Virus record (IMG/VR): IMGVR_UViG_3300027852_000001
Span: 64,001 to 128,000 of that record
Length of the DNA: 64,000 bases
Origin: a virus
Reading direction: 5' to 3' (one strand)
Position numbers and translations under genes: made by a program. Under the pieces are notes generated by a model that was not told where the DNA came from, did not search any database, and saw only the letters and a list, made by a program, of their open reading frames with translations. Below, one piece after another: positions 1-64,000 of the stretch. Every line of letters starts with the position of its first letter. Position 1 is the first letter of the stretch.

Positions 1-96
1 CCACTCTTTCTTCCATGTTATAGGTACTGCCAGGACGGAATAATCGTCCCATATAATGTCAAGCGTCACTTGACGACAGAATGCCTATCGGTCCAC

Positions 97-111
97 GCCC
101 CCTTGGGGGAG
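97..111. repeat. GC-rich hairpin downstream of the leftmost gene
   Basis: An inverted repeat, CCCCC TT GGGGG with flanks, lies just beyond the stop of the minus-strand gene at 155-472. It could help end that transcript, but no T-tract follows on the minus strand. A second small palindrome, CGTCACTTGACG, lies at 64-75. The rest of 1-154 shows no supported gene. Confidence 0.35.
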
Positions 112-154
112 TAAAGAGGCGCGGTACGAGGGACACTCACACTGACGAAACGGT

Positions 155-472
155 TTAGACCTTGCCCACAGCGCTGAAAGCCTTCCGAGTCGCGCCGACG
201 GTCTGACCACGTCCGAGTAGCTTGGACGCAATGACTGCCGCGTTATCGGAACCGAACCCGAGACTAGCGTCGGGAGTATATCCCCCGCCGTTTTCGACCT
301 GGGCTTCAAGAGCCGCCCACGTATCGGACAATGCTGCCATAGCGTCATCCAACGTCTCATAAGCCGACGCGGCATCAACCATCCGCTTGTTCGCCTTATA
401 GGACTGAGCGTTCTTGACCAGATTCTCGGACCCGAAGACCACAGCGTTACTTACGGACTGACCCTGACTCAT
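155..472 (-). CDS. Small hypothetical protein (105 aa)
   Basis: The product is a 105-residue soluble protein, rich in Ala, Ser and Asn, with no family I recognise. The start is supported by GGGAG six bases before the ATG, in the context GGGAGATAACTATG. The GATAAC-ATG start context recurs in other genes of this left segment. A sigma70-like promoter lies about 230 bases upstream at 700-728, so the transcript would carry a long leader full of GTCCNATAA motifs. Codon use is more GC-balanced than in genes right of 3.9 kb. Function unknown. Confidence 0.7.
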   Translation of the reverse strand: MSQGQSVSNAVVFGSENLVKNAQSYKANKRMVDAASAYETLDDAMAALSDTWAALEAQVENGGGYTPDASLGFGSDNAAVIASKLLGRGQTVGATRKAFSAVGKV

Positions 473-497
473 AGTTATCTCCCTAGAGATTGAGCCC

Positions 498-1480
498 GTC
501 CCATAAGCTGGCGACTACACCGTCCCCAATTTATAGGACGGACAAGTAGTAAACCATTGCTTGAACTTCGTTTATTCGGACCACCATTGCGGAGGCCACT
601 TATTATCGGTGGTTCTGATAACCACGTCGGGTTGCCGATAACACAAATAACGTTTAATAGTCCGTTTTCTGTCCTATCGTTTCTTTCATCTTACATTATA
701 CTATAGCGGAAGTTATACAAGAGGTCAATTTATTATCCAGAATAAAAATCGTCGTTTTTGGGCTGGAATCGTCGATATTATACGCAAAACAACGTCCCGG
801 TTCGATAACACTCACGTCCCTTTTTGAATGGCTGATAATACCATCGTTTTTGGCTTATTCCCATAATATACCATTATTATACGGGTTAAACGCCGATATT
901 ATCGGAAAGTCCTATAGAATAGGTTATGCTAGTCCTATATTATTGATGGTTATCGGCAAAATGCGTCTGATAACCATGAAAAACGCGATATTATGCGACC
1001 ATAACAATAAAAAAAGATACCGATAACACAAAAACATGCTTATCGTAGGGAAAAACGCCGTTATTATCACACACAATAAACTGGTTATTGGCCAGGTCCT
1101 ATAAAAGCCACGGCTCTACGTCCAATAATATTCTTGGTCCGCGCCATGCCATGTCCGATAATTGCACGACAAGAAAAGGTCTGATAACAAATCCCCAACA
1201 TAGTCCCATAAGCGTTTGCCAGGAAGGCCCGATAATGTCCCTCTGTGCAAAGTCCTATAATTGCCCTTTGTCGTCATGCGTCCCATAATGTTCTGCTGGA
1301 TCTCGTTTCCGATAATATCCCGTTTTGTTGTACAGAAACCGATATTCGATATTATCAGAACAATCGTATAATAATGCTCATAAACGCACGCAAAGTAAAC
1401 AGTTATCGTTCCCGTCCTATAATCTCGCACGGCCCAAAGGCCCGATAATCTGGGCCAGGCCGGTCCTACTCAACGTCCGG
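498..1480 (+). repeat. Dense array of GTCCNATAA motifs (iteron-like)
   Basis: This stretch of nearly 1 kb holds no supported gene; it is filled with a degenerate 9-10 base motif, consensus GTCC-N-ATAAT/C, mostly on the plus strand. The clearest run has starts at 1096, 1120, 1153, 1179, 1203, 1227, 1252, 1280, 1307, 1337 and 1363, so spacing is 24-33 bases and mostly 24-28. Further copies lie at 498, 908, 931, 965, 1414 and 1440, with some inverted copies such as 531-539. Between 600 and 1080 the copies are more degenerate. The regular spacing suggests repeated binding of one protein; which one is unknown. Confidence 0.75.
700..728 (-). promoter_or_regulatory. Sigma70-like promoter for the 155-472 gene
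   Basis: On the minus strand a TTGACC -35 box (728-723) is followed by a 17-base spacer and a TATAGT -10 box (705-700). The spacing is ideal for host sigma70. Confidence 0.6.
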
Positions 1481-1630
1481 TAAGTCATTTTCTCCATAGT
1501 CCGAGAACTCGTCATATTCGCATGTCGGACAATACCGTTGGCCCGATAAGTATTGGAATCTTAGTCCGCATTTCGGGCAAACATCACATTCAGTATCAAT
1601 ACAATCTTCGTGGTCGAACTTCTCGTCCAT
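1466..1630 (-). CDS. Small zinc-ribbon protein (54 aa)
   Basis: This 54-residue acidic protein contains two CxxC knuckles, CPKCGLRF and CPTCEY, about 13 residues apart, the pattern of a zinc ribbon. The start codon follows GGAGCGATAAC, the start context typical of this left segment. It is the downstream neighbour of the basic 56-residue gene at 1648-1818 and probably shares its transcript. Small zinc ribbons are common in phage early regions, where several bind host proteins or nucleic acid; a specific role is not visible. Confidence 0.65.
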   Translation of the reverse strand: MDEKFDHEDCIDTECDVCPKCGLRFQYLSGQRYCPTCEYDEFSDYGENDLPDVE

Positions 1631-1647
1631 GTTATCGCTCCTCGTCG

Positions 1648-1818
1648 TTATCGGCAGGCTTCGGTCAAGTTTTCCTCTTGGGCTTCAATCGCCCGCCACT
1701 TCTTTTTTCGCCGATCCCAGGATTTCGCGTGCGCCACTACCTCTGCAAAACGTTTTCCCAGTTTAGCTTTGCGCCAGTCTTTAGCGGACCTTCGATCACA
1801 ATAGTACCCATGCTTCAT
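1648..1818 (-). CDS. Small basic protein (56 aa)
   Basis: The 56-residue product is rich in Lys and Arg (for example RRKKKWRAIEAQEE) and has an N-terminal segment with His, Tyr and Cys. GGAGACAACAAA precedes the ATG. It sits 21 bases downstream of the 1840-2235 gene in the same direction, consistent with one operon. Its charge suggests nucleic-acid binding, but no family is recognised. Confidence 0.6.
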   Translation of the reverse strand: MKHGYYCDRRSAKDWRKAKLGKRFAEVVAHAKSWDRRKKKWRAIEAQEENLTEACR

Positions 1819-1839
1819 TTTGTTGTCTCCGTCCGAGAA

Positions 1840-2235
1840 TTATTGACCAGCCGAACCGCAGGCATCGATCATACTTATCGGGCTCGCCTTGGCATTATCG
1901 GCGATAAGCCTAGGGTTGATAATCCCAACGTTATCGGCATCGTCTACACTTCCGAGAAGAACACGTCCGATATACCCGAAGTCTCTGACCAGCGCATTAC
2001 GTAGGGCTTTAACTGCTCGTTTCTCATTCGGACCCTGAGCACAGGCCCCATAATACGCGCTGTGGAAGGGGCTGATAACTCTCGCCCGGATCTGGTTTGC
2101 GGACGTTTTCTCAAACTGGAATTTAACGGTGCGCTTTGAATCCCTACTGAAACCGATCGCTCCGTCCGATACCGCTATCATGTTAGCGGCCTTTGCTTGA
2201 TCCTGCTTCTGTTTAATTCTTGTGGAAACTGCCAT
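1840..2235 (-). CDS. Hypothetical basic protein (131 aa)
   Basis: The product is 131 residues with a Lys/Gln-rich N-terminus. A strong GGGGAG lies before the ATG, and a near-perfect sigma70 promoter lies 46 bases upstream (2281-2309), making this the first gene of a transcript that continues through the two small genes at 1648-1818 and 1466-1630. Several GTCCGATAA-type motifs fall inside its coding sequence. Function unknown. Confidence 0.7.
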   Translation of the reverse strand: MAVSTRIKQKQDQAKAANMIAVSDGAIGFSRDSKRTVKFQFEKTSANQIRARVISPFHSAYYGACAQGPNEKRAVKALRNALVRDFGYIGRVLLGSVDDADNVGIINPRLIADNAKASPISMIDACGSAGQ

Positions 2236-2280
2236 AATTCTCCCCTTTGTCCGATAGTTATTCTCTTGTCCCTACAATAC

Positions 2281-2309
2281 AGTATAGAATACCTGCGCGG
2301 GATTGTCAA
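2281..2309 (-). promoter_or_regulatory. Strong sigma70-like promoter
   Basis: The minus strand shows a perfect TTGACA (2309-2304), a 17-base spacer and TATACT (2286-2281). This is the best consensus promoter in the window and implies transcription by unmodified host RNA polymerase, hence early expression of the genes from 2235 leftward. Confidence 0.8.
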
Positions 2310-2460
2310 AAGAAAAAACAAGAAATCTTACATACGATATTATTGTGAACATCCGATAAGTATACCCACTATGGCACACAGGGTAAACTATTATTGATAA
2401 CGACCGATAATCGCCCACGGCCCAAGGCCCTATAATTTTGTTGTGCCCGAACTCCGTTAG

Positions 2461-2793
2461 TTATCGGCCAGATCGGAGTCGTTGTTGTATACGTTCAAGC
2501 TGGGCTTTAGTGAGCTTCTTCCGATAACAGAATAGCCGATTGTTCGTACCATACCGATAACATGATAGATACCCTAGTCCGATAAGAGCAAGAGCTACCA
2601 GTAGTCCGATATACGGAAACAGGAAGTAAAGTAAGAACGAACCGGATACGTATGCTCCGATAAAACAGAACAGTAATACTTCAGATTGTGCGAAGATGAA
2701 CCAACCGTTGAATCTGTTCCGATAACTTCCATCGGCTTCTCTAGTGGCGATAACAACATCACCATAGTCCGCTTCGAGATCAAATGGTCCCAT
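2461..2793 (-). CDS. Small membrane protein (110 aa)
   Basis: The 110-residue protein has two adjacent hydrophobic segments, roughly residues 36-58 and 60-78, and a basic C-terminal tail, suggesting two membrane spans with a cytoplasmic tail. CGGAGAATATT precedes the ATG. It follows the 2806-3060 gene by 12 bases and is probably co-transcribed. No family recognised; a role at the host membrane early in infection is inference. Confidence 0.65.
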   Translation of the reverse strand: MGPFDLEADYGDVVIATREADGSYRNRFNGWFIFAQSEVLLFCFIGAYVSGSFLLYFLFPYIGLLVALALIGLGYLSCYRYGTNNRLFCYRKKLTKAQLERIQQRLRSGR

Positions 2794-2805
2794 AATATTC
2801 TCCGG

Positions 2806-3060
2806 TCAGATTAGTGGATGTCCGATAAAAGAAGCGTATTCTCGGAACCCTCCCAAACGTCTGATAATAGCCGTTCTGTCGAACGTCCGAGTATTGTTAG
2901 TTCCAGCTTCTCTGTATGTTATAACAACGTCACGTCCGATAGTAGCAAGGAGGCGTCCTAATGCTCGGTCTCTCCGATTATCGGTCTTGGCATGGAGTTG
3001 TCTAGTTATCGGATTCTCAGAGCCAGCCCCGATAACAACAGTGAACAGTCTAGCTTTCAT
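2806..3060 (-). CDS. Small basic hypothetical protein (84 aa)
   Basis: The product is 84 residues, Arg- and Thr-rich, with alternating hydrophobic and charged stretches. TTGGAGCATAGCT precedes the ATG. It is separated by only two bases from the upstream gene ending at 3063. The coding region holds several GTCCGATAA-like motifs in the same DNA orientation as in the intergenic array. Function unknown. Confidence 0.65.
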   Translation of the reverse strand: MKARLFTVVIGAGSENPITRQLHAKTDNRRDRALGRLLATIGRDVVITYREAGTNNTRTFDRTAIIRRLGGFREYASFIGHPLI

Positions 3061-3062
3061 AG

Positions 3063-3293
3063 CTATGCTCCAACCAAAAAAGAACTCCGGATGTAATCGA
3101 GGCAGTTATTGGACAACGGCCAGCGGGTAGGAACACATGGTTCATTATCGGAGTTACGGATAACCCGCTCAATATGAGCATTCTCGGACCGAGTTAGCCA
3201 CGTAAGAACGTCCGATAGAAAGATGTCCGGAACACACAAGTACTGAGGATACCCGTAGTCTGGTGTCCGATAAGAAACTAGAGTCTTCTTCAT
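3063..3293 (-). CDS. Small hypothetical protein (76 aa)
   Basis: I place the start at 3293 rather than further upstream because GGAGCGATAACT precedes this ATG. The 76-residue product begins MKKTLVSYRTPDYG and contains a short LTWLTRSENAH helix; no family is recognised. It belongs to the four-gene minus-strand run 3441-2461. Confidence 0.65.
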   Translation of the reverse strand: MKKTLVSYRTPDYGYPQYLCVPDIFLSDVLTWLTRSENAHIERVIRNSDNEPCVPTRWPLSNNCLDYIRSSFLVGA

Positions 3294-3327
3294 AGTTATC
3301 GCTCCAGTCGGGGGTTGCGTCCGATAC

Positions 3328-3441
3328 TTAGTTGCCAACCGAATTCAAGGCTGTCTGGACAACGTTCATCATGTCACAGAGGTTAGTAACCACGAAGCTA
3401 CCGATTGTTCCTGCGATTGCGATTGCGAAGATAACTTTCAT
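3328..3441 (-). CDS. Short hydrophobic peptide (37 aa)
   Basis: A 37-residue product begins MKVIFAIAIAGTIGSFVV, a single hydrophobic segment followed by a short polar tail. GAAAGGAAACGGACT precedes the ATG. It is the first gene behind the promoter at 3486-3514. It could be a small membrane peptide or a short secreted peptide. Confidence 0.55.
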   Translation of the reverse strand: MKVIFAIAIAGTIGSFVVTNLCDMMNVVQTALNSVGN

Positions 3442-3485
3442 AGTCCGTTTCCTTTCAGTTTGTCGTTCGTTCCCTAACCATATAC

Positions 3486-3514
3486 ATACTACGATTCGAA
3501 TCCGGAGATTGCAA
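3486..3514 (-). promoter_or_regulatory. Sigma70-like promoter
   Basis: The minus strand shows TTGCAA (3514-3509), a 17-base spacer and TAGTAT (3491-3486), about 45 bases upstream of the short gene at 3328-3441. The boxes match less well than at 2281-2309. Confidence 0.45.
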
Positions 3515-3546
3515 GAAAGAAAGAAAGAAAAAGAAAAGAATCTCTA

Positions 3547-3755
3547 GTCCGATAACAAGAGGGTAGGAGGTAGGTCTGATAACAAGCCTTGCTCGTCAAG
3601 CAAGATAGTCTGATAACAACAAGAGATCAAATAGTCTGATAACAAGATATAATGTTAGTCCGATAGCTTTCGATGGGTGGTAGTTAGATATAGGACCAGC
3701 TAGGGGGTAGTCCGGTAATATAAATGGTCCGATAATTTTGGGTTGGTCCGAAAAG
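3547..3755 (+). repeat. Second GTCCGATAAC array
   Basis: Direct copies start at 3547, 3574, 3608, 3634, 3658, 3710, 3727 and 3746 (GTCCGATAAC, GTCTGATAAC and variants). The steps 27, 34, 26, 24 and 52 again fit a period near 26. A purine tract of GAAA repeats lies just before it (3513-3539). From 3442 to 3944 I see no well-supported gene; this array, the purine tract and the hairpin at 3856-3873 account for the interval. The motif becomes rare right of about 3750. Confidence 0.7.
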
Positions 3756-3855
3756 CCGTGGGGGTCCACACTCATCCGGCTCAGTTTTCAAATCCCCTAC
3801 AAGTTTTCCAGAATCTTTATCCATACCTCCCGCCCCTTCTCCCTCCTCCCCATCC

Positions 3856-3873
3856 GAAGGGGTACACCCCTTC
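3856..3873. repeat. Perfect 8-bp hairpin at the composition boundary
   Basis: GAAGGGGT and ACCCCTTC are separated by two bases. Neither side has a T-tract, so terminator activity is uncertain. It lies near the switch from minus-strand to plus-strand genes and could separate converging or unrelated transcripts. Confidence 0.4.
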
Positions 3874-3944
3874 CTCAACGGCCTAATCAACAACATTATC
3901 AACCAGCAAAAATCGATAAAAAAAATCAGGAGTATAGAAATAAA

Positions 3945-4049
3945 ATGGGCTGCAGCACGTATACTAAGATAGCAGCTAAAGACTGCTCTCGTGGGCTTCG
4001 CACCTTATTAATGGAACAAGGAGATAAACAATGGTTGCGGTTTTTGTAG
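3945..4049 (+). CDS. Possible short protein (34 aa)
   Basis: A 34-codon frame starts with ATG ten bases after AGGAG and overlaps the next gene by 19 bases. The upstream extension of this frame is not protein-like. Evidence is limited to the ribosome-binding site and the overlap. Confidence 0.3.
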   Translation: MGCSTYTKIAAKDCSRGLRTLLMEQGDKQWLRFL

Positions 4050-4231
4050 GATACAGTCAAACAATTATACTAGGCGTTGATAAACACGGAGATATCATAG
4101 ATAAGGACGGACGATTTTTTGGTCCTAATTCTGGGAGGAATATTCGTCACTATCAAAGACAGGATATTGATCTAAAACACGGAGCTAGTATTCACATAAG
4201 TTCAACACCAAATATGAGATTTTTTAATTGA
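4031..4231 (+). CDS. Small hypothetical protein (66 aa)
   Basis: The first convincing plus-strand gene. AAGGAGATAAACA precedes the ATG. The 66-residue product contains GVDKHGDIIDKDGRFFG, a short Asp/Gly-rich turn repeat resembling the DxxGR units in the 62199-63116 protein. Function unknown. Confidence 0.6.
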   Translation: MVAVFVGYSQTIILGVDKHGDIIDKDGRFFGPNSGRNIRHYQRQDIDLKHGASIHISSTPNMRFFN

Positions 4232-4247
4232 CATAAATAACTATCAC

Positions 4248-4270
4248 CTCCCTTTGTCGTCTCGCGTAAC
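4248..4270 (+). promoter_or_regulatory. Conserved intergenic box, copy 1
   Basis: CTTTGTCGTCTCGCGTAAC lies about 46 bases before the start at 4299. Close relatives lie at 4658-4680, 8230-8246, 11691-11712 and 20868-20885, each shortly before a gene start. The consensus TTTGTYGTCTYGCKTAAT suggests a promoter or other transcription signal of the early region. Confidence 0.5.
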
Positions 4271-4298
4271 AATAAAAACTAGAACTGGAGATTTTAAG

Positions 4299-4649
4299 AT
4301 GAACGAAAACGAGACTAATGTTACTATCTGTAATTTGGCGATTTTAAGAATAAAAGAATGTCGTCAAACAAATTCATCATATAGGCAATCGGATGGTTTT
4401 GAGGAAAAATCACAAAAAACAGAAACATCTTTCCACTGGAAGATGAAAACTATATCTCCAAAAATCAAGTTGGATGATTTAACGGATGACAACAAAAAAG
4501 AACAAGAAGTGATAGACGCGGTATTTAGTTCAACTGGGTATGAATTAGATGCTTATCACTTGGGTTTCAAAACAAGAGAAGAAGCTATCAAGAATGCATT
4601 AAAATTTGCACAGCGTAACGGAATTACAGTAGACGGATACACACTATAG
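4299..4649 (+). CDS. Hypothetical protein (116 aa)
   Basis: The start is placed at 4299 because CTGGAGATTTTAAG precedes this ATG; upstream in-frame sequence lies in the conserved intergenic box. The 116-residue product has a polar first half and a C-terminal part (YELDAYHLGFKTREEAIKNALKFA) that looks like a small alpha/beta domain. No family recognised. Confidence 0.65.
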   Translation: MNENETNVTICNLAILRIKECRQTNSSYRQSDGFEEKSQKTETSFHWKMKTISPKIKLDDLTDDNKKEQEVIDAVFSSTGYELDAYHLGFKTREEAIKNALKFAQRNGITVDGYTL

Positions 4650-4657
4650 TGTACTAA

Positions 4658-4680
4658 CTCCATTTGTTGTCTCGCGTAAT
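4658..4680 (+). promoter_or_regulatory. Conserved intergenic box, copy 2
   Basis: ATTTGTTGTCTCGCGTAAT lies 47 bases before the gene at 4709. If TTGTTG (4664-4669) is a -35 element, a 17-base spacer leads to TATATA at 4687-4692, a plausible -10 box. Other copies do not all show such a -10, so promoter identity is tentative. Confidence 0.5.
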
Positions 4681-4708
4681 TACAGATATATAAGGAAAAG
4701 AATCAGAT

Positions 4709-5194
4709 ATGTGTAAATTTACCAAAAATGATGTTGATATAACAAAGAGTCTTAAAAAAGACAGATTACTTATCAAAGACAAGATGGACAAATGTTTGAA
4801 ACGTATTATTCGGATTATGTGTGATAAATTTGGTTTAATATATGGTGGTTATCACTATGACAATGCAGATGGATATTTTTGTGAACGTGTTTTGCTGCTT
4901 GCTGACGAAATGTTTATGGGTGTAAAAACTGTATATTCTATCAATGGATCAACTACTATTCCTTTTCCAATGTTGGTTGGAAATGTGGATTACTCCAACT
5001 ATATCCCTAGGTCGTTTTTGTTTAAGGATGATGCTGAGATTGTTGATTATTTAGACAAACAAATTAAAGCAGATAAAAAGGCTAATTCAGTAAGACAACA
5101 AAAAGAAGAGAAAGAGAGAAGCGAGAGAGAAAGTCTTATCAAATCCGCCAAGGCTAAGTTGACGAAAGCTGAGAGAGATGTGGTTGGTATATAA
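4709..5194 (+). CDS. Paralogous family A protein, copy 1 (161 aa)
   Basis: This is one of six related proteins in the early region (others at 7739, 10464, 12463, 13946 and 14585). Shared traits are an N-terminal helix ending in a basic-hydrophobic pattern (KRIIRIMCDKFGLIYGG), a central YIPRSFLFKDDAEI motif, a charged helical segment rich in Lys and Glu, and a C-terminal LTKAERDVVGI resembling the LTxKExKxLGL ending of its relatives. No known family is recognised. It is preceded by conserved box copy 2. Confidence 0.75.
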   Translation: MCKFTKNDVDITKSLKKDRLLIKDKMDKCLKRIIRIMCDKFGLIYGGYHYDNADGYFCERVLLLADEMFMGVKTVYSINGSTTIPFPMLVGNVDYSNYIPRSFLFKDDAEIVDYLDKQIKADKKANSVRQQKEEKERSERESLIKSAKAKLTKAERDVVGI

Positions 5195-5217
5195 TAAATA
5201 AAAAGGTAAAAAATAGA

Positions 5218-5448
5218 ATGAAATATTGTATAGTTACTGAAATTGAAAATTATCATTACGTACCACACTACATAGATGAATTTGGAAATAATAATAATCT
5301 TGGTGATATATTTTTTGACAAAGAAAAAAAGATTTGTAGTGTGAGATTTTATGGTTGGCCAACAGGAATACCTTTAGTAGATTTATCTGATATAATGGAA
5401 GAGATAAAATGTCTTGAAGAGAAATTAAAAACGAAGGAATTAACTTAA
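5218..5448 (+). CDS. Hypothetical acidic protein (76 aa)
   Basis: The 76-residue product has Tyr- and Asn-rich N-terminal strands and a C-terminal helix (DIMEEIKCLEEKLKTKE). An AAAAGG-type ribosome-binding site precedes it. Its stop directly abuts the start of the ParB-like gene, suggesting translational coupling. Confidence 0.55.
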   Translation: MKYCIVTEIENYHYVPHYIDEFGNNNNLGDIFFDKEKKICSVRFYGWPTGIPLVDLSDIMEEIKCLEEKLKTKELT

Positions 5449-6150
5449 ATGAACGACGCAAAACAAATAAAACTAAATGCCTTAGAAAAGCCGAGTTATT
5501 ATTTTGGTGATTATAAATCTGAATCATCTGATTGTACTTGCGATGCGAGAGAAGATGGTGATTATTGTCGTTGTTCAAAAGTTACTATGACAGAGGTCAC
5601 TAAAATATTTCGTAAAGAAATTGTTGCTGCTGTTATTCCAAAAGAAATCTATCCTACAATTTTTGGGTATTGTGTTGATCGTATATTGCAACTATGCGGT
5701 ATAATGCATAAATTAAATTGGGAGGTTAGTGTAGTAGGTGGGTACTACGGAGAAGAAACCGATGGGATAGTCTTTAATTGGGAAAAACTCGAAGCTATTA
5801 GGAAGCATATTTCAAAACTTAGTAGAATGAGTAAAACAAAGATGATGGAATATGTTTTACTGCAGGAGTATGGGTATTTGCTAGACGACATAGGGAATAG
5901 GAAATGGGAAGTCAAGGAAGTCGATTTGGCCGATATTCGAATTGGTAGGGCGGATTATTACGGACAGAAACTTTGGCAGGATATTGTTGAGGGATATGAA
6001 GATCATGAACTTCCGGTAATTGTGTGTCTCCGGAAGACAGAAAAAATAAATGATGAATTTAGAAGTGTTTATCGTGTAATTGATGGATATCACAGACTTA
6101 CTGCTGTGCCAGACAAAGACGGTAGAGTTATGGTGGTGTTTGCTAAGTAG
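5449..6150 (+). CDS. ParB-like domain protein (233 aa)
   Basis: The C-terminal third carries the ParB/Srx-like pattern: residues 160-190 contain QDIVEGYEDHELPVIVCLRK and the end contains YRVIDGYHRLTAV, matching the 'P-I-V' strand and 'DG-x-HR' motif of ParB N-terminal domains. Known members bind or hydrolyse nucleotides (CTP in ParB, ATP in relatives). The N-terminus has a Cys cluster (CTCDAREDGDYCRC) that may bind metal. No helix-turn-helix is evident, so plasmid-type partition is not implied. A 29-base stretch of its 5' end is duplicated at 6643-6671. Confidence 0.65.
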   Translation: MNDAKQIKLNALEKPSYYFGDYKSESSDCTCDAREDGDYCRCSKVTMTEVTKIFRKEIVAAVIPKEIYPTIFGYCVDRILQLCGIMHKLNWEVSVVGGYYGEETDGIVFNWEKLEAIRKHISKLSRMSKTKMMEYVLLQEYGYLLDDIGNRKWEVKEVDLADIRIGRADYYGQKLWQDIVEGYEDHELPVIVCLRKTEKINDEFRSVYRVIDGYHRLTAVPDKDGRVMVVFAK

Positions 6151-6158
6151 GAGTAATA

Positions 6159-6362
6159 ATGTCTCATACATTAGATAATTGCAAAACTGGTAATCATAAT
6201 TTTAAAGCTCTTATATCTTTTGGCGTCGGAATGGACTCTGCTGTTGTCCGTTGGTGTCAAGAGTGTGGGTCGGTAGTGGTTGACACAGATTATGATGGTA
6301 GAATCAATCCTGGTGCTGTAATGCCCATGAGATTTCCGAGAGTACTACAAAAAGGTGTGTAA
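6159..6362 (+). CDS. Small CxxC protein (67 aa)
   Basis: The 67-residue product has HNF near residue 14, followed by WCQECGSVVVD, the pattern of a half zinc ribbon with a distal His/Cys. AGGAGTAATA precedes the ATG. Its stop overlaps the next start. One of many small zinc-ribbon-like proteins in this early region. Confidence 0.6.
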   Translation: MSHTLDNCKTGNHNFKALISFGVGMDSAVVRWCQECGSVVVDTDYDGRINPGAVMPMRFPRVLQKGV

Positions 6363-6646
6363 TGAATAAAGTTAAATGGGAATCGAATAATGGTCGTGGT
6401 TTTTTTCAAACAAAAATCGGAGACATAGTCTTGTCGTGTTATTCTAGGATACAAATAACTGGTAAAACAGAATGGTATGCTCAGGCGTATTTTAGAAACG
6501 GTACTTTTTTATTCGAAGAAAGAGAACTAGACTGTTTGTCAAAAAATGCAAAGGAAGTTGCTGTACAAAAAACTTATGAGTTGTTGTTGGACTTAAGGGA
6601 TGGTGCTATAAAAGAGATTGAAACCTTTGAAAGATTAATGGGATAA
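6362..6646 (+). CDS. Paralogous family C protein, copy 1 (94 aa)
   Basis: The product starts MNKVKWESNNG and is related to the proteins at 11391 and 11724, which start MKNIRWKT and MKKIKWET. All share a short beta N-terminal half (Gly, Cys, aromatic) and a C-terminal helix after a 'LDxAKNDAV' type segment (here LSKNAKEVAVQKTYELL). Function unknown. It overlaps the previous stop by one base. Confidence 0.65.
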   Translation: MNKVKWESNNGRGFFQTKIGDIVLSCYSRIQITGKTEWYAQAYFRNGTFLFEERELDCLSKNAKEVAVQKTYELLLDLRDGAIKEIETFERLMG

Positions 6647-6671
6647 AACTAAATGCCTTAAAAAAGCCAAG
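6643..6671 (+). repeat. Duplicated 29-base scrap of the ParB-like gene
   Basis: ATAAAACTAAATGCCTTA plus the next 11 bases match 5467-5495 at 27 of 29 positions. In the original it encodes KLNALEKP near the N-terminus of the ParB-like protein; here the frame runs only to a stop near 6692. It looks like the scar of a tandem duplication or a lost paralogue. Confidence 0.7.
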
Positions 6672-6692
6672 ATTTATGAAGGGAGACATCTA

Positions 6693-7100
6693 ATGACAGT
6701 ACATAAAATGATTGGATATCTTGCTGAATATAGCTATGGAGTTATGTGGTCTCCACGTTATAGAGTATTCTTCCCGGTGAATATCGACTATGTTAGAGGG
6801 GTAGAGTATTGGCCGGATTCAGAAGGATGTGCAGACAAAAATTTCACTACATGTGTACAGAAGACATATAGCAAAGTAAAAATAAAAGTGGAAAATCCCA
6901 CGATTGAAGAAATGGTTAATAATTTAGCTAAGTACGAATATGGTGTGTCGTGGAATACAGCAAAAGGACTATTCTGGCCGACAGTAACAGATGTAGAAGT
7001 TCTGGAATACTGGGCTGATCCTGAAGGATGTGAAGATGAGAGTTTTGAAGAGTGTGTGAGAAAAACACATATTAATATTAAAGAAATAGACAATCACTAG
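6693..7100 (+). CDS. Tandem-repeat small-domain protein (135 aa)
   Basis: The protein consists of two copies of a domain of about 60 residues. Copy one spans roughly 4-60 (YLAEYSYGVMWSPRYRVFFP, then VEYWPDSEGCADKNFTTCVQKT) and copy two 70-130 (NLAKYEYGVSWNTAKGLFWP, then LEYWADPEGCEDESFEECVRKT). Both end in a conserved Glu-Gly-Cys and Cys-x-(R/Q)-K-T pattern. No known family is recognised. AGGGAGACATCTA precedes the ATG. Confidence 0.7.
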   Translation: MTVHKMIGYLAEYSYGVMWSPRYRVFFPVNIDYVRGVEYWPDSEGCADKNFTTCVQKTYSKVKIKVENPTIEEMVNNLAKYEYGVSWNTAKGLFWPTVTDVEVLEYWADPEGCEDESFEECVRKTHINIKEIDNH

Positions 7101-7109
7101 GAGAAGAAA

Positions 7110-7400
7110 ATGCAAGTAGAAATTCTATCAGTTTTTGAAGTAAGCGATAATTTCGATTTAGATGTTATTAAGCAAGTTTTGTCGTCGTGCGTTGATAACG
7201 AACTAAAACGTATTTTCGACGGAAAGTATGATGGTATTGAGCATGTTTTGTCTACGACTTATTTTTCTGGGCAACTAGAAAATTCGGTTAGATGCTCTGT
7301 AGATAAAGTTGATGATGGGCCATACATAGTTCGTGGTGACGAGGAGCTTGGAAAAGATCTCGTGGCAAAAATTGGGCCAGAAGCGAAAAGGTTTAATTGA
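7110..7400 (+). CDS. Hypothetical protein (96 aa)
   Basis: The 96-residue product has alternating strands and acidic helices (FDLDVIKQVLSSCVDNELKRIF). AGGAGAAGAAA precedes the ATG. Its stop overlaps the next start (TGATG). No family recognised. Confidence 0.6.
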   Translation: MQVEILSVFEVSDNFDLDVIKQVLSSCVDNELKRIFDGKYDGIEHVLSTTYFSGQLENSVRCSVDKVDDGPYIVRGDEELGKDLVAKIGPEAKRFN

Positions 7401-7729
7401 TGACTTATAAAGAATATTGGAAAGAATCCGTGGAGAGTTCACTTAATGAACATGGTCTTTGTGCTACCACAGAGCAGATAGAAGCGATTGCCGGGGATAT
7501 GCAGGTATGTGCTGAAATGAAGGATATGGCTTTCGGCCACGATGTTGCTAGTAGTAACTATTCTAAAGAGAGAGAATCTAGAATAAGAGAATTAGAGCAG
7601 CAGTTGAGTGACGAAAAAAGGAAGGTAAGTTGTCATGCTTGTAAGGGGAAGGGTTATATTGTAGAATGTTATGGAACCTTTTCTTCTGAAATGACATGTT
7701 TCACATGCAAAGGTGAAGGTAGGATATAG
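7400..7729 (+). CDS. Coiled-coil protein with DnaJ-type zinc knuckles (109 aa)
   Basis: The N-terminal half is helical, with a coiled coil around residues 55-75 (RESRIRELEQQLSDEKRK). The C-terminus carries CHACKGKGYI and CFTCKGEGRI, two CxxCxGxG knuckles like the cysteine-rich domain of DnaJ; two such knuckles would hold one zinc. Known functions of isolated CxxCxGxG domains are protein binding. I start at ATG 7400, which overlaps the previous stop. Confidence 0.65.
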   Translation: MTYKEYWKESVESSLNEHGLCATTEQIEAIAGDMQVCAEMKDMAFGHDVASSNYSKERESRIRELEQQLSDEKRKVSCHACKGKGYIVECYGTFSSEMTCFTCKGEGRI

Positions 7730-7738
7730 GGGTAAATA

Positions 7739-8221
7739 ATGGCAATCTTAAAGAAGAGTGATATTGCGTTATATTTTAGTAGAATTTGTGCTCTTGATGA
7801 TATTGAGTATAGGATAAATAGCAGAGTAAATGAGGTTATTAAGGTTATTTTTGAGACACTGGATTTGGAAATAGGTAGTATTACTGTAGAAGATTGGTAT
7901 CGTGATACGTCTGGTGTGAGAGTTGATTATGAGGATATTCGTAGTGTTCCAATAAAGGAGATGGAAGACGATAAAGGGTTGAGAGTTGGTGTAGATGTAC
8001 ATGTTTTGGCAGAAAACACACCAATACACATATTATCTATTGTTGATGAATATAGGTCTAGTTTTCCTCTTTTCTTTTTATTCTGGTCTAACACAAGAAT
8101 TAAGAAATATATAAAACAAGAGATGGAAGATTTTGATGTTTGTTTAGAACAGGATAGACTGAAGAAAGTAGCTTTAGATAAGCTTACAGATAAAGAGAAG
8201 AAACTTTTGGGACTTGAATAG
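7739..8221 (+). CDS. Paralogous family A protein, copy 2 (160 aa)
   Basis: The family A layout is clear: N-terminal helix RVNEVIKVIFETLDLEIGSI, central FPLFFLFWSNTRIKKYI and C-terminal LDKLTDKEKKLLGLE. The C-terminus is nearly the same as in copy 6 (LDKLTTKDRKILGLDQ). AGGGGTAAATA precedes the ATG. Function unknown. Confidence 0.75.
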   Translation: MAILKKSDIALYFSRICALDDIEYRINSRVNEVIKVIFETLDLEIGSITVEDWYRDTSGVRVDYEDIRSVPIKEMEDDKGLRVGVDVHVLAENTPIHILSIVDEYRSSFPLFFLFWSNTRIKKYIKQEMEDFDVCLEQDRLKKVALDKLTDKEKKLLGLE

Positions 8222-8229
8222 ATTGTCTA

Positions 8230-8246
8230 TTTTGTGTCTTGCTAAT
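8230..8246 (+). promoter_or_regulatory. Conserved intergenic box, copy 3
   Basis: TTTTGTGTCTTGCTAAT lacks one base relative to the consensus. It lies about 44 bases before the ATP-grasp gene at 8275, the same distance as copies 1 and 2 from their genes. Confidence 0.4.
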
Positions 8247-8274
8247 ATAACTTTGATTAGGTGAAAGTAGAATA

Positions 8275-9003
8275 ATGGATAGAAGACATCCGGAAAATAA
8301 GAATAGATTATCGTATTGGTTTCCTAAGTTGCCATCGCATATTCGGGTCCCAGATACTGTTATTATTCCGTATACTGGAGAAGATCTTATTAATTTGCTT
8401 GATGGAAAAATCCCAGAAGGCTTTGACTCGCTGCTTGCGGACATAACCAAAGCTGGTAATGATTTTGGATGGCCGATGTTTCTTCGTACAGATTATCTTA
8501 GTGGTAAACAGAGCTGGAAAAATACATGTTATGTACCAACTGCGCACGATGTAGAAGATCATATTATTAACTTGGTTGAAGAGAGTGCTATGGCTGACGT
8601 AGTAGGCTTTCCTACTGACTGTTGGATAGCAAGGAAATGTATTTCAACTAGACCTGCGTTTCATGCTTTTCGTGGAGATATGCCTATTGTTAAAGAACGT
8701 CGGTATTTTACACAAGACGCCAAAGTGGTATGTCATCATCCGTATTGGCCAGCAGAAGCTTTTTACAATACGAATACATCTACACAAACTTGGTTTGATA
8801 GTTTGTTTTATATGAATATTGAACCTGATTACGAGGTCAATTTGCTGTCCAAACTTAGTAGTGAAATTGGAGCAACACTCGGGGGTTCATGGTCAATTGA
8901 TTGGTTGTGGTCAGAAGAAAAATGCGAATGGTATCTAGTAGATATGGCAGAGGCTGATCAAAGCTATCATTGGCTTGGGTGTTCTATTCAGGAGGAAACA
9001 TAG
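8275..9003 (+). CDS. ATP-grasp-like protein (242 aa)
   Basis: Residues 60-80 read GWPMFLRTDYLSGKQSW, the nucleotide-binding lysine loop of small phage ATP-grasp proteins; residues 140-160 contain IVKERRYF; the end contains SIDWLWSEEKCEWYLVDMAE, with acidic residues placed to bind metal. The family couples ATP hydrolysis to carboxylate-amine or carboxylate-thiol ligation; substrate unknown. A second ATP-grasp gene lies at 20017. The gene is preceded by conserved box copy 3 and AGGTGAAAGTAGAATA. Confidence 0.65.
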   Translation: MDRRHPENKNRLSYWFPKLPSHIRVPDTVIIPYTGEDLINLLDGKIPEGFDSLLADITKAGNDFGWPMFLRTDYLSGKQSWKNTCYVPTAHDVEDHIINLVEESAMADVVGFPTDCWIARKCISTRPAFHAFRGDMPIVKERRYFTQDAKVVCHHPYWPAEAFYNTNTSTQTWFDSLFYMNIEPDYEVNLLSKLSSEIGATLGGSWSIDWLWSEEKCEWYLVDMAEADQSYHWLGCSIQEET

Positions 9004-9213
9004 ATGGTAACAGAAGTACCAGATAAACTTTTAGCTCTTTTGGTTTTTAATAGAATGATAAGTGATGGTGCAGAAGATTATAGTATAAATGATGTTTTTA
9101 TAGAAATTTTCGGTAAAGGCCAATACACTACTAGTGAGTTGGGCAGATATGTTGTAGAAGATTTTGTTAAAACATGGGATGGATCAACAAGTGGTTTTTT
9201 GGAGAACCAATAA
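9004..9213 (+). CDS. Hypothetical acidic protein (69 aa)
   Basis: The 69-residue product starts immediately after the ATP-grasp stop, preceded by AGGAGGAAACATAG. It is mostly helical and acidic with no recognised family. The tight coupling suggests co-expression with the ATP-grasp protein. Confidence 0.55.
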   Translation: MVTEVPDKLLALLVFNRMISDGAEDYSINDVFIEIFGKGQYTTSELGRYVVEDFVKTWDGSTSGFLENQ

Positions 9214-9240
9214 CAGAATTTACTGTTTAGGAGTATTGTA

Positions 9241-9705
9241 ATGTCAGAATCATTTTCCGTTGATGTCGCCAATCACATAAATCTTGGACCGTTTAACTCA
9301 TGCAAAGATGTTGTGTTGGGTAAGAGTGTTGTTGAGTACGAGGGTGGGTCTTTTGACCAGATGGGCGTGACAGATAATAGATTCTGTTGTGGTATTATAA
9401 AGACTAATACGGAAAATAATTTTTTCACAATAGAGCCCAGAACCATATCTATAGCGATGAGAGGTTCTAAAGATTCAAGGAAGGATGTACGGCGTGCTGT
9501 TAATAAATTGTCTTCGGTTATTTTGCGGAGCATTTATTCTTTAATAGAATATTTCGAGGTACATAACGACAAACTACCTAATTATGTAACAGTTGTTTTC
9601 TCAAAAGATATAACAATAGAACCTAGTTGCGGACAACTGCATGTCAGCGTTGATGTTGGTATTTTTGTTGCTCTTGAGGTTTCTGTAGATAGATATATTT
9701 TTTAG
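9241..9705 (+). CDS. Paralogous family B protein, copy 1 (154 aa)
   Basis: Related to the proteins at 12020 and 12954. Shared features: LGPFNS near the N-terminus, a mid-part strand ending in a basic turn (IEPRTISIAMRGSKDS), a helix LSSVILRSIYSLIEYFEV, the segment KLPNYVTVVFSKDI and a final VSVDVGIFVALE strand. The pattern suggests an alpha/beta fold; no family is recognised. AGGAGTATTGTA precedes the ATG. Confidence 0.7.
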   Translation: MSESFSVDVANHINLGPFNSCKDVVLGKSVVEYEGGSFDQMGVTDNRFCCGIIKTNTENNFFTIEPRTISIAMRGSKDSRKDVRRAVNKLSSVILRSIYSLIEYFEVHNDKLPNYVTVVFSKDITIEPSCGQLHVSVDVGIFVALEVSVDRYIF

Positions 9706-9714
9706 GGAAAACTA

Positions 9715-10026
9715 ATGGAATTTACTACTGTTGCTTTTATGTTATGTGTTGTGGTTTTTTTGTTTAATATGTTTGGTATGATTAATTGTAAAAATTTGCT
9801 ACCAAAAGTATTACAATTTGTGATGTTTCCTTCTATGGTGGGGGTTTTCTTGGCATTTATATCAATGGCGTGTGTGTTGAATGGATGTTTTGTTTTTGTT
9901 ACGTTTTGGATGTCTTTAGTCGCTTGTGTTGTGGGAGTTGGTCCGTTGGTTTTATTTGTTTTTTTTGGGTTGTTGCAAAATTTTCAATTATACTTAGTAA
10001 GGAAAAGGAAAAGGAAGTGGAAGTAA
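9715..10026 (+). CDS. Membrane protein (103 aa)
   Basis: Hydrophobic segments at roughly residues 4-24, 37-57 and 62-92 indicate three or four membrane spans, followed by a strongly basic tail (VRKRKRKWK), placing the C-terminus in the cytoplasm. GGGAAAACTA precedes the ATG. Holin-like architecture is possible, but its early-region position argues for another membrane role. Confidence 0.6.
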   Translation: MEFTTVAFMLCVVVFLFNMFGMINCKNLLPKVLQFVMFPSMVGVFLAFISMACVLNGCFVFVTFWMSLVACVVGVGPLVLFVFFGLLQNFQLYLVRKRKRKWK

Positions 10027-10262
10027 TTGTCTTATTAAAACTAAAAGTTGACGCTGATGCGTTAAAGAGTGTGGGAGATACGGATGATCATATTAGGGCT
10101 AAAACTCGTTATTATGTATCCCATGCTATTGACGATAAAGTATCAGAAAATGAGTCAATGCAATTATTGAGTTCGTGTTTGGTTGAAAAAATGGATAAGG
10201 AGTGGATGTTTCAAATGATACCATCTCCTAATGTATTAAGGGAAGATAACGATGAATGTTAG
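10017..10262 (+). CDS. Hypothetical protein (81 aa)
   Basis: I place a GTG start at 10017 behind AAAAGGAAAAGGAA, overlapping the membrane protein gene by 10 bases; a longer frame upstream would only mirror that gene. The product is 81 residues, helical and acidic, with no recognised family. Confidence 0.5.
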   Translation: MEVIVLLKLKVDADALKSVGDTDDHIRAKTRYYVSHAIDDKVSENESMQLLSSCLVEKMDKEWMFQMIPSPNVLREDNDEC

Positions 10263-10470
10263 ATGTTTTTTAGGATTGCATGATTGGAATTATTGTTGTC
10301 CACACGATGATGTTATTCGTTATTGTCAGCGATGCAAAATGCAGCAATGGTGGGACTGGAGAGGTTCACCTGCAGGGTGGAACACCTATAGTAAACCAAA
10401 AGTAAAATATAAGATAGTGTGGAAACCAGAAGTTGGTAAAGAGAGAACAATCGGAGACGAACAATGTTAA
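10252..10470 (+). CDS. Small Cys/Trp-rich protein (72 aa)
   Basis: The product begins MNVRCFLGLHDWNYCCPHDDVIRYCQRCKMQQWW. The spacing of His, Cys-Cys and CxxC resembles a zinc ribbon, as in other small 'LGxHxW..C..C..C' phage proteins. It overlaps genes on both sides. Confidence 0.6.
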   Translation: MNVRCFLGLHDWNYCCPHDDVIRYCQRCKMQQWWDWRGSPAGWNTYSKPKVKYKIVWKPEVGKERTIGDEQC

Positions 10471-10892
10471 CTGAAGATAATTTATGTGATTATGTTGATC
10501 TGCAAAGTGTTATACAAAAACACGAAGAAAGAGTTTACAGGAGAGTGGAGGAAGTAGCTCTTATCATCTGTACAATGTTTGAGACAGAATTACATAGTAT
10601 ACGATATCCCCGTGCGGTTGGAAAAGAGGACGATGTTTTTGCTTTAATAAATCATGATCCGATAAGATCACCGTATAGAACCGATATTCTTTCTGCTCGT
10701 AGTGGCGAACATAATAATTATGTCAGATTTAGAACTAGGGCTCGTGATTACAGTATGTCTTTCCCAAAAAGATTTTTGTTTATGAAAAATAATGACATTA
10801 TGTTTGAGATAGGCGAGCACATAAGAGAAACCAGAGAATATGACAGAGTTAACAATATTATAGAACAAAATCGTTTAGGCGAAAAAGACTGA
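10464..10892 (+). CDS. Paralogous family A protein, copy 3 (142 aa)
   Basis: Family A features: helix RVEEVALIICTMFETELHSI, central FPKRFLFMKNNDIMFEI and a charged C-terminal helix ending IIEQNRLGEKD. The final LTxKExKxLGL element is reduced to RLGEKD, making this the most diverged C-terminus of the six. It overlaps the preceding gene by seven bases. Confidence 0.7.
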   Translation: MLTEDNLCDYVDLQSVIQKHEERVYRRVEEVALIICTMFETELHSIRYPRAVGKEDDVFALINHDPIRSPYRTDILSARSGEHNNYVRFRTRARDYSMSFPKRFLFMKNNDIMFEIGEHIRETREYDRVNNIIEQNRLGEKD

Positions 10893-10912
10893 AAACACTA
10901 GGCATAAATTAA

Positions 10913-10920
10913 TGTATAAT
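10913..10920 (+). promoter_or_regulatory. TGTATAAT promoter (-35-less class)
   Basis: TGTATAAT lies 10 bases before the start codon at 10931, so the transcript would have an almost empty leader. It matches the late promoter class seen from 28 kb rightward and is the only clear copy in the early region. Confidence 0.5.
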
Positions 10921-10930
10921 GAGGTGTTAC

Positions 10931-11119
10931 ATGGAAAATGACTTGCACGTAAATCACTGGAGGGTGAACTGTTTTAGACAGGTGGTCAGCACTAAACATT
11001 ATCAGGCCATACTCGACAAGCATGGATCATGGGTTATGAGAAATGGACAAAGGGCTGACATAAAGAGTAAACATATAGGACCAGGGCGATATGAGGTTTG
11101 GCTGGAGGTTAACTCATGA
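10931..11119 (+). CDS. Hypothetical protein (62 aa)
   Basis: The start is placed at the ATG after GAGGTGTTAC. The product is 62 residues, rich in His, Trp and Arg, with no recognised family. Its stop overlaps the next start by four bases. Confidence 0.6.
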   Translation: MENDLHVNHWRVNCFRQVVSTKHYQAILDKHGSWVMRNGQRADIKSKHIGPGRYEVWLEVNS

Positions 11120-11394
11120 AAAATGTTCAGTGTATATGTTGTGGCACTATTCTTGAAATGGAAGAAGTAGACAATCCATTAACAATTCCCCCCGTCTATG
11201 ACGGTTTAGTGTTCAGGGCATCTGGTAATTATGGGTCTACTGTTCATGACCCAACACCTTATGTCCACGGCCATAAAGAGCAGATTCTTCAGGTGGTCAT
11301 TTGTGATAAGTGTATTAAGACTGGTTCTGGACGTGTTTTTATATTACATGATATTAAAAGACAAGACACGGCAAAGATCAGGAGATTCAAATGA
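11116..11394 (+). CDS. Small zinc-binding protein (92 aa)
   Basis: The N-terminal CICCGTILEMEE and the distal CDKCIKTGSGR give two CxxC pairs about 60 residues apart, a likely zinc site bridging two strands. The middle (YDGLVFRASGNYGSTVHDP) looks like a beta domain. The gene overlaps both neighbours by four bases. Confidence 0.6.
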   Translation: MKNVQCICCGTILEMEEVDNPLTIPPVYDGLVFRASGNYGSTVHDPTPYVHGHKEQILQVVICDKCIKTGSGRVFILHDIKRQDTAKIRRFK

Positions 11395-11684
11395 AGAACA
11401 TTAGATGGAAGACATTTAGCGAAGATGAGGTGTGTTCCAAAATAGGAATAATTTCTATGCATTGCCTAAAACATGATGGACGAAAAGGACAAAGCAAATG
11501 GTGTGCTTTTGTGGCTCTACGTGGTAGGATCGGTATGATGAGAGATGGTGTCAAAAGAAAGACACTTGATGAAGCAAAGAATGATGCTGTTGGTTTTGCT
11601 AAAGAACTTTTAACAGATTATCACCTATGCCTACTAAAGGAAATGGAACGATTTGGTATTGACACGAAGAATTTGGATGATTAA
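11391..11684 (+). CDS. Paralogous family C protein, copy 2 (97 aa)
   Basis: It begins MKNIRWKTFSEDE and carries the family C helix LDEAKNDAVGFAKELLTDYHLCLLKEMERFG. It is more similar to copy 3 just downstream (LENAQNDAINVAKTVV) than to copy 1 at 6362. Function unknown. Confidence 0.65.
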   Translation: MKNIRWKTFSEDEVCSKIGIISMHCLKHDGRKGQSKWCAFVALRGRIGMMRDGVKRKTLDEAKNDAVGFAKELLTDYHLCLLKEMERFGIDTKNLDD

Positions 11685-11690
11685 TTACTG

Positions 11691-11712
11691 CCCCACTTTG
11701 TTGTCTTGCTTA
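11691..11712 (+). promoter_or_regulatory. Conserved intergenic box, copy 4
   Basis: CTTTGTTGTCTTGCTTATG lies about 27 bases before the gene at 11724, closer than in the other copies. It fills most of the short gap between two family C genes. Confidence 0.45.
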
Positions 11713-11723
11713 TGGAATAAAAT

Positions 11724-12002
11724 ATGAAAAAAATTAAATGGGAAACTGATGAATGTGGGTTTTCTGAAGCGATTGTGGGATCTTTAACACTATGTTGTAG
11801 TCCAGTATACCCAACTTGTGGTCATAGGTACTGGATGGTGTACGTTTTTTGTGGTAAGGATGATGAAAGAGTTAGTTTCGGAATTAGACACGACACCCTA
11901 GAAAACGCTCAGAATGATGCTATTAATGTTGCTAAAACAGTTGTTTTAAATAAAAAGGAACAGTTAATTGAAGAAATGTCTATGTTGGGTATGGAATTTT
12001 AA
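11724..12002 (+). CDS. Paralogous family C protein, copy 3 (92 aa)
   Basis: It begins MKKIKWETDECGFSEAIVGSLTLCC and has the C-terminal helix LENAQNDAINVAKTVVLNKKEQLIEEM. It lies in tandem with copy 2, suggesting a local duplication. The Shine-Dalgarno sequence is weak (GGAATAAAAT). Confidence 0.65.
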   Translation: MKKIKWETDECGFSEAIVGSLTLCCSPVYPTCGHRYWMVYVFCGKDDERVSFGIRHDTLENAQNDAINVAKTVVLNKKEQLIEEMSMLGMEF

Positions 12003-12019
12003 TAGTTAAGGATATATGG

Positions 12020-12463
12020 ATGGTTGGAACAAAAATAGTTAATATCAAAGATTTTAATCTTGGTCCATTCAATTCTAATGTTGAGTTGGTTAGGGGAGAT
12101 AAGCCTGTAGAGTACCCTGGTGAGCTTTATGGTAAAGTAGCTATATTTGATAATGATAATAGATATACAGTTGCAGACAATGGTTCTGGTGGTGGAGAGT
12201 GGGTTTTTGAAGTGAAGCCGCAAGTTTTGGCTATAAACACCAAGGGTTCTGTTGATTCGGAGAGTGATGTAAATAGGGTTGTAAATTATTTGTCGTCAAA
12301 GATTCTTCGTCGTATTTATAGTATGGCAGAATGTTTTGGTATAGAAGATAAGCATCTTCCTAATTGTGCTAGTATTTGTTTCGGAGAAGATTTGGTGATT
12401 AGATCAATTGATGGCGAGCTATCTGCTGCTGTTATGGTAGGTATTTTTGTGGTGGTGAAATAA
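12020..12463 (+). CDS. Paralogous family B protein, copy 2 (147 aa)
   Basis: The LGPFNS motif near residue 13, the VEYPGE turn, YLSSKILRRIYSMAECFGI helix and VMVGIFVVVK end match copy 1 at 9241 throughout. AAGGATAT places the start at 12020. Its stop overlaps the family A gene that follows, giving a B-A-B gene order here. Confidence 0.7.
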   Translation: MVGTKIVNIKDFNLGPFNSNVELVRGDKPVEYPGELYGKVAIFDNDNRYTVADNGSGGGEWVFEVKPQVLAINTKGSVDSESDVNRVVNYLSSKILRRIYSMAECFGIEDKHLPNCASICFGEDLVIRSIDGELSAAVMVGIFVVVK

Positions 12464-12957
12464 TGAAGCCTCTTAAAAATGCAGAATTAATTTGTTTAAA
12501 GAGTTGTTGGAAATCCTACCAGGATGCTCGTTTAAAATTTAAACAACGAGTTGATAGGGTAATTAGGTTAATATTTAAAACATTCGACGTAAAACTACAA
12601 GGGTGGGATTTTGAAGAAGAAGATTGTGTTTTGGTTGGTTGTGATGATTATATAGAAATTTATATATCTGCTACTCATCCGTATTGGATGATGCATATGT
12701 TTGGACAACATTATGGAAGATATATCCCAATTAAATTTTTAGTGATGTCTGATGAAGAAATTGTTGATATTATACAGAAGCATATAGATGGTGTTGAAGT
12801 TGTCAGGAAAAATTTAAAGAAGTATATAGAAAAAGGTCTTATACTACAGTCTGGTACTTGGTATGAAATACCTGATGGTGACATAAAATTTCAGGGTGAA
12901 CCAAAGATTGTCAGATATTTGTCTGAAAATCCACATGCTATTGGAGATAAGAGATGA
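12463..12957 (+). CDS. Paralogous family A protein, copy 4 (164 aa)
   Basis: Family A features: helix RVDRVIRLIFKTFDVKLQGW, central YIPIKFLVMSDEEIVDII and a charged helix. Instead of the LTxKE ending it has a longer C-terminus (LILQSGTWYEIPDGDIKF), so the last 40 residues differ from the relatives. It overlaps genes on both sides. Confidence 0.7.
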   Translation: MKPLKNAELICLKSCWKSYQDARLKFKQRVDRVIRLIFKTFDVKLQGWDFEEEDCVLVGCDDYIEIYISATHPYWMMHMFGQHYGRYIPIKFLVMSDEEIVDIIQKHIDGVEVVRKNLKKYIEKGLILQSGTWYEIPDGDIKFQGEPKIVRYLSENPHAIGDKR

Positions 12958-13376
12958 AATTAAATTTAGGTAGATTTGATCAATGCGTATCATATTTGAA
13001 GGATGGTGCAGTTGCTTGTTATTTAGTATCGAAAGGTCAAAAAGTATCTTATTTCATGAATCACGGGGGAGACATAGCTTCTACTAAATTTTCTGTTGTT
13101 AAAAACTACAAAGGTTATATTACCATTCCTACATTTGATATTGGTGTTGCTGTCGATCATGGTAGGATTGATGATTATTCTGTAGTAGAACAACTTCTTT
13201 TCAGTATTGAGATTGAGATTTTTAGTATGATTAGAAAAATTATTAGTGAGCATGGCGGTTGTTCATCGTTAGAAAATATTATGATACCCATTGTTTGTGT
13301 TAAGGTTTTTGATGACGACAGAAATCATGGATCTTATGGGTGGGCTGAAGTTGGAATAGCTGTTATCAGTGATTAA
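12954..13376 (+). CDS. Paralogous family B protein, copy 3 (140 aa)
   Basis: A diverged member: LGRFDQ replaces LGPFNS, the helix reads LLFSIEIEIFSMIRKIISE, and the end is GWAEVGIAVISD. The order of elements is the same as in copies 1 and 2. It overlaps the preceding family A gene by four bases. Confidence 0.65.
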   Translation: MKLNLGRFDQCVSYLKDGAVACYLVSKGQKVSYFMNHGGDIASTKFSVVKNYKGYITIPTFDIGVAVDHGRIDDYSVVEQLLFSIEIEIFSMIRKIISEHGGCSSLENIMIPIVCVKVFDDDRNHGSYGWAEVGIAVISD

Positions 13377-13394
13377 TTAAAGGGTCGATAGGCT

Positions 13395-13562
13395 ATGATT
13401 AGAGAAGTTTCCATTGAAGACAATCCCATCTCAGGACTATATGATGTGGTGATAATTAATACTTATTTTGAGTGTGTTACTGTGAGTTTTCATAATACGG
13501 AAGATGCTCAAGAATTGAGTAATCTCTTACAAAAATCAGCTACAATGAAGGTTGAGGGGTAA
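13395..13562 (+). CDS. Small hypothetical protein (55 aa)
   Basis: A 55-residue product, beginning MIREVSIEDNPISG and with the pattern strand-strand-helix (FHNTEDAQELSNLLQKS), resembles a compact domain. AAGGG lies upstream with long spacing. No family recognised. Confidence 0.5.
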   Translation: MIREVSIEDNPISGLYDVVIINTYFECVTVSFHNTEDAQELSNLLQKSATMKVEG

Positions 13563-13565
13563 TCT

Positions 13566-13946
13566 ATGTGTGAATGTGGATGCTTTACTCTGGGACAAAA
13601 TTTTAAACTCAAGGCTCATCATGGGTGGTATGTAGTTCGGTTACTTACTGGTTGTGGCTATTGTGGTGTTGGTCCCAGTATTGTTATTGAGTCTAACTCA
13701 TATTATCCAGAAGAGGAGATTCAATATCTTCAGGAGTTACCGATGTGCTCAGAGGGGGCTTCTCTGGTTGTTTGTGGGCCAAACGAGTCCGAGTTGAAAT
13801 TAGCTATGAATGAATCTCTCAGTGAGTTTATTGATGACCCAGATTTAGAGGTAGATGAAGTGACCATTGATATGGCTGCTGAAGATCTTGTTTCTGGGTT
13901 TTTAGGGCAATTTCCCAAAGTGGTAGAACCCAAAGAGGATGAATAA
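13566..13946 (+). CDS. Hypothetical Cys-containing protein (126 aa)
   Basis: The N-terminus MCECGCFTLG and GCGYCGVGP could bind metal; the C-terminal half is strongly acidic. The start follows GAGGGGTAATCT. Its last base is the first base of the next start codon. No family recognised. Confidence 0.6.
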   Translation: MCECGCFTLGQNFKLKAHHGWYVVRLLTGCGYCGVGPSIVIESNSYYPEEEIQYLQELPMCSEGASLVVCGPNESELKLAMNESLSEFIDDPDLEVDEVTIDMAAEDLVSGFLGQFPKVVEPKEDE

Positions 13947-14419
13947 TGTTTACTAAAAAAGAATTTGGTGAGTTTATAAAACGCAAACGAACTTATGAAG
14001 ATGATATTGAAGTCATCTGGCAAAGGATGGATCATGTTGTAAGGTTAGTATGTAATATCTGTAAAGCTAAGTTGGATGGGTGGGGATTTAGCGATTGGGA
14101 TAATATTGTGGATGAAAGTTTTTATAGCAATACCCCAATAAGTGATGATATTCGAATTCCATATGTTTTTCATGGGTCCGTACAGTGCAACTCCGTAATG
14201 ACGGATAGGTGTGACTATTCAAAGTATATACCAAGGTCTTTTTTCTTTATGTCTGATGGGGAAATATCTGAGATAGTTTTTGCTGATATAAAAGAGACCA
14301 AAAGAAACTTACAAAGAAATCATAGTGTTTCTGTTGAGAGAACGAAAGAGAGGATTAAGGTAATAAGTGAGTTGACACCGCACCAGAGGATGGTTCTTGG
14401 ATTGGATGGAATTAGATAA
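13946..14419 (+). CDS. Paralogous family A protein, copy 5 (157 aa)
   Basis: It has all family elements: helix RMDHVVRLVCNICKAKLDGWGF, central YIPRSFFFMSDGEISEIV, a long charged helix and ELTPHQRMVLGLDGIR at the end. The central motif is nearly identical to copy 1 (YIPRSFLFKDDAEI). Confidence 0.75.
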   Translation: MFTKKEFGEFIKRKRTYEDDIEVIWQRMDHVVRLVCNICKAKLDGWGFSDWDNIVDESFYSNTPISDDIRIPYVFHGSVQCNSVMTDRCDYSKYIPRSFFFMSDGEISEIVFADIKETKRNLQRNHSVSVERTKERIKVISELTPHQRMVLGLDGIR

Positions 14420-14420
14420 A

Positions 14421-14585
14421 ATGAAAATAATACTTCAACAAATAAAAAAAGATAAGTCTCCGAAGGAATACGAATATAGGGTGGTTAGTACAATAAACTT
14501 TTTAAAGTATAACATAGGTGATGTACTTACCAGGGAAGATGTCGAGTTTTTAATGTCACATTATGTTAGTGTGGAGATAGAATAA
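14421..14585 (+). CDS. Small hypothetical protein (54 aa)
   Basis: The start at 14421 directly follows the family A stop. The 54-residue helical, basic product ends by overlapping the next family A start by one base. The Shine-Dalgarno sequence is weak; translation may be coupled. Confidence 0.5.
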   Translation: MKIILQQIKKDKSPKEYEYRVVSTINFLKYNIGDVLTREDVEFLMSHYVSVEIE

Positions 14586-15037
14586 TGGATAGATTTATTT
14601 ATCAAGATATCGATGATTTCATCAGTTTGCAAAGAGAATACAAAGAATTAAAAGCAAAAATCTTTTTGCGTGTTGGTGAGATTGTACATATTATTTGCGA
14701 CGAATGTGATGCTGTATTGGATTGGTGGGAGTCGTATGAAGAAATGAGTCTTGATGAATGTCAAGGAATAGGTTTTGTTGGTTTGGTAATAGCTGGTAGT
14801 AGATCAGAACTTGTGGCAGAGTTGGGCTATTCTGATGGTTTCCCTGGGTCGTTTTTGTTGCTAGACGACAATGAGATCAGGGCTATTGTTTCAAAGGAAG
14901 TGAAGAAATACAACAAAAAGAAACAGAGGTTGTTGAAAAAACTTGAATCTAAAGAGCAAACTTTAGAAAATGACAAGAAAAAAGCTTTAGATAAACTAAC
15001 GACAAAAGATAGAAAAATTTTAGGGTTGGATCAATAA
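14585..15037 (+). CDS. Paralogous family A protein, copy 6 (150 aa)
   Basis: Family A features: helix RVGEIVHIICDECDAVLDWW, central FPGSFLLLDDNEIRAIV, a Lys-rich coiled coil of about 40 residues and the ending LDKLTTKDRKILGLDQ. Copies 5 and 6 are separated only by a 54-residue gene, so this is the densest part of the family cluster. Confidence 0.75.
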   Translation: MDRFIYQDIDDFISLQREYKELKAKIFLRVGEIVHIICDECDAVLDWWESYEEMSLDECQGIGFVGLVIAGSRSELVAELGYSDGFPGSFLLLDDNEIRAIVSKEVKKYNKKKQRLLKKLESKEQTLENDKKKALDKLTTKDRKILGLDQ

Positions 15038-15050
15038 ACAGAGGTGTGTA

Positions 15051-15512
15051 ATGGATAGTATTTTTGATGTTAGGGAATTGGTACGACGGCTTGGGTGCGT
15101 AAAAAACAAAGACCGTCTTGAAAAAATAGTTTTTATCATAAATCAAAAATTTCCAGGAAGTTTTGGATATAGATTTAATCTTGGAGTTGGAGGTGTTTAT
15201 TCTGTAGAATTGTCTAACGACGTAGATTATATGATTAAAATAGGTTTGTTTACAAATTTGTACAAGCTTGAAGTTGTGGAGCGAGAAGAATTTGATGGAG
15301 ACGATTCTATTGTTTGGTTGGATTTTGCTAAAATTCTTGATACCAAATACTGGATGTTTTTAGATGCTTTGTCTGCGTTGGTATATTTATCATGTTGCTA
15401 TGGCTATAAACACTATAATGTTGATATTACGTTTAAGCAAAAATATCCAGAATATTCAGATATACTGGGGGAAATAAAAGAATTTGCTTGTGAATATGGT
15501 CTCATAAAGTAA
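15051..15512 (+). CDS. Hypothetical protein (153 aa)
   Basis: The 153-residue product, mixed alpha/beta with many aromatics, has no recognised family. GAGGTGTGTA precedes the ATG. It lies between family A copy 6 and a membrane protein gene. Confidence 0.6.
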   Translation: MDSIFDVRELVRRLGCVKNKDRLEKIVFIINQKFPGSFGYRFNLGVGGVYSVELSNDVDYMIKIGLFTNLYKLEVVEREEFDGDDSIVWLDFAKILDTKYWMFLDALSALVYLSCCYGYKHYNVDITFKQKYPEYSDILGEIKEFACEYGLIK

Positions 15513-15535
15513 TCAATCTTAGAATTGGAGTATTT

Positions 15536-15775
15536 ATGCTTAATGAAAGATTTTCGAAAGCCAGGGAAGAACTTCAGAATAAGTTGTGTCAACAGACCCC
15601 CAAGCATGTCGCTGAAATTAGAAGATTAAAGCGATGTGTAAATGTCTGCCTTATTATGTGGATTATATCCGTAGTTTTGTTCGGGTTACTGGTCTTTAGT
15701 AAAAAATTTAATACTCCATCAGATCTATTAAGACCAGATTTTGGTTCAGCATATTTTTCAGTTACCGATAAGTAG
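15536..15775 (+). CDS. Single-span membrane protein (79 aa)
   Basis: A basic N-terminal helix (about 35 residues, ending RRLKRC) is followed by a hydrophobic span at roughly 36-54 (VCLIMWIISVVLFGLLVF) and a short distal tail. Positive-inside charge predicts a cytoplasmic N-terminus. TTGGAGTATTT precedes the ATG. Confidence 0.6.
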   Translation: MLNERFSKAREELQNKLCQQTPKHVAEIRRLKRCVNVCLIMWIISVVLFGLLVFSKKFNTPSDLLRPDFGSAYFSVTDK

Positions 15776-15865
15776 AATTTTGCAATATTCTTAGAATATT
15801 TGGAATAAAATGAATGGCAAGACGTATAATGGTGCGACCGAACGATAACACTCATGGAGTTATAT

Positions 15866-16060
15866 ATGAAGAAAGTGCATTATGTTGGTGGTTGCTGGAG
15901 AGCTTCGGTAGATACCACTACCGATTGGAGAAAGGTTACATGTGATCTTTGTTTGAGACACAAGCATATAAACAAAGTACGTGACAATATTAAGCCTTCT
16001 CCTAATAGTCGTTATACGGACGAAAGAGATCGGTTCGGATTCAGTGACAGGAGAATTTAA
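15866..16060 (+). CDS. Small CxxC protein (64 aa)
   Basis: I start at ATG 15866, preceded by GGAGTTATAT. The product has HYVGGCW and VTCDLCLRHKH, a possible zinc site, and a basic C-terminus. It is preceded by CGTATAAT at 15825-15832, a possible promoter. No family recognised. Confidence 0.55.
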   Translation: MKKVHYVGGCWRASVDTTTDWRKVTCDLCLRHKHINKVRDNIKPSPNSRYTDERDRFGFSDRRI

Positions 16061-16063
16061 GAT

Positions 16064-16270
16064 ATGAATAATGTCGAGTATAATGCGTTGTGGATGAGAT
16101 ATTTAGGTGTGTTGAATTTATTGGGTTTATGTTCAGAAGATGTTATGGATAATAACAACGATGAATTATTCTCAAGAATAGAGTCGGCTCTAAGAGATGC
16201 CGTAGATAGTTACGATGGTTTGAGTTTTCACAGTAATGGTTGTGAAGTTTGGATTGAAGCAAATGGCTAA
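16064..16270 (+). CDS. Small acidic hypothetical protein (68 aa)
   Basis: The 68-residue helical acidic product has no recognised family. The gene follows its neighbour by three bases and overlaps the next start by eight. Confidence 0.55.
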   Translation: MNNVEYNALWMRYLGVLNLLGLCSEDVMDNNNDELFSRIESALRDAVDSYDGLSFHSNGCEVWIEANG

Positions 16271-16490
16271 CGCACCGATATATAAAGAAAAAGATGTTGT
16301 GGGACACCCCGAACTATTGTCTCAACTAGAAACTGCTATTGAAGAACTTGATGTACATATGAGAGCATCTGTTCCAATTAAGCGAGGTGGTTGTCATGTT
16401 GGTTTTGGTGTCAGTAAAGTTCAATGCGGAATAGCTGCAGATACAGTTATATCTATTGCTCGTGCTATTAAGTCTCAAAAGGGTTGGTAA
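16263..16490 (+). CDS. Hypothetical protein (75 aa)
   Basis: The start is placed at ATG 16263 within the end of the previous gene. The 75-residue product has an acidic N-terminal helix, a Gly-rich middle (KRGGCHVGFGVSKVQCG) and a final amphipathic helix. No family recognised. Confidence 0.5.
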   Translation: MANAPIYKEKDVVGHPELLSQLETAIEELDVHMRASVPIKRGGCHVGFGVSKVQCGIAADTVISIARAIKSQKGW

Positions 16491-16922
16491 ATGAGTGATA
16501 CAAAAAACGAACATGTAAATAGTAGACGTAGTATGAGGTGTGGTTTTCATTGCTTTGGTAGAAATGTTGGATTTTATGCTGAGCGTGGTTCTCCTTTTCA
16601 TTTTGTCCCACGGATTAAATTTGGCTCAAAAGATGGATTTGGTTTTGGTCTTTGTTGGTTTTGGTTTGGTTTAGCTTTTTACATAATAAAAGATAAATAT
16701 TTTAATTATGTTGAAAATTTAAATTCACAAATTCGTGAATTTATAAGTATGACGTATGTTGCTTGTGGTGGTAATTTGCCCAAGTGTCCCGGTGATGATG
16801 TTAAAATTACTCAACAGGAACTTGATTATTTAAGAATGTGTCTTAAATATATGATTTTAGATTTAGAAGCGTCGAGGAGAGAGAGGGCTCATTTGTTGCG
16901 ATTGTTGCACAGTGATGACTAG
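16491..16922 (+). CDS. Membrane-associated protein related to the gene at 23509 (143 aa)
   Basis: A Phe/Gly/Trp-rich hydrophobic segment (about 50-66) suggests one membrane span. The last 45 residues (LRMCLKYMILDLEASRRERAHL) match the C-terminal part of the minus-strand protein at 23509-23784 (LVICVKYTLLDLESTRREKAGI). The first residues MSDTKNE recur at the start of the gene at 53797. Function unknown. Confidence 0.6.
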   Translation: MSDTKNEHVNSRRSMRCGFHCFGRNVGFYAERGSPFHFVPRIKFGSKDGFGFGLCWFWFGLAFYIIKDKYFNYVENLNSQIREFISMTYVACGGNLPKCPGDDVKITQQELDYLRMCLKYMILDLEASRRERAHLLRLLHSDD

Positions 16923-16947
16923 GTATATTTTACAGAAGGAGATTGCG

Positions 16948-17133
16948 ATGAAGGTTGGAGATACAGTTAAGGTAGTTAAGTGTGATGTTTGTCAGCAGGT
17001 TGTTGGCAAGACTGCGGTAGTTAAGACTTTGGGCGACGACAATACTGTTTCGCTTAATTTTGGTAAGGGTCGTCCACCAAAGGGTCGTCCGGAGCGGTTT
17101 AGTGCTGGTGATATTATGGAAGTAACTGGTTAA
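16948..17133 (+). CDS. Small SH3/KOW-like protein (61 aa)
   Basis: I start at ATG 16948 behind AGAAGGAGATTGCG. The 61-residue product, beginning MKVGDTVKVVKCDVCQQ, continues VVGKTAVVKTLGDDNTVSLNFG, the strand and turn spacing of a KOW or small SH3-like barrel, with one CxxC. Such domains often bind RNA or protein; this is inference. Confidence 0.55.
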   Translation: MKVGDTVKVVKCDVCQQVVGKTAVVKTLGDDNTVSLNFGKGRPPKGRPERFSAGDIMEVTG

Positions 17134-17158
17134 TAGTATTCTTAAAAGGGATGATTTT

Positions 17159-17353
17159 ATGAGAAAATTGTTTTGTATTCTGACAAGTTGTTCGCTGTTA
17201 GCTGCTGGTCCATGTGTTCTTGAAGAGTGGAGATTGGCAGTTGGTCCAGTAGTTAGTGGAGATACTATGTATGGTGGCGTAGAATTTGAATTCAGCAATG
17301 GTCTGGATGTTATTGTTCCACTAGGTGAACTTGGCGACAATTTTGTTGACTAG
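17159..17353 (+). CDS. Small secreted protein (64 aa)
   Basis: The N-terminus MRKLFCILTSCSLLAAGPC looks like a signal peptide, possibly with a lipobox-like LAAGPC. The rest is a short beta-rich domain. It directly precedes the collagen-like secreted protein gene, so the two may act together outside the cytoplasm. Confidence 0.5.
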   Translation: MRKLFCILTSCSLLAAGPCVLEEWRLAVGPVVSGDTMYGGVEFEFSNGLDVIVPLGELGDNFVD

Positions 17354-17366
17354 GAGGATATCAAAT

Positions 17367-18938
17367 ATGAATTTACGACTTTTTGTTGGCTTATTCGCAT
17401 GTTTGTTTGCTTTGGGTGCTGTTAGCGATGCCAGAGCATGTCATCACACAATTAAGTCCATTATGCTTAGCCCAAAAACGGCATGTCCTGGAGATGATGT
17501 TGCTGTTACTGTAAATGTTGAACTATGGGGAAATCAGTACAATGTTCAAAGATGGAAGAGCACCAGCATAAATGGTGTTTGCTATGATAACCCAGATCAT
17601 TCTAGTGATAATCTGAGGAAATTTTTCTCTGAGACTATCACCATATCTGCACCAGATATTCCTGGTACTGGTACTTTAGTTGTAAAAACATTTGCCAGAG
17701 ATAATTGTTCGTGGGAAAAGAGTCGGAGAAGTGTAGATTTAAAGGTTATCTATTGTTGTCCAACCTGTGAGGATGGAGATGATTGTACTGTTGAGCAGGG
17801 TGATGGTTTTGTAACTATTACATGTGGAGAGACAGTTGGTTATCTATATGACGGAGAAGATGGTGAAGATGGCGAAGATGGAGCTACCGGCTTGCAGGGG
17901 CTCCCAGGTCTTTCTTGTACTGTAGAACGGGTTGGTACTTGTTCAAACATCACTTGCGAAGATGGTACTTCAGCAGTTGTCTGCGATGGAGAACAGGGTC
18001 CACCAGGAGAAGACGGAGATGATTGTACGGTAGAACAGGATGGCGACTGTGCTATTGTGTCGTGTGGTGGAGAAAGTGTTGCAGTAATTTGTGATGGAGT
18101 TGACGGCGAGGATGGAACAGATGGAACTTCGTGTTGGGTTGAGCATAAACCACGTCGTTCTGTAATTCATTGTGGAGAGTCTTCGGCTGTTGTTTGGAAT
18201 GGACTCAGTTGTTGGGATACAAATGAAAATAACAGGAAGGATTTTTGCAGTCTTGTTCTGAGAAATATGTTCCAGGGAAAATGTCCAGAAGTATTTGTTT
18301 ACGAATATGAATGTGAAGAACCAGAGGGACTCAGTTATAAGGCTTGCTCGTCGGCAAAGACTTACGATGGTCACCTCTGTAGTATTGAAGTTGGTTGTGT
18401 TGAATATTTGATGTTGACAACTGACATGACTGAGGATGTTGCTGTTCGATTGTGTTCATTCACCGAAGATCTTAATGATGATGGTGTTGTAGACATTCTA
18501 GACTGCAGAGGAGAAGATGGAGAAGACGGTTCTATCGGTCCACAGGGTCCGGGTGGGATTGATGGCGCTCCTGGTCAAGATGGCGAGGATGGAACCGATG
18601 GAGTCGACGGAGTAGATGGGGCTCCAGGTCTAGATGGTTTAGATGGGTCTGATGGTGTAGATGGTGTTGATGGTCAAGATGGAACTGACGGAGAAGGTTG
18701 TAGTGTAGTTGATAACTTTGACTTTACTTGTACTATTGTTTGTTCGGATTCGGAAGTTGTGGTTTCGAATTGCGGAGAAGGTGATGGTTTGGAAGAACTA
18801 ATCACTACCGTAGTAGCACAGGAAACTGTCGAAGATGTTCCAAATAGCACGCCTTGTGGTGCTTTTGGTGGGGTCACGATTGTTGCCATGTTGCTGCCTC
18901 TCGGCTTCATGGGACTTCGCTCTCGTAGACACCATTAG
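17367..18938 (+). CDS. Secreted collagen-like surface protein (523 aa)
   Basis: I start at ATG 17367 behind AGGAGGATATCAAAT. A signal peptide (about 1-24, ending SDARA) is followed by a beta domain, two Cys-rich modules with related sequence (CTVEQGDGFVTITCGE and CTVEQDGDCAIVSCGG) and two Gly-x-y collagen-like runs (about 170-200 and 385-445) built from GED, GVD and GxPG triplets. The C-terminus has a Cys-Gly, a hydrophobic span and RSRRHH, the layout of a C-terminal sorting or anchoring signal. It is probably exported to the host surface. Phage-encoded collagen-like proteins are usually fibre parts, but a signal peptide makes virion incorporation unlikely. Confidence 0.7.
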   Translation: MNLRLFVGLFACLFALGAVSDARACHHTIKSIMLSPKTACPGDDVAVTVNVELWGNQYNVQRWKSTSINGVCYDNPDHSSDNLRKFFSETITISAPDIPGTGTLVVKTFARDNCSWEKSRRSVDLKVIYCCPTCEDGDDCTVEQGDGFVTITCGETVGYLYDGEDGEDGEDGATGLQGLPGLSCTVERVGTCSNITCEDGTSAVVCDGEQGPPGEDGDDCTVEQDGDCAIVSCGGESVAVICDGVDGEDGTDGTSCWVEHKPRRSVIHCGESSAVVWNGLSCWDTNENNRKDFCSLVLRNMFQGKCPEVFVYEYECEEPEGLSYKACSSAKTYDGHLCSIEVGCVEYLMLTTDMTEDVAVRLCSFTEDLNDDGVVDILDCRGEDGEDGSIGPQGPGGIDGAPGQDGEDGTDGVDGVDGAPGLDGLDGSDGVDGVDGQDGTDGEGCSVVDNFDFTCTIVCSDSEVVVSNCGEGDGLEELITTVVAQETVEDVPNSTPCGAFGGVTIVAMLLPLGFMGLRSRRHH

Positions 18939-18950
18939 TAGACAAGGTGT

Positions 18951-18992
18951 GGTTCCCTGGAGATACCCAGGGGACTCCGAACATTCGGCACT
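18951..18992 (+). promoter_or_regulatory. Tandem hairpins after the collagen-like gene
   Basis: TCCCTGG pairs with CCAGGGGA (one bulge) and CCGAACATTCGG forms a second small hairpin. No T-tract follows, so this could be an RNA-stabilising or weak termination element in the gap before 19009. Confidence 0.35.
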
Positions 18993-19008
18993 TTGTTGGA
19001 GGATAAAA

Positions 19009-19203
19009 ATGGGACAGAAAACTATTGAGGTAAGTATCCTGTTTACTGGTGAAAATGCGACAATTAATTCAGAAGCTTTTATGGAATATATGGATACTAT
19101 ACCGGGGATAGCTGGGATAATTGGTGGTATTACATTTCATGGTGGCAAAGTATACCACATAGATGATGATCCAGAACAAAATATAATTATAATCAAGGGG
19201 TAA
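19009..19203 (+). CDS. Small hypothetical protein (64 aa)
   Basis: The ATG follows TTGGAGGATAAAA. The 64-residue product is beta-rich with Gly/Ile repeats (GIAGIIGGITFHGGKVYHID). No family recognised. Confidence 0.55.
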   Translation: MGQKTIEVSILFTGENATINSEAFMEYMDTIPGIAGIIGGITFHGGKVYHIDDDPEQNIIIIKG

Positions 19204-19206
19204 TCA

Positions 19207-19461
19207 GTGGTACGATTAATGGGATATAGAACTGAGGGTACATGCGGTTGGTGTAATTGTAGTGAAGTACAGGAGGTTCCTACTATTGTCGCCACTTTTG
19301 ACTCAAAAAGTTTAGCAGAAAAATATGTTCGTAAAAGTATGTTGAAACACCCCAAAAGGTGGGGGTCTCCATTCAGAGTAAAAAGTTTGTTGTGTGGATA
19401 TGGAAGCATAGACATAGAAGAAATTGTTGTAGAAGATCCCGTACCTCATAACCCAAATTAA
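19207..19461 (+). CDS. Small hypothetical protein with CxWCNC motif (84 aa)
   Basis: A GTG start at 19207 follows AAGGGGTAATCA; ATG 19219 is the alternative. The product has CGWCNC near residue 14 and a later single Cys, so a full zinc site is uncertain. The segment ATFDSKSLAEKYVRKSM resembles small SPOR-like or phage alpha/beta domains only loosely. Confidence 0.5.
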   Translation: MVRLMGYRTEGTCGWCNCSEVQEVPTIVATFDSKSLAEKYVRKSMLKHPKRWGSPFRVKSLLCGYGSIDIEEIVVEDPVPHNPN

Positions 19462-19476
19462 ACTACGGAGAGAACT

Positions 19477-19785
19477 ATGTCAAAGACAGAAGATCTTGGA
19501 TGTCTCCCCAACGGTGCTCATCTATATAGAAAAAAAAATGAAGCTGGTGGCTGGAGATATTACTCAGATGAGGTTGGCGGTGGTGTTGTAGTATGGGATA
19601 CGTGTTTGGTTCAGGAATCAACACTATTGGCTGCTTTGGTTTGTGAACATCACAGATATTATCTGGAGAAACTAGGAGAGAGAGGTTGGAAACCAAAAGG
19701 CCATACACCGAATGACGAAATGGCTGGATTAAATGGTTTGCATTTTTTAGATCCACTTTCCGGAGAGGAAAAAACAGATGGATAG
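19477..19785 (+). CDS. Hypothetical protein (102 aa)
   Basis: The 102-residue product begins with a beta part (YRKKNEAGGWRYYSDEVGGG) followed by a helix (STLLAALVCEHHRYYLEKLGERG). CGGAGAGAACT precedes the ATG. It overlaps the next gene by eight bases. No family recognised. Confidence 0.55.
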   Translation: MSKTEDLGCLPNGAHLYRKKNEAGGWRYYSDEVGGGVVVWDTCLVQESTLLAALVCEHHRYYLEKLGERGWKPKGHTPNDEMAGLNGLHFLDPLSGEEKTDG

Positions 19786-20020
19786 TGACCCAAGACAAGA
19801 TGCTACTACAATAATTACGGAAATATGTGAAAGAGTTGAACGTGCATGTAGGTATAGCAAGTTAGGGGATGAGGAAACTAACACAGAAGCTATGCTAGAC
19901 AGAGATGTGGTACTGAGATTGTATTCATATTATAAGACTTGTGGAAACAACAACGTAGAAGCGGGTAGACTTGCTAGGGTTCAGGCTATCAAAATAATAT
20001 TAAGTGAAATATTCGCATGA
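19778..20020 (+). CDS. Helical hypothetical protein (80 aa)
   Basis: The 80-residue all-helical product (TEICERVERACRYSKLGDEE, then RLARVQAIKIILSEIFA) overlaps the ATP-grasp gene that follows by four bases (ATGA). The pairing suggests co-expression with the ATP-grasp protein. Confidence 0.55.
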   Translation: MDSDPRQDATTIITEICERVERACRYSKLGDEETNTEAMLDRDVVLRLYSYYKTCGNNNVEAGRLARVQAIKIILSEIFA

Positions 20021-20847
20021 AAGTAAAGTGGGTTGTTCAAAATAATATGCTCGACGTAGACAGTGGTGAGATAATTAATGAAGTATCTAGCCAAGGAATG
20101 GTTTGTTATGGGATTTCGCATACCCTGGGGTTCAATAAAATTGAACAATTATCCAAGTCATTAAAAGAGGATTGCGTTGTTTGCTACGGAGATATAGATT
20201 TCGTAATAAACGCAAGTAGAAAGCTTAGGTGTATCCCCGGTGCTTGGTGTAATTTCACCAATATGAAATGTAGTACTTATTATTCACATTTCGGAAGTTT
20301 GTTGTTGAACAGAAATTATGTCATGATGCCTTTAAATGAGTTACTTATCAGGAGACACCAAAAGGAATTTTTAATTGATCAATTACTTTTTGCAGAACCT
20401 GTTTTTGTGCGGCCAGATAGTGGAGCCAAATCTTTCACTGGTCAAGTAATAGGATTAGACGATATGCACAAAATCCAATCGCTAGTTAATGCGGTTGGTG
20501 GAGATACCTTGGTAGTTGTATCTCCCACTCTTGATATAAGTGAAGAATTTAGGTTAGTTGTCTGCGATAGAAGAATCATAGCTGCTTCTAAGTATCTTCC
20601 AGAAGAAGAACCATTAAAGATTGAAGATATCCCCACGTCACTTTTATGTCTGGCCAACAAAGTATGTTCTAATGAATGGCAACCTGATATATGTTATACT
20701 TTAGATATTGCTGTGTGCGAAGAAGTACCATATTTACTAGAAATAAATAGTTTTAGCTGTTCTGGTTTTTATGGGTGTGACATTGGCGATATTGTTAGTG
20801 CTGCAAGCAATGCGGCTTTTGATGAATGGAACTCTTATCATGTCTAA
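20017..20847 (+). CDS. R2K-type ATP-grasp protein (276 aa)
   Basis: Residues 125-145 contain VFVRPDSGAKSFTGQVI, the signature loop of small phage ATP-grasp proteins of the R2K group; residues about 170-190 contain EEFRLVVCDRRIIAASKY and the end LDIAVCEEVPYLLEINSFSC, with the Glu-x-Asn metal-binding pair of ATP-grasp enzymes. The reaction is an ATP-dependent ligation; the substrate, possibly a peptide or protein terminus, is unknown. It differs from the ATP-grasp gene at 8275. Confidence 0.75.
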   Translation: MKVKWVVQNNMLDVDSGEIINEVSSQGMVCYGISHTLGFNKIEQLSKSLKEDCVVCYGDIDFVINASRKLRCIPGAWCNFTNMKCSTYYSHFGSLLLNRNYVMMPLNELLIRRHQKEFLIDQLLFAEPVFVRPDSGAKSFTGQVIGLDDMHKIQSLVNAVGGDTLVVVSPTLDISEEFRLVVCDRRIIAASKYLPEEEPLKIEDIPTSLLCLANKVCSNEWQPDICYTLDIAVCEEVPYLLEINSFSCSGFYGCDIGDIVSAASNAAFDEWNSYHV

Positions 20848-20867
20848 GAAAGGGGGTAGTTCGTTGA

Positions 20868-20885
20868 TTTTGTTGTGTTGTTAAT
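20868..20885 (+). promoter_or_regulatory. Conserved intergenic box, copy 5
   Basis: TTTTGTTGTGTTGTTAAT lies 52 bases before the secreted propeller gene at 20920 and matches the early-region box with three differences. Confidence 0.4.
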
Positions 20886-20919
20886 CATTACTGTGGTACG
20901 TATATCTAAGGAGATGTAG

Positions 20920-22956
20920 ATGGGAAAAGTTTTTTTTGTGTTTGCGTTTATATTTTGTGCGATGCTTGGTGGTGAGTGTTTTGCAGTTGACACAGATTGC
21001 AAGGCTGAGATATATGATAATTATGATTATATGTCTTCTTGTCAAATTGGGGATGATAGTAACGGTGATGAAAGGTTTATTTACACATATCTTGATGATT
21101 CTGATGACACCTACTATGCTAGAGTTGCAACAGTGGTTTCTGGGTCTGTAGTCCTAGGTTCAGCGACTTCCTGGGGGTCATTTGGGTGTTTTGTTACAGA
21201 TATGGGTGATTCAGATCATGAGTCTGATACACACGCTGTAGCCCCACTTGATACTAGTACATTTATGTTGGTGTACAGAGAAGCAGATACCGGGACAAAT
21301 GAGTATATGGTTGGTGTTGTTGGAACTGTATCTAATACCGGTGCTTCTGCGTCTATTTCTTTTGATACAACGAATCAGTGTGAATATGATGAGGGTCCAC
21401 CAGTCAGTGGAGAAATGGAATACAGATTCAGTAAGTATAATATCGATGTTGAAGCTTTGAGTTCCACTAAGGTAATTGTTTTTGGAAGACAGAGGGCTTC
21501 TGATACGTACGAAGCAAGAGCTATGTCCTTTATCCTTAATGTTACTAGTGGAAGTACAGTAACCGTTGGGAGTAGTTGGCAGCAATATATTCCTGATGAT
21601 TGTCCTGATGGGTGTGATACTGAGCCATATTTCTTAAACAGAAGTTCTATTCATCACGTAGTTAAGAAGTTGACCAGTAGTAGTGTTATCATGTCTTATT
21701 CTCGTGGAGAATATGGTTCTACTTGTAGGTTTATTGTTGGTAATGTTGGAGATACTATCCCAGATGTAGATCGTATGTCTTGGGGTGATCAGGCATATCT
21801 GGAAGATAGTAGTAATGACAAGATAACTGATGTTCAGAGCAGAGATATTGTTGTTCTTGATTCAAGTCGTTTTGCAGTAGTTTATCGTGGGGATGATACT
21901 GACTTAGATGAGACTCATGCTATTAGAGTGGTTATCGGAGAGATTGATGGTAGTGACGACATCACCTTTGGGGATATTGTTGACGTAACAGATGAGGTTG
22001 ACACAGTGTTTGACCCAGATTGTTATGAGTGTAGTTTGAGATTACCAAAGGCTACTTTTGTAGAAGCAGATAATGGAACTCATGATGGTAAGTTTATGGT
22101 ATCTTTCACCAATGAAACTCACTGTGGTGCTCATGGTGCTTTTTATATGTGTACTGTAACGAATGGAACAGACACAACTGTTACGTGCGACAGTACTCCG
22201 GAGACAATGTTTGATAATACGGATGACGACGTAGCTTTCGATGATATTTATCTATTAGATAGTGATGATATTTTGGCTGTTTATCGGCAGTGTGATGTTG
22301 ATAATACTCCGGATTGTGCTGTTGCTGTCGATATTTTAGATGATTCTACATTAGAGGAATGTGCGTGGGCTATAGAGCCGGATTCCCCTCACGATGCCAA
22401 GAAAAACAGATACGTATCGTTCAGCGTTGACAATCCATTGGAACAATCCGTAGCATTTAAGATTAGTATGACTGATTCTGAACTTTTTTCAGACGATGAA
22501 GGTGATCTTGGTTACATTGGAGAGCCTAATGATGATGGTTTGTCTCGGGTGGTAAGCACTCCTTATTATGCCGATGACTGGCCAGAAGTAATTCATGTAG
22601 GAGATTGTTGTATTGTTCCGCGTTCTGAGTACGAGATATCCGGGACGTTAGATAACTCTTCTTTTGGTACTGGGGTGGAGATAGAGACTGCGGAGCAGCC
22701 AGGAGCCAAGGAATGGTGTGATGTTGTTGGTGCATTTGTTACTGGTGTAGGATGGGCTCCACCAGAGGGCAATCTGTCCATGAATGATTTGGTTGCGATT
22801 ATGCAGTCAATGAGTGGGGCATCGACTGCTCCTCACTGGACCTGGACTGATGTTCATCCAGAAATTCCAAATGGGATTATCAATATGTCTGATACACAGG
22901 TTGGATCTACTGCTTTTACTGGAGCTGATTATCCATATACCTTCTGTGAAGAATAA
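20920..22956 (+). CDS. Large secreted propeller-like protein with dockerin-like end (678 aa)
   Basis: A signal peptide (MGKVFFVFAFIFCAMLGGECFA) precedes repeating units of about 60 residues with the pattern 'D-S-S-x-F/V-x-V-V-Y-R' followed by an acidic turn and 'A-x-x-V-x-V-G' (for example SSRFAVVYRGDDTD and TSTFMLVYREADTG), consistent with a beta-propeller. The last 60 residues (MNDLVAIMQSMSG, then IPNGIINMSDTQ) resemble a dockerin-like calcium-binding repeat. Similar propeller repeats occur in the virion proteins at 42167 and 49353. AAGGAGATGTAG precedes the ATG. Probably exported; role unknown. Confidence 0.65.
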   Translation: MGKVFFVFAFIFCAMLGGECFAVDTDCKAEIYDNYDYMSSCQIGDDSNGDERFIYTYLDDSDDTYYARVATVVSGSVVLGSATSWGSFGCFVTDMGDSDHESDTHAVAPLDTSTFMLVYREADTGTNEYMVGVVGTVSNTGASASISFDTTNQCEYDEGPPVSGEMEYRFSKYNIDVEALSSTKVIVFGRQRASDTYEARAMSFILNVTSGSTVTVGSSWQQYIPDDCPDGCDTEPYFLNRSSIHHVVKKLTSSSVIMSYSRGEYGSTCRFIVGNVGDTIPDVDRMSWGDQAYLEDSSNDKITDVQSRDIVVLDSSRFAVVYRGDDTDLDETHAIRVVIGEIDGSDDITFGDIVDVTDEVDTVFDPDCYECSLRLPKATFVEADNGTHDGKFMVSFTNETHCGAHGAFYMCTVTNGTDTTVTCDSTPETMFDNTDDDVAFDDIYLLDSDDILAVYRQCDVDNTPDCAVAVDILDDSTLEECAWAIEPDSPHDAKKNRYVSFSVDNPLEQSVAFKISMTDSELFSDDEGDLGYIGEPNDDGLSRVVSTPYYADDWPEVIHVGDCCIVPRSEYEISGTLDNSSFGTGVEIETAEQPGAKEWCDVVGAFVTGVGWAPPEGNLSMNDLVAIMQSMSGASTAPHWTWTDVHPEIPNGIINMSDTQVGSTAFTGADYPYTFCEE

Positions 22957-22985
22957 TAGTTAGTTTGTTGGTATTATAAACAGAG

Positions 22986-23025
22986 AACCGCGTAGTTGTA
23001 ACCAGTTTACTTCTACGCGGTTTTC
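22986..23025 (+). terminator. Intrinsic terminator-like hairpin
   Basis: AACCGCGTAG (22986-22995) pairs perfectly with CTACGCGGTT (23013-23022) around a 17-base loop; only four T residues follow. It ends the transcript carrying the secreted protein, with possible read-through into the gene at 23040. Confidence 0.6.
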
Positions 23026-23039
23026 TGGGGAGAAAGAAT

Positions 23040-23504
23040 ATGAATGCTTGTGTTGAATTTTTGGGTAAGTTGTTAGATAAACTGTCAATCAAGAGACGTG
23101 TGGAAATTAGCGATTTTTATTTGGCAGGACCAATGAGGGGGTATGATGACTTGAATGCTCCCATGTTTAGATTAGTATCTCATCTTATGAGAGAAAAGGG
23201 GTTTACTGTATGGAACCCATCCGAACATGGTAGTTACATCAAGACGTCTTTTGCTGAATGTATGAAGGAAGATTTGAACGCTATTATTAATGGTTGTAGA
23301 AACATTGCTATGCTACCTGGATGGAGAGATTCCCTTGGAGCGAACATAGAAGCTTGCGCTGCTTTTGCTTGTGGTAAGGATGCTTTTGAGGTTGTTATGT
23401 GGGATAATGGAGCATCATTCGATTTAGCTCCCGTTGATCTCACAAAATATGTTTTACCATATATTAGCGTTGACTGTAATGGTTTTGACCCACACAATGA
23501 GTAA
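23040..23504 (+). CDS. DUF4406-type nucleoside deoxyribosyltransferase-like protein (154 aa)
   Basis: Residues 27-34 read YLAGPMRG, then NAPMFRLVSHLMREKGFTVWNPSEH; DLNAIINGCRNIAMLPGWRDSLGANIEACAAFACG follows in the middle. This is the pattern of DUF4406 proteins, related to nucleoside 2-deoxyribosyltransferases that act on nucleotides or free bases. In phages these sit with nucleotide-metabolism genes. GGGGAGAAAGAAT precedes the ATG. It converges with the minus-strand block that ends at 23509. Confidence 0.8.
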   Translation: MNACVEFLGKLLDKLSIKRRVEISDFYLAGPMRGYDDLNAPMFRLVSHLMREKGFTVWNPSEHGSYIKTSFAECMKEDLNAIINGCRNIAMLPGWRDSLGANIEACAAFACGKDAFEVVMWDNGASFDLAPVDLTKYVLPYISVDCNGFDPHNE

Positions 23505-23508
23505 GATA

Positions 23509-23784
23509 CTATTCGTCTTCTTCTGTGTCTTCGTCTTTTGTGTGATGTTCTTCTATGTATTTGTCTAGCTGTAGTTGTATTCCAGCTTTTTCTCTTCTTG
23601 TTGATTCTAGGTCTAAAAGTGTATATTTGACGCAAATAACAAGATCGTGTAATGCTTTAGCTAGTTTATCGCTGCTAATTTCAGCGTCTCCGTCACCGGG
23701 AATAGTTCTTTTTGTTTTGTTGTTGGTAACTTCTTCAGTGAGTTCTAGGATCTTAATGTATAGAAAATTTTTACTCAAACTCAT
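23509..23784 (-). CDS. Helical acidic protein related to the gene at 16491 (91 aa)
   Basis: The 91-residue product has the segment VICVKYTLLDLESTRREKAGIQLQLDKYIEE, alignable with the C-terminus of the plus-strand protein at 16491, and a Glu/Asp-rich tail. It is the last gene of the minus-strand block, two bases after the cysteine hydrolase gene. Function unknown. Confidence 0.6.
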   Translation of the reverse strand: MSLSKNFLYIKILELTEEVTNNKTKRTIPGDGDAEISSDKLAKALHDLVICVKYTLLDLESTRREKAGIQLQLDKYIEEHHTKDEDTEEDE

Positions 23785-23786
23785 TT

Positions 23787-24383
23787 TTACTCTCTCTTTC
23801 TAGAATCCCACACAACAGCGACCTCGTGTGAGCTTGCTATATCATCAGCCACAACAGTTTCTCTACCGAATCGTTTCTTTCCTTTTATTATTGTCTTATA
23901 GCAGTGTGCTATCAGTTCGGTACAACTAAATCTTAAAGTACTATTGAAATCAAAAGCAAAATCATATTCGTTTCCAAGTGCATTTTTTGCTTTTATCAAC
24001 GCTTTAGATATGAGACTATTGTCTAATGGTCTGAGTACTATGAGATGATCTGTTCTCATGAAATCTATAAGATCTTCCGAAATAACTCCATCACTTATTG
24101 CATGGATTACTTGATTTTGTTTTCCTTCAAGACATCCAACATACATGCCTGCGTGGTTCCACCAGCCAGGAATTAACCATTTATCGATGTATCCTTCGAA
24201 TCTTCTTACTATGATATCTCCTGGTAATATTTGTTTTTCTACTTCTCTATAATGTTTTCCCTTTAGAGTGAATGTTGTTGAGTTTATAGTAAACCAAAAA
24301 GGACGTGATATTCCAGACCATTTGATATCTCCTATAAACCTAAATATTATTTTTTTTATATTGTATGACAAATTTTCAAACAT
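23787..24383 (-). CDS. YiiX/NlpC-P60-like cysteine hydrolase (198 aa)
   Basis: The order of motifs fits the permuted papain-like YiiX/YebB family: LPGDIIVRR (about 52-60), WWNHAGMYVG with the likely catalytic His, VIHAISDGV, DHLIVLRP, then GNEYDFAFDF and FSCTELIAHCY with the likely catalytic Cys. The family cleaves amide or ester bonds, often in peptidoglycan or lipidated substrates. No signal peptide is visible. GGAGGTAACACA precedes the ATG and a TGTATAAC promoter lies at 24415-24422. A lysis role is possible but not shown. Confidence 0.75.
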   Translation of the reverse strand: MFENLSYNIKKIIFRFIGDIKWSGISRPFWFTINSTTFTLKGKHYREVEKQILPGDIIVRRFEGYIDKWLIPGWWNHAGMYVGCLEGKQNQVIHAISDGVISEDLIDFMRTDHLIVLRPLDNSLISKALIKAKNALGNEYDFAFDFNSTLRFSCTELIAHCYKTIIKGKKRFGRETVVADDIASSHEVAVVWDSRKRE

Positions 24384-24414
24384 ATTGTGTTACCTCCAAA
24401 ACAAACATCAATAT

Positions 24415-24422
24415 GTTATACA
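24415..24422 (-). promoter_or_regulatory. TGTATAAC promoter (minus strand)
   Basis: The minus strand reads GTGTATAAC about 32 bases before the start at 24383, without a -35 box. It overlaps the 3' end of the HNH gene. It matches the recurring GTGTATAAY class. Confidence 0.5.
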
Positions 24423-24847
24423 CCGCTTGAATAATCTGTCGCTAAATTTTCGAATTTATCTGGGGATGAATCTGCTTGGATATGACATTCTTTACATAAA
24501 TATACCAACAAAAATGGTCTTGAGTGGTCTGGGTGATGTCCTTCTATGTTTTCCATCTCTCCACAAAGTTCACATTCATCAATTGGTGTGAGTTTTCCTG
24601 ATTTTATCGCATGACGTACAAGTGATCTGGCGTGGTCTTTTTCTGGGAACTTTTCTTTGTCTTTACGGGTGCTAATTGCTTTATCTGTTGATGGTTCGCA
24701 TCTTCTTTGTTCATTTATTAACCTAGAAGCACAAGCTCTTGAGCACGTATGTCTTTTATGTAATTTGTTTGTTTGGTTGATTCTTTTTGTTTCTTTGTCA
24801 AACTCTTTTTTACACCAAGCACATATTACTTTTTTGTATTTAGCCAT
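24416..24847 (-). CDS. HNH-like zinc protein (143 aa)
   Basis: Two metal centres are visible: CAWCKKEF with later CSRACASR at the N-terminus, and ECELCGEMENIEGHHPDHSRPFLLVYLCKECH at residues 95-127. The second has the His-His-Pro-Asp-His core and closing CxxCH of zinc-supported HNH nucleases. Known members cut DNA, for example as homing or packaging-linked nucleases. It overlaps the upstream gene by eight bases, so it looks like part of the operon rather than a free-standing mobile gene. Confidence 0.75.
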   Translation of the reverse strand: MAKYKKVICAWCKKEFDKETKRINQTNKLHKRHTCSRACASRLINEQRRCEPSTDKAISTRKDKEKFPEKDHARSLVRHAIKSGKLTPIDECELCGEMENIEGHHPDHSRPFLLVYLCKECHIQADSSPDKFENLATDYSSGV

Positions 24848-25085
24848 ATAGTTCTTCTTCTGTTTTCATTACCTGCATACTATGTGATACAAATCCATAC
24901 AAATTTGTTACATTTATTATTTCTGTAGATGTAAACTGTCTTCGTATTACTTGGTGTTGTTCTTTGTGTTTCACCGTAGCGGACACGTATAGTATTCTGC
25001 CGTAATATGTAAATTTCATTGTCCAGTGTTTCGGTGAACACGCCCATAACAAATTCTCAAATAATAATACTATTTCTGGTTTCAT
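24840..25085 (-). CDS. Hypothetical protein (81 aa)
   Basis: I start at ATG 25085, eight bases after the Nudix stop; a start at 25124 would overlap that gene by 31 bases. The 81-residue product has strands WTMKFTYYGRILYVSATV. No family recognised. Confidence 0.5.
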   Translation of the reverse strand: MKPEIVLLFENLLWACSPKHWTMKFTYYGRILYVSATVKHKEQHQVIRRQFTSTEIINVTNLYGFVSHSMQVMKTEEELYG

Positions 25086-25093
25086 TGTGTGTT

Positions 25094-25519
25094 CTATACT
25101 CCGTCCCACTCGTCTGGGTGACAATCATAATGTTGTATTAAATATGAGAGATACATTAAATTTTGATCAATAAGTGGGGAAAGATTTTTGGGGAAAGAAT
25201 GTATTTCTGCGAGAGTAAACCAATTAGTGTTTATTATGTCTTTGCATGTTGGTTTTGGTTTCCCATACCAATACGTGCAATAAAAAAAATGGACAAGATA
25301 TTCCTTAACATTTATTTTGCATAATAGGTTAAATTGTTGTCCGATGACCCCAGCTTCTTCTTTTAGCTCCCTGGCTGCTGCGTCTACAATTGTCTGATCT
25401 TTTGGGTCAACATGACCACCAGGGAAAACCCAAAGACCACCATAAGTGTCAAATAATGATCTTCTTACTAATAGAAATTTGTTATTTTTTCTTACAATAG
25501 TCCATACTATATTAATCAA
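25094..25519 (-). CDS. Nudix hydrolase (141 aa)
   Basis: Residues 30-60 contain WVFPGGHVDPKDQ followed by AAARELKEEAGV. This is the Nudix box with the catalytic REL-x-EE-x-G intact; the upstream Glu of the G-x5-E part is replaced by Gln with one residue inserted. Known members hydrolyse nucleoside diphosphates linked to another moiety, such as oxidised dNTPs or RNA caps. It sits beside a MazG-like gene, suggesting nucleotide housekeeping. A TGTATAAC promoter lies 47 bases upstream. Confidence 0.85.
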   Translation of the reverse strand: MINIVWTIVRKNNKFLLVRRSLFDTYGGLWVFPGGHVDPKDQTIVDAAARELKEEAGVIGQQFNLLCKINVKEYLVHFFYCTYWYGKPKPTCKDIINTNWFTLAEIHSFPKNLSPLIDQNLMYLSYLIQHYDCHPDEWDGV

Positions 25520-25565
25520 TTTTTATTACCACCGTTTTTTTGGTTAGATTAATAATTTACTATTA

Positions 25566-25573
25566 GTTATACA
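25566..25573 (-). promoter_or_regulatory. TGTATAAC promoter (minus strand)
   Basis: The minus strand reads GTGTATAACT about 47 bases before the Nudix start, with no -35 match. It lies in the 80-base gap after the MazG-like gene. Confidence 0.5.
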
Positions 25574-25599
25574 CTATGTTGAGCCATTTATTTTGGAGA

Positions 25600-26172
25600 T
25601 TATCTGTCATCACCGTCCCCCTTAAGTTTGCCCCTTGCTGCTCTGCTAGATAGTTTCTTGATATTATTATCGAATACGTCTCTTAATGAAACATCACATC
25701 TAATAGCAAGTTCTTCTATGTAAAAAAGCATTTGTCCTATTTTATCATATATATCTGTAAAGTAGTATGCGTATTTTTGGTAACCACCATATTTGTAATA
25801 CCATGTAGACAGTTTATCTGAAATAAAACTGGCTATTTTATTCATTTCTAATATAATTTGAAACATTGTTAGGTCTCTAAAGTGGTGTGCTCTATCCCCA
25901 AACCTCATTTCGTATGACATACTTAATTCTGCATGTGTATCACAGCATATATTTGCTAAATACCAACAGCAATCACCTAATTCTCCTATTATTGCATTTT
26001 TCCTGTCTCTGGAAAATTCCCCACCATTATCTCTTATCATTTTTTTTGCTTTTTCCGCTACTTCCCCACATTCTCCTACCAAACCTAATGCTGGATATAT
26101 TATTAGGCTGTTTTGTTGTTCTGCATAAATAGCTGTTTTTCTAGCTGCTTGCTGATATTCTTTAATATTCAT
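25600..26172 (-). CDS. mazG: MazG-like nucleotide pyrophosphohydrolase (190 aa)
   Basis: The start is ATG 26172, overlapping the ClpP stop (TAATG). Residues 20-70 carry the MazG signature: LGLVGECGEVAEKAKK and, after a basic loop, IIGELGDCCWYLANICCD, giving the ExxE and ExxD metal-binding helices. Known members convert (d)NTPs to (d)NMPs and PPi; phage versions have been proposed to lower host alarmone levels. The C-terminal 100 residues are extra helices beyond the minimal MazG domain. Confidence 0.85.
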   Translation of the reverse strand: MNIKEYQQAARKTAIYAEQQNSLIIYPALGLVGECGEVAEKAKKMIRDNGGEFSRDRKNAIIGELGDCCWYLANICCDTHAELSMSYEMRFGDRAHHFRDLTMFQIILEMNKIASFISDKLSTWYYKYGGYQKYAYYFTDIYDKIGQMLFYIEELAIRCDVSLRDVFDNNIKKLSSRAARGKLKGDGDDR

Positions 26173-26876
26173 TATTCTGAAATCTCCCCATCTTTTGTAT
26201 CGTATTTTCCAAATTTCATTCCTGGGTGCCATTTTGTTCCATATTCGTCTGTAGCATAAAATCTATGAGGATCACTTATTCTATCCATAACCCAATCAGC
26301 CAGCCCCATTTCTACCGCTTCTTGTGCAGTAAATACTGTGTCGTGGTCACACATTGATTCTATTTTTTTCAGTGTTATTCTTGGATTAGATAAAGACATT
26401 CTTTCGTAATAGATTTTATACATCTTCTTCTTAAGTTTAGAATTGTATTTTGTCCAAGATTCAACTGTCTTTGCTGTCCCGCTTATTGTTTCTTCCCCAT
26501 CGTGTATCATAAATGTACAGTTTTGGGATGTTATTCTTGAGTCGCAGGCTTGTACTATTATCGACCCCATACTCATAGCGTGTCCCCAACAGACACCGTA
26601 TACATGAGCGTCAACGGCTTTTATCATATCATATATAGCCATCCCATGATACCAATCACCACCAAGGTTGTTCATGTGTACTATAATTGGTTGGTCTGTT
26701 GTACTAAGATGAACCATGGCTTTAATAAAAAATTCAGACATTTGACAATCAGTTCCAGACTCGCCTTCTTCGTAATCTCTACCAGCACTATGGGATCCCA
26801 AGAATATAGTTCTTTTTTCTGGAAAATAATTATACTGAAACCACTTGTCTATATCTCCACCAGAATCTTTTTTCAT
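26172..26876 (-). CDS. clpP: ClpP-like serine protease (234 aa)
   Basis: The ClpP fold is readable: KRTIFLGS, IIVHMNNLGGDWYHGMAIYDMI, GVCWGHAMSMGSIIVQACD with the nucleophile Ser in AMSMGS, FMIHDGEE with the catalytic His, and FTAQEAVEMGLADWV with the acidic residue. ClpP-family proteins cut peptides inside a barrel with an AAA+ partner; no ClpX/ClpA gene is visible, so it may use a host unfoldase. Phage ClpP-like proteins often act in prohead maturation, but this one lies outside the head module, which has its own protease candidate. Confidence 0.85.
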   Translation of the reverse strand: MKKDSGGDIDKWFQYNYFPEKRTIFLGSHSAGRDYEEGESGTDCQMSEFFIKAMVHLSTTDQPIIVHMNNLGGDWYHGMAIYDMIKAVDAHVYGVCWGHAMSMGSIIVQACDSRITSQNCTFMIHDGEETISGTAKTVESWTKYNSKLKKKMYKIYYERMSLSNPRITLKKIESMCDHDTVFTAQEAVEMGLADWVMDRISDPHRFYATDEYGTKWHPGMKFGKYDTKDGEISE

Positions 26877-27235
26877 ATTTTATCCTGCTGTTCTATTTTT
26901 AACATATATTCTTTTAATTTATAAATAACGACATCAAAGTGACTAAAGTAAAGGTCTATATAGTCACCTCTCCTCCATCTGAATCCATCTAATATGTCAG
27001 GTTTGCTAGATATTAATGAGCACAATTCTGGCAGTTGAGAAGACATGGCCTTCACTATCGCAATTTGTTGCCTGTATCCGTCTATGCAAAAAATTACAGG
27101 CGAACCAAGTGCTCTTTTGATTCTTCCATCCATTCCAAGTTCTAGACTTTCAGCTTTTTCTATTGCTAATTGTTTTGTTATTTTTAGCAATTCTTCCCAT
27201 TTATTGATTAGATTTATTACTAATTGTTTGTCCAT
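26873..27235 (-). CDS. Helical hypothetical protein (120 aa)
   Basis: The 120-residue, mostly helical product includes FCIDGYRQQIAIVKAMSSQLPEL. It overlaps the ClpP gene start by four bases. No family recognised; the overlap suggests it could be a partner of the ClpP-like protein, which is inference. Confidence 0.6.
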   Translation of the reverse strand: MDKQLVINLINKWEELLKITKQLAIEKAESLELGMDGRIKRALGSPVIFCIDGYRQQIAIVKAMSSQLPELCSLISSKPDILDGFRWRRGDYIDLYFSHFDVVIYKLKEYMLKIEQQDKI

Positions 27236-27253
27236 CTATATTTTCTCCGTAAT

Positions 27254-27892
27254 TTAATCGTCTAGTTCTTGTGTTCTATAGCTTTCTCTTTCTTCTGGGG
27301 TATTTCCTATAAATGTTATTTCCCACAAGATACTAGTTATCAAACACCACAATGTTGGAAACATATATGTTCTGTTTGGTGAATTGTTTTCATCAGAATT
27401 TTCATAATGCTTCTTGAATACCACGGAAGTATCCATTACTATTGGTACGTTTGCCAAGTCTGGAATTGGAGACAGTGAGATATCGAAAGGAGTGAATTGT
27501 GGACAATTTTCGTCACATGAATGATCGTCTTCTGCCAAAAAATATGGACATACATTGCTTATTCCCTTGCAACCCATGAGATTTTGAACTGTTTGTCTTC
27601 CATCGTTGAATTCTATTGCTGGCCAGTATAGTACGAGACTACTGATTTGGTTTGCTTTGATATCGTGGTCTACCGATTTTGTTTGTTCAAGGAATAACTT
27701 AAACTTACACATACCCAACGCTGATGAAATTCCTGGGATCATTTTTTCTGCTGTTTCTATTAGGAGAAAAAGATCCGATAATGTGAAATCACGAGAGACC
27801 TCTGCTACTTCATATTGTAGGTCCATTGGGAGGAAACGTTCTTTTGCGTATTCTTTATTTAGTGTTATTCCACTTATTACTGGATTATTCAT
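27254..27892 (-). CDS. Hypothetical protein with Cys cluster (212 aa)
   Basis: The 212-residue product has a central Cys/His cluster (CKGISNVCPYFLAEDDHSC, then ENCPQF) that could bind zinc or an iron-sulphur cluster. The remainder is alpha/beta. It overlaps the methyltransferase stop by eight bases. No family recognised. Confidence 0.6.
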   Translation of the reverse strand: MNNPVISGITLNKEYAKERFLPMDLQYEVAEVSRDFTLSDLFLLIETAEKMIPGISSALGMCKFKLFLEQTKSVDHDIKANQISSLVLYWPAIEFNDGRQTVQNLMGCKGISNVCPYFLAEDDHSCDENCPQFTPFDISLSPIPDLANVPIVMDTSVVFKKHYENSDENNSPNRTYMFPTLWCLITSILWEITFIGNTPEERESYRTQELDD

Positions 27893-28601
27893 ATTGTACT
27901 CCTAAAAATTCAGCGGTGTGTTTTATTGTTTCTTTACTTGTTTCTATCCCAATGCAGTTGACTCCAAATTTTTGACAAATGATTGCTGTTGTTCCGCTTC
28001 CTATGAAAGGGTCTAGAACAAGACCACCTGGGCGGCAATGGCCTTTTATTATGCGTTCCACAAGTAATTCGTTTAATTGGGTTGGTGACCACGGTCGTCT
28101 TTCCTTAAAAGTACCACATATTCTTGGAAATTCCCACACATTTGGTGGCATCTTCCCATTACTCGAAGCACGTTTGTCTTTATATTTTATTTGTCTTTGG
28201 CTAGGTATTTTAATTGATTCCGGTATAACATAGTCAGAGTTAAGCCAATATATAGGTCTGTAACACAGGGAATATCTACCCCTCCGTGTTTGGTCTTGCC
28301 CAAATGTGTAATACCATTGTATTCTTTGAATTATAGGTATTTCAAGTTGGTCTATTGTTCTTTCAACCAATGCTGTCCATTTTTCGTTAAATGTAAAAAA
28401 TATTGGACCACTAGTTAGTTTGCCCATTAGTTCCAGCCACCTGTGGATATTACGTTCGTAGTCACCATCAGATATTTTGTCGTTGAATCCGTTATATTTT
28501 AGACCTATATTGTCTGGCGGATCAGCAATTATCAAATCTATATCGAATTGTTTTTTGTCGACTTTGGTGTCTTCGAAATTTCCGTGGATTAGTTTAATCA
28601 T
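27885..28601 (-). CDS. DNA (N4/N6-amino) methyltransferase (238 aa)
   Basis: The motif order is that of beta-class amino methyltransferases: catalytic motif IIADPPDNIGL near residue 30, then the SAM-binding motif LDPFIGSGTTAIICQ near residue 195, followed by CIGIE. Motif IV is DPPD rather than the usual DPPY/DPPW, which could alter activity. The middle (RRGRYSLCYRPIYWLNSD, NVWEFPRI) is typical of phage orphan methyltransferases. No restriction enzyme is adjacent, so the role is probably protection of phage DNA or regulation. The start codon lies within an inverted repeat and close to its promoter, so the mRNA may be leaderless. Confidence 0.85.
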   Translation of the reverse strand: MIKLIHGNFEDTKVDKKQFDIDLIIADPPDNIGLKYNGFNDKISDGDYERNIHRWLELMGKLTSGPIFFTFNEKWTALVERTIDQLEIPIIQRIQWYYTFGQDQTRRGRYSLCYRPIYWLNSDYVIPESIKIPSQRQIKYKDKRASSNGKMPPNVWEFPRICGTFKERRPWSPTQLNELLVERIIKGHCRPGGLVLDPFIGSGTTAIICQKFGVNCIGIETSKETIKHTAEFLGVQYE

Positions 28602-28618
28602 TGTATACTATTATACAA
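28601..28618 (-). promoter_or_regulatory. TGTATAAT promoter within an inverted repeat
   Basis: TTGTATA and TATACAA flank CTAT in a perfect inverted repeat. Its minus-strand half supplies TGTATAAT (28617-28610), and the repeat begins on the last base of the MTase start codon complement. A repressor bound here would block both transcription and the start site. Confidence 0.55.
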
Positions 28619-28717
28619 ATATGTATCATTTTTGTTTTTAAAATGAAAAATAATGGAACACTTTTTGAATATTGCCCTTACTATATATATGGAGAGGCGA
28701 TATTATCGGATGTTTTG

Positions 28718-28725
28718 TGTATAAT
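28718..28725 (+). promoter_or_regulatory. GTGTATAAT promoter for the late head operon
   Basis: TGTATAAT lies 18 bases before the GTG at 28743. The 140-base gap from 28602 to 28742 thus holds divergent promoters. A TTATCGGA, the inverted left-end motif, lies at 28703-28710, just upstream of this box. Confidence 0.6.
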
Positions 28726-28742
28726 TCGGCGAGGTGATATAA

Positions 28743-28907
28743 GTGGATAATAAAAAAATAAAGATTAATTGTAGTTTAACACCAAGTGGAACGCCTGCTG
28801 TTGACGAGAGTGTTGCAAATGATATGAGTGTTTCAGATCCGGAAACTTCTGTGGGAATGAGAATAATAGATGACGCGATGAGCGGAGATGTTGATAAAAA
28901 TGACTAA
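28743..28907 (+). CDS. Small acidic protein before the sigma-like gene (54 aa)
   Basis: A GTG start follows GCGAGGTGATATAA. The 54-residue product is polar and acidic (SVANDMSVSDPETSVGMRIIDD) and overlaps the sigma-like gene by eight bases. As first gene behind a late promoter it may modulate the sigma-like protein; this is inference. Confidence 0.55.
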   Translation: MDNKKIKINCSLTPSGTPAVDESVANDMSVSDPETSVGMRIIDDAMSGDVDKND

Positions 28908-29448
28908 TGAAGAAATCTATTCAAGTGCGTATCCGATTATAGAGAGGTTGGCTAATATAAGAAGTGTCAACGGATCTTTTGCATACTACGAGTCTTCGGA
29001 TGTTTACCAGGAAGTTTGGTCTATGTGTTTGGAAGCACTTGATAGATATAACCCAGAAATAGGACCAATAGAAAATTTTCTAGTTAGACATGTAGCAAAT
29101 AGAATGAAAAACTTAAAAAGAGATAGATATTTTCGTCCAGGATTTGATATTTCTAGTTCTGGATTAGCAAAAACAAAAATGAATTTAGTTAACGCATTGC
29201 CATTTGGTTCTTGTGAAACAGTTGATAGTGGTACTTTATTGGGGTCTCAGGCGATAAATGTTGATCCTACACACAACCTATTGTGCCAAGAGACTATAAA
29301 ATACATAACAGATAGACTTCCAGAAGAATTACTGCCATCCTTTCAGGATTTGCTAGGGAATAATAGAGTTAGGAGTCCTTTGGTGTCTGAAATACAACAC
29401 ACTGTTGCTGAAATATTATCAGAAAGAGACAAAGATGGCAAAAAGTAA
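28900..29448 (+). CDS. Sigma-factor-like protein (182 aa)
   Basis: Residues 30-75 (SSDVYQEVWSMCLEALDRYNPEIG, then FLVRHVANRMKNLKRDRYFRPG) match sigma70 region 2 as found in small phage sigma-like proteins: the 'D-x-x-Q-E-x-W' helix, the 'F-x-P/N-x-x-G' turn and the basic -10 recognition helix. The C-terminal 80 residues have a weaker helical part that may be region 4. It probably directs RNA polymerase to late promoters. Starts at 28888 or 28900 are both possible; spacing from GGAG favours 28900. Confidence 0.7.
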   Translation: MTNEEIYSSAYPIIERLANIRSVNGSFAYYESSDVYQEVWSMCLEALDRYNPEIGPIENFLVRHVANRMKNLKRDRYFRPGFDISSSGLAKTKMNLVNALPFGSCETVDSGTLLGSQAINVDPTHNLLCQETIKYITDRLPEELLPSFQDLLGNNRVRSPLVSEIQHTVAEILSERDKDGKK

Positions 29449-30346
29449 AAATAAAAAACTTTCAAACAATCCAAAGGCTCTGGAGTTGTTAGCTAGTGGT
29501 ATCAAACAGGGTCTTACTGACAAAAAAATACAACAGATGCTAGCAGAAGAATGTGGGTATAAATGGCACATTGAGACGATAAGTAGAAGAAGAAGGGAAA
29601 TGGGTATTGTTAAAAAGGCTGGAGAATCAGTTCAGGTAAGCTCAATTGATAATCTTTTATTAGCCACACCACCACAGGGTTTGTCAGATATGGAGAAAGC
29701 CAGTTGGTTTAGAGATCAATTTAAGAAGACACACTTGTTCACAACTATAAAGAGACAGTTTGAGCCAGAAGAGGTTCTTGTTTATTTGGAAGATTTTGGT
29801 TCTCTGTGTTGTCAGTTTGAGGACATAGTTACTAGTGAGTTTATGCAAGTTGATGATTTTATTAAGCATAGGATATTGATAGACAGACAGTTAATTCTTG
29901 CTAGATCTTTACAAAGAGAAATATCTGATTTACAAATGTGGTTTGTTGAAAACCCAAAACTAGAAGATGAAGACAAAGATACCATAAAATTCAGAATACT
30001 ACAACAAAGACAAATAGATGATAGATACAAACAATTAAAAGTTGTTAATGATAGATATGACTCTTTGGCAAAAGAAAGACAAAAAATACTTGGTGGATTA
30101 GCGGCTACAAGAAAGGATAGAATAGAAGAATTACAGGGTGGTAAAGAAACATTCTTATCTCTTGTTAGTCGACTACAGCATTCAAAAGAAGAAAGAGACA
30201 GACAGGGACACCTAGCAGAACTCACAAGAATTGCATCTGAGGATGTTAAGGAACAATTTAGGCGTCCTGTCCAATTTCCCGATGGGAGTATGTCTCCCAT
30301 AATAATGGATGATAAAACTGTTTTCGGAGATGATTCTGATGAATAA
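29435..30346 (+). CDS. terS: Probable terminase small subunit (303 aa)
   Basis: I start at ATG 29435, inside the end of the previous gene. The N-terminal 60 residues (NPKALELLASGIKQGLTDKKIQQMLAEE, then ETISRRRREMG) form a helix-turn-helix-like domain; long charged helices follow (about 130-250) and the C-terminus is acidic. DNA-binding head plus coiled coil, and its place at the front of the head operon, fit a small terminase. Function rests on context more than sequence. Confidence 0.55.
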   Translation: MAKSKNKKLSNNPKALELLASGIKQGLTDKKIQQMLAEECGYKWHIETISRRRREMGIVKKAGESVQVSSIDNLLLATPPQGLSDMEKASWFRDQFKKTHLFTTIKRQFEPEEVLVYLEDFGSLCCQFEDIVTSEFMQVDDFIKHRILIDRQLILARSLQREISDLQMWFVENPKLEDEDKDTIKFRILQQRQIDDRYKQLKVVNDRYDSLAKERQKILGGLAATRKDRIEELQGGKETFLSLVSRLQHSKEERDRQGHLAELTRIASEDVKEQFRRPVQFPDGSMSPIIMDDKTVFGDDSDE

Positions 30347-31427
30347 GTGTGCATTGTACATTCCGAGACCCGGAAGTGAATATTCTATGATAAAGGATGG
30401 TTATGTTGATTCCTTGAGGTCACTTGGGTGGACTGTTTATGTTTGTAATCCTAAAACAAAATTATATTGTCAGCAATTGATAGAACAATATAACATTGAA
30501 TTAATAATGACACATTCTAAATATGGTATTAGACAATTACCAGTTGATACTATAAATAAACGTTGTGTGAAAGTTTTTATAGAAGCACTTCCTCTTAACG
30601 ATAATGATCTCACAATAGATGGGCCTTATGAGTATGCAGATGAAAGTGAACCAGAAATAATCTTAAGTATTGATGGTGCAATAGTTCACACAAAGATTGA
30701 GAAACATTTGTGGGATTCATATTTTAGTGGATGGACTGTTGCTGGAATTGACCTATACCATATTCTTGCTGCTGGCAATATTGTTAGTATGGTGCCAAGA
30801 AATATGGAAACATTATGTGATATGTCTATTGTTGCCAATTTCAAAAATAGACAAGGTATTATGCGAGGTTTAATCGAGCCACTATGTAGAAGATTAGAAC
30901 TACTGGGGTATACGTATCAGGCATTCGGTGATGAAATATGGGAAATGGCTGGATTAAAATATTGTGGACCACTTGCTTGTAAAGCTAATCTGCTATCCAA
31001 CGTATATGCTACTTCTAATGTTTGTCCCAATGTACATACAGAAGAACAAGTTTCTTTAGCGTCAAATCTAAATGAAAGATCCTTTGGTATTACTTTGTGT
31101 GGTGGTGTACAAATTTCAGATAATCCACTGGCTACCAGATATCTAGCTGGTCACTGTGAAGTTGCAGTCAGCACCACGGATTATATAAATAGAGTGATTG
31201 CTAGAATAGAGAAGGAAAGAACTAATTTTGATCAAATAAAAAGTGGAGTAAGTTTTGTGGCCACTAAACATACTTATTTCAACAGATTGATTGATTTATT
31301 TCAAATATGTGGTTGGTTTGAAGCAGCAGAAGAAGTAGAACGTCAGACTGATAGGATTAAGTTTAGTCATTGTTCAAAAATAGATGCAATGATTAGTGCT
31401 ATGGAAAGGGGTGTTCAATATGGGTAG
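30339..31427 (+). CDS. CgeB-like glycosyltransferase (362 aa)
   Basis: I start at ATG 30339 behind TTCGGAGATGATTCTG. The layout of CgeB-like GT-B glycosyltransferases is visible: an N-terminal Rossmann-like part (CALYIPRPG, GWTVYVCNP, IELIMTH) and a C-terminal part with LNERSFGITLCGGVQISDNPLA, the acidic-loop motif that binds the sugar nucleotide. It probably glycosylates a virion protein, phage DNA or a cell-surface acceptor. It lies two genes before a GDP-mannose dehydratase that could supply donor sugar. Confidence 0.75.
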   Translation: MNKCALYIPRPGSEYSMIKDGYVDSLRSLGWTVYVCNPKTKLYCQQLIEQYNIELIMTHSKYGIRQLPVDTINKRCVKVFIEALPLNDNDLTIDGPYEYADESEPEIILSIDGAIVHTKIEKHLWDSYFSGWTVAGIDLYHILAAGNIVSMVPRNMETLCDMSIVANFKNRQGIMRGLIEPLCRRLELLGYTYQAFGDEIWEMAGLKYCGPLACKANLLSNVYATSNVCPNVHTEEQVSLASNLNERSFGITLCGGVQISDNPLATRYLAGHCEVAVSTTDYINRVIARIEKERTNFDQIKSGVSFVATKHTYFNRLIDLFQICGWFEAAEEVERQTDRIKFSHCSKIDAMISAMERGVQYG

Positions 31428-31698
31428 GAAATCTAAGCTTCGCAACGTTACAAAAAGATTATCTGGAGTCACAATGCCAGTCACGAGGAAGAGAATAAAA
31501 TGGTCCAGAAATTGGCCATGTATGTGCGGTAGTGATAAGAAATACAAGAACTGTTGTCTAGAGAAGATAGATGGACTTACTTTGCGAGACGGCAATGGGG
31601 TGGTATCAGATATTCCAGATGATATTCAGGGGATGATTGAGGCACACAACCAAGCACTTGAAGAAGCAAAAAAAGAAGAGGGGAAGAACAATGCCTAA
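31420..31698 (+). CDS. SEC-C motif protein (92 aa)
   Basis: I start at ATG 31420 behind GGAAAGGGGTGTTCAAT. Residues 28-42 read WPCMCGSDKKYKNCCLEK, a complete SEC-C zinc motif (CxC-x8-CC) as at the C-terminus of SecA, where it binds zinc and SecB or ribosomes. A basic N-terminus and acidic C-terminus flank it. It overlaps genes on both sides, so it belongs to the operon. Confidence 0.8.
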   Translation: MGRKSKLRNVTKRLSGVTMPVTRKRIKWSRNWPCMCGSDKKYKNCCLEKIDGLTLRDGNGVVSDIPDDIQGMIEAHNQALEEAKKEEGKNNA

Positions 31699-32704
31699 GA
31701 CAGCGTTAATAACTGGTACTACTGGACAGGATGGGAGTTATTTGTCTGAATTGTTGTTGGATAAGGGATATAAAGTTTTTGGATTAATTCGCAGATCCTC
31801 AACAGATACGACAGAGAGAATTTCTTCTTTTATAAACCATCCAAATTTTAGTTTAGTTGAGGGAGATATCACCGATTCTTCATGTATGCACAAAATAATA
31901 TCTGGGATAAAACCAGATGAAGTATACAACTTAGCTGCTATGAGTCATGTTGGTACATCGTTTGACCAGCCAATTACTACTTGTAATATAGACGCTTTGG
32001 GACCATTACATATCCTCGAAGCAATAAGACAAACATCTCCACTAACAAAATATTATCAGGCAAGTACTTCAGAACTATTTGGGGATACAACAGTTGCTCC
32101 ACAATCGGAAACCACACCATTTAATCCAAATTCACCATATGCAGTAGCTAAATTATATGCTCATCACCTAGTAGCCCTTTATCGTCGTGCGTACAATATC
32201 TATGCTTGTGCTGGTATATTATTTAATCATGAAAGTGAAAGAAGAGGGGAAGCTTTTGTTACTCGTAAGATAACAAAGTATGTTGCTGGGTTGCAGAGGT
32301 GGATGGATAATAACGATGGGTTCCCAGTAAAAGACGCTGATGTCTTACCTTTGTTTTTGGGTAACATTGATGCAAAGAGAGATTGGTCACATGCCATAGA
32401 CATGGTTCGTGGAATGTGGATGATGATGCAACATTCTACTCCAGATGATTATGTTTTGGGTTCTGGAAAGACACATTCTGTTAGAGACTTTTTATCACTA
32501 GCCTTTGGTACTATAGGTCTTGATTACAATGATTATGTTGAGATAGATCAAAGATTTTATAGACCAGCTGATGTTAATCTATTACATTCTGACCCAAGTA
32601 AAGCCAAGGACATTCTTGGATGGACACCAACCATTGGTTTTGGAGAAATGGTTGATATAATGGTTAAGAGTGATTATGGAACGGGGGATTTATGCCAAGA
32701 TTAA
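31691..32704 (+). CDS. gmd: GDP-mannose 4,6-dehydratase (337 aa)
   Basis: I start at ATG 31691 behind GAGGGGAAGAACA. The N-terminal ALITGTTGQDGSYL is the NADP-binding loop of GMD; ASTSELFGD carries the catalytic Thr/Ser-Glu pair and SPYAVAKLYAH the YxxxK; ILFNHESERRGEAFVTRKI is highly typical of GMD. The enzyme makes GDP-4-keto-6-deoxymannose, precursor of fucose, rhamnose and perosamine. Length is near the usual 340-370 residues. No following epimerase/reductase is visible, so a host enzyme may complete the pathway. Confidence 0.93.
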   Translation: MPKTALITGTTGQDGSYLSELLLDKGYKVFGLIRRSSTDTTERISSFINHPNFSLVEGDITDSSCMHKIISGIKPDEVYNLAAMSHVGTSFDQPITTCNIDALGPLHILEAIRQTSPLTKYYQASTSELFGDTTVAPQSETTPFNPNSPYAVAKLYAHHLVALYRRAYNIYACAGILFNHESERRGEAFVTRKITKYVAGLQRWMDNNDGFPVKDADVLPLFLGNIDAKRDWSHAIDMVRGMWMMMQHSTPDDYVLGSGKTHSVRDFLSLAFGTIGLDYNDYVEIDQRFYRPADVNLLHSDPSKAKDILGWTPTIGFGEMVDIMVKSDYGTGDLCQD

Positions 32705-33234
32705 TGCTTCCATCATATACTGTTATCAGAGATACCAGAGAGCAGGATGGTCATGGATGGGTTTTTAATCCAAGTATACCAGAAAAGCGTCCACCAGTAT
32801 GTGATGGTATGGTTGTTGACACGCTACAAACTGGCGATTATAGTCTTGTTGGATACACAGATATACTTGCTGTAGAAAGAAAATTTGCGTTTTCTGAATT
32901 GTGGGGTAATTATAGCAGCAAAAAAAGACCGGCGTTTGAAGCAGAGATGGAGCGAATGTCTGAGATAAAACATGCATATATAATAATTGAATCTCTTTTT
33001 ACTCCGGATATATTTGAGTTATCTCCACCACAGTTTAGGACGGGAGTACCCGGAAAAGCTTTGGTTAAATGGATTATGTCTCTATCTGTTAAATTTGGTG
33101 TGAAAATTATTCCAGCTGGTGATTGTGGTAGAAGAATTGCTAGAACAATTTTTGAAGAGGTTATCAGACACGAAAAAGACAGATGGGTTGAACAGAAGTC
33201 AAAAAAGAATCCCGGAGGTAATTGTCTTGGCTAG
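32692..33234 (+). CDS. ERCC4-domain nuclease (180 aa)
   Basis: VIRDTREQ near residue 11, TLQTGDYSLVGY around 45 and LAVERKFAFSELWGNY around 60 give the D, GDY and ERK elements of the ERCC4/XPF nuclease fold. Known members cut structured DNA; phage copies near terminase may resolve branched DNA before packaging. It overlaps gmd by 13 bases and terL by eight. GGGGGATTT precedes the ATG. Confidence 0.85.
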   Translation: MPRLMLPSYTVIRDTREQDGHGWVFNPSIPEKRPPVCDGMVVDTLQTGDYSLVGYTDILAVERKFAFSELWGNYSSKKRPAFEAEMERMSEIKHAYIIIESLFTPDIFELSPPQFRTGVPGKALVKWIMSLSVKFGVKIIPAGDCGRRIARTIFEEVIRHEKDRWVEQKSKKNPGGNCLG

Positions 33235-35323
33235 TAAGTTTACATTACAAGATCTACTGACTAGTGATCAGGGTAAATATGGTTATTTGTTTCCATATAG
33301 AGACAGTGTTCCAAAAATAACTGATCATATTTTTACCAATTTTAAGCAATCTAAAGAACCACTAGATAGTGTTGTTGTTAATCACATGCTTGATCTTAAG
33401 TATATAGGATGGACTGCAAAAGTTATTCTCGGATTAGATTTATTTCCAATACAAATTGCTACTATTCAATCTATGTGGAATACACCGTTCCCGATGCTTA
33501 TAGCGTGTAGAGGTGGTAGTAAGTCTTTCATGTTGGCTGTGTATTCTGTTTTGAGAGCGCTGTTAGATCCTGGGACAAAGGTTGTTATTGTTGGTGCTGG
33601 TTTACGACAAGCTAAGTTGGTTTTTAACTATATCGATACTATCTGGAGTAGTTCTCCGGTATTAAGAAATATAATTGGTGGTGGAAAGAAATCCGGTCCA
33701 AGACAAAATGTTGATCTTTGTTATTTTAAGGTTGGAGATTCTATTATCTACGCCTTACCTATGGGGGATGGGACTAAGATTAGAGGTTTTCGTGCTAACG
33801 TTGTTATAGCAGATGAATTCGCCTCTATCCCAGAAGATGTTTTTGATATTGTTGTTAGAGGTTTCGCAGCTACAGCCAAAACTCCTGTAGAAGAGGCGAA
33901 GAAGATAGCTTTCGACAGATCTTTAGCTCAGTTAGATTTACCAAAAGATGTGGTTAATAGTTTGGTAACTGATGATGGTAAAATGCATGGTAACCAAATT
34001 ATATATTCCGGTACTGCGTATTATGCCTTCAATCATTTTTCTGCTAAGCATGATATGTGGACTGAAATAATTAGAAGCAAAGGCGACAAAGATGAGGTTG
34101 CTAAAATATTTGGTGGTGAAAATTTAGTTCCAGATGATTTCAATTATAAAGATTATTCAATTATAAGAATCCCGCATAATCATTTACCAGACGGTTTGTT
34201 AGATAAAAGACAACTAGCTCACGCACAAGCTACTCTTCCCAAGAATATTTGGCTGATGGAGTATGGGGCTGTATTTGTAAAGGATTCCGATGGGTTCTTT
34301 CCTAGAAGTTTAATAGAGGGGTGTACTGTTGGCCCAGGAAAGCCTATTGAGACACCAGACGGTGCTGTCACATTCACACCATTGATGAGAGGCCAGTCTA
34401 AAAGAAAATATGTAATGGGTCTTGACCCGGCTGCTGAAAAAGATAACTTAGCTATTACTGTCACAGAAGTTTGGAAAAATCACTACAGACTAGTCTATTG
34501 TTGGGCTGTTAACAAGAAGGAGTTTATTAAAAGAAAGAAGAGTGGTTTAGTAACTGATGATGATTATTATGCATATTGTTGTTCAAGAATAAGAGAAATA
34601 GTTAAGTTATTCAATCCAGTAAGGTTGGAGATGGATAGCCAAGGTGGCGGTTACGCTATTTCTGAAATGCTTAGAAACAAAAAACTGTTAGATATGGATA
34701 ATGGTGATTTTCCAATTTATGAAGTAATTGATATAGACGATCCCAAACCAACCGATGGTGAGAGTGATGGACGTCACATTTTACACTTAGTGCAACAAAG
34801 TAGTGAATATAACCAGCAAGCAAACATAGCACTACATAAAAGCCTTGAGACAAGGAGGTTGTTGTTTCCCGCATTTGATAGTGTTAAGATGTATGCTTCT
34901 CTGCAAGCGGAAAAGTCTGCTGGTATTGTTTTTGATACATTTGAGGAGAATGTATTTAATATTGAAGAATTAAAGAATGAATTATGTACGATACACATGA
35001 GCGAAACAGCAACTGGTAGAGAGAGGTTTGATACTCCGACAGTAGTTCAGCCGGGGGCCGTAGAAGGTCGTTCGAGAAAAGGTAGGTTGAAAAAAGACAG
35101 ATATACTGCATTATTATTGTCCCATAAATACATATATGAGACAGAGATAGCATACGATGATGGGATTGATTACGAAGATGTCGCTGGAAATGTTGAAAAG
35201 AGATCTAAGCCAGACAAAGAAGAGCCTATGTATCGTGGTCCTGGAGTAGGTAGGATGGTTAATTCCAAAGATGTTAATGCGGGTGGTGTTTTTAGGGCTG
35301 TTAAAAAGGGAAAACGTATTTAA
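33227..35323 (+). CDS. terL: Terminase large subunit (698 aa)
   Basis: I choose TTG 33227 because CGGAGGTAATTGTC precedes it; longer in-frame starts lie inside the ERCC4 gene. The ATPase half has a Walker A variant CRGGSKSFM (about 93), Walker B ANVVIADEFASIPE (about 190) and a coupling segment IIYSGTAYYAF. The nuclease half has VMGLDPAAEKDN (about 400) and LEMDSQGGGYAISEM, supplying the RNase H-like acidic residues. It packages DNA into proheads and cuts the concatemer. Confidence 0.93.
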   Translation: MASKFTLQDLLTSDQGKYGYLFPYRDSVPKITDHIFTNFKQSKEPLDSVVVNHMLDLKYIGWTAKVILGLDLFPIQIATIQSMWNTPFPMLIACRGGSKSFMLAVYSVLRALLDPGTKVVIVGAGLRQAKLVFNYIDTIWSSSPVLRNIIGGGKKSGPRQNVDLCYFKVGDSIIYALPMGDGTKIRGFRANVVIADEFASIPEDVFDIVVRGFAATAKTPVEEAKKIAFDRSLAQLDLPKDVVNSLVTDDGKMHGNQIIYSGTAYYAFNHFSAKHDMWTEIIRSKGDKDEVAKIFGGENLVPDDFNYKDYSIIRIPHNHLPDGLLDKRQLAHAQATLPKNIWLMEYGAVFVKDSDGFFPRSLIEGCTVGPGKPIETPDGAVTFTPLMRGQSKRKYVMGLDPAAEKDNLAITVTEVWKNHYRLVYCWAVNKKEFIKRKKSGLVTDDDYYAYCCSRIREIVKLFNPVRLEMDSQGGGYAISEMLRNKKLLDMDNGDFPIYEVIDIDDPKPTDGESDGRHILHLVQQSSEYNQQANIALHKSLETRRLLFPAFDSVKMYASLQAEKSAGIVFDTFEENVFNIEELKNELCTIHMSETATGRERFDTPTVVQPGAVEGRSRKGRLKKDRYTALLLSHKYIYETEIAYDDGIDYEDVAGNVEKRSKPDKEEPMYRGPGVGRMVNSKDVNAGGVFRAVKKGKRI

Positions 35324-35384
35324 TCTTTGTGGTGTATAAGCATTTGAACTGCATTGTGATTACAATATGAATGAGGTAAATTTA

Positions 35385-37499
35385 ATGGCAGACAAACCTG
35401 AAATAAAAAATCTTTACACATACGGCGAAAAAAGTATAGAAAATCATGTTCTTCCGGATGTATGTCACGCTAGAAACGGAATTCCACAGAGAGCGGTTGC
35501 TTCTGACGTTAACTTAAGATCTGGTTATAATAGATATGATTATGAAAATCAGAGAGCGGATCAGCAACTACCAAAACGACACGCTGAGATAGTAGCTGCT
35601 TGTCAGGCTGTTTACAAAAAAGTCGGAATGGTTAGGAATATTATTGATCTTATGACGGATTTTGCGTCAGAAGGTTTAGAATTACAACACGCAATTAAAA
35701 CTCAGGAGAGATTCTTTAGGGAGTGGGCTATGCAAGTTAATCTGGCTGGTAGAGCACATGATTATATGAAACTTCTTATGAGGGACGCAAATGTAATAGT
35801 AAGAAGAAAAAATGCATTTATTACACTGCCAGTTGCTAGAGAAATGACAAAGGGTGACGTAGTATCCCTGGATATGGTAGATGAAACAAAGGTAAAAGAG
35901 GTTCCGGAAAAAGTTAAGCAACAAAAGAAATCAGTGAGAAAACGAGAAATACCGTGGAAATATACATTTTTATCACCAACAATAATTGAAAAAATAGGTG
36001 GAGATGTAGGAAAGTTTTTTGGGGCAGATTCCATTGGTATGAGAATTCCAGATTCTTTGTCTCGTTCCATTAAAAATCCCAGAACAAAGGCAGAGAGAGA
36101 TCTTGTTAAAAAACTTCCAGCAGAAGTTGTGAAAGCTGCTAAGGCTAATAAAAATCTATTCGCCCTAGATATGGACAAAGTATATGTAGATTATTATAAG
36201 AAAGATGACTGGGAAGATTGGGGTACTCCATTCTTGTATGGTGTCTTAGAAGATATCATGTTCAAGGAAAAAATGAGATTAGCGGATATGGCAGCACTTG
36301 ATGGGGTTATTAATGTTATCCGTCTTTGGAAATTAGGAAATTCAGATAAACACATTTTACCAACAGGCGCAGCCGTAGACAAACTGATTAACATACTTCA
36401 ACACAATGTGGGTGGTGGAGTTATGGATTTGGTTTGGGATGACATGATTGATTTGAAGGTAGAATATCCTCCAGTAGAAGATATTCTTGGTCCAGAGAAG
36501 TATGCTAGCGTCAACGCAGATATTGTTAGGGGAATAGGAATTCCAGACTCACTTGTTGGCGGTGCTGATCTTGGTACTAGAAACGCACAATCGGCTTTTG
36601 TCCAACTGAAGACATTGGCAGAAAGATTAGAGTATGTAAGAAGTAGTGCAATAAGATGGATGAAGGGTGAACTTCGTTTAGTTGCTGACGCAATGGGATT
36701 CAAGAATGTTCCAGAAATTAACTTTGGAATTATGTCTTTGCGTGACGAAGCAGCAGAGAAGCAGCTTGTCATTCAATTATTGGATCGTGGAATAATTTCT
36801 TCAGAGAAGGTTTCAGAAGTATTCGGTGTCAACTATATGATAGAGATAGAACGATTAAAGTCAGAGCAGGTTATTAGAGACGAGAATCCAGGAGTATTAG
36901 AAAAGTCAAATCCATATAATAGACCATTCACTGTTATGGACAGACAGAATGAGCACGCTATTCAGATAGAGAAAGTTAAGCACGGTTTTAGGAAAGATAG
37001 CGTATATCCTCCAAAGGGTGGGGACAATGGTGGCGGGGATAATCCGAAAGGAGACCAACCAAAGGATGATGGAGATAATTCACCAGGAAGGCCCCCATCG
37101 ACAAAGGATACTGCCCCTAGAGACGAAAGAACACCAAAAACCATGTCTATCTTGAGTGTGGTGGCTGATAGGTTTATGGATGAAATTGATGGTATTGTTG
37201 ATAGTAAATATCTTGAACAGAACAATATTAAAAACATGAGATCGCTTAACAAGTCTCAGATAGCAGAATTGGACGAAATCAAGCTAGGTCTATTATCTGT
37301 CTTGCGTCCTGGCGATCAAGTTACTGCAGAATTAATTTCTTCTAGACTTAAAAACGAAGTTGGTAGATTTGATACTTTAAATAATAAGTTGAATATTTTA
37401 ATATCAAGTTTCACAGAAAATACAAGCAGGACTCCAACCACAAAAGAACGGAGATTACTTGTTGGTGTTGCTTGGGCTGATACAATGAAAACATTTTAG
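35385..37499 (+). CDS. Portal protein (704 aa)
   Basis: I start at ATG 35385 behind GAGGTAAATTTA. Portal features include the N-terminal segment NIIDLMTDFASEG, the wing region with TFLSPTIIEKIGG, and the crown-proximal ADIVRGIGIPDSLVGG followed by the long stem-like helix RNAQSAFVQLKTLAERLEYVR. A Pro/Gly/Asp-rich linker (about 545-590) separates a helical C-terminal domain. Position right after terL fits. The dodecameric portal is the DNA channel at the capsid vertex. Confidence 0.85.
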   Translation: MADKPEIKNLYTYGEKSIENHVLPDVCHARNGIPQRAVASDVNLRSGYNRYDYENQRADQQLPKRHAEIVAACQAVYKKVGMVRNIIDLMTDFASEGLELQHAIKTQERFFREWAMQVNLAGRAHDYMKLLMRDANVIVRRKNAFITLPVAREMTKGDVVSLDMVDETKVKEVPEKVKQQKKSVRKREIPWKYTFLSPTIIEKIGGDVGKFFGADSIGMRIPDSLSRSIKNPRTKAERDLVKKLPAEVVKAAKANKNLFALDMDKVYVDYYKKDDWEDWGTPFLYGVLEDIMFKEKMRLADMAALDGVINVIRLWKLGNSDKHILPTGAAVDKLINILQHNVGGGVMDLVWDDMIDLKVEYPPVEDILGPEKYASVNADIVRGIGIPDSLVGGADLGTRNAQSAFVQLKTLAERLEYVRSSAIRWMKGELRLVADAMGFKNVPEINFGIMSLRDEAAEKQLVIQLLDRGIISSEKVSEVFGVNYMIEIERLKSEQVIRDENPGVLEKSNPYNRPFTVMDRQNEHAIQIEKVKHGFRKDSVYPPKGGDNGGGDNPKGDQPKDDGDNSPGRPPSTKDTAPRDERTPKTMSILSVVADRFMDEIDGIVDSKYLEQNNIKNMRSLNKSQIAELDEIKLGLLSVLRPGDQVTAELISSRLKNEVGRFDTLNNKLNILISSFTENTSRTPTTKERRLLVGVAWADTMKTF

Positions 37500-37524
37500 T
37501 TGTGGAATATTTAGGAGATAAGTA

Positions 37525-38163
37525 ATGGTAGAGGCACCTGTTTTCAGTTTCGATAGATGTGATACATATATGTATTTTGCTTCTAATGTATTGCCGGATA
37601 TGCCTATAATTGTTGAGGTTGGTTCTATCCATGGGGCACATGGGATAAAACTATGTAAGAAATTTGATGACAATCTTAGAATGATTGCCTACGAGGCTGG
37701 AAATGAGAATTACAAAACTCTTTGTGCTGGTGTAAATTCTACTTCTATTGTACCGAATAGGGCTGCTGTAACTGGTTCTGATGGTGTTGTAGAATTTTAT
37801 GAATTTGAAGAAATATCGTCAAATAGTATTTACCCAAGACACGAAGGTGAGGGAAGACATTTAAGACGCACTAGTAGTGTTAGGTCCGTCAGTATCAATA
37901 CTATTTTAGAAGAAAATGAATGCGATCGTATAGATTTACTTTTCCTTAATTGTGAGGGTGCTGAACTAGGGGTATTGGAAGAAGTTTTGGGAAATCCAGG
38001 TTTGCGGGACAGAATAGGGCAGTTATGTGTTTCTTTTCATGGTGGTCGTATTTATCCACAAGAAGAGACTTTAGATATGGTAAAGAGAATGTCGGAATTT
38101 TTTTGGGTAACAGAGGAACAAAACGATTGGCCTTGCCATTTGTTCGTTAATAAAAATCTTTAA
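37525..38163 (+). CDS. FkbM-like methyltransferase (212 aa)
   Basis: IIVEVGSIHGAHGIKL is the SAM-binding glycine loop, IAYEAGNENYKTL the acidic second strand, and DRIDLLFLNCEGAELGVLEEVL the FkbM-typical 'D-x-K/N-x-D/E-x-E-G' segment. FkbM methyltransferases usually O-methylate sugars. Its place between portal and scaffold genes, with glycosyltransferase and gmd nearby, suggests a shared glycan-modifying role. GGAGATAAGTA precedes the ATG. Confidence 0.8.
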   Translation: MVEAPVFSFDRCDTYMYFASNVLPDMPIIVEVGSIHGAHGIKLCKKFDDNLRMIAYEAGNENYKTLCAGVNSTSIVPNRAAVTGSDGVVEFYEFEEISSNSIYPRHEGEGRHLRRTSSVRSVSINTILEENECDRIDLLFLNCEGAELGVLEEVLGNPGLRDRIGQLCVSFHGGRIYPQEETLDMVKRMSEFFWVTEEQNDWPCHLFVNKNL

Positions 38164-38178
38164 TATTTGGAGGTAGTT

Positions 38179-38508
38179 ATGGCTATTGTGAATTTATCAT
38201 TGGATACAAATTCTCGTCAGGTTGTTTTGACAATTAATGGGATACAGGTTCCAACACAAGATTGTTGTTTACAGCAATATATGTATGACGGTGAAAAAGA
38301 TATCAATTTTTACTACACAATTGAAACAGTTAATCCTGATGGTATGCAGGAGAGAAGGCAATTTAGTTTACCAACACAGGATGTCGTAGCTTCCCTGAAA
38401 GACGGAGAACTTAACGAAGATGGTATGGTTTCTAAAGAATGTCCCGATGACGAACATACTGCTGCTGGATTGATTGATATTATAAAGCCAAAGCGTAAGA
38501 ATAAGTAG
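38179..38508 (+). CDS. Hypothetical head-module protein (109 aa)
   Basis: I start at ATG 38179 behind TTGGAGGTAGTT. The 109-residue product has a beta-rich N-terminal part (VNLSLDTNSRQVVLTINGIQ) and a basic tail. No family recognised. The following gap to 38591 is AT-rich and holds the promoter at 38565. Confidence 0.6.
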   Translation: MAIVNLSLDTNSRQVVLTINGIQVPTQDCCLQQYMYDGEKDINFYYTIETVNPDGMQERRQFSLPTQDVVASLKDGELNEDGMVSKECPDDEHTAAGLIDIIKPKRKNK

Positions 38509-38564
38509 TATATTGGTTTTGAAATATTTATTTATTTATTTTTATGTAATTTGATGACACGTTG

Positions 38565-38572
38565 TGTATAAA
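38565..38572 (+). promoter_or_regulatory. GTGTATAAA promoter for the scaffold-capsid operon
   Basis: TGTATAAA lies 20 bases before the GTG at 38592, so capsid genes can be expressed apart from the terminase-portal transcript. Confidence 0.55.
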
Positions 38573-38591
38573 CCATACAACGGAGGTTACA

Positions 38592-40058
38592 GTGCGCGTT
38601 TATAGGTCAGAAAAAAAAGATGGTATTCAATTTGAAGATAACGGCAGAGCATCTGTGTCTGTTGCTGCTTTGGCTAAAATTGGAAACATCGAAGACTATT
38701 GCGATGATATTTCTGTCTTAAGTAACACAGCATCCAATTCTTCTATTCAAACTATAGAGGAGTTATTGGGTAAAGAACAGCCAGATCTAGCTTTAGTTGT
38801 TGCTATTCTTGTCAGTACTGGATGGAATTTAAATGATGATATTTTCACTCCAGAAGAAGTATGGAAAGCAAGAAAGTCGCCGATTCACAAACCTATGAAC
38901 GATAATCATCAATCCGAAAACATACTTGGACACATTGTCGCAACTAGGGTATTGGATAAATCTGGGAATGAAGTTGATGGTGATACTCATCCAGATGAAT
39001 TTGATATTGAAGTTGCGGGTGTTCTTTATAAAGCTTTTCCAGCACTGGCCAAGCGAATAGAAGATATTATAGAAAAAGCTAAAGCTGGAGAATTATTTGT
39101 TTCAATGGAAGCATTTTTTCCAGATTTTAGTTATGGAATAATAGATCCAGATACTGGTGAAACAAAGATCATAGAACGAACAGAAGATACTGCGTTTTTA
39201 ACCAAACACCTAAGAATGTATGGTGGATCTGGTGAATATGAAGGTTATCGTATAGGTAGAGTATTAAAAAATTTGATTTTTAGTGCTCAGGGTTTTGTTG
39301 AAACACCAGCAAATCCCGAATCTGTTATAAAAGTTGCGGCCAATAAACAGGTCGTATCGAACGTTTTTGTTACTGCTGAATTGAGTGAATTGTCGGAAGG
39401 GGGTGTAGGAGACGTGGATGCTAAAGAATTAGAAGTACTTCAGGCAAAGCTTGAAGAGGCTCAGGCGAGCCTAGAGAGCAAGGAAAAAGAAGTTGTTGAA
39501 TTGCAGAAGGTGATTGATGGGGTATCGGCTAGAAACTATGACGGGCAGATTACTGCTTTGACAGAGAAGGTTGATGAACTCACTGCTAATGCAACTGAAA
39601 CTTCGGAGAAGGTGGAGGCTGTCGAGGCTGAGAAGGCTGAACTCCAAAAGCAACTCGATGACGCTACAAATCGCGCTGAAAAAAGTGATGCGGAACTAAC
39701 AGAGATTCGTAAAACCGAAGCAGCCCGTAATCGTCTAGAGGAACTTAAGGGTGTTAAGGAGGTCGAGGACGAGGAAGCAGCAATTGCTGAACTTCGTGAA
39801 ATGACTGACGAAACATTTGCTTTGGTCCTTAAGTATGCAGGAGAGGCTAAGAAAGAAGACGAGATAGTTGAAACCGAGGAAAATCTCAAGGAATCTGATA
39901 CTGAAGATGAAAGTACTCAGGCTGCTTTAGATAATGTAGAAGAGACTCAGGACGCTGATCTTGTTGTAACTGAGGAGAAAACAGAAACCAATCAGTGGGT
40001 TTCTACAGCACAAGCGCTATTGGGGCGCGAAGACAAAGATAATGAAGGGGGTGAGTAG
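38592..40058 (+). CDS. Prohead protease-scaffold fusion candidate (488 aa)
   Basis: A GTG start follows CGGAGGTTACA. The N-terminal 265 residues contain NLNDDIFTPEEVWKARKS, KPMNDNHQSENILGHIVAT with a His suitable for catalysis, and GELFVSMEAFFPDF with a candidate Ser, followed by FVETPANPES. This order is seen in phage prohead proteases. The rest (about 285-430) is a long coiled coil (LEEAQASLESKEKEVVELQ) and an acidic tail, typical of scaffolds. Protease plus scaffold in one chain just before the capsid genes is a known arrangement. Confidence 0.7.
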   Translation: MRVYRSEKKDGIQFEDNGRASVSVAALAKIGNIEDYCDDISVLSNTASNSSIQTIEELLGKEQPDLALVVAILVSTGWNLNDDIFTPEEVWKARKSPIHKPMNDNHQSENILGHIVATRVLDKSGNEVDGDTHPDEFDIEVAGVLYKAFPALAKRIEDIIEKAKAGELFVSMEAFFPDFSYGIIDPDTGETKIIERTEDTAFLTKHLRMYGGSGEYEGYRIGRVLKNLIFSAQGFVETPANPESVIKVAANKQVVSNVFVTAELSELSEGGVGDVDAKELEVLQAKLEEAQASLESKEKEVVELQKVIDGVSARNYDGQITALTEKVDELTANATETSEKVEAVEAEKAELQKQLDDATNRAEKSDAELTEIRKTEAARNRLEELKGVKEVEDEEAAIAELREMTDETFALVLKYAGEAKKEDEIVETEENLKESDTEDESTQAALDNVEETQDADLVVTEEKTETNQWVSTAQALLGREDKDNEGGE

Positions 40059-40060
40059 GA

Positions 40061-40540
40061 ATGGCTTTGAAACCAGATCGGGAATATAATGAAACTACCG
40101 ATATCACGAATTTCTGGACTACAGTTGCTGCAGAAAAAGGTGGAATCGCTAGTGTGGTTACACAGGGCTCTGGTGCTGCTCTTGGAACAAACATCACAGA
40201 CGAGGCTAATGTAGTTGGTTATACAGCAGTCGCATCGGGTTCGTTTCCAAAGGGTATTTTGCTTCAGACAGTTACTGCTGAACTGAGTGCAACCAGAGAT
40301 TTTGTTAATTACGAAAATCAGGAAATTCGTCCTGGGGACAAGTGTACCCTAGTGACAAAGGGATTCGTGGTAACTGACATGATCGTTTCGGGCGACACCC
40401 CAACTGCTGGTGCTGCCGCATATGTTGGTGCTAGTGGGTATATCAGTACTACATCTGGTACAGGTATCGTGCAAGTTGGTAGGTTCGAGACAACCAAGGA
40501 TGCCAATGGTTTTTGTAGGGTTTCTATTAATATAACATAA
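40061..40540 (+). CDS. Probable head decoration protein (159 aa)
   Basis: The product is Gly/Thr/Ala-rich and beta-rich (AAYVGASGYISTTSGTGIVQVGRF), matching lambda gpD-like decoration proteins in size, composition and position between scaffold and major capsid genes. It would stabilise the expanded capsid. GGGGGTGAGTAGGA precedes the ATG. Confidence 0.65.
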   Translation: MALKPDREYNETTDITNFWTTVAAEKGGIASVVTQGSGAALGTNITDEANVVGYTAVASGSFPKGILLQTVTAELSATRDFVNYENQEIRPGDKCTLVTKGFVVTDMIVSGDTPTAGAAAYVGASGYISTTSGTGIVQVGRFETTKDANGFCRVSINIT

Positions 40541-40554
40541 GGGGGTGAAGAAGA

Positions 40555-41580
40555 ATGAAGCGTAATATACGTAAACCAACTCAGGAACAGATTGAACTTC
40601 TGAGAAAAACTGGTTCCTCAAATAGAGCAGAAGCTATGGAGGCTATGCATTTTCTAGCTCAGGCTTTACAGGTTCCTCTGCGGTCTGCGCTATTAGATGG
40701 TGACATTTTAGGCGGAATCTTCACGCCTGAAGTTCTAGATCCTAGTGCTACAGCAGAATATCCTTTGGATTTCTATCAGACTGCACAGGAAGGCGATTAT
40801 GCTGCATATATGATTCCTAGTGTTGGTGCTCTTCCACAGCGTACAGTATGTGGGGACGCAGTAACCATCGGAACATATGATGTTGGTAATGCAATTGACT
40901 GGCCTCTGAAGTATTCGTCTTCAGCACGCTGGAACATTGTAGCTCGCGCCATGGAGGTTCTAGAAGCTGGGTTCGTTAAGAAAATGAACACAGATGGATG
41001 GAGAGTTATTATTGCTGCCGGTGCTGGTAGAACAGACTATAGCGGTGGGGCACCATTAGTTTATGATAGTGCTGCAACTGCTGGTCAGTTCACTAAGAGA
41101 CTAGTTTCTCTTATGAAGACTACCATGACACGTCTAGGTGGAGGTAACAGTTCTTCGGTCAATCGAAGTCGTCTAACCGATCTGTATGTCAGCCCAGAAG
41201 CTTTGGAAGACATCAGAAATTGGGATTCTGACGAAGTTGATGACCTGACTCGTAGAGAAATTCTTGTTGCTGGTGACACAAGTGGTCCCGCTGCAGAAAT
41301 TTACGGAGTCAAGCTGCATACGCTAGACGAACTAGGTGAAAATCAGGAACTACAGACATACTTTGCAACGCTAGGTGTTACAATGGGCACAAGCGATGTC
41401 GAGGTCGTAGTTGGACTGGATCTGTCTCACAGTGACACATTTGTCATGCCCGTGAAGCGTCAGCTTGAAATCTTTGAGGATGACAATCTTCATAGACGTC
41501 AGAAGGCTGGATTCTACGGATGGCAAGAGCATGGTTTCGCTGCTCTCGACGGACGGAGGGTTTTACTCGGATCTTTCTAG
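40555..41580 (+). CDS. Major capsid protein (341 aa)
   Basis: The position after scaffold and decoration genes, a strong GGGGGTGAAGAAGA ribosome-binding site, more codon-optimised DNA than its neighbours and a terminator directly after it indicate the major capsid protein. Residues 95-125 (VTIGTYDVGNAIDWPLKYS, then ARAMEVLEAGFVKKMN) fit the spine helix of an HK97-like fold, and LYVSPEALEDIRNWDSDE is typical of several capsid families. The N-terminal 30 residues may be a short delta region. Confidence 0.85.
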   Translation: MKRNIRKPTQEQIELLRKTGSSNRAEAMEAMHFLAQALQVPLRSALLDGDILGGIFTPEVLDPSATAEYPLDFYQTAQEGDYAAYMIPSVGALPQRTVCGDAVTIGTYDVGNAIDWPLKYSSSARWNIVARAMEVLEAGFVKKMNTDGWRVIIAAGAGRTDYSGGAPLVYDSAATAGQFTKRLVSLMKTTMTRLGGGNSSSVNRSRLTDLYVSPEALEDIRNWDSDEVDDLTRREILVAGDTSGPAAEIYGVKLHTLDELGENQELQTYFATLGVTMGTSDVEVVVGLDLSHSDTFVMPVKRQLEIFEDDNLHRRQKAGFYGWQEHGFAALDGRRVLLGSF

Positions 41581-41619
41581 ACTGTTATAAATAAATGATT
41601 TATATCCTTTAATCGATAC

Positions 41620-41653
41620 GAGGGGGTGGGGTAAAACCTTCCCCCTCTTTTTT
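41620..41653 (+). terminator. Intrinsic terminator after the major capsid gene
   Basis: GAGGGGG pairs with CCCCCTC, with further GG-CC pairing inside, followed by TTTTTTATTT. Confidence 0.9.
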
Positions 41654-41705
41654 ATTTAATACAATCATGTCCCAATATTCAAATTAACTATAGAATAATC
41701 TATGG

Positions 41706-41713
41706 TGTATAAT
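41706..41713 (+). promoter_or_regulatory. GTGTATAAT promoter for the neck genes
   Basis: TGTATAAT lies about 80 bases before the gene at 41793, downstream of the capsid terminator, and restarts transcription. Confidence 0.55.
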
Positions 41714-41792
41714 CATAACAATGGATGAAGTTTTTTTAAAAAAATACTACAGAATAAACTAAAATAGTACTTTGACACAGTAAGGAGTTACA

Positions 41793-42134
41793 ATGTCAGC
41801 CATAGGACAATCTGTTTTAGAATTTAATTTTTTCAGAGACGCACCCCCGACTATTATAGGCACTCTTGTTACAGGACAAACTGTAAATATAGAGTTGTGG
41901 GACAATGGAGTATTGGTAGATGTTTCTTCCAGTGGATGCGGAGAAATAGGAAATACTGGAAGATATAGTTGGTCAACCAGCGGCACACCACCTCTTACGT
42001 CTAGCAGACAACAGTACCATTGGCGAATGTCTGATGGATCTAATACAGACGAGGGTGATTTTGTTTTAATATCATACGAGAATAAAGACGGAGGGATGCC
42101 TTCTCTTTCTGATCAATCGGATTATTTAGTATAA
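41793..42134 (+). CDS. Small virion protein sharing a domain with the gene at 42167 (113 aa)
   Basis: Residues 20-105 (VNIELWDNGVLVDVSSSGCGEIGNTGRYSWSTSG, then QQYHWRM) align with the last 80 residues of the large protein at 42167 (VNVELWDVINGLNTRVTLTSSGCTRIGDTSNWCWST). The domain is beta-rich with conserved Trp, Cys and Gly, so both probably occupy the same type of site on the virion, possibly the head surface or neck. AGGAGTTACA precedes the ATG. Confidence 0.65.
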   Translation: MSAIGQSVLEFNFFRDAPPTIIGTLVTGQTVNIELWDNGVLVDVSSSGCGEIGNTGRYSWSTSGTPPLTSSRQQYHWRMSDGSNTDEGDFVLISYENKDGGMPSLSDQSDYLV

Positions 42135-42166
42135 TAAATAGATAGGTAAGGAAAAAGGTATTTAAA

Positions 42167-44500
42167 ATGGCAAGCTCTATAGGTAATACAACAGCTTTTT
42201 GGGCAGAAGATGGACCAAATCAAATACGTTCTTCTGGTATTTTTGGTGGAACAGCATCTGGTGTTATAACTACTGGTTTGACCAATCCTTATGGTGTGGC
42301 AGTAGATTCTTCTGGTGTCAAATTATACTACAGTGATTATGGAACTAAAACTGTAAATAGTTCATTGGTGGATGGTTCTAGTCCCACAGTACTTGCTTCT
42401 AGTCTAAGTAGTCCCAAGGGTGTTGCTGTTGACATAGCTAACGATAAATTGTATTGGTGTGATGATAGTGACAATACAATAACAAGATCGGATCAAGATG
42501 GAAGCAACGCATCAGTTATTGTTAGTGGAGTTAAAGCTGTAGATGTAGCATTAGATATACCTAACGCTAAAATGTATTGGACGGTTGGAGAAGCTTCTGG
42601 TTCACTGATGGTAGCAGATTTGGATGGATCTAATTCTGGATATCTTACTACAGGTAGTGGTGATTTAGGCGATGTTTTAACATCATATAGTGGTCAAATA
42701 TTTTATGATGGTGATGTATTTGTTGTTAAATCGATAAAACTTTCGGAAGGTAAACATGTAGTTATATATTCCCACTCTGCTGCTGCAAACTCTGCAATGT
42801 ACGGTAAAGTAATTGATTTTGTAGATAATATTGCTACGTCTGGTGATGAATTTACTCTCAAGGGTGCGTCTACATATCCTGGATATAAAAATGCAACTAA
42901 TATTCAAAGAATAAGTGATGATCAGTTTTTTATGGTACACGGACAAGACTCAGGAACTGATATAGATATAATATCTCTTAGTGGTGTTAGCGATAACGAG
43001 TTGTCTGTGGATTCAACGTATGAGTTTGATGCCGGATTTATGTATGAAATGAATACTACAGAAATGGTTCCACAAACACCAACTACTTCTGGTATTTATA
43101 TGTTAATCGCTAAAAGTCTTGGAAACAATAAGTGTTATATAAGAACACTCGCTGTTAGTGGTACTACTACTATAGCTGGTAGTAATGTAGCAATAGACAA
43201 TGAATTGAATCATACACAATATTTATCTGTTGGATCATTTAATACAACTGAATTTGTAACATTTTTTGCTCCTACTGGTGTTAATAAGAGTAGGTATCGG
43301 TATGGTAGTATAAGTGGTTTAACTGTTACTATGGGAACTAGTGGAAACATTGGTAATGATAAGTTAGTAGAGCATCCTTTGTGTGAACGGTTAGAAGAAG
43401 ACAAAATAGTTATGTTCGGAGAAATCTCTGATGATGATAACAGGATATATATGTATAATCTTGAAGATTCTGTTATTTCGGAAACACCAGTCGACGGCAT
43501 AGCTACTCAACACTCAGATAAACACGCACTAACTGTTTTAGATAGTTCGACCATAGCACTATGTACACACGAACACCCAGATACTAGAGTTCAGATATGT
43601 AAATTAACAGATACATCTGGTTCTCTTGGAGAGATAATTACAAAAGACGAAGCAGCATATTTGTGGTTTGAAACTATAACAAGTAATAGCTTCGCACTAT
43701 ATAGTGCTAATGGTGGAGATGATATCGGAGAAGTAGAAGTTTTTACTGTAAATAGTTCTGGTGGATTAACCACATCAGGAAGTTTATCATATCCGAGATC
43801 AATTGATGTTAACTCAGATAGTAGTAAAATTTATTGGACAAACTATTATGTTGGAGATACATCCGAGGTATGTAGTATAAACACTGATGGGTCCAGTTCT
43901 GGAGTGCTTGTTTCAACAGGAAGTGGATTTCAAGGTATAAATGGTTTAGTGATTGATACACAATCAGACAAGATTTATGTTACAGATGAAACTCTTGGAG
44001 TTATAAGTAAATTTGATATAGACGGTACAAATGTTGAAGTAGTAGGTAGTGGGTTATCTAGTCCCCAGGGTATTGATTTGATGTTTTCTCCAATTCACAA
44101 TGTTAGTCTATATACATGTGGGTTTACAATAGAAACAGAATTCACTGGATCGTCTAACCTATTCATATCAGGAAGTGTTCCTGAGACTTCTGGGGCATTG
44201 GCGTCTAGAGTAATAAATTTCTTTACTAATAAGTGGGATTATTATCCTCAAATAGTAGATAGTTTTGATATGGCTCCGACAAGTGTAAATGTAGAACTAT
44301 GGGATGTTATAAATGGATTAAACACCAGAGTTACTTTGACGAGTAGTGGATGTACTAGAATCGGAGATACTAGTAATTGGTGTTGGTCAACAGAAAATCT
44401 TCCATTTGATCAATCATATAGCCAACAGCAATATTATTATAGAATGATATCTAATTTCGGCGAACAACAGTGCGGTGAATTTTTCATAAATATGCAATAG
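42167..44500 (+). CDS. YWTD-propeller virion protein (777 aa)
   Basis: Residues 35-160 contain three or four YWTD-type propeller blades (NPYGVAVDSSGVKLYYSD, SPKGVAVDIANDKLYWCD, DVALDIPNAKMYWT). A second set resumes at about 535-645 (YPRSIDVNSDSSKIYWTN, GLVIDTQSDKIYVTD, SPQGIDLM). The intervening 370 residues carry a different repeat (EGKHVVIYSHSAAA, TTEFVTFFAPTG, SSTIALCTHEHPD). The last 80 residues match the 41793 protein, preceded by one NLFISGS repeat like those at 45472. It is probably a surface-exposed adhesin or receptor-binding component. Confidence 0.7.
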   Translation: MASSIGNTTAFWAEDGPNQIRSSGIFGGTASGVITTGLTNPYGVAVDSSGVKLYYSDYGTKTVNSSLVDGSSPTVLASSLSSPKGVAVDIANDKLYWCDDSDNTITRSDQDGSNASVIVSGVKAVDVALDIPNAKMYWTVGEASGSLMVADLDGSNSGYLTTGSGDLGDVLTSYSGQIFYDGDVFVVKSIKLSEGKHVVIYSHSAAANSAMYGKVIDFVDNIATSGDEFTLKGASTYPGYKNATNIQRISDDQFFMVHGQDSGTDIDIISLSGVSDNELSVDSTYEFDAGFMYEMNTTEMVPQTPTTSGIYMLIAKSLGNNKCYIRTLAVSGTTTIAGSNVAIDNELNHTQYLSVGSFNTTEFVTFFAPTGVNKSRYRYGSISGLTVTMGTSGNIGNDKLVEHPLCERLEEDKIVMFGEISDDDNRIYMYNLEDSVISETPVDGIATQHSDKHALTVLDSSTIALCTHEHPDTRVQICKLTDTSGSLGEIITKDEAAYLWFETITSNSFALYSANGGDDIGEVEVFTVNSSGGLTTSGSLSYPRSIDVNSDSSKIYWTNYYVGDTSEVCSINTDGSSSGVLVSTGSGFQGINGLVIDTQSDKIYVTDETLGVISKFDIDGTNVEVVGSGLSSPQGIDLMFSPIHNVSLYTCGFTIETEFTGSSNLFISGSVPETSGALASRVINFFTNKWDYYPQIVDSFDMAPTSVNVELWDVINGLNTRVTLTSSGCTRIGDTSNWCWSTENLPFDQSYSQQQYYYRMISNFGEQQCGEFFINMQ

Positions 44501-44513
44501 TTTGGGGGGTAAT

Positions 44514-45032
44514 ATGTCTTGGAGCACAGATCTTGTTACGATTGTTAGGGTTTTGGTGAATGATATTGCTCTCCCACAATCGTATACTGACGACTATCTA
44601 AAACAAGTAATTATTACTGCTGGATATTCAGTTGATGCTGAAGTTGAATTTGCATACACGTATACATATGATATTTCAGAACTAACAATAAGTCCAGATC
44701 CAATGACGAATAATGACTCTGTTTTTATAGCTCTAATACCCCTAAAAGCAGCTTGTATATTAAACGTAGGAGAGTTTAAAAAAGCATTGGGGCAGGGAAT
44801 AAAAGTAAGAGACGGAGATAGTTCTGTTGATACGAGTGTTAGTTTTAGAGGTTATAGAGATATTTTGGAGCTTGGACCGTGTGCTTCGTACAATAGACTA
44901 AAATGGACTATACTTGCTTCCTCTGGAGTTGGTAAAGCTGTTTTGGGACCATATAGAACTCCGACAGGCAATGCTCTTAGTACTATTCAATGGTATTATG
45001 ATCAGTTTGCAAATGTAAGGAGAGATAGATAA
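44514..45032 (+). CDS. Probable head-tail connector (172 aa)
   Basis: I start at ATG 44514 behind GGGGGGTAAT. The helical N-terminus (TIVRVLVNDIALPQSYTDDYLKQVIITAGYSVDAE) and size fit the adaptor or head-completion proteins that bind under the portal. Placement between capsid and tail genes supports this; there is no decisive motif. Confidence 0.55.
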   Translation: MSWSTDLVTIVRVLVNDIALPQSYTDDYLKQVIITAGYSVDAEVEFAYTYTYDISELTISPDPMTNNDSVFIALIPLKAACILNVGEFKKALGQGIKVRDGDSSVDTSVSFRGYRDILELGPCASYNRLKWTILASSGVGKAVLGPYRTPTGNALSTIQWYYDQFANVRRDR

Positions 45033-45033
45033 A

Positions 45034-45255
45034 ATGTTAGTTAGCGGGATAAATGTCATAGAAATAAATTTAGCAGTAAATAGAATGGATACTCATATTA
45101 GTCATTTTATAGTAGCTACACAAGGAATACGAAGTACATTAGAATTGAGATCACTTATAGATGATGATGCTATTACATTAAAAATGCTAAATTATTACTG
45201 CAACGAATTGGGGACAAGAGCTTCTGGATTATTGGATGAGGTAGAAAATTTATGA
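45034..45255 (+). CDS. Small hypothetical neck-region protein (73 aa)
   Basis: The 73-residue helical product overlaps the next gene by four bases. No family recognised. Confidence 0.55.
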   Translation: MLVSGINVIEINLAVNRMDTHISHFIVATQGIRSTLELRSLIDDDAITLKMLNYYCNELGTRASGLLDEVENL

Positions 45256-45470
45256 AAATCACAATAGATTTAGAAACTACTGATGAAAATGGGATTCCTG
45301 TCCCTGTCATGATTTTAGAAAATGTTTTATGTTTTGGGTTAGCTGCCTTACATCCAGATGGTATGATTTTTCATCACCATGGAGATCCAATAGCAATTGA
45401 TAGTGCTATTCATGGACTAAAAGTATGCATGAAACCACATATTGACAAGGTTCAAAAAGAAATGACATAA
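45252..45470 (+). CDS. Small hypothetical neck-region protein (72 aa)
   Basis: The 72-residue product starts with two beta strands and contains HPDGMIFHHHGDPI. It overlaps its upstream neighbour by four bases and ends directly before the large fibre-like gene. No family recognised. Confidence 0.55.
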   Translation: MKITIDLETTDENGIPVPVMILENVLCFGLAALHPDGMIFHHHGDPIAIDSAIHGLKVCMKPHIDKVQKEMT

Positions 45471-45471
45471 T

Positions 45472-48400
45472 ATGCCACTACAGTTCGACAACAATTTTCG
45501 TCTAATTTGGATACATGACGAATCTGGTGTTAGTGGTATTCCTGCGGGATTCTTGAGGGACAATCAATACGACGGTAGATCCCTGCAAGGTTCGACTAGT
45601 GGCCAGATCGATGGTGGTGACGGTGGTCACTCTCACTCACTTGAAGACCACACTCATACGTCAGAAACACACGTTCATTATATATCTGCCACATCTGTTA
45701 CTGCTTCAAATACTTTAAGTGTAACAGCTGCGCTTTGGTATACAAACTATCAATGTCCACATGCAACGCACTCTCATACAAGTAGTGCATCTGCTCCTGC
45801 ATCCATAGATTATGCATCAAGTGGTGCTGGAAACACAAATAGTGCTTCTGGAATATACCCAGCCCATGTTACAGCGATTATAATAAAACCAACTGGTACA
45901 GTATCTTCAATACCAAGTGGTGTTGTAGCGTTTACCGATTCTGATAGTGCTCCTGACAATTTTGAAATTGCTAGTGGTATAAATAATTATCCAGACTTAA
46001 GTGGCTTATTCGTTATTGGAGCATCGTCTGGGTCTGATGCCGGACAAGTAAATGTTGCGTCAACAGGACACACACATACGGCGTCTAGCGATCATAAACA
46101 CGAAGAAGGTGCTCACTCTCACTCTCCGGTGGACTGTGGTTACTCATATACTACATTCGATACATATATTGGGTATTCTTTGCCTGGATATGCTTTATCG
46201 AAACACCATACAACAGCGTTGGCCACTACTACATCTGGAGATGGATACACGACAGAAAGCGGGATAACAACAGATAGTGGCGGTGCTGAACCAGCATATA
46301 CAAAATTACTGGGAGTACAAACTACTGGGTCAACAACAATACCTTCTGGATTGATATTTGGTTATGTTGGTTTACCAGAAAACTTAGATACAGATCAGTG
46401 GGAAATTTGTGATGGAAGTGGAGGAACAACAGATCTATCTAATACTCAGATAAAAATAACAACAAATATATCAGATATAGGTAATACTGATGATTCAAAA
46501 AATCTACATACTCATAGTTCGTCCCATGGACACGTTAGACCAAGTGGAAGCCATACCCACACAGTAACAGTATTGCATAAAAGAAATCAGATTGGTAGAG
46601 ATCCGTCTTTCCCAACAGATACATCCTTTAGGGGTGGAACAGCCCACACTCACACATGGACGTGTACTTCTATGTCTGGAGGGGCTGTCATCGATGCTGA
46701 TGTAACAACCTCATCAGGTGACCACAGAGGACCGTGGAGGAGTATGATATGGGTTAAATCGAAAGAATTTACTTCAGCTTCTGAATATACTTCTTCTGGA
46801 AATCTATTTATTGGCGGTTGTGAACAAGTCAATGTTTCTGGTGATTTATTTATAGATGGTTATGGAGCAGATAATTCTTCTTGTGATTTGTTTGTTTGGG
46901 GAATTAATGATCAAACTGCATCTGGCGATTTATATATTATTGGCTCTAGTGAATCATCTACTTCTGGGGATTTGTTTATAGAAGGGTATATTCAGGAATT
47001 TGATGACATATATCTTTACACCAAAGGGCCTGATGGTACAAACTCATCTAGTAATCTATTCATTTATGGAGGAAATGGACTTCCTCTATATATAGCCGGG
47101 TCTTCTCCTGAACCTTCTTCTGGAAATATACCATTATTTACACAAGGAAGCGAGGATGAAAATAATTCTCACGAATTATTTATTTACGGATATGAATCGT
47201 TAGCAGCTTCTGGTGATTTATTCATTGAAGGATTTGATAGCAAAACCACATCAGTAGATTTGTTTATAGATAGTCATGTAAGCACATCATCGTCTATAGA
47301 TTTATTTATCAACGGAAGAACATTAGATTATAGTGATATTCCATTATATATCAATGGGCCTACACAAAATAGTTCTTCTGTAAGTTTGTTTGTTTATGGT
47401 GGTAATAATCTTCCATTATACGTTGGTGGTATTGCAGATATATCATCTTCTGGTGATCTGTTCGTTGGTGGCTTTGATGCTGAAACATTGTCTACAGATC
47501 TTTTTATTGAAGGATCACAAGAAGAAACAAAATTTTGCAATTTATTCATTGGTGGTCTAGATAACCTGTCGTCGTCAGGTAATCTTTTCGTAGGTGGTGT
47601 TGGTAGTGGTTTGGAACCATTGTTACCGCTATTTATTTATGGATATACATCAGAATCTGGAACAATAGATTTATTCATAGGTGGTCATTCTGGATCAACT
47701 TCTGAGATAGACTTGTTTATTGGTGGCAAAAATACAATTGATACGCCATCACTTCCTCTTTTTATAGCTGGATACGCATACAATAATAATTCTATCGATT
47801 TGTTTATAAATAGCTATAGCGGTAGTTATGATTCTACCGAATTGTTTATTGCAGGACAAGAAATATGGTCGTCTTCTGGAGATTTATATACTGGTGGACA
47901 CACAGGTGCTTCTTCTTCGGGTAATTTATTCATTGGAGGATACCACCTAACAAGCGGTGACACGAACCTATACGTTCATGGATATTCTGCAACTACATCT
48001 TCCGTAGATCTATTCATACACGGTTGTAGTTCATTCAGTGGTAGTAATGATTTATACATAGGTGGATACAACATCTATTCGTCGTCTGGCGATCTGTTTA
48101 TTGAAGGACTTGGTACTAGTAGCGAAAATGATAATTTATCTCTCTTCATTGAGGGATTGGGATTAGTTTCTGTTTCTGGTTATGTTAATTTGTTTGTAAA
48201 TGGATACGAGCCGTTGACTCCATCCGTGTGTCCACTGCCAGATCCAACAGCAAGTTTTCAGATTCCACTTAGTGTTATAGATGTATATCAAAGTAGAATT
48301 GATGCCTTAATAAATCAAGTTGGTAAGAATGTTGTTTTGAGGTTTGATCCAAATATTACAAAATGTCCTAATTGTGGATGGGATTCTATTAGGTCTAGAT

Positions 48401-48753
48401 CAAACGGTAAATATGTTATTGGGGGACCGAGACAGTTTGATTATGGTACTGTTTGTCCATATTGTAATGGTGATGGAATTTTGAAGGAAAACGTAGAATT
48501 GTGTATAAAATGTTTGATAGATTGGAACCCAAAAGAAACGACTAATGAAGAAATTTCTGTTTATGATGGGTCAGAAATTATTAAAATTAAAACTTTAATC
48601 ACCAATGCCAAAGACTTAAAGAGAGCTAAGGTTGCTTTGGTTGATCGTCAAGTTGCTAATATTGTTAAATATGAGGCCAAGCTTATTAGTGGTCCTTATC
48701 CGTTAGGAATAAGAGAAGATAGATATTGTGTTAGTTTTTGGAGGACCATATAA
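45472..48753 (+). CDS. Fibre-like repeat protein with C-terminal neck-type domain (1093 aa)
   Basis: Three regions are visible. Residues 1-430 hold four tail-collar-like segments with clustered HxH motifs (GGHSHSLEDHTHT, GHTHTASSDHKHEEGAHSH, HTHSSSHGHVRPSGSHTHT, AHTHTWT), as in metal-binding fibre tips. Residues 430-915 consist of about 30 repeats of roughly 17 residues with the core S-G-D-L-F-I-x-G-x. Residues 915-1093 (PDPTASFQIPLSVIDVYQSRIDALINQVGK, CPNCGWDS, CPYCNGDG, LGIREDRYCVSFW) are paralogous to the whole gene at 48753. The C-terminal domain could anchor the fibre at the neck. Confidence 0.75.
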   Translation: MPLQFDNNFRLIWIHDESGVSGIPAGFLRDNQYDGRSLQGSTSGQIDGGDGGHSHSLEDHTHTSETHVHYISATSVTASNTLSVTAALWYTNYQCPHATHSHTSSASAPASIDYASSGAGNTNSASGIYPAHVTAIIIKPTGTVSSIPSGVVAFTDSDSAPDNFEIASGINNYPDLSGLFVIGASSGSDAGQVNVASTGHTHTASSDHKHEEGAHSHSPVDCGYSYTTFDTYIGYSLPGYALSKHHTTALATTTSGDGYTTESGITTDSGGAEPAYTKLLGVQTTGSTTIPSGLIFGYVGLPENLDTDQWEICDGSGGTTDLSNTQIKITTNISDIGNTDDSKNLHTHSSSHGHVRPSGSHTHTVTVLHKRNQIGRDPSFPTDTSFRGGTAHTHTWTCTSMSGGAVIDADVTTSSGDHRGPWRSMIWVKSKEFTSASEYTSSGNLFIGGCEQVNVSGDLFIDGYGADNSSCDLFVWGINDQTASGDLYIIGSSESSTSGDLFIEGYIQEFDDIYLYTKGPDGTNSSSNLFIYGGNGLPLYIAGSSPEPSSGNIPLFTQGSEDENNSHELFIYGYESLAASGDLFIEGFDSKTTSVDLFIDSHVSTSSSIDLFINGRTLDYSDIPLYINGPTQNSSSVSLFVYGGNNLPLYVGGIADISSSGDLFVGGFDAETLSTDLFIEGSQEETKFCNLFIGGLDNLSSSGNLFVGGVGSGLEPLLPLFIYGYTSESGTIDLFIGGHSGSTSEIDLFIGGKNTIDTPSLPLFIAGYAYNNNSIDLFINSYSGSYDSTELFIAGQEIWSSSGDLYTGGHTGASSSGNLFIGGYHLTSGDTNLYVHGYSATTSSVDLFIHGCSSFSGSNDLYIGGYNIYSSSGDLFIEGLGTSSENDNLSLFIEGLGLVSVSGYVNLFVNGYEPLTPSVCPLPDPTASFQIPLSVIDVYQSRIDALINQVGKNVVLRFDPNITKCPNCGWDSIRSRSNGKYVIGGPRQFDYGTVCPYCNGDGILKENVELCIKCLIDWNPKETTNEEISVYDGSEIIKIKTLITNAKDLKRAKVALVDRQVANIVKYEAKLISGPYPLGIREDRYCVSFWRTI

Positions 48754-49340
48754 TGGAAAGTGGAGTAGTCAATATTTTTATCAATGGTGAACCAGAACCA
48801 GTATCTTCTACATGCCCGACCCTTGATCCAGAAGCTTCTATACAAATTACTGATGATTTAATTGGTATATATCAGTCAAGAATAGATGCTTTAATAAATC
48901 AATTAGGAAAACATGTACTACTTGAGTTTGCTCCAATAAAAACTCAATGCACTAATTGTGGGTATGATTCTATGAGAAATAGATCTGATGGAATATATAC
49001 ACAAGGGGGACCGAGACCATTTGCTCGTGGAAGAAAATGTCCCCATTGTAAGGGATCTGGGATATTATTGGAAGAGGTCAATGAATGTATTCATGCTTTA
49101 TTAAAATGGAATCCAAAAAATCCAGAAGAATACGGTATATCTGCTTCGAAACACAAAGGAATTGTTAGAATAAAAACATATTTACATCATATGCCTAGTT
49201 TAATGAGAGCAGAAACGGCTATTACGAATTATGACATAAGAGCTATGCTGACTTTAAAAGTAAAGAAGATAAAAGGTCCAATTCCTGTCGGATTAAGAGA
49301 GGACAGGTATTGTATTAGTTTTTGGGAATTAATTTCCTAA
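48753..49340 (+). CDS. Neck-type zinc-knuckle virion protein (195 aa)
   Basis: I start at ATG 48753 behind TTGGAGGACCATATA. After one repeat unit (VNIFINGEPEP) the protein matches the C-terminal domain of its upstream neighbour: SRIDALINQLGKHVLLEF, CTNCGYDSMRNRSDGIYTQGG, CPHCKGSGILLEEV and GLREDRYCISFWE. Two CxxC knuckles about 30 residues apart suggest one zinc site. The head-proximal position and conserved layout suggest a head closure or neck subunit. Confidence 0.65.
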   Translation: MESGVVNIFINGEPEPVSSTCPTLDPEASIQITDDLIGIYQSRIDALINQLGKHVLLEFAPIKTQCTNCGYDSMRNRSDGIYTQGGPRPFARGRKCPHCKGSGILLEEVNECIHALLKWNPKNPEEYGISASKHKGIVRIKTYLHHMPSLMRAETAITNYDIRAMLTLKVKKIKGPIPVGLREDRYCISFWELIS

Positions 49341-49352
49341 AAGGGGAATATT

Positions 49353-50558
49353 GTGGATATGGATTTTATAACTGGTGATGAATACAAATTTTATAATGGT
49401 TACATATACGGAGGTGTGTGTGTATCTGTAACGAATGATACTTATGCAATATTATACCAAACTAATGTTATAACTAGACCTACATTTGTTATGGCTGCTG
49501 TCAGGAATGGATTAGAGCTATCATTTTCTTCTGCAAAAAATTTATCTTATTTTTCCAACTATGAAGCCAATAATGATCAATATTCTGCACTTGGGATGTG
49601 TTTGTGTGGACCGAATAATGTTATGACTAAATGGGTTGATGAGTCCACAGGAAAAGCGTTATATAGGATAGCATCATTATCTGGGACTTCCACTCCCGAT
49701 GCTGGTGAGATATATTCTGAATTATTATACGAAGGCGGCATGTATGGAGATCCTTGTTCGATAGTTATGGATAGCGATTCTGTTAGTGGAATAATTTTAT
49801 GTTGTCACGAAGAACACGCTTCTGTTTTAACTATAAACGGAACAGAGATTATTGATCAGTCTGATTATACTCAAATTTTTGAAAACAATAATATAGTAAA
49901 TACCACAGAACATATAGGAAGTGGTTTGGTGTTATCATTCTCAAAAGGTGATACACCACTTGGAGAAACATATTCCATTTCCGTAGACGGAACAACAGTT
50001 ACTAAAGAGGTGTTAAATTCTTTCGTTGCAAATCCTGCAGATCCAGATTACCTTAGTTCTTGTTTGTTACATGATGATCAAACGTGCGGATTAGTATGGA
50101 GAGATGCAAACAACAGTAATAAAGGTAATATCTGTCATGTTTCTGTTTCTGAAACTACTCCAATTTATGGTACACCCCAAATATGGTCTAGTGGACAAAT
50201 TAGATGCCCAAGTATTTTCAGTTATGGGGATGACAATATTGGTGTTGTTTATATAGATACAGAAGATAGTGATAAACTGAAGATTATTAGAGGAACATTA
50301 TCAGGGACTGTATTTACTTTTCCAGAAGATCCAATTGTTGTCCATGATGCTGCAACAACTCATGTTCATAGACCAGCATTACAAGATGATCGTTATTTAA
50401 TGATTTCTTATAGAGATGCAGATGATTCGAACAAAGGAAAAGCTGTTATCGTGGATGTTGTTGGATCTCCATCCAATAACATGTCTGCTACTGTTGGAGG
50501 ACATCAAATATTTGCTAACATCTGGGTTCCAGAGACATGGAGGGTATATCGTGGCTAA
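49353..50558 (+). CDS. Propeller-like virion protein (401 aa)
   Basis: A GTG start follows AAGGGGAATATT. The product is beta-rich with repeating units such as DRYLMISYRDADDSNKGKAVIVDV and QTCGLVWRDANNSNKGNICHVSV, about 60 residues apart, similar to repeats in the secreted protein at 20920. It has no signal peptide, consistent with a virion protein. Probably a surface or receptor-contact component; inference. Confidence 0.6.
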   Translation: MDMDFITGDEYKFYNGYIYGGVCVSVTNDTYAILYQTNVITRPTFVMAAVRNGLELSFSSAKNLSYFSNYEANNDQYSALGMCLCGPNNVMTKWVDESTGKALYRIASLSGTSTPDAGEIYSELLYEGGMYGDPCSIVMDSDSVSGIILCCHEEHASVLTINGTEIIDQSDYTQIFENNNIVNTTEHIGSGLVLSFSKGDTPLGETYSISVDGTTVTKEVLNSFVANPADPDYLSSCLLHDDQTCGLVWRDANNSNKGNICHVSVSETTPIYGTPQIWSSGQIRCPSIFSYGDDNIGVVYIDTEDSDKLKIIRGTLSGTVFTFPEDPIVVHDAATTHVHRPALQDDRYLMISYRDADDSNKGKAVIVDVVGSPSNNMSATVGGHQIFANIWVPETWRVYRG

Positions 50559-51252
50559 AATAAATTGGAAGCTTGATATGCCTAATTCTGCACACATTGA
50601 TTTAATAGAAAAAATCAGATACCATGGATCAAGATTGTGGGCTAATGTTGTTCTGTCTAAGGGTGGTAAGATTCGAGCAAAAATTAGTCAAATGTTAGTT
50701 AACGCTTTTAATGAAACTGATGTTGCCATGTCTCTGAGAGGAAAGGGTTCTGATGATTTACCTGCTCACTTTGGTCTAAGCGATAGTTTAGCAAATTCTT
50801 TAGCTGACGGAATGGCTAATTTGATTGCATCTTCCGTTAAAGTTATTACAACATCTAGTGGAAATTCTGTTTCTGTAACTATCAAAGCAATAGATAAAGA
50901 TTGGGGTGAATATCTGAATCTTCCTGGGGCTAGTTACATTTCTTCTCAGTCGGATATTGTTATCCCAGTTGCAAAATGGATGCTTGTAGATCCAACAATA
51001 GATATAGGACAGGCTGCATATGATATAGTATTCAAGGGTGATGACGACAAGTTTGATGTTCGTATACAACATACATCAAGGAGTGGTAGAGCAATCATGG
51101 TAGCCTTACAAGCTCTTGGGGGTGGCGGTGGAGGATATGTGTTGCCAGATATTATTTCTGGTAATGCTGGTGAAAATTTCATAGAATATACTTTAGGACA
51201 GCAAAAGGTCGCAATAAGTGCTGCTAATATACTTATGGGAGAGGTAGGATAA
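50551..51252 (+). CDS. Virion protein of neck/tail region (233 aa)
   Basis: A GTG start at 50551 follows GGAGGGTATATC and overlaps the previous gene by eight bases. The product begins MAKINWKLDMPNSAHIDL, with helices, a GGGGGG linker near the C-terminus and YTLGQQKVAISAANILMGEVG. Size and position fit a tail-completion or head-tail joining protein; no family is recognised. Confidence 0.55.
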   Translation: MAKINWKLDMPNSAHIDLIEKIRYHGSRLWANVVLSKGGKIRAKISQMLVNAFNETDVAMSLRGKGSDDLPAHFGLSDSLANSLADGMANLIASSVKVITTSSGNSVSVTIKAIDKDWGEYLNLPGASYISSQSDIVIPVAKWMLVDPTIDIGQAAYDIVFKGDDDKFDVRIQHTSRSGRAIMVALQALGGGGGGYVLPDIISGNAGENFIEYTLGQQKVAISAANILMGEVG

Positions 51253-51253
51253 T

Positions 51254-52189
51254 ATGTGTGCCTTAGATTTTAAAGGTGTTAATGACGGTGGTTTTGGTGG
51301 CTATGAATTAACAGATCATCTACTATATAATCTCAAGTGGTTTCTAGATTGGGGTCTGCTAAATAATGGCGCATATGACATATATACGTATGACGACGCT
51401 AGTTTTTACGACGACGATGAATCCAAATTACATCCAGTAAAAGATGAGAGATATGGCGATGGGCACGTCTGGGAAGGTGCTGGACACGAATGGGTATGGG
51501 AGAGTGGTGTCTCACTAAATGGGGCAATCACTGATCCGTTTAGGGTGTCCGGTGTCTATATTAATGGTGACTTTTATCCAAAAACAGAGACTGGAATAAA
51601 TGCACACCACATTGATTATAGAAGAGGAAGAATAATATTCGATGAACCAAAAAGCTTAGACGAGGATATTAGAGCAGAATTTACTAGAAAGTCTGTTTTC
51701 GTTGGGTTTGCAGATCATAAGGAATTTAGAGTATTAATGTTAGATGCTGCATACGAATTCGCCACAGATGCTTCTACGTCTGGCACTACGTCAAGAGAAC
51801 ACCAAGTTTGGTTACCGAGTATTTTTATAGAGGTGTCTAGAGGTAAACAAAGGGGTCTACAATTGGGTGGTGGGCAAATAAAAACTAGATATGTTACTTT
51901 TCATATTTTTGCCGATAGTCCGTCTGATAGGAACTTATTGATGGATTTAATTGATTATCAAAGTAGAAAAAGTTTTTGGATGGCTGATTTAAATAATATA
52001 ACATTTCCATTCGATATATATGGGGATATTGTTGACGGTGTAACTAATTGGTCAAATATGACATTAGAACATCCATGGAAACGTTTGAGGGTTGTGGATA
52101 GTACAACATCGTCAATAAATTCATTAAATTCTCAATTATTTAGAGCTAGGGTTTCGTGGGAGATAGAAATTGATATGGGTTCTCTGTAA
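51254..52189 (+). CDS. Tail-region virion protein (311 aa)
   Basis: The product contains LYNLKWFLDWGLL, an Asp/Gly-rich beta part (FRVSGVYINGDFYP, HHIDYRRGRIIFDEP) and a C-terminal half ending RARVSWEIEID. 'HHIDYxxGRIIFD' is seen in several phage tail or neck proteins of this size. No exact function assigned. Its only neighbour downstream is the tail-tube candidate behind its own promoter. Confidence 0.55.
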   Translation: MCALDFKGVNDGGFGGYELTDHLLYNLKWFLDWGLLNNGAYDIYTYDDASFYDDDESKLHPVKDERYGDGHVWEGAGHEWVWESGVSLNGAITDPFRVSGVYINGDFYPKTETGINAHHIDYRRGRIIFDEPKSLDEDIRAEFTRKSVFVGFADHKEFRVLMLDAAYEFATDASTSGTTSREHQVWLPSIFIEVSRGKQRGLQLGGGQIKTRYVTFHIFADSPSDRNLLMDLIDYQSRKSFWMADLNNITFPFDIYGDIVDGVTNWSNMTLEHPWKRLRVVDSTTSSINSLNSQLFRARVSWEIEIDMGSL

Positions 52190-52195
52190 TTATGG

Positions 52196-52203
52196 TGTAT
52201 AAA
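52196..52203 (+). promoter_or_regulatory. GTGTATAAA promoter for the tail-tube candidate
   Basis: TGTATAAA lies 54 bases before the GTG at 52258 and would allow high expression of a single abundant protein ahead of the terminator at 53407. Confidence 0.55.
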
Positions 52204-52257
52204 TAACAGATGGATAGTTTTGGACAGACACTTAACGAAAGGGTATGGTGGTAAAGG

Positions 52258-53373
52258 GTGAGTACAAATAATCGTATATTTTACGCAATTCAAGCAGTTG
52301 GTTTTGCAGAGCATGATGTTTTGTGTCCATTAGATGCTGGTGCATTACACGCTGGTTCTGGAACACATCCGTCCGGTTTTGCTACAGCTCATGGTGTCCA
52401 GAGTGTTGGACTTAATACTACATTCAATCTAGAGCAGGTTTTTGAATTAGGACAATTGGAACTTTATGAGAATATTGAAGGAATACCCGATATTGAATTA
52501 ACTGTACAGAAGGTTCTTGATGGATATCCATTACTATATCATCTTGCAACTCCAGGGGCTGCATCTGCCACTCTTGTTGGTCGTTCAAATGAGAGATGTT
52601 TTGGTGCCTTAAATATTTATCCAGATACATTTGACAATGCCTCTGGTACTCCACTACAGTCTGTTGGTATGTCTGGTATGTATGTTTCAGCTTTATCATA
52701 CACACTACAGGTTGATGGAAGTTCGACAGAAGATGTTACTCTCGTTGGAAACAACAAAGAATGGGTTGCTTCTGGTCTAAATCACTTTGTACCGACGTCG
52801 TTTGATGGTGCAGATGCACCACAGTCACTAGCAACTTCTGGTGGAGTAGCTAGGAGAGAAGATATTCTTATGGGTACTGGCTGTGCTATGGATGCTGATG
52901 GAGATATAACAGGAGTAAGCGGTAGCATATGGCCAATAGAAATTGATGGCATAAATGGAGACGGACATAATGTTGTTGATGGAGATTCTTACAGCGCCCA
53001 CCTACAAACAGTTACTGTTTCTTCAGATCTAGGAAGAGAAGAGTTGTTTGAACTGGGACGTAGGGGGCCGTATCATAGGTTCGTTTCATTCCCTACCGAA
53101 GTGACATGTACTATAGACACAACTTCTTCGGAGGGCGATCTAATAGATGCTCTAGCTGATCCGGTCGGCGGAAGTAATATCACAAACCAAAAGATATTTA
53201 TCTGGGTCAGAGAAGGAACCAGGATAAACCTTGGAGCTAAAAACAAATTAGCGTCAGTATCATATGGTGGTGGAGATGCTGGTGGTGGAAACGTAAGTGT
53301 TAGTTACAACTATTCAAACTTCAATAGTTTGAAGGTAACGCATGTAGCAGATCCTGCAGGACTTGCTACATAA
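52258..53373 (+). CDS. Major tail (tube) protein candidate (371 aa)
   Basis: The gene has its own promoter and terminator, as expected for an abundant structural protein. It contains two related halves: VGLNTTFNLEQVFELGQLELYENIEGIPDIELTV (about 45-80) and VSSDLGREELFELGRRGPYHRFVSFPTEVTCTI (about 252-285). Each is followed by an acidic segment ending in LA. A doubled domain fits tube proteins that form hexamers of two-domain subunits. No tail sheath gene is visible, so a non-contractile tail is possible. Confidence 0.55.
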   Translation: MSTNNRIFYAIQAVGFAEHDVLCPLDAGALHAGSGTHPSGFATAHGVQSVGLNTTFNLEQVFELGQLELYENIEGIPDIELTVQKVLDGYPLLYHLATPGAASATLVGRSNERCFGALNIYPDTFDNASGTPLQSVGMSGMYVSALSYTLQVDGSSTEDVTLVGNNKEWVASGLNHFVPTSFDGADAPQSLATSGGVARREDILMGTGCAMDADGDITGVSGSIWPIEIDGINGDGHNVVDGDSYSAHLQTVTVSSDLGREELFELGRRGPYHRFVSFPTEVTCTIDTTSSEGDLIDALADPVGGSNITNQKIFIWVREGTRINLGAKNKLASVSYGGGDAGGGNVSVSYNYSNFNSLKVTHVADPAGLAT

Positions 53374-53406
53374 AATTCACAGTTTAGTCTGTGACCAATA
53401 ATTAAA

Positions 53407-53438
53407 CGGAGTGGTTTTCGGACCACTCCGTTTTTTTT
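53407..53438 (+). terminator. Intrinsic terminator
   Basis: CGGAGTGGT and ACCACTCCG form a perfect 9-bp stem with a six-base loop, followed by eight T residues. It closes the tail-tube transcript. Confidence 0.95.
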
Positions 53439-53467
53439 GTATTTTAGAAACAATATAATTAATTAAT

Positions 53468-53475
53468 TGTATAAT
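53468..53475 (+). promoter_or_regulatory. TTGTATAAT promoter
   Basis: TGTATAAT lies 19 bases before the start at 53495, directly after a terminator. Confidence 0.5.
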
Positions 53476-53494
53476 ACAGTAGGAGGATTGTATT

Positions 53495-53755
53495 ATGGAA
53501 AGACCAAAACCTGGAAATATTATTCGTATTGATGATTTTGAATGCAGTTCTGGAGATAAAGAGTTTGAAGTGGTAGAATGTCCAGATAACATGACTGATA
53601 ATATGTTTTGCAGAGAAGAGGTGTGGTTTTATTCTCCTGATGATAAAAAAATATGTTGGATACCTAAAGAACGATGCATTGTGTTGCGTTTATGCGGTGT
53701 TGATAGTTTCTTAAAACAACAACTAGATGATAACTTAAGGTCTGTTTTTGCTTAA
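53495..53755 (+). CDS. Hypothetical protein (86 aa)
   Basis: AGGAGGATTGTATT precedes the ATG. The 86-residue product has short strands (IIRIDDFECSSGDKEFEVVEC) and three scattered Cys. No family recognised. Confidence 0.6.
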   Translation: MERPKPGNIIRIDDFECSSGDKEFEVVECPDNMTDNMFCREEVWFYSPDDKKICWIPKERCIVLRLCGVDSFLKQQLDDNLRSVFA

Positions 53756-53796
53756 TGTGTTTTTTTTGTTTATATAGTTAAATATTGGAGAATAAA

Positions 53797-54084
53797 ATGA
53801 GTGATACTAAAAATGAAAATTGTAATTTGGTAAAATATCCTGTAGCTACTTTTGGAGGACAACATATTATTAATGGTAGAGTACGGAACCTTAGCAAAAG
53901 AGCTATTGAAGTTATAGAGGCACAATTACCTGATGATTTTGATTGGAATAATTACGATGTTGTTGTAACAATTTCACCTAAAAGTCAAAATAATTTGTGT
54001 GTTCACAAAATTGGAAATAAAAGCAAGCCAGCAACACAGGAACAAATTGATGAACTAACGGAAAATATAAAAAACAAAGATTAA
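53797..54084 (+). CDS. Hypothetical protein (95 aa)
   Basis: I start at ATG 53797 behind TTGGAGAATAAA. The first residues MSDTKNEN match the start of the protein at 16491 in both DNA and protein; the rest does not. The product is alpha/beta with a polar tail. Function unknown. Confidence 0.55.
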   Translation: MSDTKNENCNLVKYPVATFGGQHIINGRVRNLSKRAIEVIEAQLPDDFDWNNYDVVVTISPKSQNNLCVHKIGNKSKPATQEQIDELTENIKNKD

Positions 54085-54110
54085 TTTCTAATACAAAAAA
54101 TTTTGTTATG

Positions 54111-54118
54111 TGTATAAT
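54111..54118 (+). promoter_or_regulatory. GTGTATAAT promoter for a small RNA
   Basis: TGTATAAT lies directly before a 100-base non-coding stretch that ends in a strong terminator. Confidence 0.6.
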
Positions 54119-54124
54119 AGATTT

Positions 54125-54222
54125 GGACGAAAGTGTTGAGCAGGCGTCAATTGTGAGTTACGCCATCCTTGCGCGTCGTTCGCTACCTTGGATCGGGGGC
54201 TAATCGCCCCCGTCTTTTTTTA
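54125..54222 (+). ncRNA. Candidate small structured RNA
   Basis: The stretch lies between a promoter (54111-54118) and a terminator, has no reading frame of note, and is clearly more GC-rich than its surroundings. It contains a GGCGT/ACGCC hairpin around 54144-54166 and several short GC helices (GCGCGTCGTTCGC). The layout is that of an independently transcribed small RNA of about 95 bases. Role unknown. Confidence 0.6.
54194..54222 (+). terminator. Intrinsic terminator of the small RNA
   Basis: CGGGGGC and GCCCCCG pair around a five-base loop, followed by TCTTTTTTTAT. Confidence 0.95.
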
Positions 54223-54223
54223 T

Positions 54224-54553
54224 ATGAATATCAAAAAATACTGGTACATAATTTTTCCTGTCTTGGTTTTAATAGTGTCTTCTGGAGACCTTTGGGCCAC
54301 GATACATTTTAGCAAAACATCGGACAATTTTGAAGAAGCCAATCCGGTAGCAGCTTATATTTGGATTAATCATGGAGTCGCTGGCTTGATTGTTTTTAAA
54401 ATTACCGTCACCTTATTATCGTGTTCATGTATTGGATATGTGATAAATACTAAATGTAAATTTTGGATAATTTTTACATCAATTTTTATAATATTGGTTT
54501 GCTCAGTTCTTATCGGATGGTGGATTTTTTGGTTTTTTTCGCAACAAACCTAG
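54224..54553 (+). CDS. Membrane protein (109 aa)
   Basis: The start is ATG 54224 just after the terminator; no good Shine-Dalgarno sequence is seen, so its expression is unclear. Three hydrophobic spans lie at roughly 8-27, 45-68 and 76-105. The first span with GDLWATIHFS and the 'EEANPVAAYIW' loop resemble DUF5658-type small membrane proteins. Function unknown. Confidence 0.5.
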   Translation: MNIKKYWYIIFPVLVLIVSSGDLWATIHFSKTSDNFEEANPVAAYIWINHGVAGLIVFKITVTLLSCSCIGYVINTKCKFWIIFTSIFIILVCSVLIGWWIFWFFSQQT

Positions 54554-54575
54554 ATTTTTATAGTATAATATCTAC

Positions 54576-55139
54576 ATGGAAACCACAAAACACAATTTGT
54601 CTGACGAAGTATTGATAACAGCAGATATGATTAGTCGTCGAGTTACCGAGATGGCGTCACAAATTGATAATTATTACACTTCTAGATACTGGTATTCACA
54701 AACAGACATGCCAGTAGTTGTTATAGGCATTTTGTCTGGATCAATCTTTTTCATGTCTGACTTAGTTAGGCGTATGTCCATTAGAACTGAAATTGATTTC
54801 ATAGGAGTGTCTACTTATCCAGGTAAATCTATGAAACCAACTACTCCAAAAATAACTTCAGTTCCATCTAAATTCTTGGCTAATTCTCACGTATTATTGG
54901 TAGATGATATTCTGGATACTGGAGTAACAATGTCTACTGTCAGACGTTTCCTTTGGGGAAAATCTGTTGCTAGTATTACCGATGCTTTTTTGTTGAGAAA
55001 ACCGGACAGTATTATATCAACACATAATTGTGATTCGTTTATCGGATTTGATATTCCGGATAAGTTTGTTGTAGGATATGGATTAGATTTCGATAATAGG
55101 TATAGAGAGTTGCCAGACATAAGAGTGATAGGAGATTAG
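54576..55139 (+). CDS. hpt: Hypoxanthine phosphoribosyltransferase (187 aa)
   Basis: The PRPP-binding motif VLLVDDILDTGVTM lies at about 108-121; GILSGSIFFMSDLVRRM is the N-terminal PPi loop region; FVVGYGLDFDNRYRELPDI is the C-terminal signature of HPRT, with VGYGLDF binding the purine and YRELP closing. The enzyme salvages hypoxanthine or guanine to IMP or GMP using PRPP. Length is typical. Phage purine salvage would support DNA synthesis. Confidence 0.93.
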   Translation: METTKHNLSDEVLITADMISRRVTEMASQIDNYYTSRYWYSQTDMPVVVIGILSGSIFFMSDLVRRMSIRTEIDFIGVSTYPGKSMKPTTPKITSVPSKFLANSHVLLVDDILDTGVTMSTVRRFLWGKSVASITDAFLLRKPDSIISTHNCDSFIGFDIPDKFVVGYGLDFDNRYRELPDIRVIGD

Positions 55140-55140
55140 C

Positions 55141-55380
55141 ATGGACGTAGATAAGATAAAACGTTTGCTGGATGAAGCTGTGGAGACTTCTTCTACTGAG
55201 TATATTGCGATAGAAAATATATGTGAGGTTCTCTACATGATTATCGAGGAGCTATCTTTAAGACCTTCTTTTGTCTTGCCTAAGAATATCGATACGATCT
55301 TAAAAACAAATAAAAGTAAAGAACAGTGTGATAATTTACTAAAAAGAAAACGAAAAGGAAATGCAGGAGATGCTGAATAA
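55141..55380 (+). CDS. Hypothetical helical protein (79 aa)
   Basis: The gene starts one base after the hpt stop and overlaps the next gene by one base. The 79-residue product is helical with a basic tail (LLKRKRKGN). No family recognised. Confidence 0.55.
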   Translation: MDVDKIKRLLDEAVETSSTEYIAIENICEVLYMIIEELSLRPSFVLPKNIDTILKTNKSKEQCDNLLKRKRKGNAGDAE

Positions 55381-55697
55381 TGGCTAAATATTATCTACTT
55401 AGTGGTGAATTCAGGACTATTAAAGACGCCAAAGATCACCAAGAAGGAATGAGAAAGGCTGTGTTGGAGTTGTTTAATGGTAACTTGCCACATACATTAT
55501 TTATGGGTGTTAGCGAAAGAGGATTTGAGTCGTCAATCAATAATTTATATCCAATGATTCCTGTGTTAAGGGATTTGGGAATTGATTTACCTTCTGACGA
55601 ATGTTTGATTTCTGCTGTTTGCGAGTCTCTTGGTGTTAAAAGAATCAGCGATGATGAAAAAGAATGGATTTTATATGGGAGAAGTATCCGTGAATAA
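55380..55697 (+). CDS. Hypothetical protein (105 aa)
   Basis: The 105-residue product contains GEFRTIKDAKDHQEGMRKAVLELFNG and ISDDEKEWILYG. It overlaps the RNA ligase start by eight bases. No family recognised. Confidence 0.55.
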   Translation: MAKYYLLSGEFRTIKDAKDHQEGMRKAVLELFNGNLPHTLFMGVSERGFESSINNLYPMIPVLRDLGIDLPSDECLISAVCESLGVKRISDDEKEWILYGRSIRE

Positions 55698-56655
55698 TAT
55701 TTTATCTCATACATGTGATGTTGTTGTCGTGCGATTAAGAGAACATCCGAATGCAGATTCTCTTAGTCTTGTTAATGTTGACGATTTTCAGTGTGTTGTA
55801 AGAACTTCAGATTGGAACGATGGCGATCTTGGTATATACATCCCACCAGATAGTGTTGTACCAGATACTGACGAATTTAAATTTTTAGGTGGTAAAAGAA
55901 GAATAAAAGCTAGAAAACTGAGGGGTCAATGGTCTATGGGTTTGCTGATCAAAGCACCATTAGATGCAACTATTGGCGACGATTATATGGAGAAATTCGG
56001 CATAGTTCATTATGAACCAAAGGTTCATGGTAGTTTTAGTTCTGGTGGGAATGATGTAACACCACCGAAAGTATTTGCTCCAGTTTATGATATTTTAAAT
56101 TTTCGCAAATATTCTAATAGATTTGAAGATGGTGAGGAAGTTATTTGTACCGAAAAAACCCACGGTTGTAACTCAAGGTTTGTTTGTTTGAATGATCAAA
56201 TTTTTTGTGGTTCTAGAAAATTTTGGAAACAAGAAGATGTTAATAATCTATGGTGGAAAGCTTTAGAATGGAATCCAGCATTAGATGCGTGGTTAAGACA
56301 CCATGAAGGATTAGTAGTCTACGGAGAAGTCTACGGTCAAGTACAAAATCTTAAGTATGGTGCTACTAATGGTGAATTGTATTTTGCTGCATTTGATATT
56401 TTGGATGGTGATCGATGGCTAGATTATGACGAAGCTAGGATGGTTGGCTCTGGTCTTCCTTGGGTTCCTCTAGTTTATAGAGGTCCGTTTGATAAAGAAA
56501 AAATTCTTGAGTTTGCAGAAGGAGATAGTAGCTATCCAAGAGCAAATCATCACAGAGAAGGGGTTGTCATAAAGCCGGTTAACGAACGAATAGATCGTAA
56601 TATTGGACGGGTTCAACTAAAGGTTGTTGGAAATAGATATTTAAGTAAAAGTTGA
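55690..56655 (+). CDS. RNA ligase, DRB0094/Rnl5-like (321 aa)
   Basis: I choose GTG 55690 behind GGGAGAAGTATCC; ATG 55675 is the alternative. The N-terminal OB-like domain reads RLREHPNADSLSLVNVD, GIYIPPDSVVPD and GKRRIKARKLRGQWSMGLLI, typical of this ligase family. The nucleotidyltransferase domain has motif I CTEKTHGCNSRF with the adenylated Lys, motif III-like YGEVYGQVQNLKYG and motif IV EGVVIKPV. It seals RNA nicks or breaks using ATP and may repair tRNA cut by host defence. Confidence 0.88.
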   Translation: MNNILSHTCDVVVVRLREHPNADSLSLVNVDDFQCVVRTSDWNDGDLGIYIPPDSVVPDTDEFKFLGGKRRIKARKLRGQWSMGLLIKAPLDATIGDDYMEKFGIVHYEPKVHGSFSSGGNDVTPPKVFAPVYDILNFRKYSNRFEDGEEVICTEKTHGCNSRFVCLNDQIFCGSRKFWKQEDVNNLWWKALEWNPALDAWLRHHEGLVVYGEVYGQVQNLKYGATNGELYFAAFDILDGDRWLDYDEARMVGSGLPWVPLVYRGPFDKEKILEFAEGDSSYPRANHHREGVVIKPVNERIDRNIGRVQLKVVGNRYLSKS

Positions 56656-56667
56656 TTGGGGAATATA

Positions 56668-56952
56668 ATGCCATATATAAGAATGGAAGAGCGAGAAAAA
56701 TACTATGAGTTAATAGATCAGTTGTTTGATGTGTTAAAAAATTTAGAAAATGATGTTTTAGCAGGTGAATTAAATTTTGTTTTTTTCAGTTTAGCAGATA
56801 TGTTAGTTAGGGAACATCCCACAAATAATCGAAATTATGCAAGAATGGCTGTTGTATCATCGGCTTTATCCGAAGCACAAGCAGAGTTTAGGAGAAGGAA
56901 TATGGGACCATATGAAGATAAGGCTATAATAAAAAATGGGGATATTTTGTGA
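56668..56952 (+). CDS. Helical hypothetical protein (94 aa)
   Basis: The start is ATG 56668 behind TTGGGGAATATA. The 94-residue helical product (YYELIDQLFDVLKNLENDVLAGELNF) overlaps the next gene by four bases. No family recognised. Confidence 0.55.
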   Translation: MPYIRMEEREKYYELIDQLFDVLKNLENDVLAGELNFVFFSLADMLVREHPTNNRNYARMAVVSSALSEAQAEFRRRNMGPYEDKAIIKNGDIL

Positions 56953-57158
56953 TCAAAAAACAACATTGTCCAAATTGTGGTTACTTCCCGTTTCCCGCAA
57001 AAAATATTAAAGAATTACTAATTAATAGTTTTCCACAAGTATTATTTAAGATTGGTCTTTATATATTTTTTATTTATTGTGTATATATTTATGGAGCTAT
57101 GAATCCATCTAATCAGACTGTGATTGAAAAGTATGCAGAGATATCTGCTGTTAAGTAA
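56949..57158 (+). CDS. Small zinc-knuckle membrane protein (69 aa)
   Basis: A GTG start overlaps the previous gene. CPNCGYFPFP at the N-terminus is a half zinc knuckle, followed by a hydrophobic span at about 30-50. A single-span protein with a cytoplasmic CxxC head is likely. Function unknown. Confidence 0.5.
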   Translation: MIKKQHCPNCGYFPFPAKNIKELLINSFPQVLFKIGLYIFFIYCVYIYGAMNPSNQTVIEKYAEISAVK

Positions 57159-57164
57159 TTATCT

Positions 57165-57304
57165 GGCGAGGAAACATCCATGTTAGGGGGATGACTGCTG
57201 GAAGCAGACTTGGTGGTGTGTCTGAAAATCCACCGTTCCCAATATATGTGTAAGGACCAAAGGGGAAAAAAAAAGACTATTCGGTTCGACTCCGAAACTC
57301 GCCG
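57165..57304 (+). ncRNA. tRNA-like structured RNA (about 140 bases)
   Basis: The ends pair as an acceptor stem (GGCGAG 57165-57170 with CTCGCC 57298-57303, then G as discriminator). The 3' part has a consensus T-arm: TTCGG, loop TTCGACT, CCGAA at 57280-57296. Inside are hairpins CATCC/GGATG, CTGCT/AGCAG and GGTGG/CCACC. CTGGAAG (Ser-like GGA loop) and CTGAAAA (Phe-like GAA loop) are candidate anticodon loops, but neither is set in a normal cloverleaf, and 70 or more extra bases remain. It may be an inserted or degenerate tRNA or a tRNA mimic; no CCA is encoded. Confidence 0.5.
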
Positions 57305-57331
57305 TTATTTTAAATTTTAGATAGTGAAACT

Positions 57332-57895
57332 ATGGAAATAACCAAAAACACACAAAATGATTATGCAGTAACTGTTTTTGCTCCAAGGGTAGAGCGTAAA
57401 CATAGACAATATGTTATGAAAAGAAGTATTAAATATAAATCTTGGCACGAAATGAAACTTGGTACAATTTATCCGACACAACAAGAACTAGCCGACGATT
57501 ATATGTATATTTTAAGTTTTGAAATAGATGGTGTCAAAATGTGCGAAATGTATGAGCTTAATCCAAAATTGAAACCCTTGATTAAAACTCTTGCTGATGC
57601 AAAAATTCCAACAACAATGTCTGGGGATCAATATGACAATAAAATTATTTATGTGGATATAGGGTTTGATAAGAGATGGATATTAGCTACTTCCAGAGCT
57701 ATACTTCCAAAAGGTTGGAATATTAACAAATGTCATGCTAATTATAAACCAAAAACCCGCAGTATAAGAATATGGAAAACAACATCTGATACTATCTGTT
57801 ATGAAGAAGCAGCTTTAGTTAGAGATGCATTACGTGATAGCTATAACAACCTTTTTGTTCAGAAAGATATGGAAAGAAGTAATAAAACACAATGA
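57332..57895 (+). CDS. Hypothetical basic protein (187 aa)
   Basis: The 187-residue product has a basic N-terminal half (RVERKHRQYVMKRSIKYKSWHEMK), a central strand-rich part and a C-terminal helix. The Lys/Arg content suggests nucleic-acid binding. It overlaps the next gene by four bases. No family recognised. Confidence 0.6.
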   Translation: MEITKNTQNDYAVTVFAPRVERKHRQYVMKRSIKYKSWHEMKLGTIYPTQQELADDYMYILSFEIDGVKMCEMYELNPKLKPLIKTLADAKIPTTMSGDQYDNKIIYVDIGFDKRWILATSRAILPKGWNINKCHANYKPKTRSIRIWKTTSDTICYEEAALVRDALRDSYNNLFVQKDMERSNKTQ

Positions 57896-58092
57896 TAAAA
57901 AAGAATCGAGAAAAAATTAATCAAGAGGTTCTAGATTCAATAGGAAGTCCCAACGCTTGGACTCCAGAAGCTGAAAATAAATGGATAGATGAATTAAAGA
58001 AAATTCCTGATGGGTTTATATATTGTTTATTTCCTCCTATCAGAAAGCCACCTAATGTTGGTCGTAGGACAAAGGGTTTCAATTGGGGATAA
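57892..58092 (+). CDS. Small hypothetical protein (66 aa)
   Basis: The 66-residue product has a charged helical N-terminus, a short hydrophobic middle (GFIYCLFPPIRKPP) and a basic end. The gene overlaps its upstream neighbour by four bases. No family recognised. Confidence 0.5.
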   Translation: MIKKNREKINQEVLDSIGSPNAWTPEAENKWIDELKKIPDGFIYCLFPPIRKPPNVGRRTKGFNWG

Positions 58093-58096
58093 GAAT

Positions 58097-58423
58097 ATGT
58101 TGAAAAAATTTAGAAAATTATTCTTTGGTTTAGGTTTGTTTGTTGTTATTGGTGTAGTTTTATTTAGTGGAAACCACGAGACGCCACCTGATGAAGTTAG
58201 TTATAAAATTTCGATATTTGATCATATGACAAATTTATTGTATGTTCTAAAAACTACAGACGATGTTAGTCAAGCAGATATACAACTTGTCGCATTGAAT
58301 CGAATGAATGAATTAATTGATCAAGAAATGCTTAATAGCGAACATTTTGGACACGAACTAACTGCTTATAAGATGTTTGTGATTGGAGAGATAGTCAAGA
58401 GAAAAAATCTGTTAGATAGGTAA
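58097..58423 (+). CDS. Single-span membrane protein, inner-membrane spanin candidate (108 aa)
   Basis: The start is ATG 58097 behind TTGGGGATAAGAAT. A basic N-terminus and hydrophobic span (about 8-27, LFFGLGLFVVIGVVLFSG) precede an 80-residue helical periplasmic part. A small lipoprotein gene follows seven bases downstream. This pair has the layout of separate i-spanin and o-spanin genes, which fuse the membranes in lysis of didermic hosts. Sequence alone does not prove it. Confidence 0.5.
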   Translation: MLKKFRKLFFGLGLFVVIGVVLFSGNHETPPDEVSYKISIFDHMTNLLYVLKTTDDVSQADIQLVALNRMNELIDQEMLNSEHFGHELTAYKMFVIGEIVKRKNLLDR

Positions 58424-58429
58424 TATTTT

Positions 58430-58615
58430 ATGAAGAAAATATCAATAGTTTTGTTGTTAATTGTTATGTGTGGTGGATGTAATATTCTAGAGCAATCTGT
58501 CAGTGATGTCGGAGGGTGGGATTTATCTGCTTGCGTGGGTGATTTTGGTACTTGCTGGGAGTTGTTTTGGGATAATTCAGATAGGTTTGAAGGTGGTTTT
58601 GTAAATATACCGTAG
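58430..58615 (+). CDS. Small lipoprotein, outer-membrane spanin candidate (61 aa)
   Basis: MKKISIVLLLIVMCGGC is a lipoprotein signal with lipobox MCGGC, leaving a mature peptide of about 45 residues. Size and place after a single-span membrane protein fit an o-spanin; it could also be an immunity or surface lipoprotein. Confidence 0.6.
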   Translation: MKKISIVLLLIVMCGGCNILEQSVSDVGGWDLSACVGDFGTCWELFWDNSDRFEGGFVNIP

Positions 58616-58628
58616 AGTGTTGAACACG

Positions 58629-58790
58629 ATGGACCATAAAGAACTAAATGAAATAATCGAACAACTTAATGCATACAAAAAGAAAATATGTGTTAGTCGT
58701 CAGACTGCTATAGATGCTTTGGTGAAAGCTGGTCTTATTACCAAAGATGGTTCACCAACTGAATTTTACAAGCCAAATTCGGAGGGATAG
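58629..58790 (+). CDS. Small helical protein (53 aa)
   Basis: The 53-residue product (LNEIIEQLNAYKKKICVSRQTAIDALVKAGLITKDGSPTE) looks like a small helix-turn-helix of the kind seen in phage regulators. The start has no strong Shine-Dalgarno sequence. Its stop overlaps the ribosome-binding site of the next gene. Confidence 0.5.
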   Translation: MDHKELNEIIEQLNAYKKKICVSRQTAIDALVKAGLITKDGSPTEFYKPNSEG

Positions 58791-58794
58791 TATT

Positions 58795-58917
58795 ATGTTT
58801 GGATTTGATTTTCCATGGTGGACCAAGCCTATTTCGCTGTTTTTGTATTTCTGGGAATATATAGCAGCAGCTAGTGTTGGTGGTATACTTGTATGGCTAT
58901 TACTTATGTTTTTTTAG
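58795..58917 (+). CDS. Short membrane peptide (40 aa)
   Basis: GGAGGGATAGTATT precedes the ATG. The 40-residue product has an aromatic N-terminus and a hydrophobic span (YIAAASVGGILVWLLLMFF) reaching the C-terminus. Such single-span peptides act as holin-like or regulatory membrane proteins in phages; role unknown. Confidence 0.5.
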   Translation: MFGFDFPWWTKPISLFLYFWEYIAAASVGGILVWLLLMFF

Positions 58918-58921
58918 TTCT

Positions 58922-58983
58922 CTACCAGTGGTAGGTAATATATTAAGGTTTAACCACTGAACCAGCCTGGACAAATCAGTGGT
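58922..58983 (+). promoter_or_regulatory. Two hairpins with an alternative pairing
   Basis: CTACC-AGT-GGTAG forms a small hairpin and ACCACTGA (58953-58960) pairs with TCAGTGGT (58976-58983). The 3' arm of the first, AGTGGT, can instead pair with ACCACT of the second. It lies in the leader of the gene at 59013 and could be a switch or a processing site. Confidence 0.45.
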
Positions 58984-59012
58984 AAATTTTATTTTACACA
59001 GGATATGATGAC

Positions 59013-59405
59013 ATGAACATTAACATAAAAGACATAGCACAACTAAAAGCATCATTGTGCGCACAAGGTTATCGAAATTCCGATATAGAAGCTATAGTAA
59101 TTAGTGTTGAAGATTATTGCGTACTACGCAATGAGGTTGAGAATGATATACACCACATGTGTAATAGTATTGGACATTCAAGAAACAATAGTTTTTCAGT
59201 ACTTGGAGTGTCAATTATTGTATCAGACTATTTACCACAAGGTAAAATGTTGAGAGTTTTAAAAGAAGACGCAATTCCAGATAAACGTTTTGTTGATCAC
59301 ACTATGTTTACCAGTTGCGAACCAGATCAACTTCCATGGGCACCACCTCCAAAGAAACCAAAACCAAAAAAACAACCCACAAAAAAAAGAAGAATCCAAT
59401 TATGA
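59013..59405 (+). CDS. Hypothetical protein with basic Pro-rich tail (130 aa)
   Basis: The 130-residue product has an N-terminal helical part (IKDIAQLKASLCAQGYRNSDIEAIVISV) and ends in a Pro/Lys-rich tail (PPPKKPKPKKQPTKKRR). Such tails often bind nucleic acid. It overlaps the next gene by four bases. Confidence 0.55.
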   Translation: MNINIKDIAQLKASLCAQGYRNSDIEAIVISVEDYCVLRNEVENDIHHMCNSIGHSRNNSFSVLGVSIIVSDYLPQGKMLRVLKEDAIPDKRFVDHTMFTSCEPDQLPWAPPPKKPKPKKQPTKKRRIQL

Positions 59406-59578
59406 ATTATTTAAAACGTATAACTAGATTTTGGTATAAATGGTTGTGGTGTTCTTTAATACATAAAAAATATCGATGTTATCCATGTGATAATATTTAT
59501 TGGCATTGTGAAAAGTGTCACGACTGTGATGAAGAAGTTGATATAATAATTAACAGACAAAAACCGAAGTGGTTTTAA
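59402..59578 (+). CDS. Small Cys-rich zinc protein (58 aa)
   Basis: The start is ATG 59402 overlapping the previous stop. The 58-residue product has CYPCDN, HCEKCHDCDEE, enough Cys/His for one zinc site, behind a basic aromatic N-terminus. Confidence 0.55.
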   Translation: MNYLKRITRFWYKWLWCSLIHKKYRCYPCDNIYWHCEKCHDCDEEVDIIINRQKPKWF

Positions 59579-59742
59579 TGGCTAGAAAACATAAAGAAGA
59601 GTGGGAGAAAAACAGAGATACTGCAAGAAAATCGAGGCATGGAATTCATTGGTGTAATTGTTGCGATATGTGTCTTGTTGGTGATGGTGAGAAGTGTCCT
59701 GTATGTGGTAAAAAACAGATCCCAAAAAGGTATAAAAAATGA
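59578..59742 (+). CDS. Small zinc-ribbon protein (54 aa)
   Basis: A basic N-terminal helix precedes WCNCCDMCLVGDGEKCPVCGKK, a compact zinc ribbon. It overlaps both neighbours (TAATG and ATGA junctions), so three small genes here are translationally linked. Confidence 0.6.
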   Translation: MARKHKEEWEKNRDTARKSRHGIHWCNCCDMCLVGDGEKCPVCGKKQIPKRYKK

Positions 59743-59945
59743 TAAGAACAGACATAAATATCAATCATCTCAACAGTATGTTTGAATTTGGTATAAATGA
59801 TTGTGATGATTATTTTTTAGTATGCTCATATGTAAAAGGTCTTAGGTCTATCTCAAATTTAAGTAGTAATTTAAAATCATTGTTGAATGATTTATTAAAA
59901 ATATGTTCGGATTATGAAGAAGTACATTACCGATATGGTAATTAG
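59739..59945 (+). CDS. Small hypothetical protein (68 aa)
   Basis: The 68-residue product has a C-terminal helix (SSNLKSLLNDLLKICSDYEE). It overlaps the zinc-ribbon gene by four bases. No family recognised. Confidence 0.5.
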   Translation: MIRTDININHLNSMFEFGINDCDDYFLVCSYVKGLRSISNLSSNLKSLLNDLLKICSDYEEVHYRYGN

Positions 59946-59973
59946 TAAACATTTCAGTATTATATAAAAATTG

Positions 59974-59981
59974 TGTATAAT
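59974..59981 (+). promoter_or_regulatory. GTGTATAAT promoter
   Basis: TGTATAAT lies 80 bases before the virion protein gene at 60061. The leader contains the repeat described at 59991-60040. Confidence 0.6.
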
Positions 59982-59990
59982 CTCCTAGAT

Positions 59991-60040
59991 GAATCTATAT
60001 GGCCTTCTATTTCAGGTGATGTAGGAATCCATATAGCCTT
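59991..60040 (+). repeat. Direct and inverted repeat in the leader of the 60061 gene
   Basis: GAATCTATATGGCCTT (59991-60006) recurs as GAATCCATATAGCCTT (60025-60040), 14 of 16 identical. CTATATGG and CCATATAG within them are exact complements and form an 8-bp stem. It could stabilise the mRNA of an abundant protein or bind a regulator. Confidence 0.6.
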
Positions 60041-60060
60041 ATTTAAATGGAGGTAATACC

Positions 60061-60609
60061 ATGACTTTAGTAACTGACAGTTGGGGAGCAAATAGAAATC
60101 CTGCTCCAAAAACATTCAAAATGTACAAAACACTCAACGCAACAGCAGCTTCTGGTTCTGCTACCACAGACACTGAGACGTTTTACACAAAAGATTGTCC
60201 ATTCCCAGTGAAGATTGTTGGGTTTGAAGTACAAAGTGTATCAGTATCTGGAGATGGTTTTAGTGGATCTGGATCAAATCTTACCGTAACACTTCAGAGT
60301 TCTGACGAAGTTGATGTTTCGCCAGCCGCACCTACGGCTGTAGTGTGGGATACTGTAGCAACAGCAGATTGTTCTGGATATGTAGCTAGTACTGACAAGA
60401 TGCTACTCAGAGCACCATCTAATTCTGGAGCAGTAATTGATATTGGTTTGGATCAGACTTATGTCGCAGTTCCAAAGGGTGGCTCACTGAGGGCTACACT
60501 GTCTGTACAGGCTAAGGATGCTATTGGGGTCAGTGCTACTACTCCTGTAGAATTACTAGCAATAGTTGAATGTTTGCCAACTGCGGTAAACGATCAATTA
60601 TCATTCTAG
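60061..60609 (+). CDS. Abundant tail or decoration protein (182 aa)
   Basis: TGGAGGTAATACC precedes the ATG. The 182-residue product is beta-rich with Ser/Thr/Gly (VKIVGFEVQSVSVSGDGFSGSGSNLTVTLQ). It has its own promoter, structured leader and strong terminator, and more codon-optimised DNA, all pointing to high expression. It lies directly before the tail assembly genes, so a tube or fibre-tip role fits; identity open. Confidence 0.55.
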   Translation: MTLVTDSWGANRNPAPKTFKMYKTLNATAASGSATTDTETFYTKDCPFPVKIVGFEVQSVSVSGDGFSGSGSNLTVTLQSSDEVDVSPAAPTAVVWDTVATADCSGYVASTDKMLLRAPSNSGAVIDIGLDQTYVAVPKGGSLRATLSVQAKDAIGVSATTPVELLAIVECLPTAVNDQLSF

Positions 60610-60632
60610 TAAATGTAAAATTATAATAAATT

Positions 60633-60665
60633 AGGCCGAGAGCGAAAGCTTTCGGCCTTTTTTTA
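60633..60665 (+). terminator. Intrinsic terminator
   Basis: AGGCCGA pairs with TCGGCCT and AGC-GAAA-GCT forms the inner stem and tetraloop; seven T residues follow. Confidence 0.95.
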
Positions 60666-60670
60666 TTTGG

Positions 60671-60678
60671 TGTATAAT
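60671..60678 (+). promoter_or_regulatory. GTGTATAAT promoter for the tail assembly operon
   Basis: TGTATAAT lies six bases after the terminator and about 70 bases before the gene at 60747. Confidence 0.55.
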
Positions 60679-60746
60679 TTGAAGGGATAGAGCTTATTAT
60701 TTGGATAGACAGTACCAAGAAAATAATGGAACTGGGAAGGTGCGCA

Positions 60747-61829
60747 ATGAATATCACCACGAAAGAAAGGCTTATCTCTCAAATAGTTTGGGGACATACC
60801 TCTGCTGTAGTAAAATCACACAATGGCGATATAATATCACTGTATTTACGACCTCCCACTCCAGAAGAACAAGCAAAAGCTTCTAGAATTTATTCTGTAG
60901 AATTAAGCAGGGCTATATATATAGGATTGCCTACAGAAGAAAAAGCATTAAATGATTTAATAGAAATTGGAAGATGGAGTGTAAAACAAGAAGCTGAAAT
61001 CGATGGATTGTATACGGATATACACAACATTAGAAAAGGTTTACTTGATTTTGTTTTCAATGTAACTAAACTAGAACAAGCACGGTCTCTTTTACGTCGT
61101 GCAGAAAAAGCTCTTGTAGATAGATTAAATCTTAGACACAGTCTATTGCAATGTAGTGCAGAGGCTCATGCTGAGATTTGTAGACAACACTATTTAATTG
61201 GTGTTATTACCGAGAACGAAAATGGTTCACAATTTTGGAAAACTATTGATGATTTTAACGAATATGATGACCAATCTTTAGTAAATCAATTGTGTGAAGC
61301 ATTTTTCCAGACATCTAGGATACCAGTGGTAGCTATTCGTGAATTAGCAAAATCCCAACAATGGAGAACATACTGGGATATAGCGAAAAATACTAATGAT
61401 TTATTCGAAGGGCCTATTGTTTCATGGTCCTTGGATCAAAGGGAATTGGCATATTGGTCTACGGTGTATGATTCTGTTTATAGTGCATACGAAAGACCAT
61501 CTAAAGAAATAATTAATGATGATGATTTATTAGATTCCTGGTTTATTAGACAGGGAGATAAGATAGAAGGAGTTTCTAAAAAAGAATCACTTAATGCTCC
61601 GCTCAAAAATGGTAGAAATGAACAATTTATAATGTCTGATAGAGAAGGTGCCAAAAAGGTTTACAGTATGAATAGTCCGGCGTCAAGGGCTAGAGTTATT
61701 GCTAAGCAAAAATTGTTAGAAAGAAAAGGAACCATAAAAGAACAGGATATGCCGGATAGTCAAAATGAGATGAGAAAACAACTAGCTACTATGACGAGTA
61801 AGAAGGCAAAAAGTATCAATAGTAGATAG
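60747..61829 (+). CDS. Tail assembly protein candidate (360 aa)
   Basis: I start at ATG 60747 behind GGGAAGGTGCGCA. The N-terminus (AVVKSHNGDIISLYLRPPTPEEQAKASRIY) resembles the beta strand plus 'LRxPT-x-E-E' segment of tail assembly chaperones; the rest is helical. Its place upstream of the tape measure, with two smaller genes between, matches the usual chaperone position. Confidence 0.5.
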   Translation: MNITTKERLISQIVWGHTSAVVKSHNGDIISLYLRPPTPEEQAKASRIYSVELSRAIYIGLPTEEKALNDLIEIGRWSVKQEAEIDGLYTDIHNIRKGLLDFVFNVTKLEQARSLLRRAEKALVDRLNLRHSLLQCSAEAHAEICRQHYLIGVITENENGSQFWKTIDDFNEYDDQSLVNQLCEAFFQTSRIPVVAIRELAKSQQWRTYWDIAKNTNDLFEGPIVSWSLDQRELAYWSTVYDSVYSAYERPSKEIINDDDLLDSWFIRQGDKIEGVSKKESLNAPLKNGRNEQFIMSDREGAKKVYSMNSPASRARVIAKQKLLERKGTIKEQDMPDSQNEMRKQLATMTSKKAKSINSR

Positions 61830-61840
61830 GGGAGAAAATT

Positions 61841-62206
61841 ATGTCAAGTAAAGAAACAGAGTTAGCTGCTCTTAGAAAAAAAAATACATTAACAATAAAA
61901 CAAAAAACAGCAGAAGAATCTAAAGCAAGATTAAAGAAAATTTCTGCAAAAAAATTTCAAACATGTTTTATTTTTGCTATAGCTGCTTTTGAAGGTGTTT
62001 TTGGTAGTGATTTGTGGGGTCATGATTTACCAGAAGACACACTAACACCAGAACAGATAGAAAACAGGAAGAAATGGGAGATAGTAAGAAAAAATATACT
62101 AGACAAAGGACACACACAGTCTAGGGCTCTGTGTATGGAAATGGACCTACATGATATAGAATTTATGGGGTATAGGATGAATTTTGGAGGACATGAAAAT
62201 GGATAG
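61841..62206 (+). CDS. Tail-region hypothetical protein (121 aa)
   Basis: The basic helical N-terminus (ELAALRKKNTLTIKQKTAEESKARLKK) is followed by FQTCFIFAIAAFEGVFGSDLWG and a charged helical part. GGGGAGAAAATT precedes the ATG. It overlaps the next gene by eight bases. Possibly part of the tail assembly set. Confidence 0.5.
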   Translation: MSSKETELAALRKKNTLTIKQKTAEESKARLKKISAKKFQTCFIFAIAAFEGVFGSDLWGHDLPEDTLTPEQIENRKKWEIVRKNILDKGHTQSRALCMEMDLHDIEFMGYRMNFGGHENG

Positions 62207-63116
62207 TAAAAGAATTAGTTTCGACATAGTTGGTGAGAATGGAGATAAGATTAACCTAGTTGTTGTTCGCCCAAGCAACAGAGTAACGCAAGATGCAAAT
62301 ATGGCATATAATCTAAGGATGTCCAAATTGATTAGGGATGGCGCAAGAAATGTAGAAAATAGATTATTGCTAAGATCTGAACTAGAAGAATATTTGCTTA
62401 AAATGGGGGTATGGACGCTTGGGGATACTGTTGAGGTAGAAAAACTTGCATTAGAAATAAGAGCAAGTGAGCTTATGTTGAAAAAGGGTGGATTAAAGAT
62501 CTCAGAAGGCAAAGCTATTGCTATGGAAATGGCAGAAAAAAGACAATTAATTTTGGATAGACACGCAAAAAGACTTCAGTTTGATTCTATGACAATAGAA
62601 TCTCAAGCAGAAAATTTTAGATTTGAATATTTACTGGTTAAATGTTTATTGGTTACAGAAACTAATAAACCGTTTCTAAAAAGCCACGACGACTATGTTG
62701 CAAGACAAGAAGATGAGGCTGTTATAGAAGGTGCTAGAATTTTATCCAATATAATTTATGGTATAGAAGATAGTGTCCAGGAAAATATGTTTGAAAGAAA
62801 ATGGCTTAAAGATGCAGGTATGATAGATAGTAAGGGTAGATATACTGGACCAAGTGGGGAGATGGTTGATAGAAATGGTCGACTAATAAACAAAGATGGA
62901 AGATATATCAATAAAGATGGTCAGTTAATAGATACCTTCGGTAGACTTGTTGATGAACATGGTAATCTTATAATAGACGAATCGAAACCATTTATAGACG
63001 ATGAAACTGGTGATAAAATTGTTGTTGGCGAAATAGGTAAAACGACTAAGAATACAACTTCCAAGAAAAAAGTAACAAAAAAAAGAAAGAATAAAAAAAC
63101 AAAATCTGGAAGTTAG
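62199..63116 (+). CDS. Tail-region protein with short C-terminal repeats (305 aa)
   Basis: I choose ATG 62199 because GGAGG is eight bases upstream. The first 40 residues (SFDIVGENGDKINLVVVRPSNRVTQDANMAYN) have the strand-turn-strand and 'P-S-x-x-x-x-x-D/E-A' look of tail assembly proteins. Residues about 210-262 hold six to seven short repeats of 7-8 residues (NGRLINKDGRYINKDGQLID), and the tail is Lys-rich. Function is inferred from position only. Confidence 0.5.
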   Translation: MDSKRISFDIVGENGDKINLVVVRPSNRVTQDANMAYNLRMSKLIRDGARNVENRLLLRSELEEYLLKMGVWTLGDTVEVEKLALEIRASELMLKKGGLKISEGKAIAMEMAEKRQLILDRHAKRLQFDSMTIESQAENFRFEYLLVKCLLVTETNKPFLKSHDDYVARQEDEAVIEGARILSNIIYGIEDSVQENMFERKWLKDAGMIDSKGRYTGPSGEMVDRNGRLINKDGRYINKDGQLIDTFGRLVDEHGNLIIDESKPFIDDETGDKIVVGEIGKTTKNTTSKKKVTKKRKNKKTKSGS

Positions 63117-63138
63117 AATGTTTAGGGGAGTGATATAG

Positions 63139-64000
63139 GTGGCATTTGTACTTGATGTTAATCTTAGAATTAAAGAGATCCTTGGCTTAAAGAAAGTCGA
63201 GGCTGCTCTCAATAAGACTCAAGGAACACTCCAAGCTGGTATCGGAGGTAGTGGTGGGAGTACTGGTGGCACCAATTCTATGGTTACATCAACAAAAGCA
63301 CTAGCTGCCGCTGCCGCAACAAGTGCTGTTGCCATAAACAAAACAACAAAGGCAACTCAAAAACTAAATGCTGTTCAGGGTAAAACTGCTGTTGGGTTAC
63401 AAAAATCTAGCAATAGCATAAAGGATGCTGGAAAACAAGCTGATACTTTTGGACACAAGATTAAATTAGCAGGAACACGTTATGCCGCGTTCTTAGCTGC
63501 TACTGCTGGTCCAATAGCAGTAATTGGGGCATTCGGAAAAGCTACGGCAGCTGTCATTGAATTCGATAGTGCTATGCTAAAAATGAGACAAATTACTGGA
63601 GAGACAGAACAACAGATAAGTGGTATGAGGGATAACATACTTGATTTTGCTGCAAGTACAGGAACGTCTGCTAGTGAACTTGCTAGAGTTGGAAAGGTAT
63701 TGGCTCAAGCTGGACAAAGAGGTGATCAACTGACAGAATCACTAAGTGCTTTATCTAAAGTTCCACTAACTCCATCTTTTGAAACTATGGATGCTGCAAT
63801 AGAAGGTACAATTGCCGCCATTAATCAGTTCAACTCTGAAGGACTGAAAACCACAGAAGTCTTAGATGTAATGACAGCTCTTTCGAATAAATTTGCTGCA
63901 TCGTCAGAGGATATAGCAAAAGGTACTGCTCGTGGTGGTGCTGCATTCGAAGCTATTGGTGGTACATTCAAAGAATTTGCTGCTGTTTTCACCACAGTAA
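63139..64000 (+). CDS. Tape measure protein, 5' part (287 codons seen)
   Basis: A GTG start follows GGGGAGTGATATA and the frame stays open to the window edge. The N-terminus is Ala/Gly/Thr-rich with a hydrophobic segment (YAAFLAATAGPIAVIGAFGKATAAVIEFDSAML), then RQITGETEQQISGMRDNILDFAASTGTSASELARVGKVLAQAG, the pattern of TP901-type tail tape measure proteins. It sets tail length and enters the cell with DNA. The 3' end is outside the window. Confidence 0.9.
   Translation, partial: MAFVLDVNLRIKEILGLKKVEAALNKTQGTLQAGIGGSGGSTGGTNSMVTSTKALAAAAATSAVAINKTTKATQKLNAVQGKTAVGLQKSSNSIKDAGKQADTFGHKIKLAGTRYAAFLAATAGPIAVIGAFGKATAAVIEFDSAMLKMRQITGETEQQISGMRDNILDFAASTGTSASELARVGKVLAQAGQRGDQLTESLSALSKVPLTPSFETMDAAIEGTIAAINQFNSEGLKTTEVLDVMTALSNKFAASSEDIAKGTARGGAAFEAIGGTFKEFAAVFTTV

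Follow-up and report, generated by a model that had tools for sequence, protein, structure and literature searches.

The locus

The site array described here lies in a 168,090-base IMG/VR virus record, of which bases 64001-128000 were analysed as one stretch of 64,000 bases, hereafter the window, whose numbering is used below unless stated otherwise. Because a 127-base direct overlap joins both ends of the record, the 168 kb sequence is treated as a circular assembly; the record of the relative G008 ends likewise, and both G000 and G008 are circular assemblies. The left arm encodes DNA polymerase III alpha, a DnaB-type helicase, a primase, an SSB, a RecA-like protein and a XerC-like recombinase, and terminase and portal are encoded on the right arm. 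The phage is large and uncultured; DNA similarity searches against cultured phages found no close cultured relative, with TerL resembling cultured phages only distantly and the island and the portal having no match, and relatives of the portal are encoded at 62 IMG/VR loci. The features of the island are as follows.

155-472, minus strand: 105-aa conserved gene; AF2 model confident and entirely helical, with a conserved C-terminus that resembles an HTH by eye
475-1465, no strand: noncoding control region (990 bases) upstream of the 105-aa gene; DNA kept among relatives, about 61-64% over alignable stretches
498-3754, no single strand: array of SGTCCGATAAY-type sites, about 58 on the plus and up to 27 on the minus strand at a PWM score > 8, a loose threshold on the minus strand
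700-728, minus strand: sigma70-like leftward promoter TTGACC-17-TATAGT with sites upstream; conserved in the majority of nine relatives that were aligned
1096-1315, plus strand: most regular stretch of the array, nine same-strand sites at spacings of 24, 33, 26, 24, 24, 25, 28 and 27
1466-1630, minus strand: 54-aa zinc-ribbon-like ORF with RBS, inside the array
1648-1818, minus strand: 56-aa ORF with RBS, inside the array
1840-2235, minus strand: 131-aa conserved gene; alpha-beta3-alpha, dsRBD-like topology in AF2
2281-2309, minus strand: sigma70-like leftward promoter TTGACA-17-TATACT before the 131-aa gene
2461-2793, minus strand: gene for a 110-aa probable membrane protein, overlaid by sites
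2806-3060, minus strand: 84-aa ORF, overlaid by sites
3063-3293, minus strand: 76-aa conserved ORF, overlaid by sites
3547-3754, plus strand: right-hand site cluster in a divergent intergenic region, where GC skew turns from negative to positive
3866-4003, plus strand: conserved start of the rightward arm (TATACTAAGATAGCAGC), probably the promoter of that arm

A dyad near the 105-aa gene is also conserved among relatives. To the left of this gene lies a noncoding block of about 1.5 kb (genome 62.6-64.15 kb; window -1400 to 155; L009 6600-8155), which aligns to G008 at 68% identity across 727 bp (window -328 to 388), has minus-strand features of a large structured RNA and is a candidate for a new phage noncoding RNA; Rfam gave no match in the island and none at E <= 1 in this adjacent block.

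A dense site array with half-turn spacing

The pooled position weight matrix (PWM) of the array reads [AT][AT]SGTCCGATAAY, an asymmetric motif with about 12 informative positions, and among 354 phage sites no position beyond the core of about 12 bp is strongly conserved. Between positions -100 and 3754, roughly 60 copies lie on the plus strand and fewer on the minus strand, the strand bias in the window's family being roughly 3:1. The original prediction had placed copies of a nine-base motif at nine positions, spaced 24-28 bases apart, in a gene-free stretch from 498 to 1480. All nine positions do carry the motif, six as exact copies of GTCCNATAA (1096, 1120, 1153, 1203, 1252 and 1280) and three with one mismatch (GTCTGATAA at 1179, GCCCGATAA at 1227 and TTCCGATAA at 1307), and seven of the eight intervals between them fall in the predicted range, the exception being one of 33. 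The array does occupy 498-1480, but reaches to about 3754 and continues about 100 bp to the left of the window start; in the same way, the sequence is noncoding from 475 to 1465, but beyond 1465 the array overlies leftward genes that look real.

Density and spacing both depart strongly from chance. Exact copies in positions 1-3760 number 14 on the plus and 3 on the minus strand, as compared to 0.12 and 0.07 on average in 1000 dinucleotide shuffles, while the remaining 60 kb of the window hold 2 and the rest of the genome is at background, such that the dense array is confined to this island across the whole 168 kb record. Successive plus-strand spacings of 23-28 occur 14 times, with 2.0 expected under random placement, a count never reached in 5000 trials. 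The sites cover genes and intergenic DNA alike, where transcription splits into two divergent arms and GC skew changes sign, and they occupy several reading frames, hence the recurring peptides LSD and VIG that can be read from the translations of these genes; as sites cross coding sequence in several frames, selection acts on the DNA.

When relatives are pooled, the spacing between same-strand neighbours peaks at 24-27 bp, with lesser peaks near 15-19 and 33-37 bp. The phase of same-strand pairs modulo 10.5 is 4.7 and 4.8 bp in the window's family and in unrelated phages (p < 0.0005 and p = 0.02, respectively), and convergent pairs are separated by near-integer helical turns. PWM, spacing peak and helical phase thus bear out the predicted half-turn geometry, and a helically phased protein-binding array is well supported from these sequence patterns; the asymmetry of the motif further points to a monomer-type binder.

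Conservation of the array in the phage family

All 15 relatives with a record that extends to the syntenic position (12 long records plus G016, G017 and G018) carry an array, about 25-32 kb upstream of the portal, and a single PWM fits the arrays pooled across the family. In the distant relative G011 (portal about 34-36%), no analogous array was found in the 76 kb sampled. Two family members show local variation: one contig (G007; L087) ends in nearly perfect tandem copies of the motif with a 23-bp period (positions 1-199), as if tandem duplication expands the array, and in another (G004; L081, array coordinates 1385-1918) a 177-aa gene, HNH-endonuclease-like by eye, is located within the array.

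Position of the array relative to a possible replication origin

The location of the array raises the alternative that the sites are iterons for a phage-encoded initiator, with the island as the start of bidirectional replication. At the right edge of the array, GC skew changes sign together with gene direction, and the opposite switch is roughly antipodal in G000, G008 and G005. Since gene direction switches at the same points as the skew, four-fold degenerate sites were compared, and here the coding-strand GC skew of head-on genes was below that of co-directional genes in all four genomes; with head-on genes few and some opposite frames perhaps spurious, this signal is suggestive only. In addition, skew also tracks gene strand, and G004 has one arm of about 102 kb and another of about 80 kb.

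Iteron origins, such as those bound by plasmid Rep proteins or lambda O, are characterized by tandem direct repeats (about 17-26 bp) at about 2-2.5 helical turns. The array resembles such origins in its direct-repeat spacing (a peak at 24-27 bp, within the iteron range, mostly on the same strand, albeit irregular and with some inverted copies), in its overlay on coding sequence, which iterons can also show, and in its location at a skew switch. By contrast, its 60-80 sites over 4 kb far exceed the copy number of typical iteron origins, no DnaA, Rep_3 or similar initiator is found among the Pfam and PHROGs matches listed, and the motif also occurs as a dispersed upstream site in bacterial genomes (see below). 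The DnaA-box consensus TTATNCACA does not fit either, the reverse complement of the motif, TTATNGGAC, agreeing with it only at TTATN. The predicted role as an origin retains the coincidence with the skew switch but lacks an initiator among these matches, and we consider it unlikely; were it correct, an unusually large iteron-type origin would be common to a whole uncultured phage family.

Arrays in unrelated phages

A pattern of two sites at an iteron-like distance was used to scan 2.9 million viral contigs and returned 101 stretches, as compared to 47 for the reversed-pattern control. As many of the reversed-pattern loci are apparently tandem repeats, counted sites were required to have distinct flanks; at least 8 such sites per 2 kb were present at 27 of the 101 real loci versus 0 of the 47 reversed-pattern loci, with about half of these 27 dense loci belonging to the window's own family. 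The arrays of unrelated phages have the same core, the same Y at +9 and the same spacing rule as those of the window's family. Judged by TerL, one set of these phages is YuA-like siphophages (53-55%) and another is T7-like podophages (34%). No array was found in the 27 kb read of the cultured YuA-like phage SN1, or in either of two YuA-like elements in genomes of the enriched Planctomycetota class described below.

No gene beside the unrelated arrays is shared with the window's family, and the 105-aa and 131-aa genes are absent there. Since site and spacing rule are thus shared without a shared neighbouring gene, the comparison suggests a host-supplied binder, with a phage gene located elsewhere in the genome as a further possibility. 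The 105-aa protein was rejected as a universal binder on the basis of its absence beside these arrays, and the 131-aa protein was set aside as a binder candidate, its dsRBD-like model having no significant fold match.

These findings bear directly on the possibility that lytic transcription is controlled by a phage-encoded repressor, e.g., the 105-aa HTH-like protein, bound to stoperator-like sites in the phage early region. Such a repressor would be consistent with the asymmetric site, with sites on either side of both leftward promoters (700-728 and 2281-2309) and with the position of the 105-aa gene in the array, as well as with the presence of an array at 11 of the 11 viral loci recovered in a search for relatives of this gene. 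The same array in unrelated phages that have neither the 105-aa nor the 131-aa gene argues against it, as do the restriction of sites to one island, within genes, and an AF2 model of the 105-aa protein that has no structural match in the PDB. In cluster A mycobacteriophages, stoperators are likewise asymmetric sites in many copies and are bound by a monomeric immunity repressor (PMC9283540, PMC6550527), a mode of binding that we propose here as well; however, stoperators are spread genome-wide and served by a phage-encoded protein, whereas the present sites form one 4 kb island, often lie in genes and are also dispersed in bacterial chromosomes. The repeated elements of SPbeta (SPBRE), bound by the phage-encoded master repressor MrpR (PMC10516654), provide a second parallel as operator-like elements that are repeated in a large phage and act at the DNA level; MrpR is, however, an established binder of its elements, whereas the present motif is common to unrelated phages and its binder is putative. 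While the 105-aa protein is still a candidate for a stoperator-type repressor, we regard control by a phage-encoded repressor as rather improbable.

The motif in bacterial genomes

Bacterial genomes were sampled from two phyla. None of 369 genomes from the class of a Nitrosospira MAG contained the two-site pattern. In the phylum of a Gemmataceae MAG, from whose title the label Planctomycetota is taken, 5 of 392 genomes contained it, at six places in total. Three of these five genomes carry 50, 50 and 46 dispersed copies of SGTCCGATAA, as compared to 3, 0 and 1 copies of the reversed word. With enrichment defined as 20 or more copies and a count no lower than 4 times that of the reversed-word control, 30 of 150 genomes in one Planctomycetota class are enriched; by contrast, none of 80 Pseudomonadota genomes (the phylum of Nitrosospira) are, the word being generally rarer than its control there.

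Most of the 42 bacterial sites inspected lie between genes, in both orientations, at variable distance and often antisense to the gene, and about 17 are inside a long open frame, some of these frames being probably spurious. Sites were found at the fliA/flhG region, flagellin, flgE (inside the gene), a pilin and a PilZ protein, these gene names representing our own reading of protein sequences rather than database matches. The fliA/flhG region, flagellin, a gene for a 1033-aa coiled-coil protein and a glucan phosphorylase-like gene are preceded by sites in 2-4 genomes each. The large coiled-coil gene (G671, G567, G619 and G862; L254-L256 and L307; 1033 aa in G567) has three conserved upstream sites and adjoins a ThuA-like gene. 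Overall, the bacterial motif has the appearance of a binding site for a transcriptional regulator. At +9, C or T is preferred in phage sites, with no clear such preference in the dispersed bacterial sites.

The -10 element of FliA (sigma28) promoters is GCCGATAA. The close match of CCGATAA to this word, together with bacterial sites near flagellar genes, might suggest that the array is a promoter or sigma-factor decoy, and the original prediction had raised the possibility that it titrates RNA polymerase. This possibility is unsupported, as nothing is conserved past about 12 bp and no TAAA-type -35 or other conserved partner accompanies the sites: across 354 phage and 46 bacterial sites no position outside the core is strongly conserved, as a fixed-distance -35 of sigma28 or sigma70 would be, and the bacterial sites also vary in distance and orientation and are often antisense. 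A promoter-array reading was thus rejected, and a decoy for sigma factors appears very improbable.

A centromere or partition array, with parC/parS-type repeats for low-copy maintenance of a plasmid-like phage, would account for tandem same-strand sites with phased spacing, and the phage does encode a XerC-like recombinase. However, a ParA-, ParM- or TubZ-type segregation gene was not seen near the array, the bacterial chromosomal motif is dispersed rather than clustered, and T7-like phages, which are usually not maintained as plasmids, also carry arrays; we thus judge this function to be highly unlikely. Among the roles proposed initially, repeated operators fit best, albeit with evidence that favours a host-type regulator site over a phage one, and packaging or partition gained no positive evidence.

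A host-encoded regulator as the putative binder

The reading that we favour, to which we assign slightly less than an even chance, is that the array is a platform for a host-encoded regulator and is used to titrate or recruit this host protein. We infer the host from the motif enrichment only, and one common binder and its titration or recruitment are inferred with it. About 60-80 monomer-type SGTCCGATAA sites would be laid over the early divergent control region, and their binder would most likely be a global regulator of certain Planctomycetota, with about 50 dispersed chromosomal copies of its site. The spacing rule suggests that the array may be filled cooperatively, by which the regulator would be titrated off host promoters, recruited to the phage early region, or both. 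Replication of the phage alone would allow phage sites to outnumber host sites (60-80 per phage genome versus about 50 per chromosome); with the regulator titrated, motility and other host programmes would be perturbed, its recruitment would favour early transcription, and the same array could double as an origin. The phage's own early promoters look sigma70-like, which counts against a host regulator in this role, as do the two YuA-like elements without an array, the differing preference at +9 and the bacterial sites inside open frames.

As pure titration needs neither helical phasing nor a strand bias of about 3:1, the array suggests a more specific nucleoprotein structure than a pure sponge. 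A broader proposal, which we put forward more tentatively, is that unrelated phages of uncultured Planctomycetota may have convergently built arrays of the site of one host master regulator (of motility, pili and more) as an early-infection DNA sponge or assembly platform. The present array resembles the DnaA-titrating locus datA and the decoy binding sites treated in theory (PMC7505660) as a site cluster that could sequester a host regulator; it differs in being phage-borne, much larger and recurrent in unrelated phages, and in that titration is here a proposal. A literature search for the motif string gave unrelated matches only. An unstudied regulator, Wcw_1223, reportedly has > 100 putative sites in a chlamydia and is also encoded in Planctomycetes (PMC4989314), and it is a lead only.

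If a host regulator does bind the array, the carriage of many of its sites in the early region would represent a strategy that recurs in unrelated phages, the motif would supply a sequence handle for host assignment of uncultured phages, and an undescribed global regulon would come to light in Planctomycetota, a group in which little is known of regulators. The function can also be tested, as the motif could serve directly as bait for the host protein.

Additional features of the phage genomes

Heimdallarchaeota were considered and rejected as a host. A contig of the window's phage family lies between 100-N gaps in CP070695 ("Heimdallarchaeota bin6 chromosome", about 45-94 kb; L104-L106), and this "chromosome" consists of scaffolds joined by 100-N gaps; the phage contig was probably mis-binned, and its presence in this archaeal MAG is probable contamination. 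Positions 5449-6150 (plus strand) encode a protein of 233 aa that contains a ParB-like "VIDGYHRLTA" motif, may account for the GmrSD_N match and is without counterpart in the relatives examined. The left arm of G000 (alignment A2) encodes a BrxL-like ATPase (Pfam, 6.8e-106), a phage-encoded BREX defence component. Finally, a 182-aa protein encoded directly before the terminase genes (28900-29448, plus strand) is the probable source of a sigma-70 region 2 match and represents a possible late-gene sigma factor.
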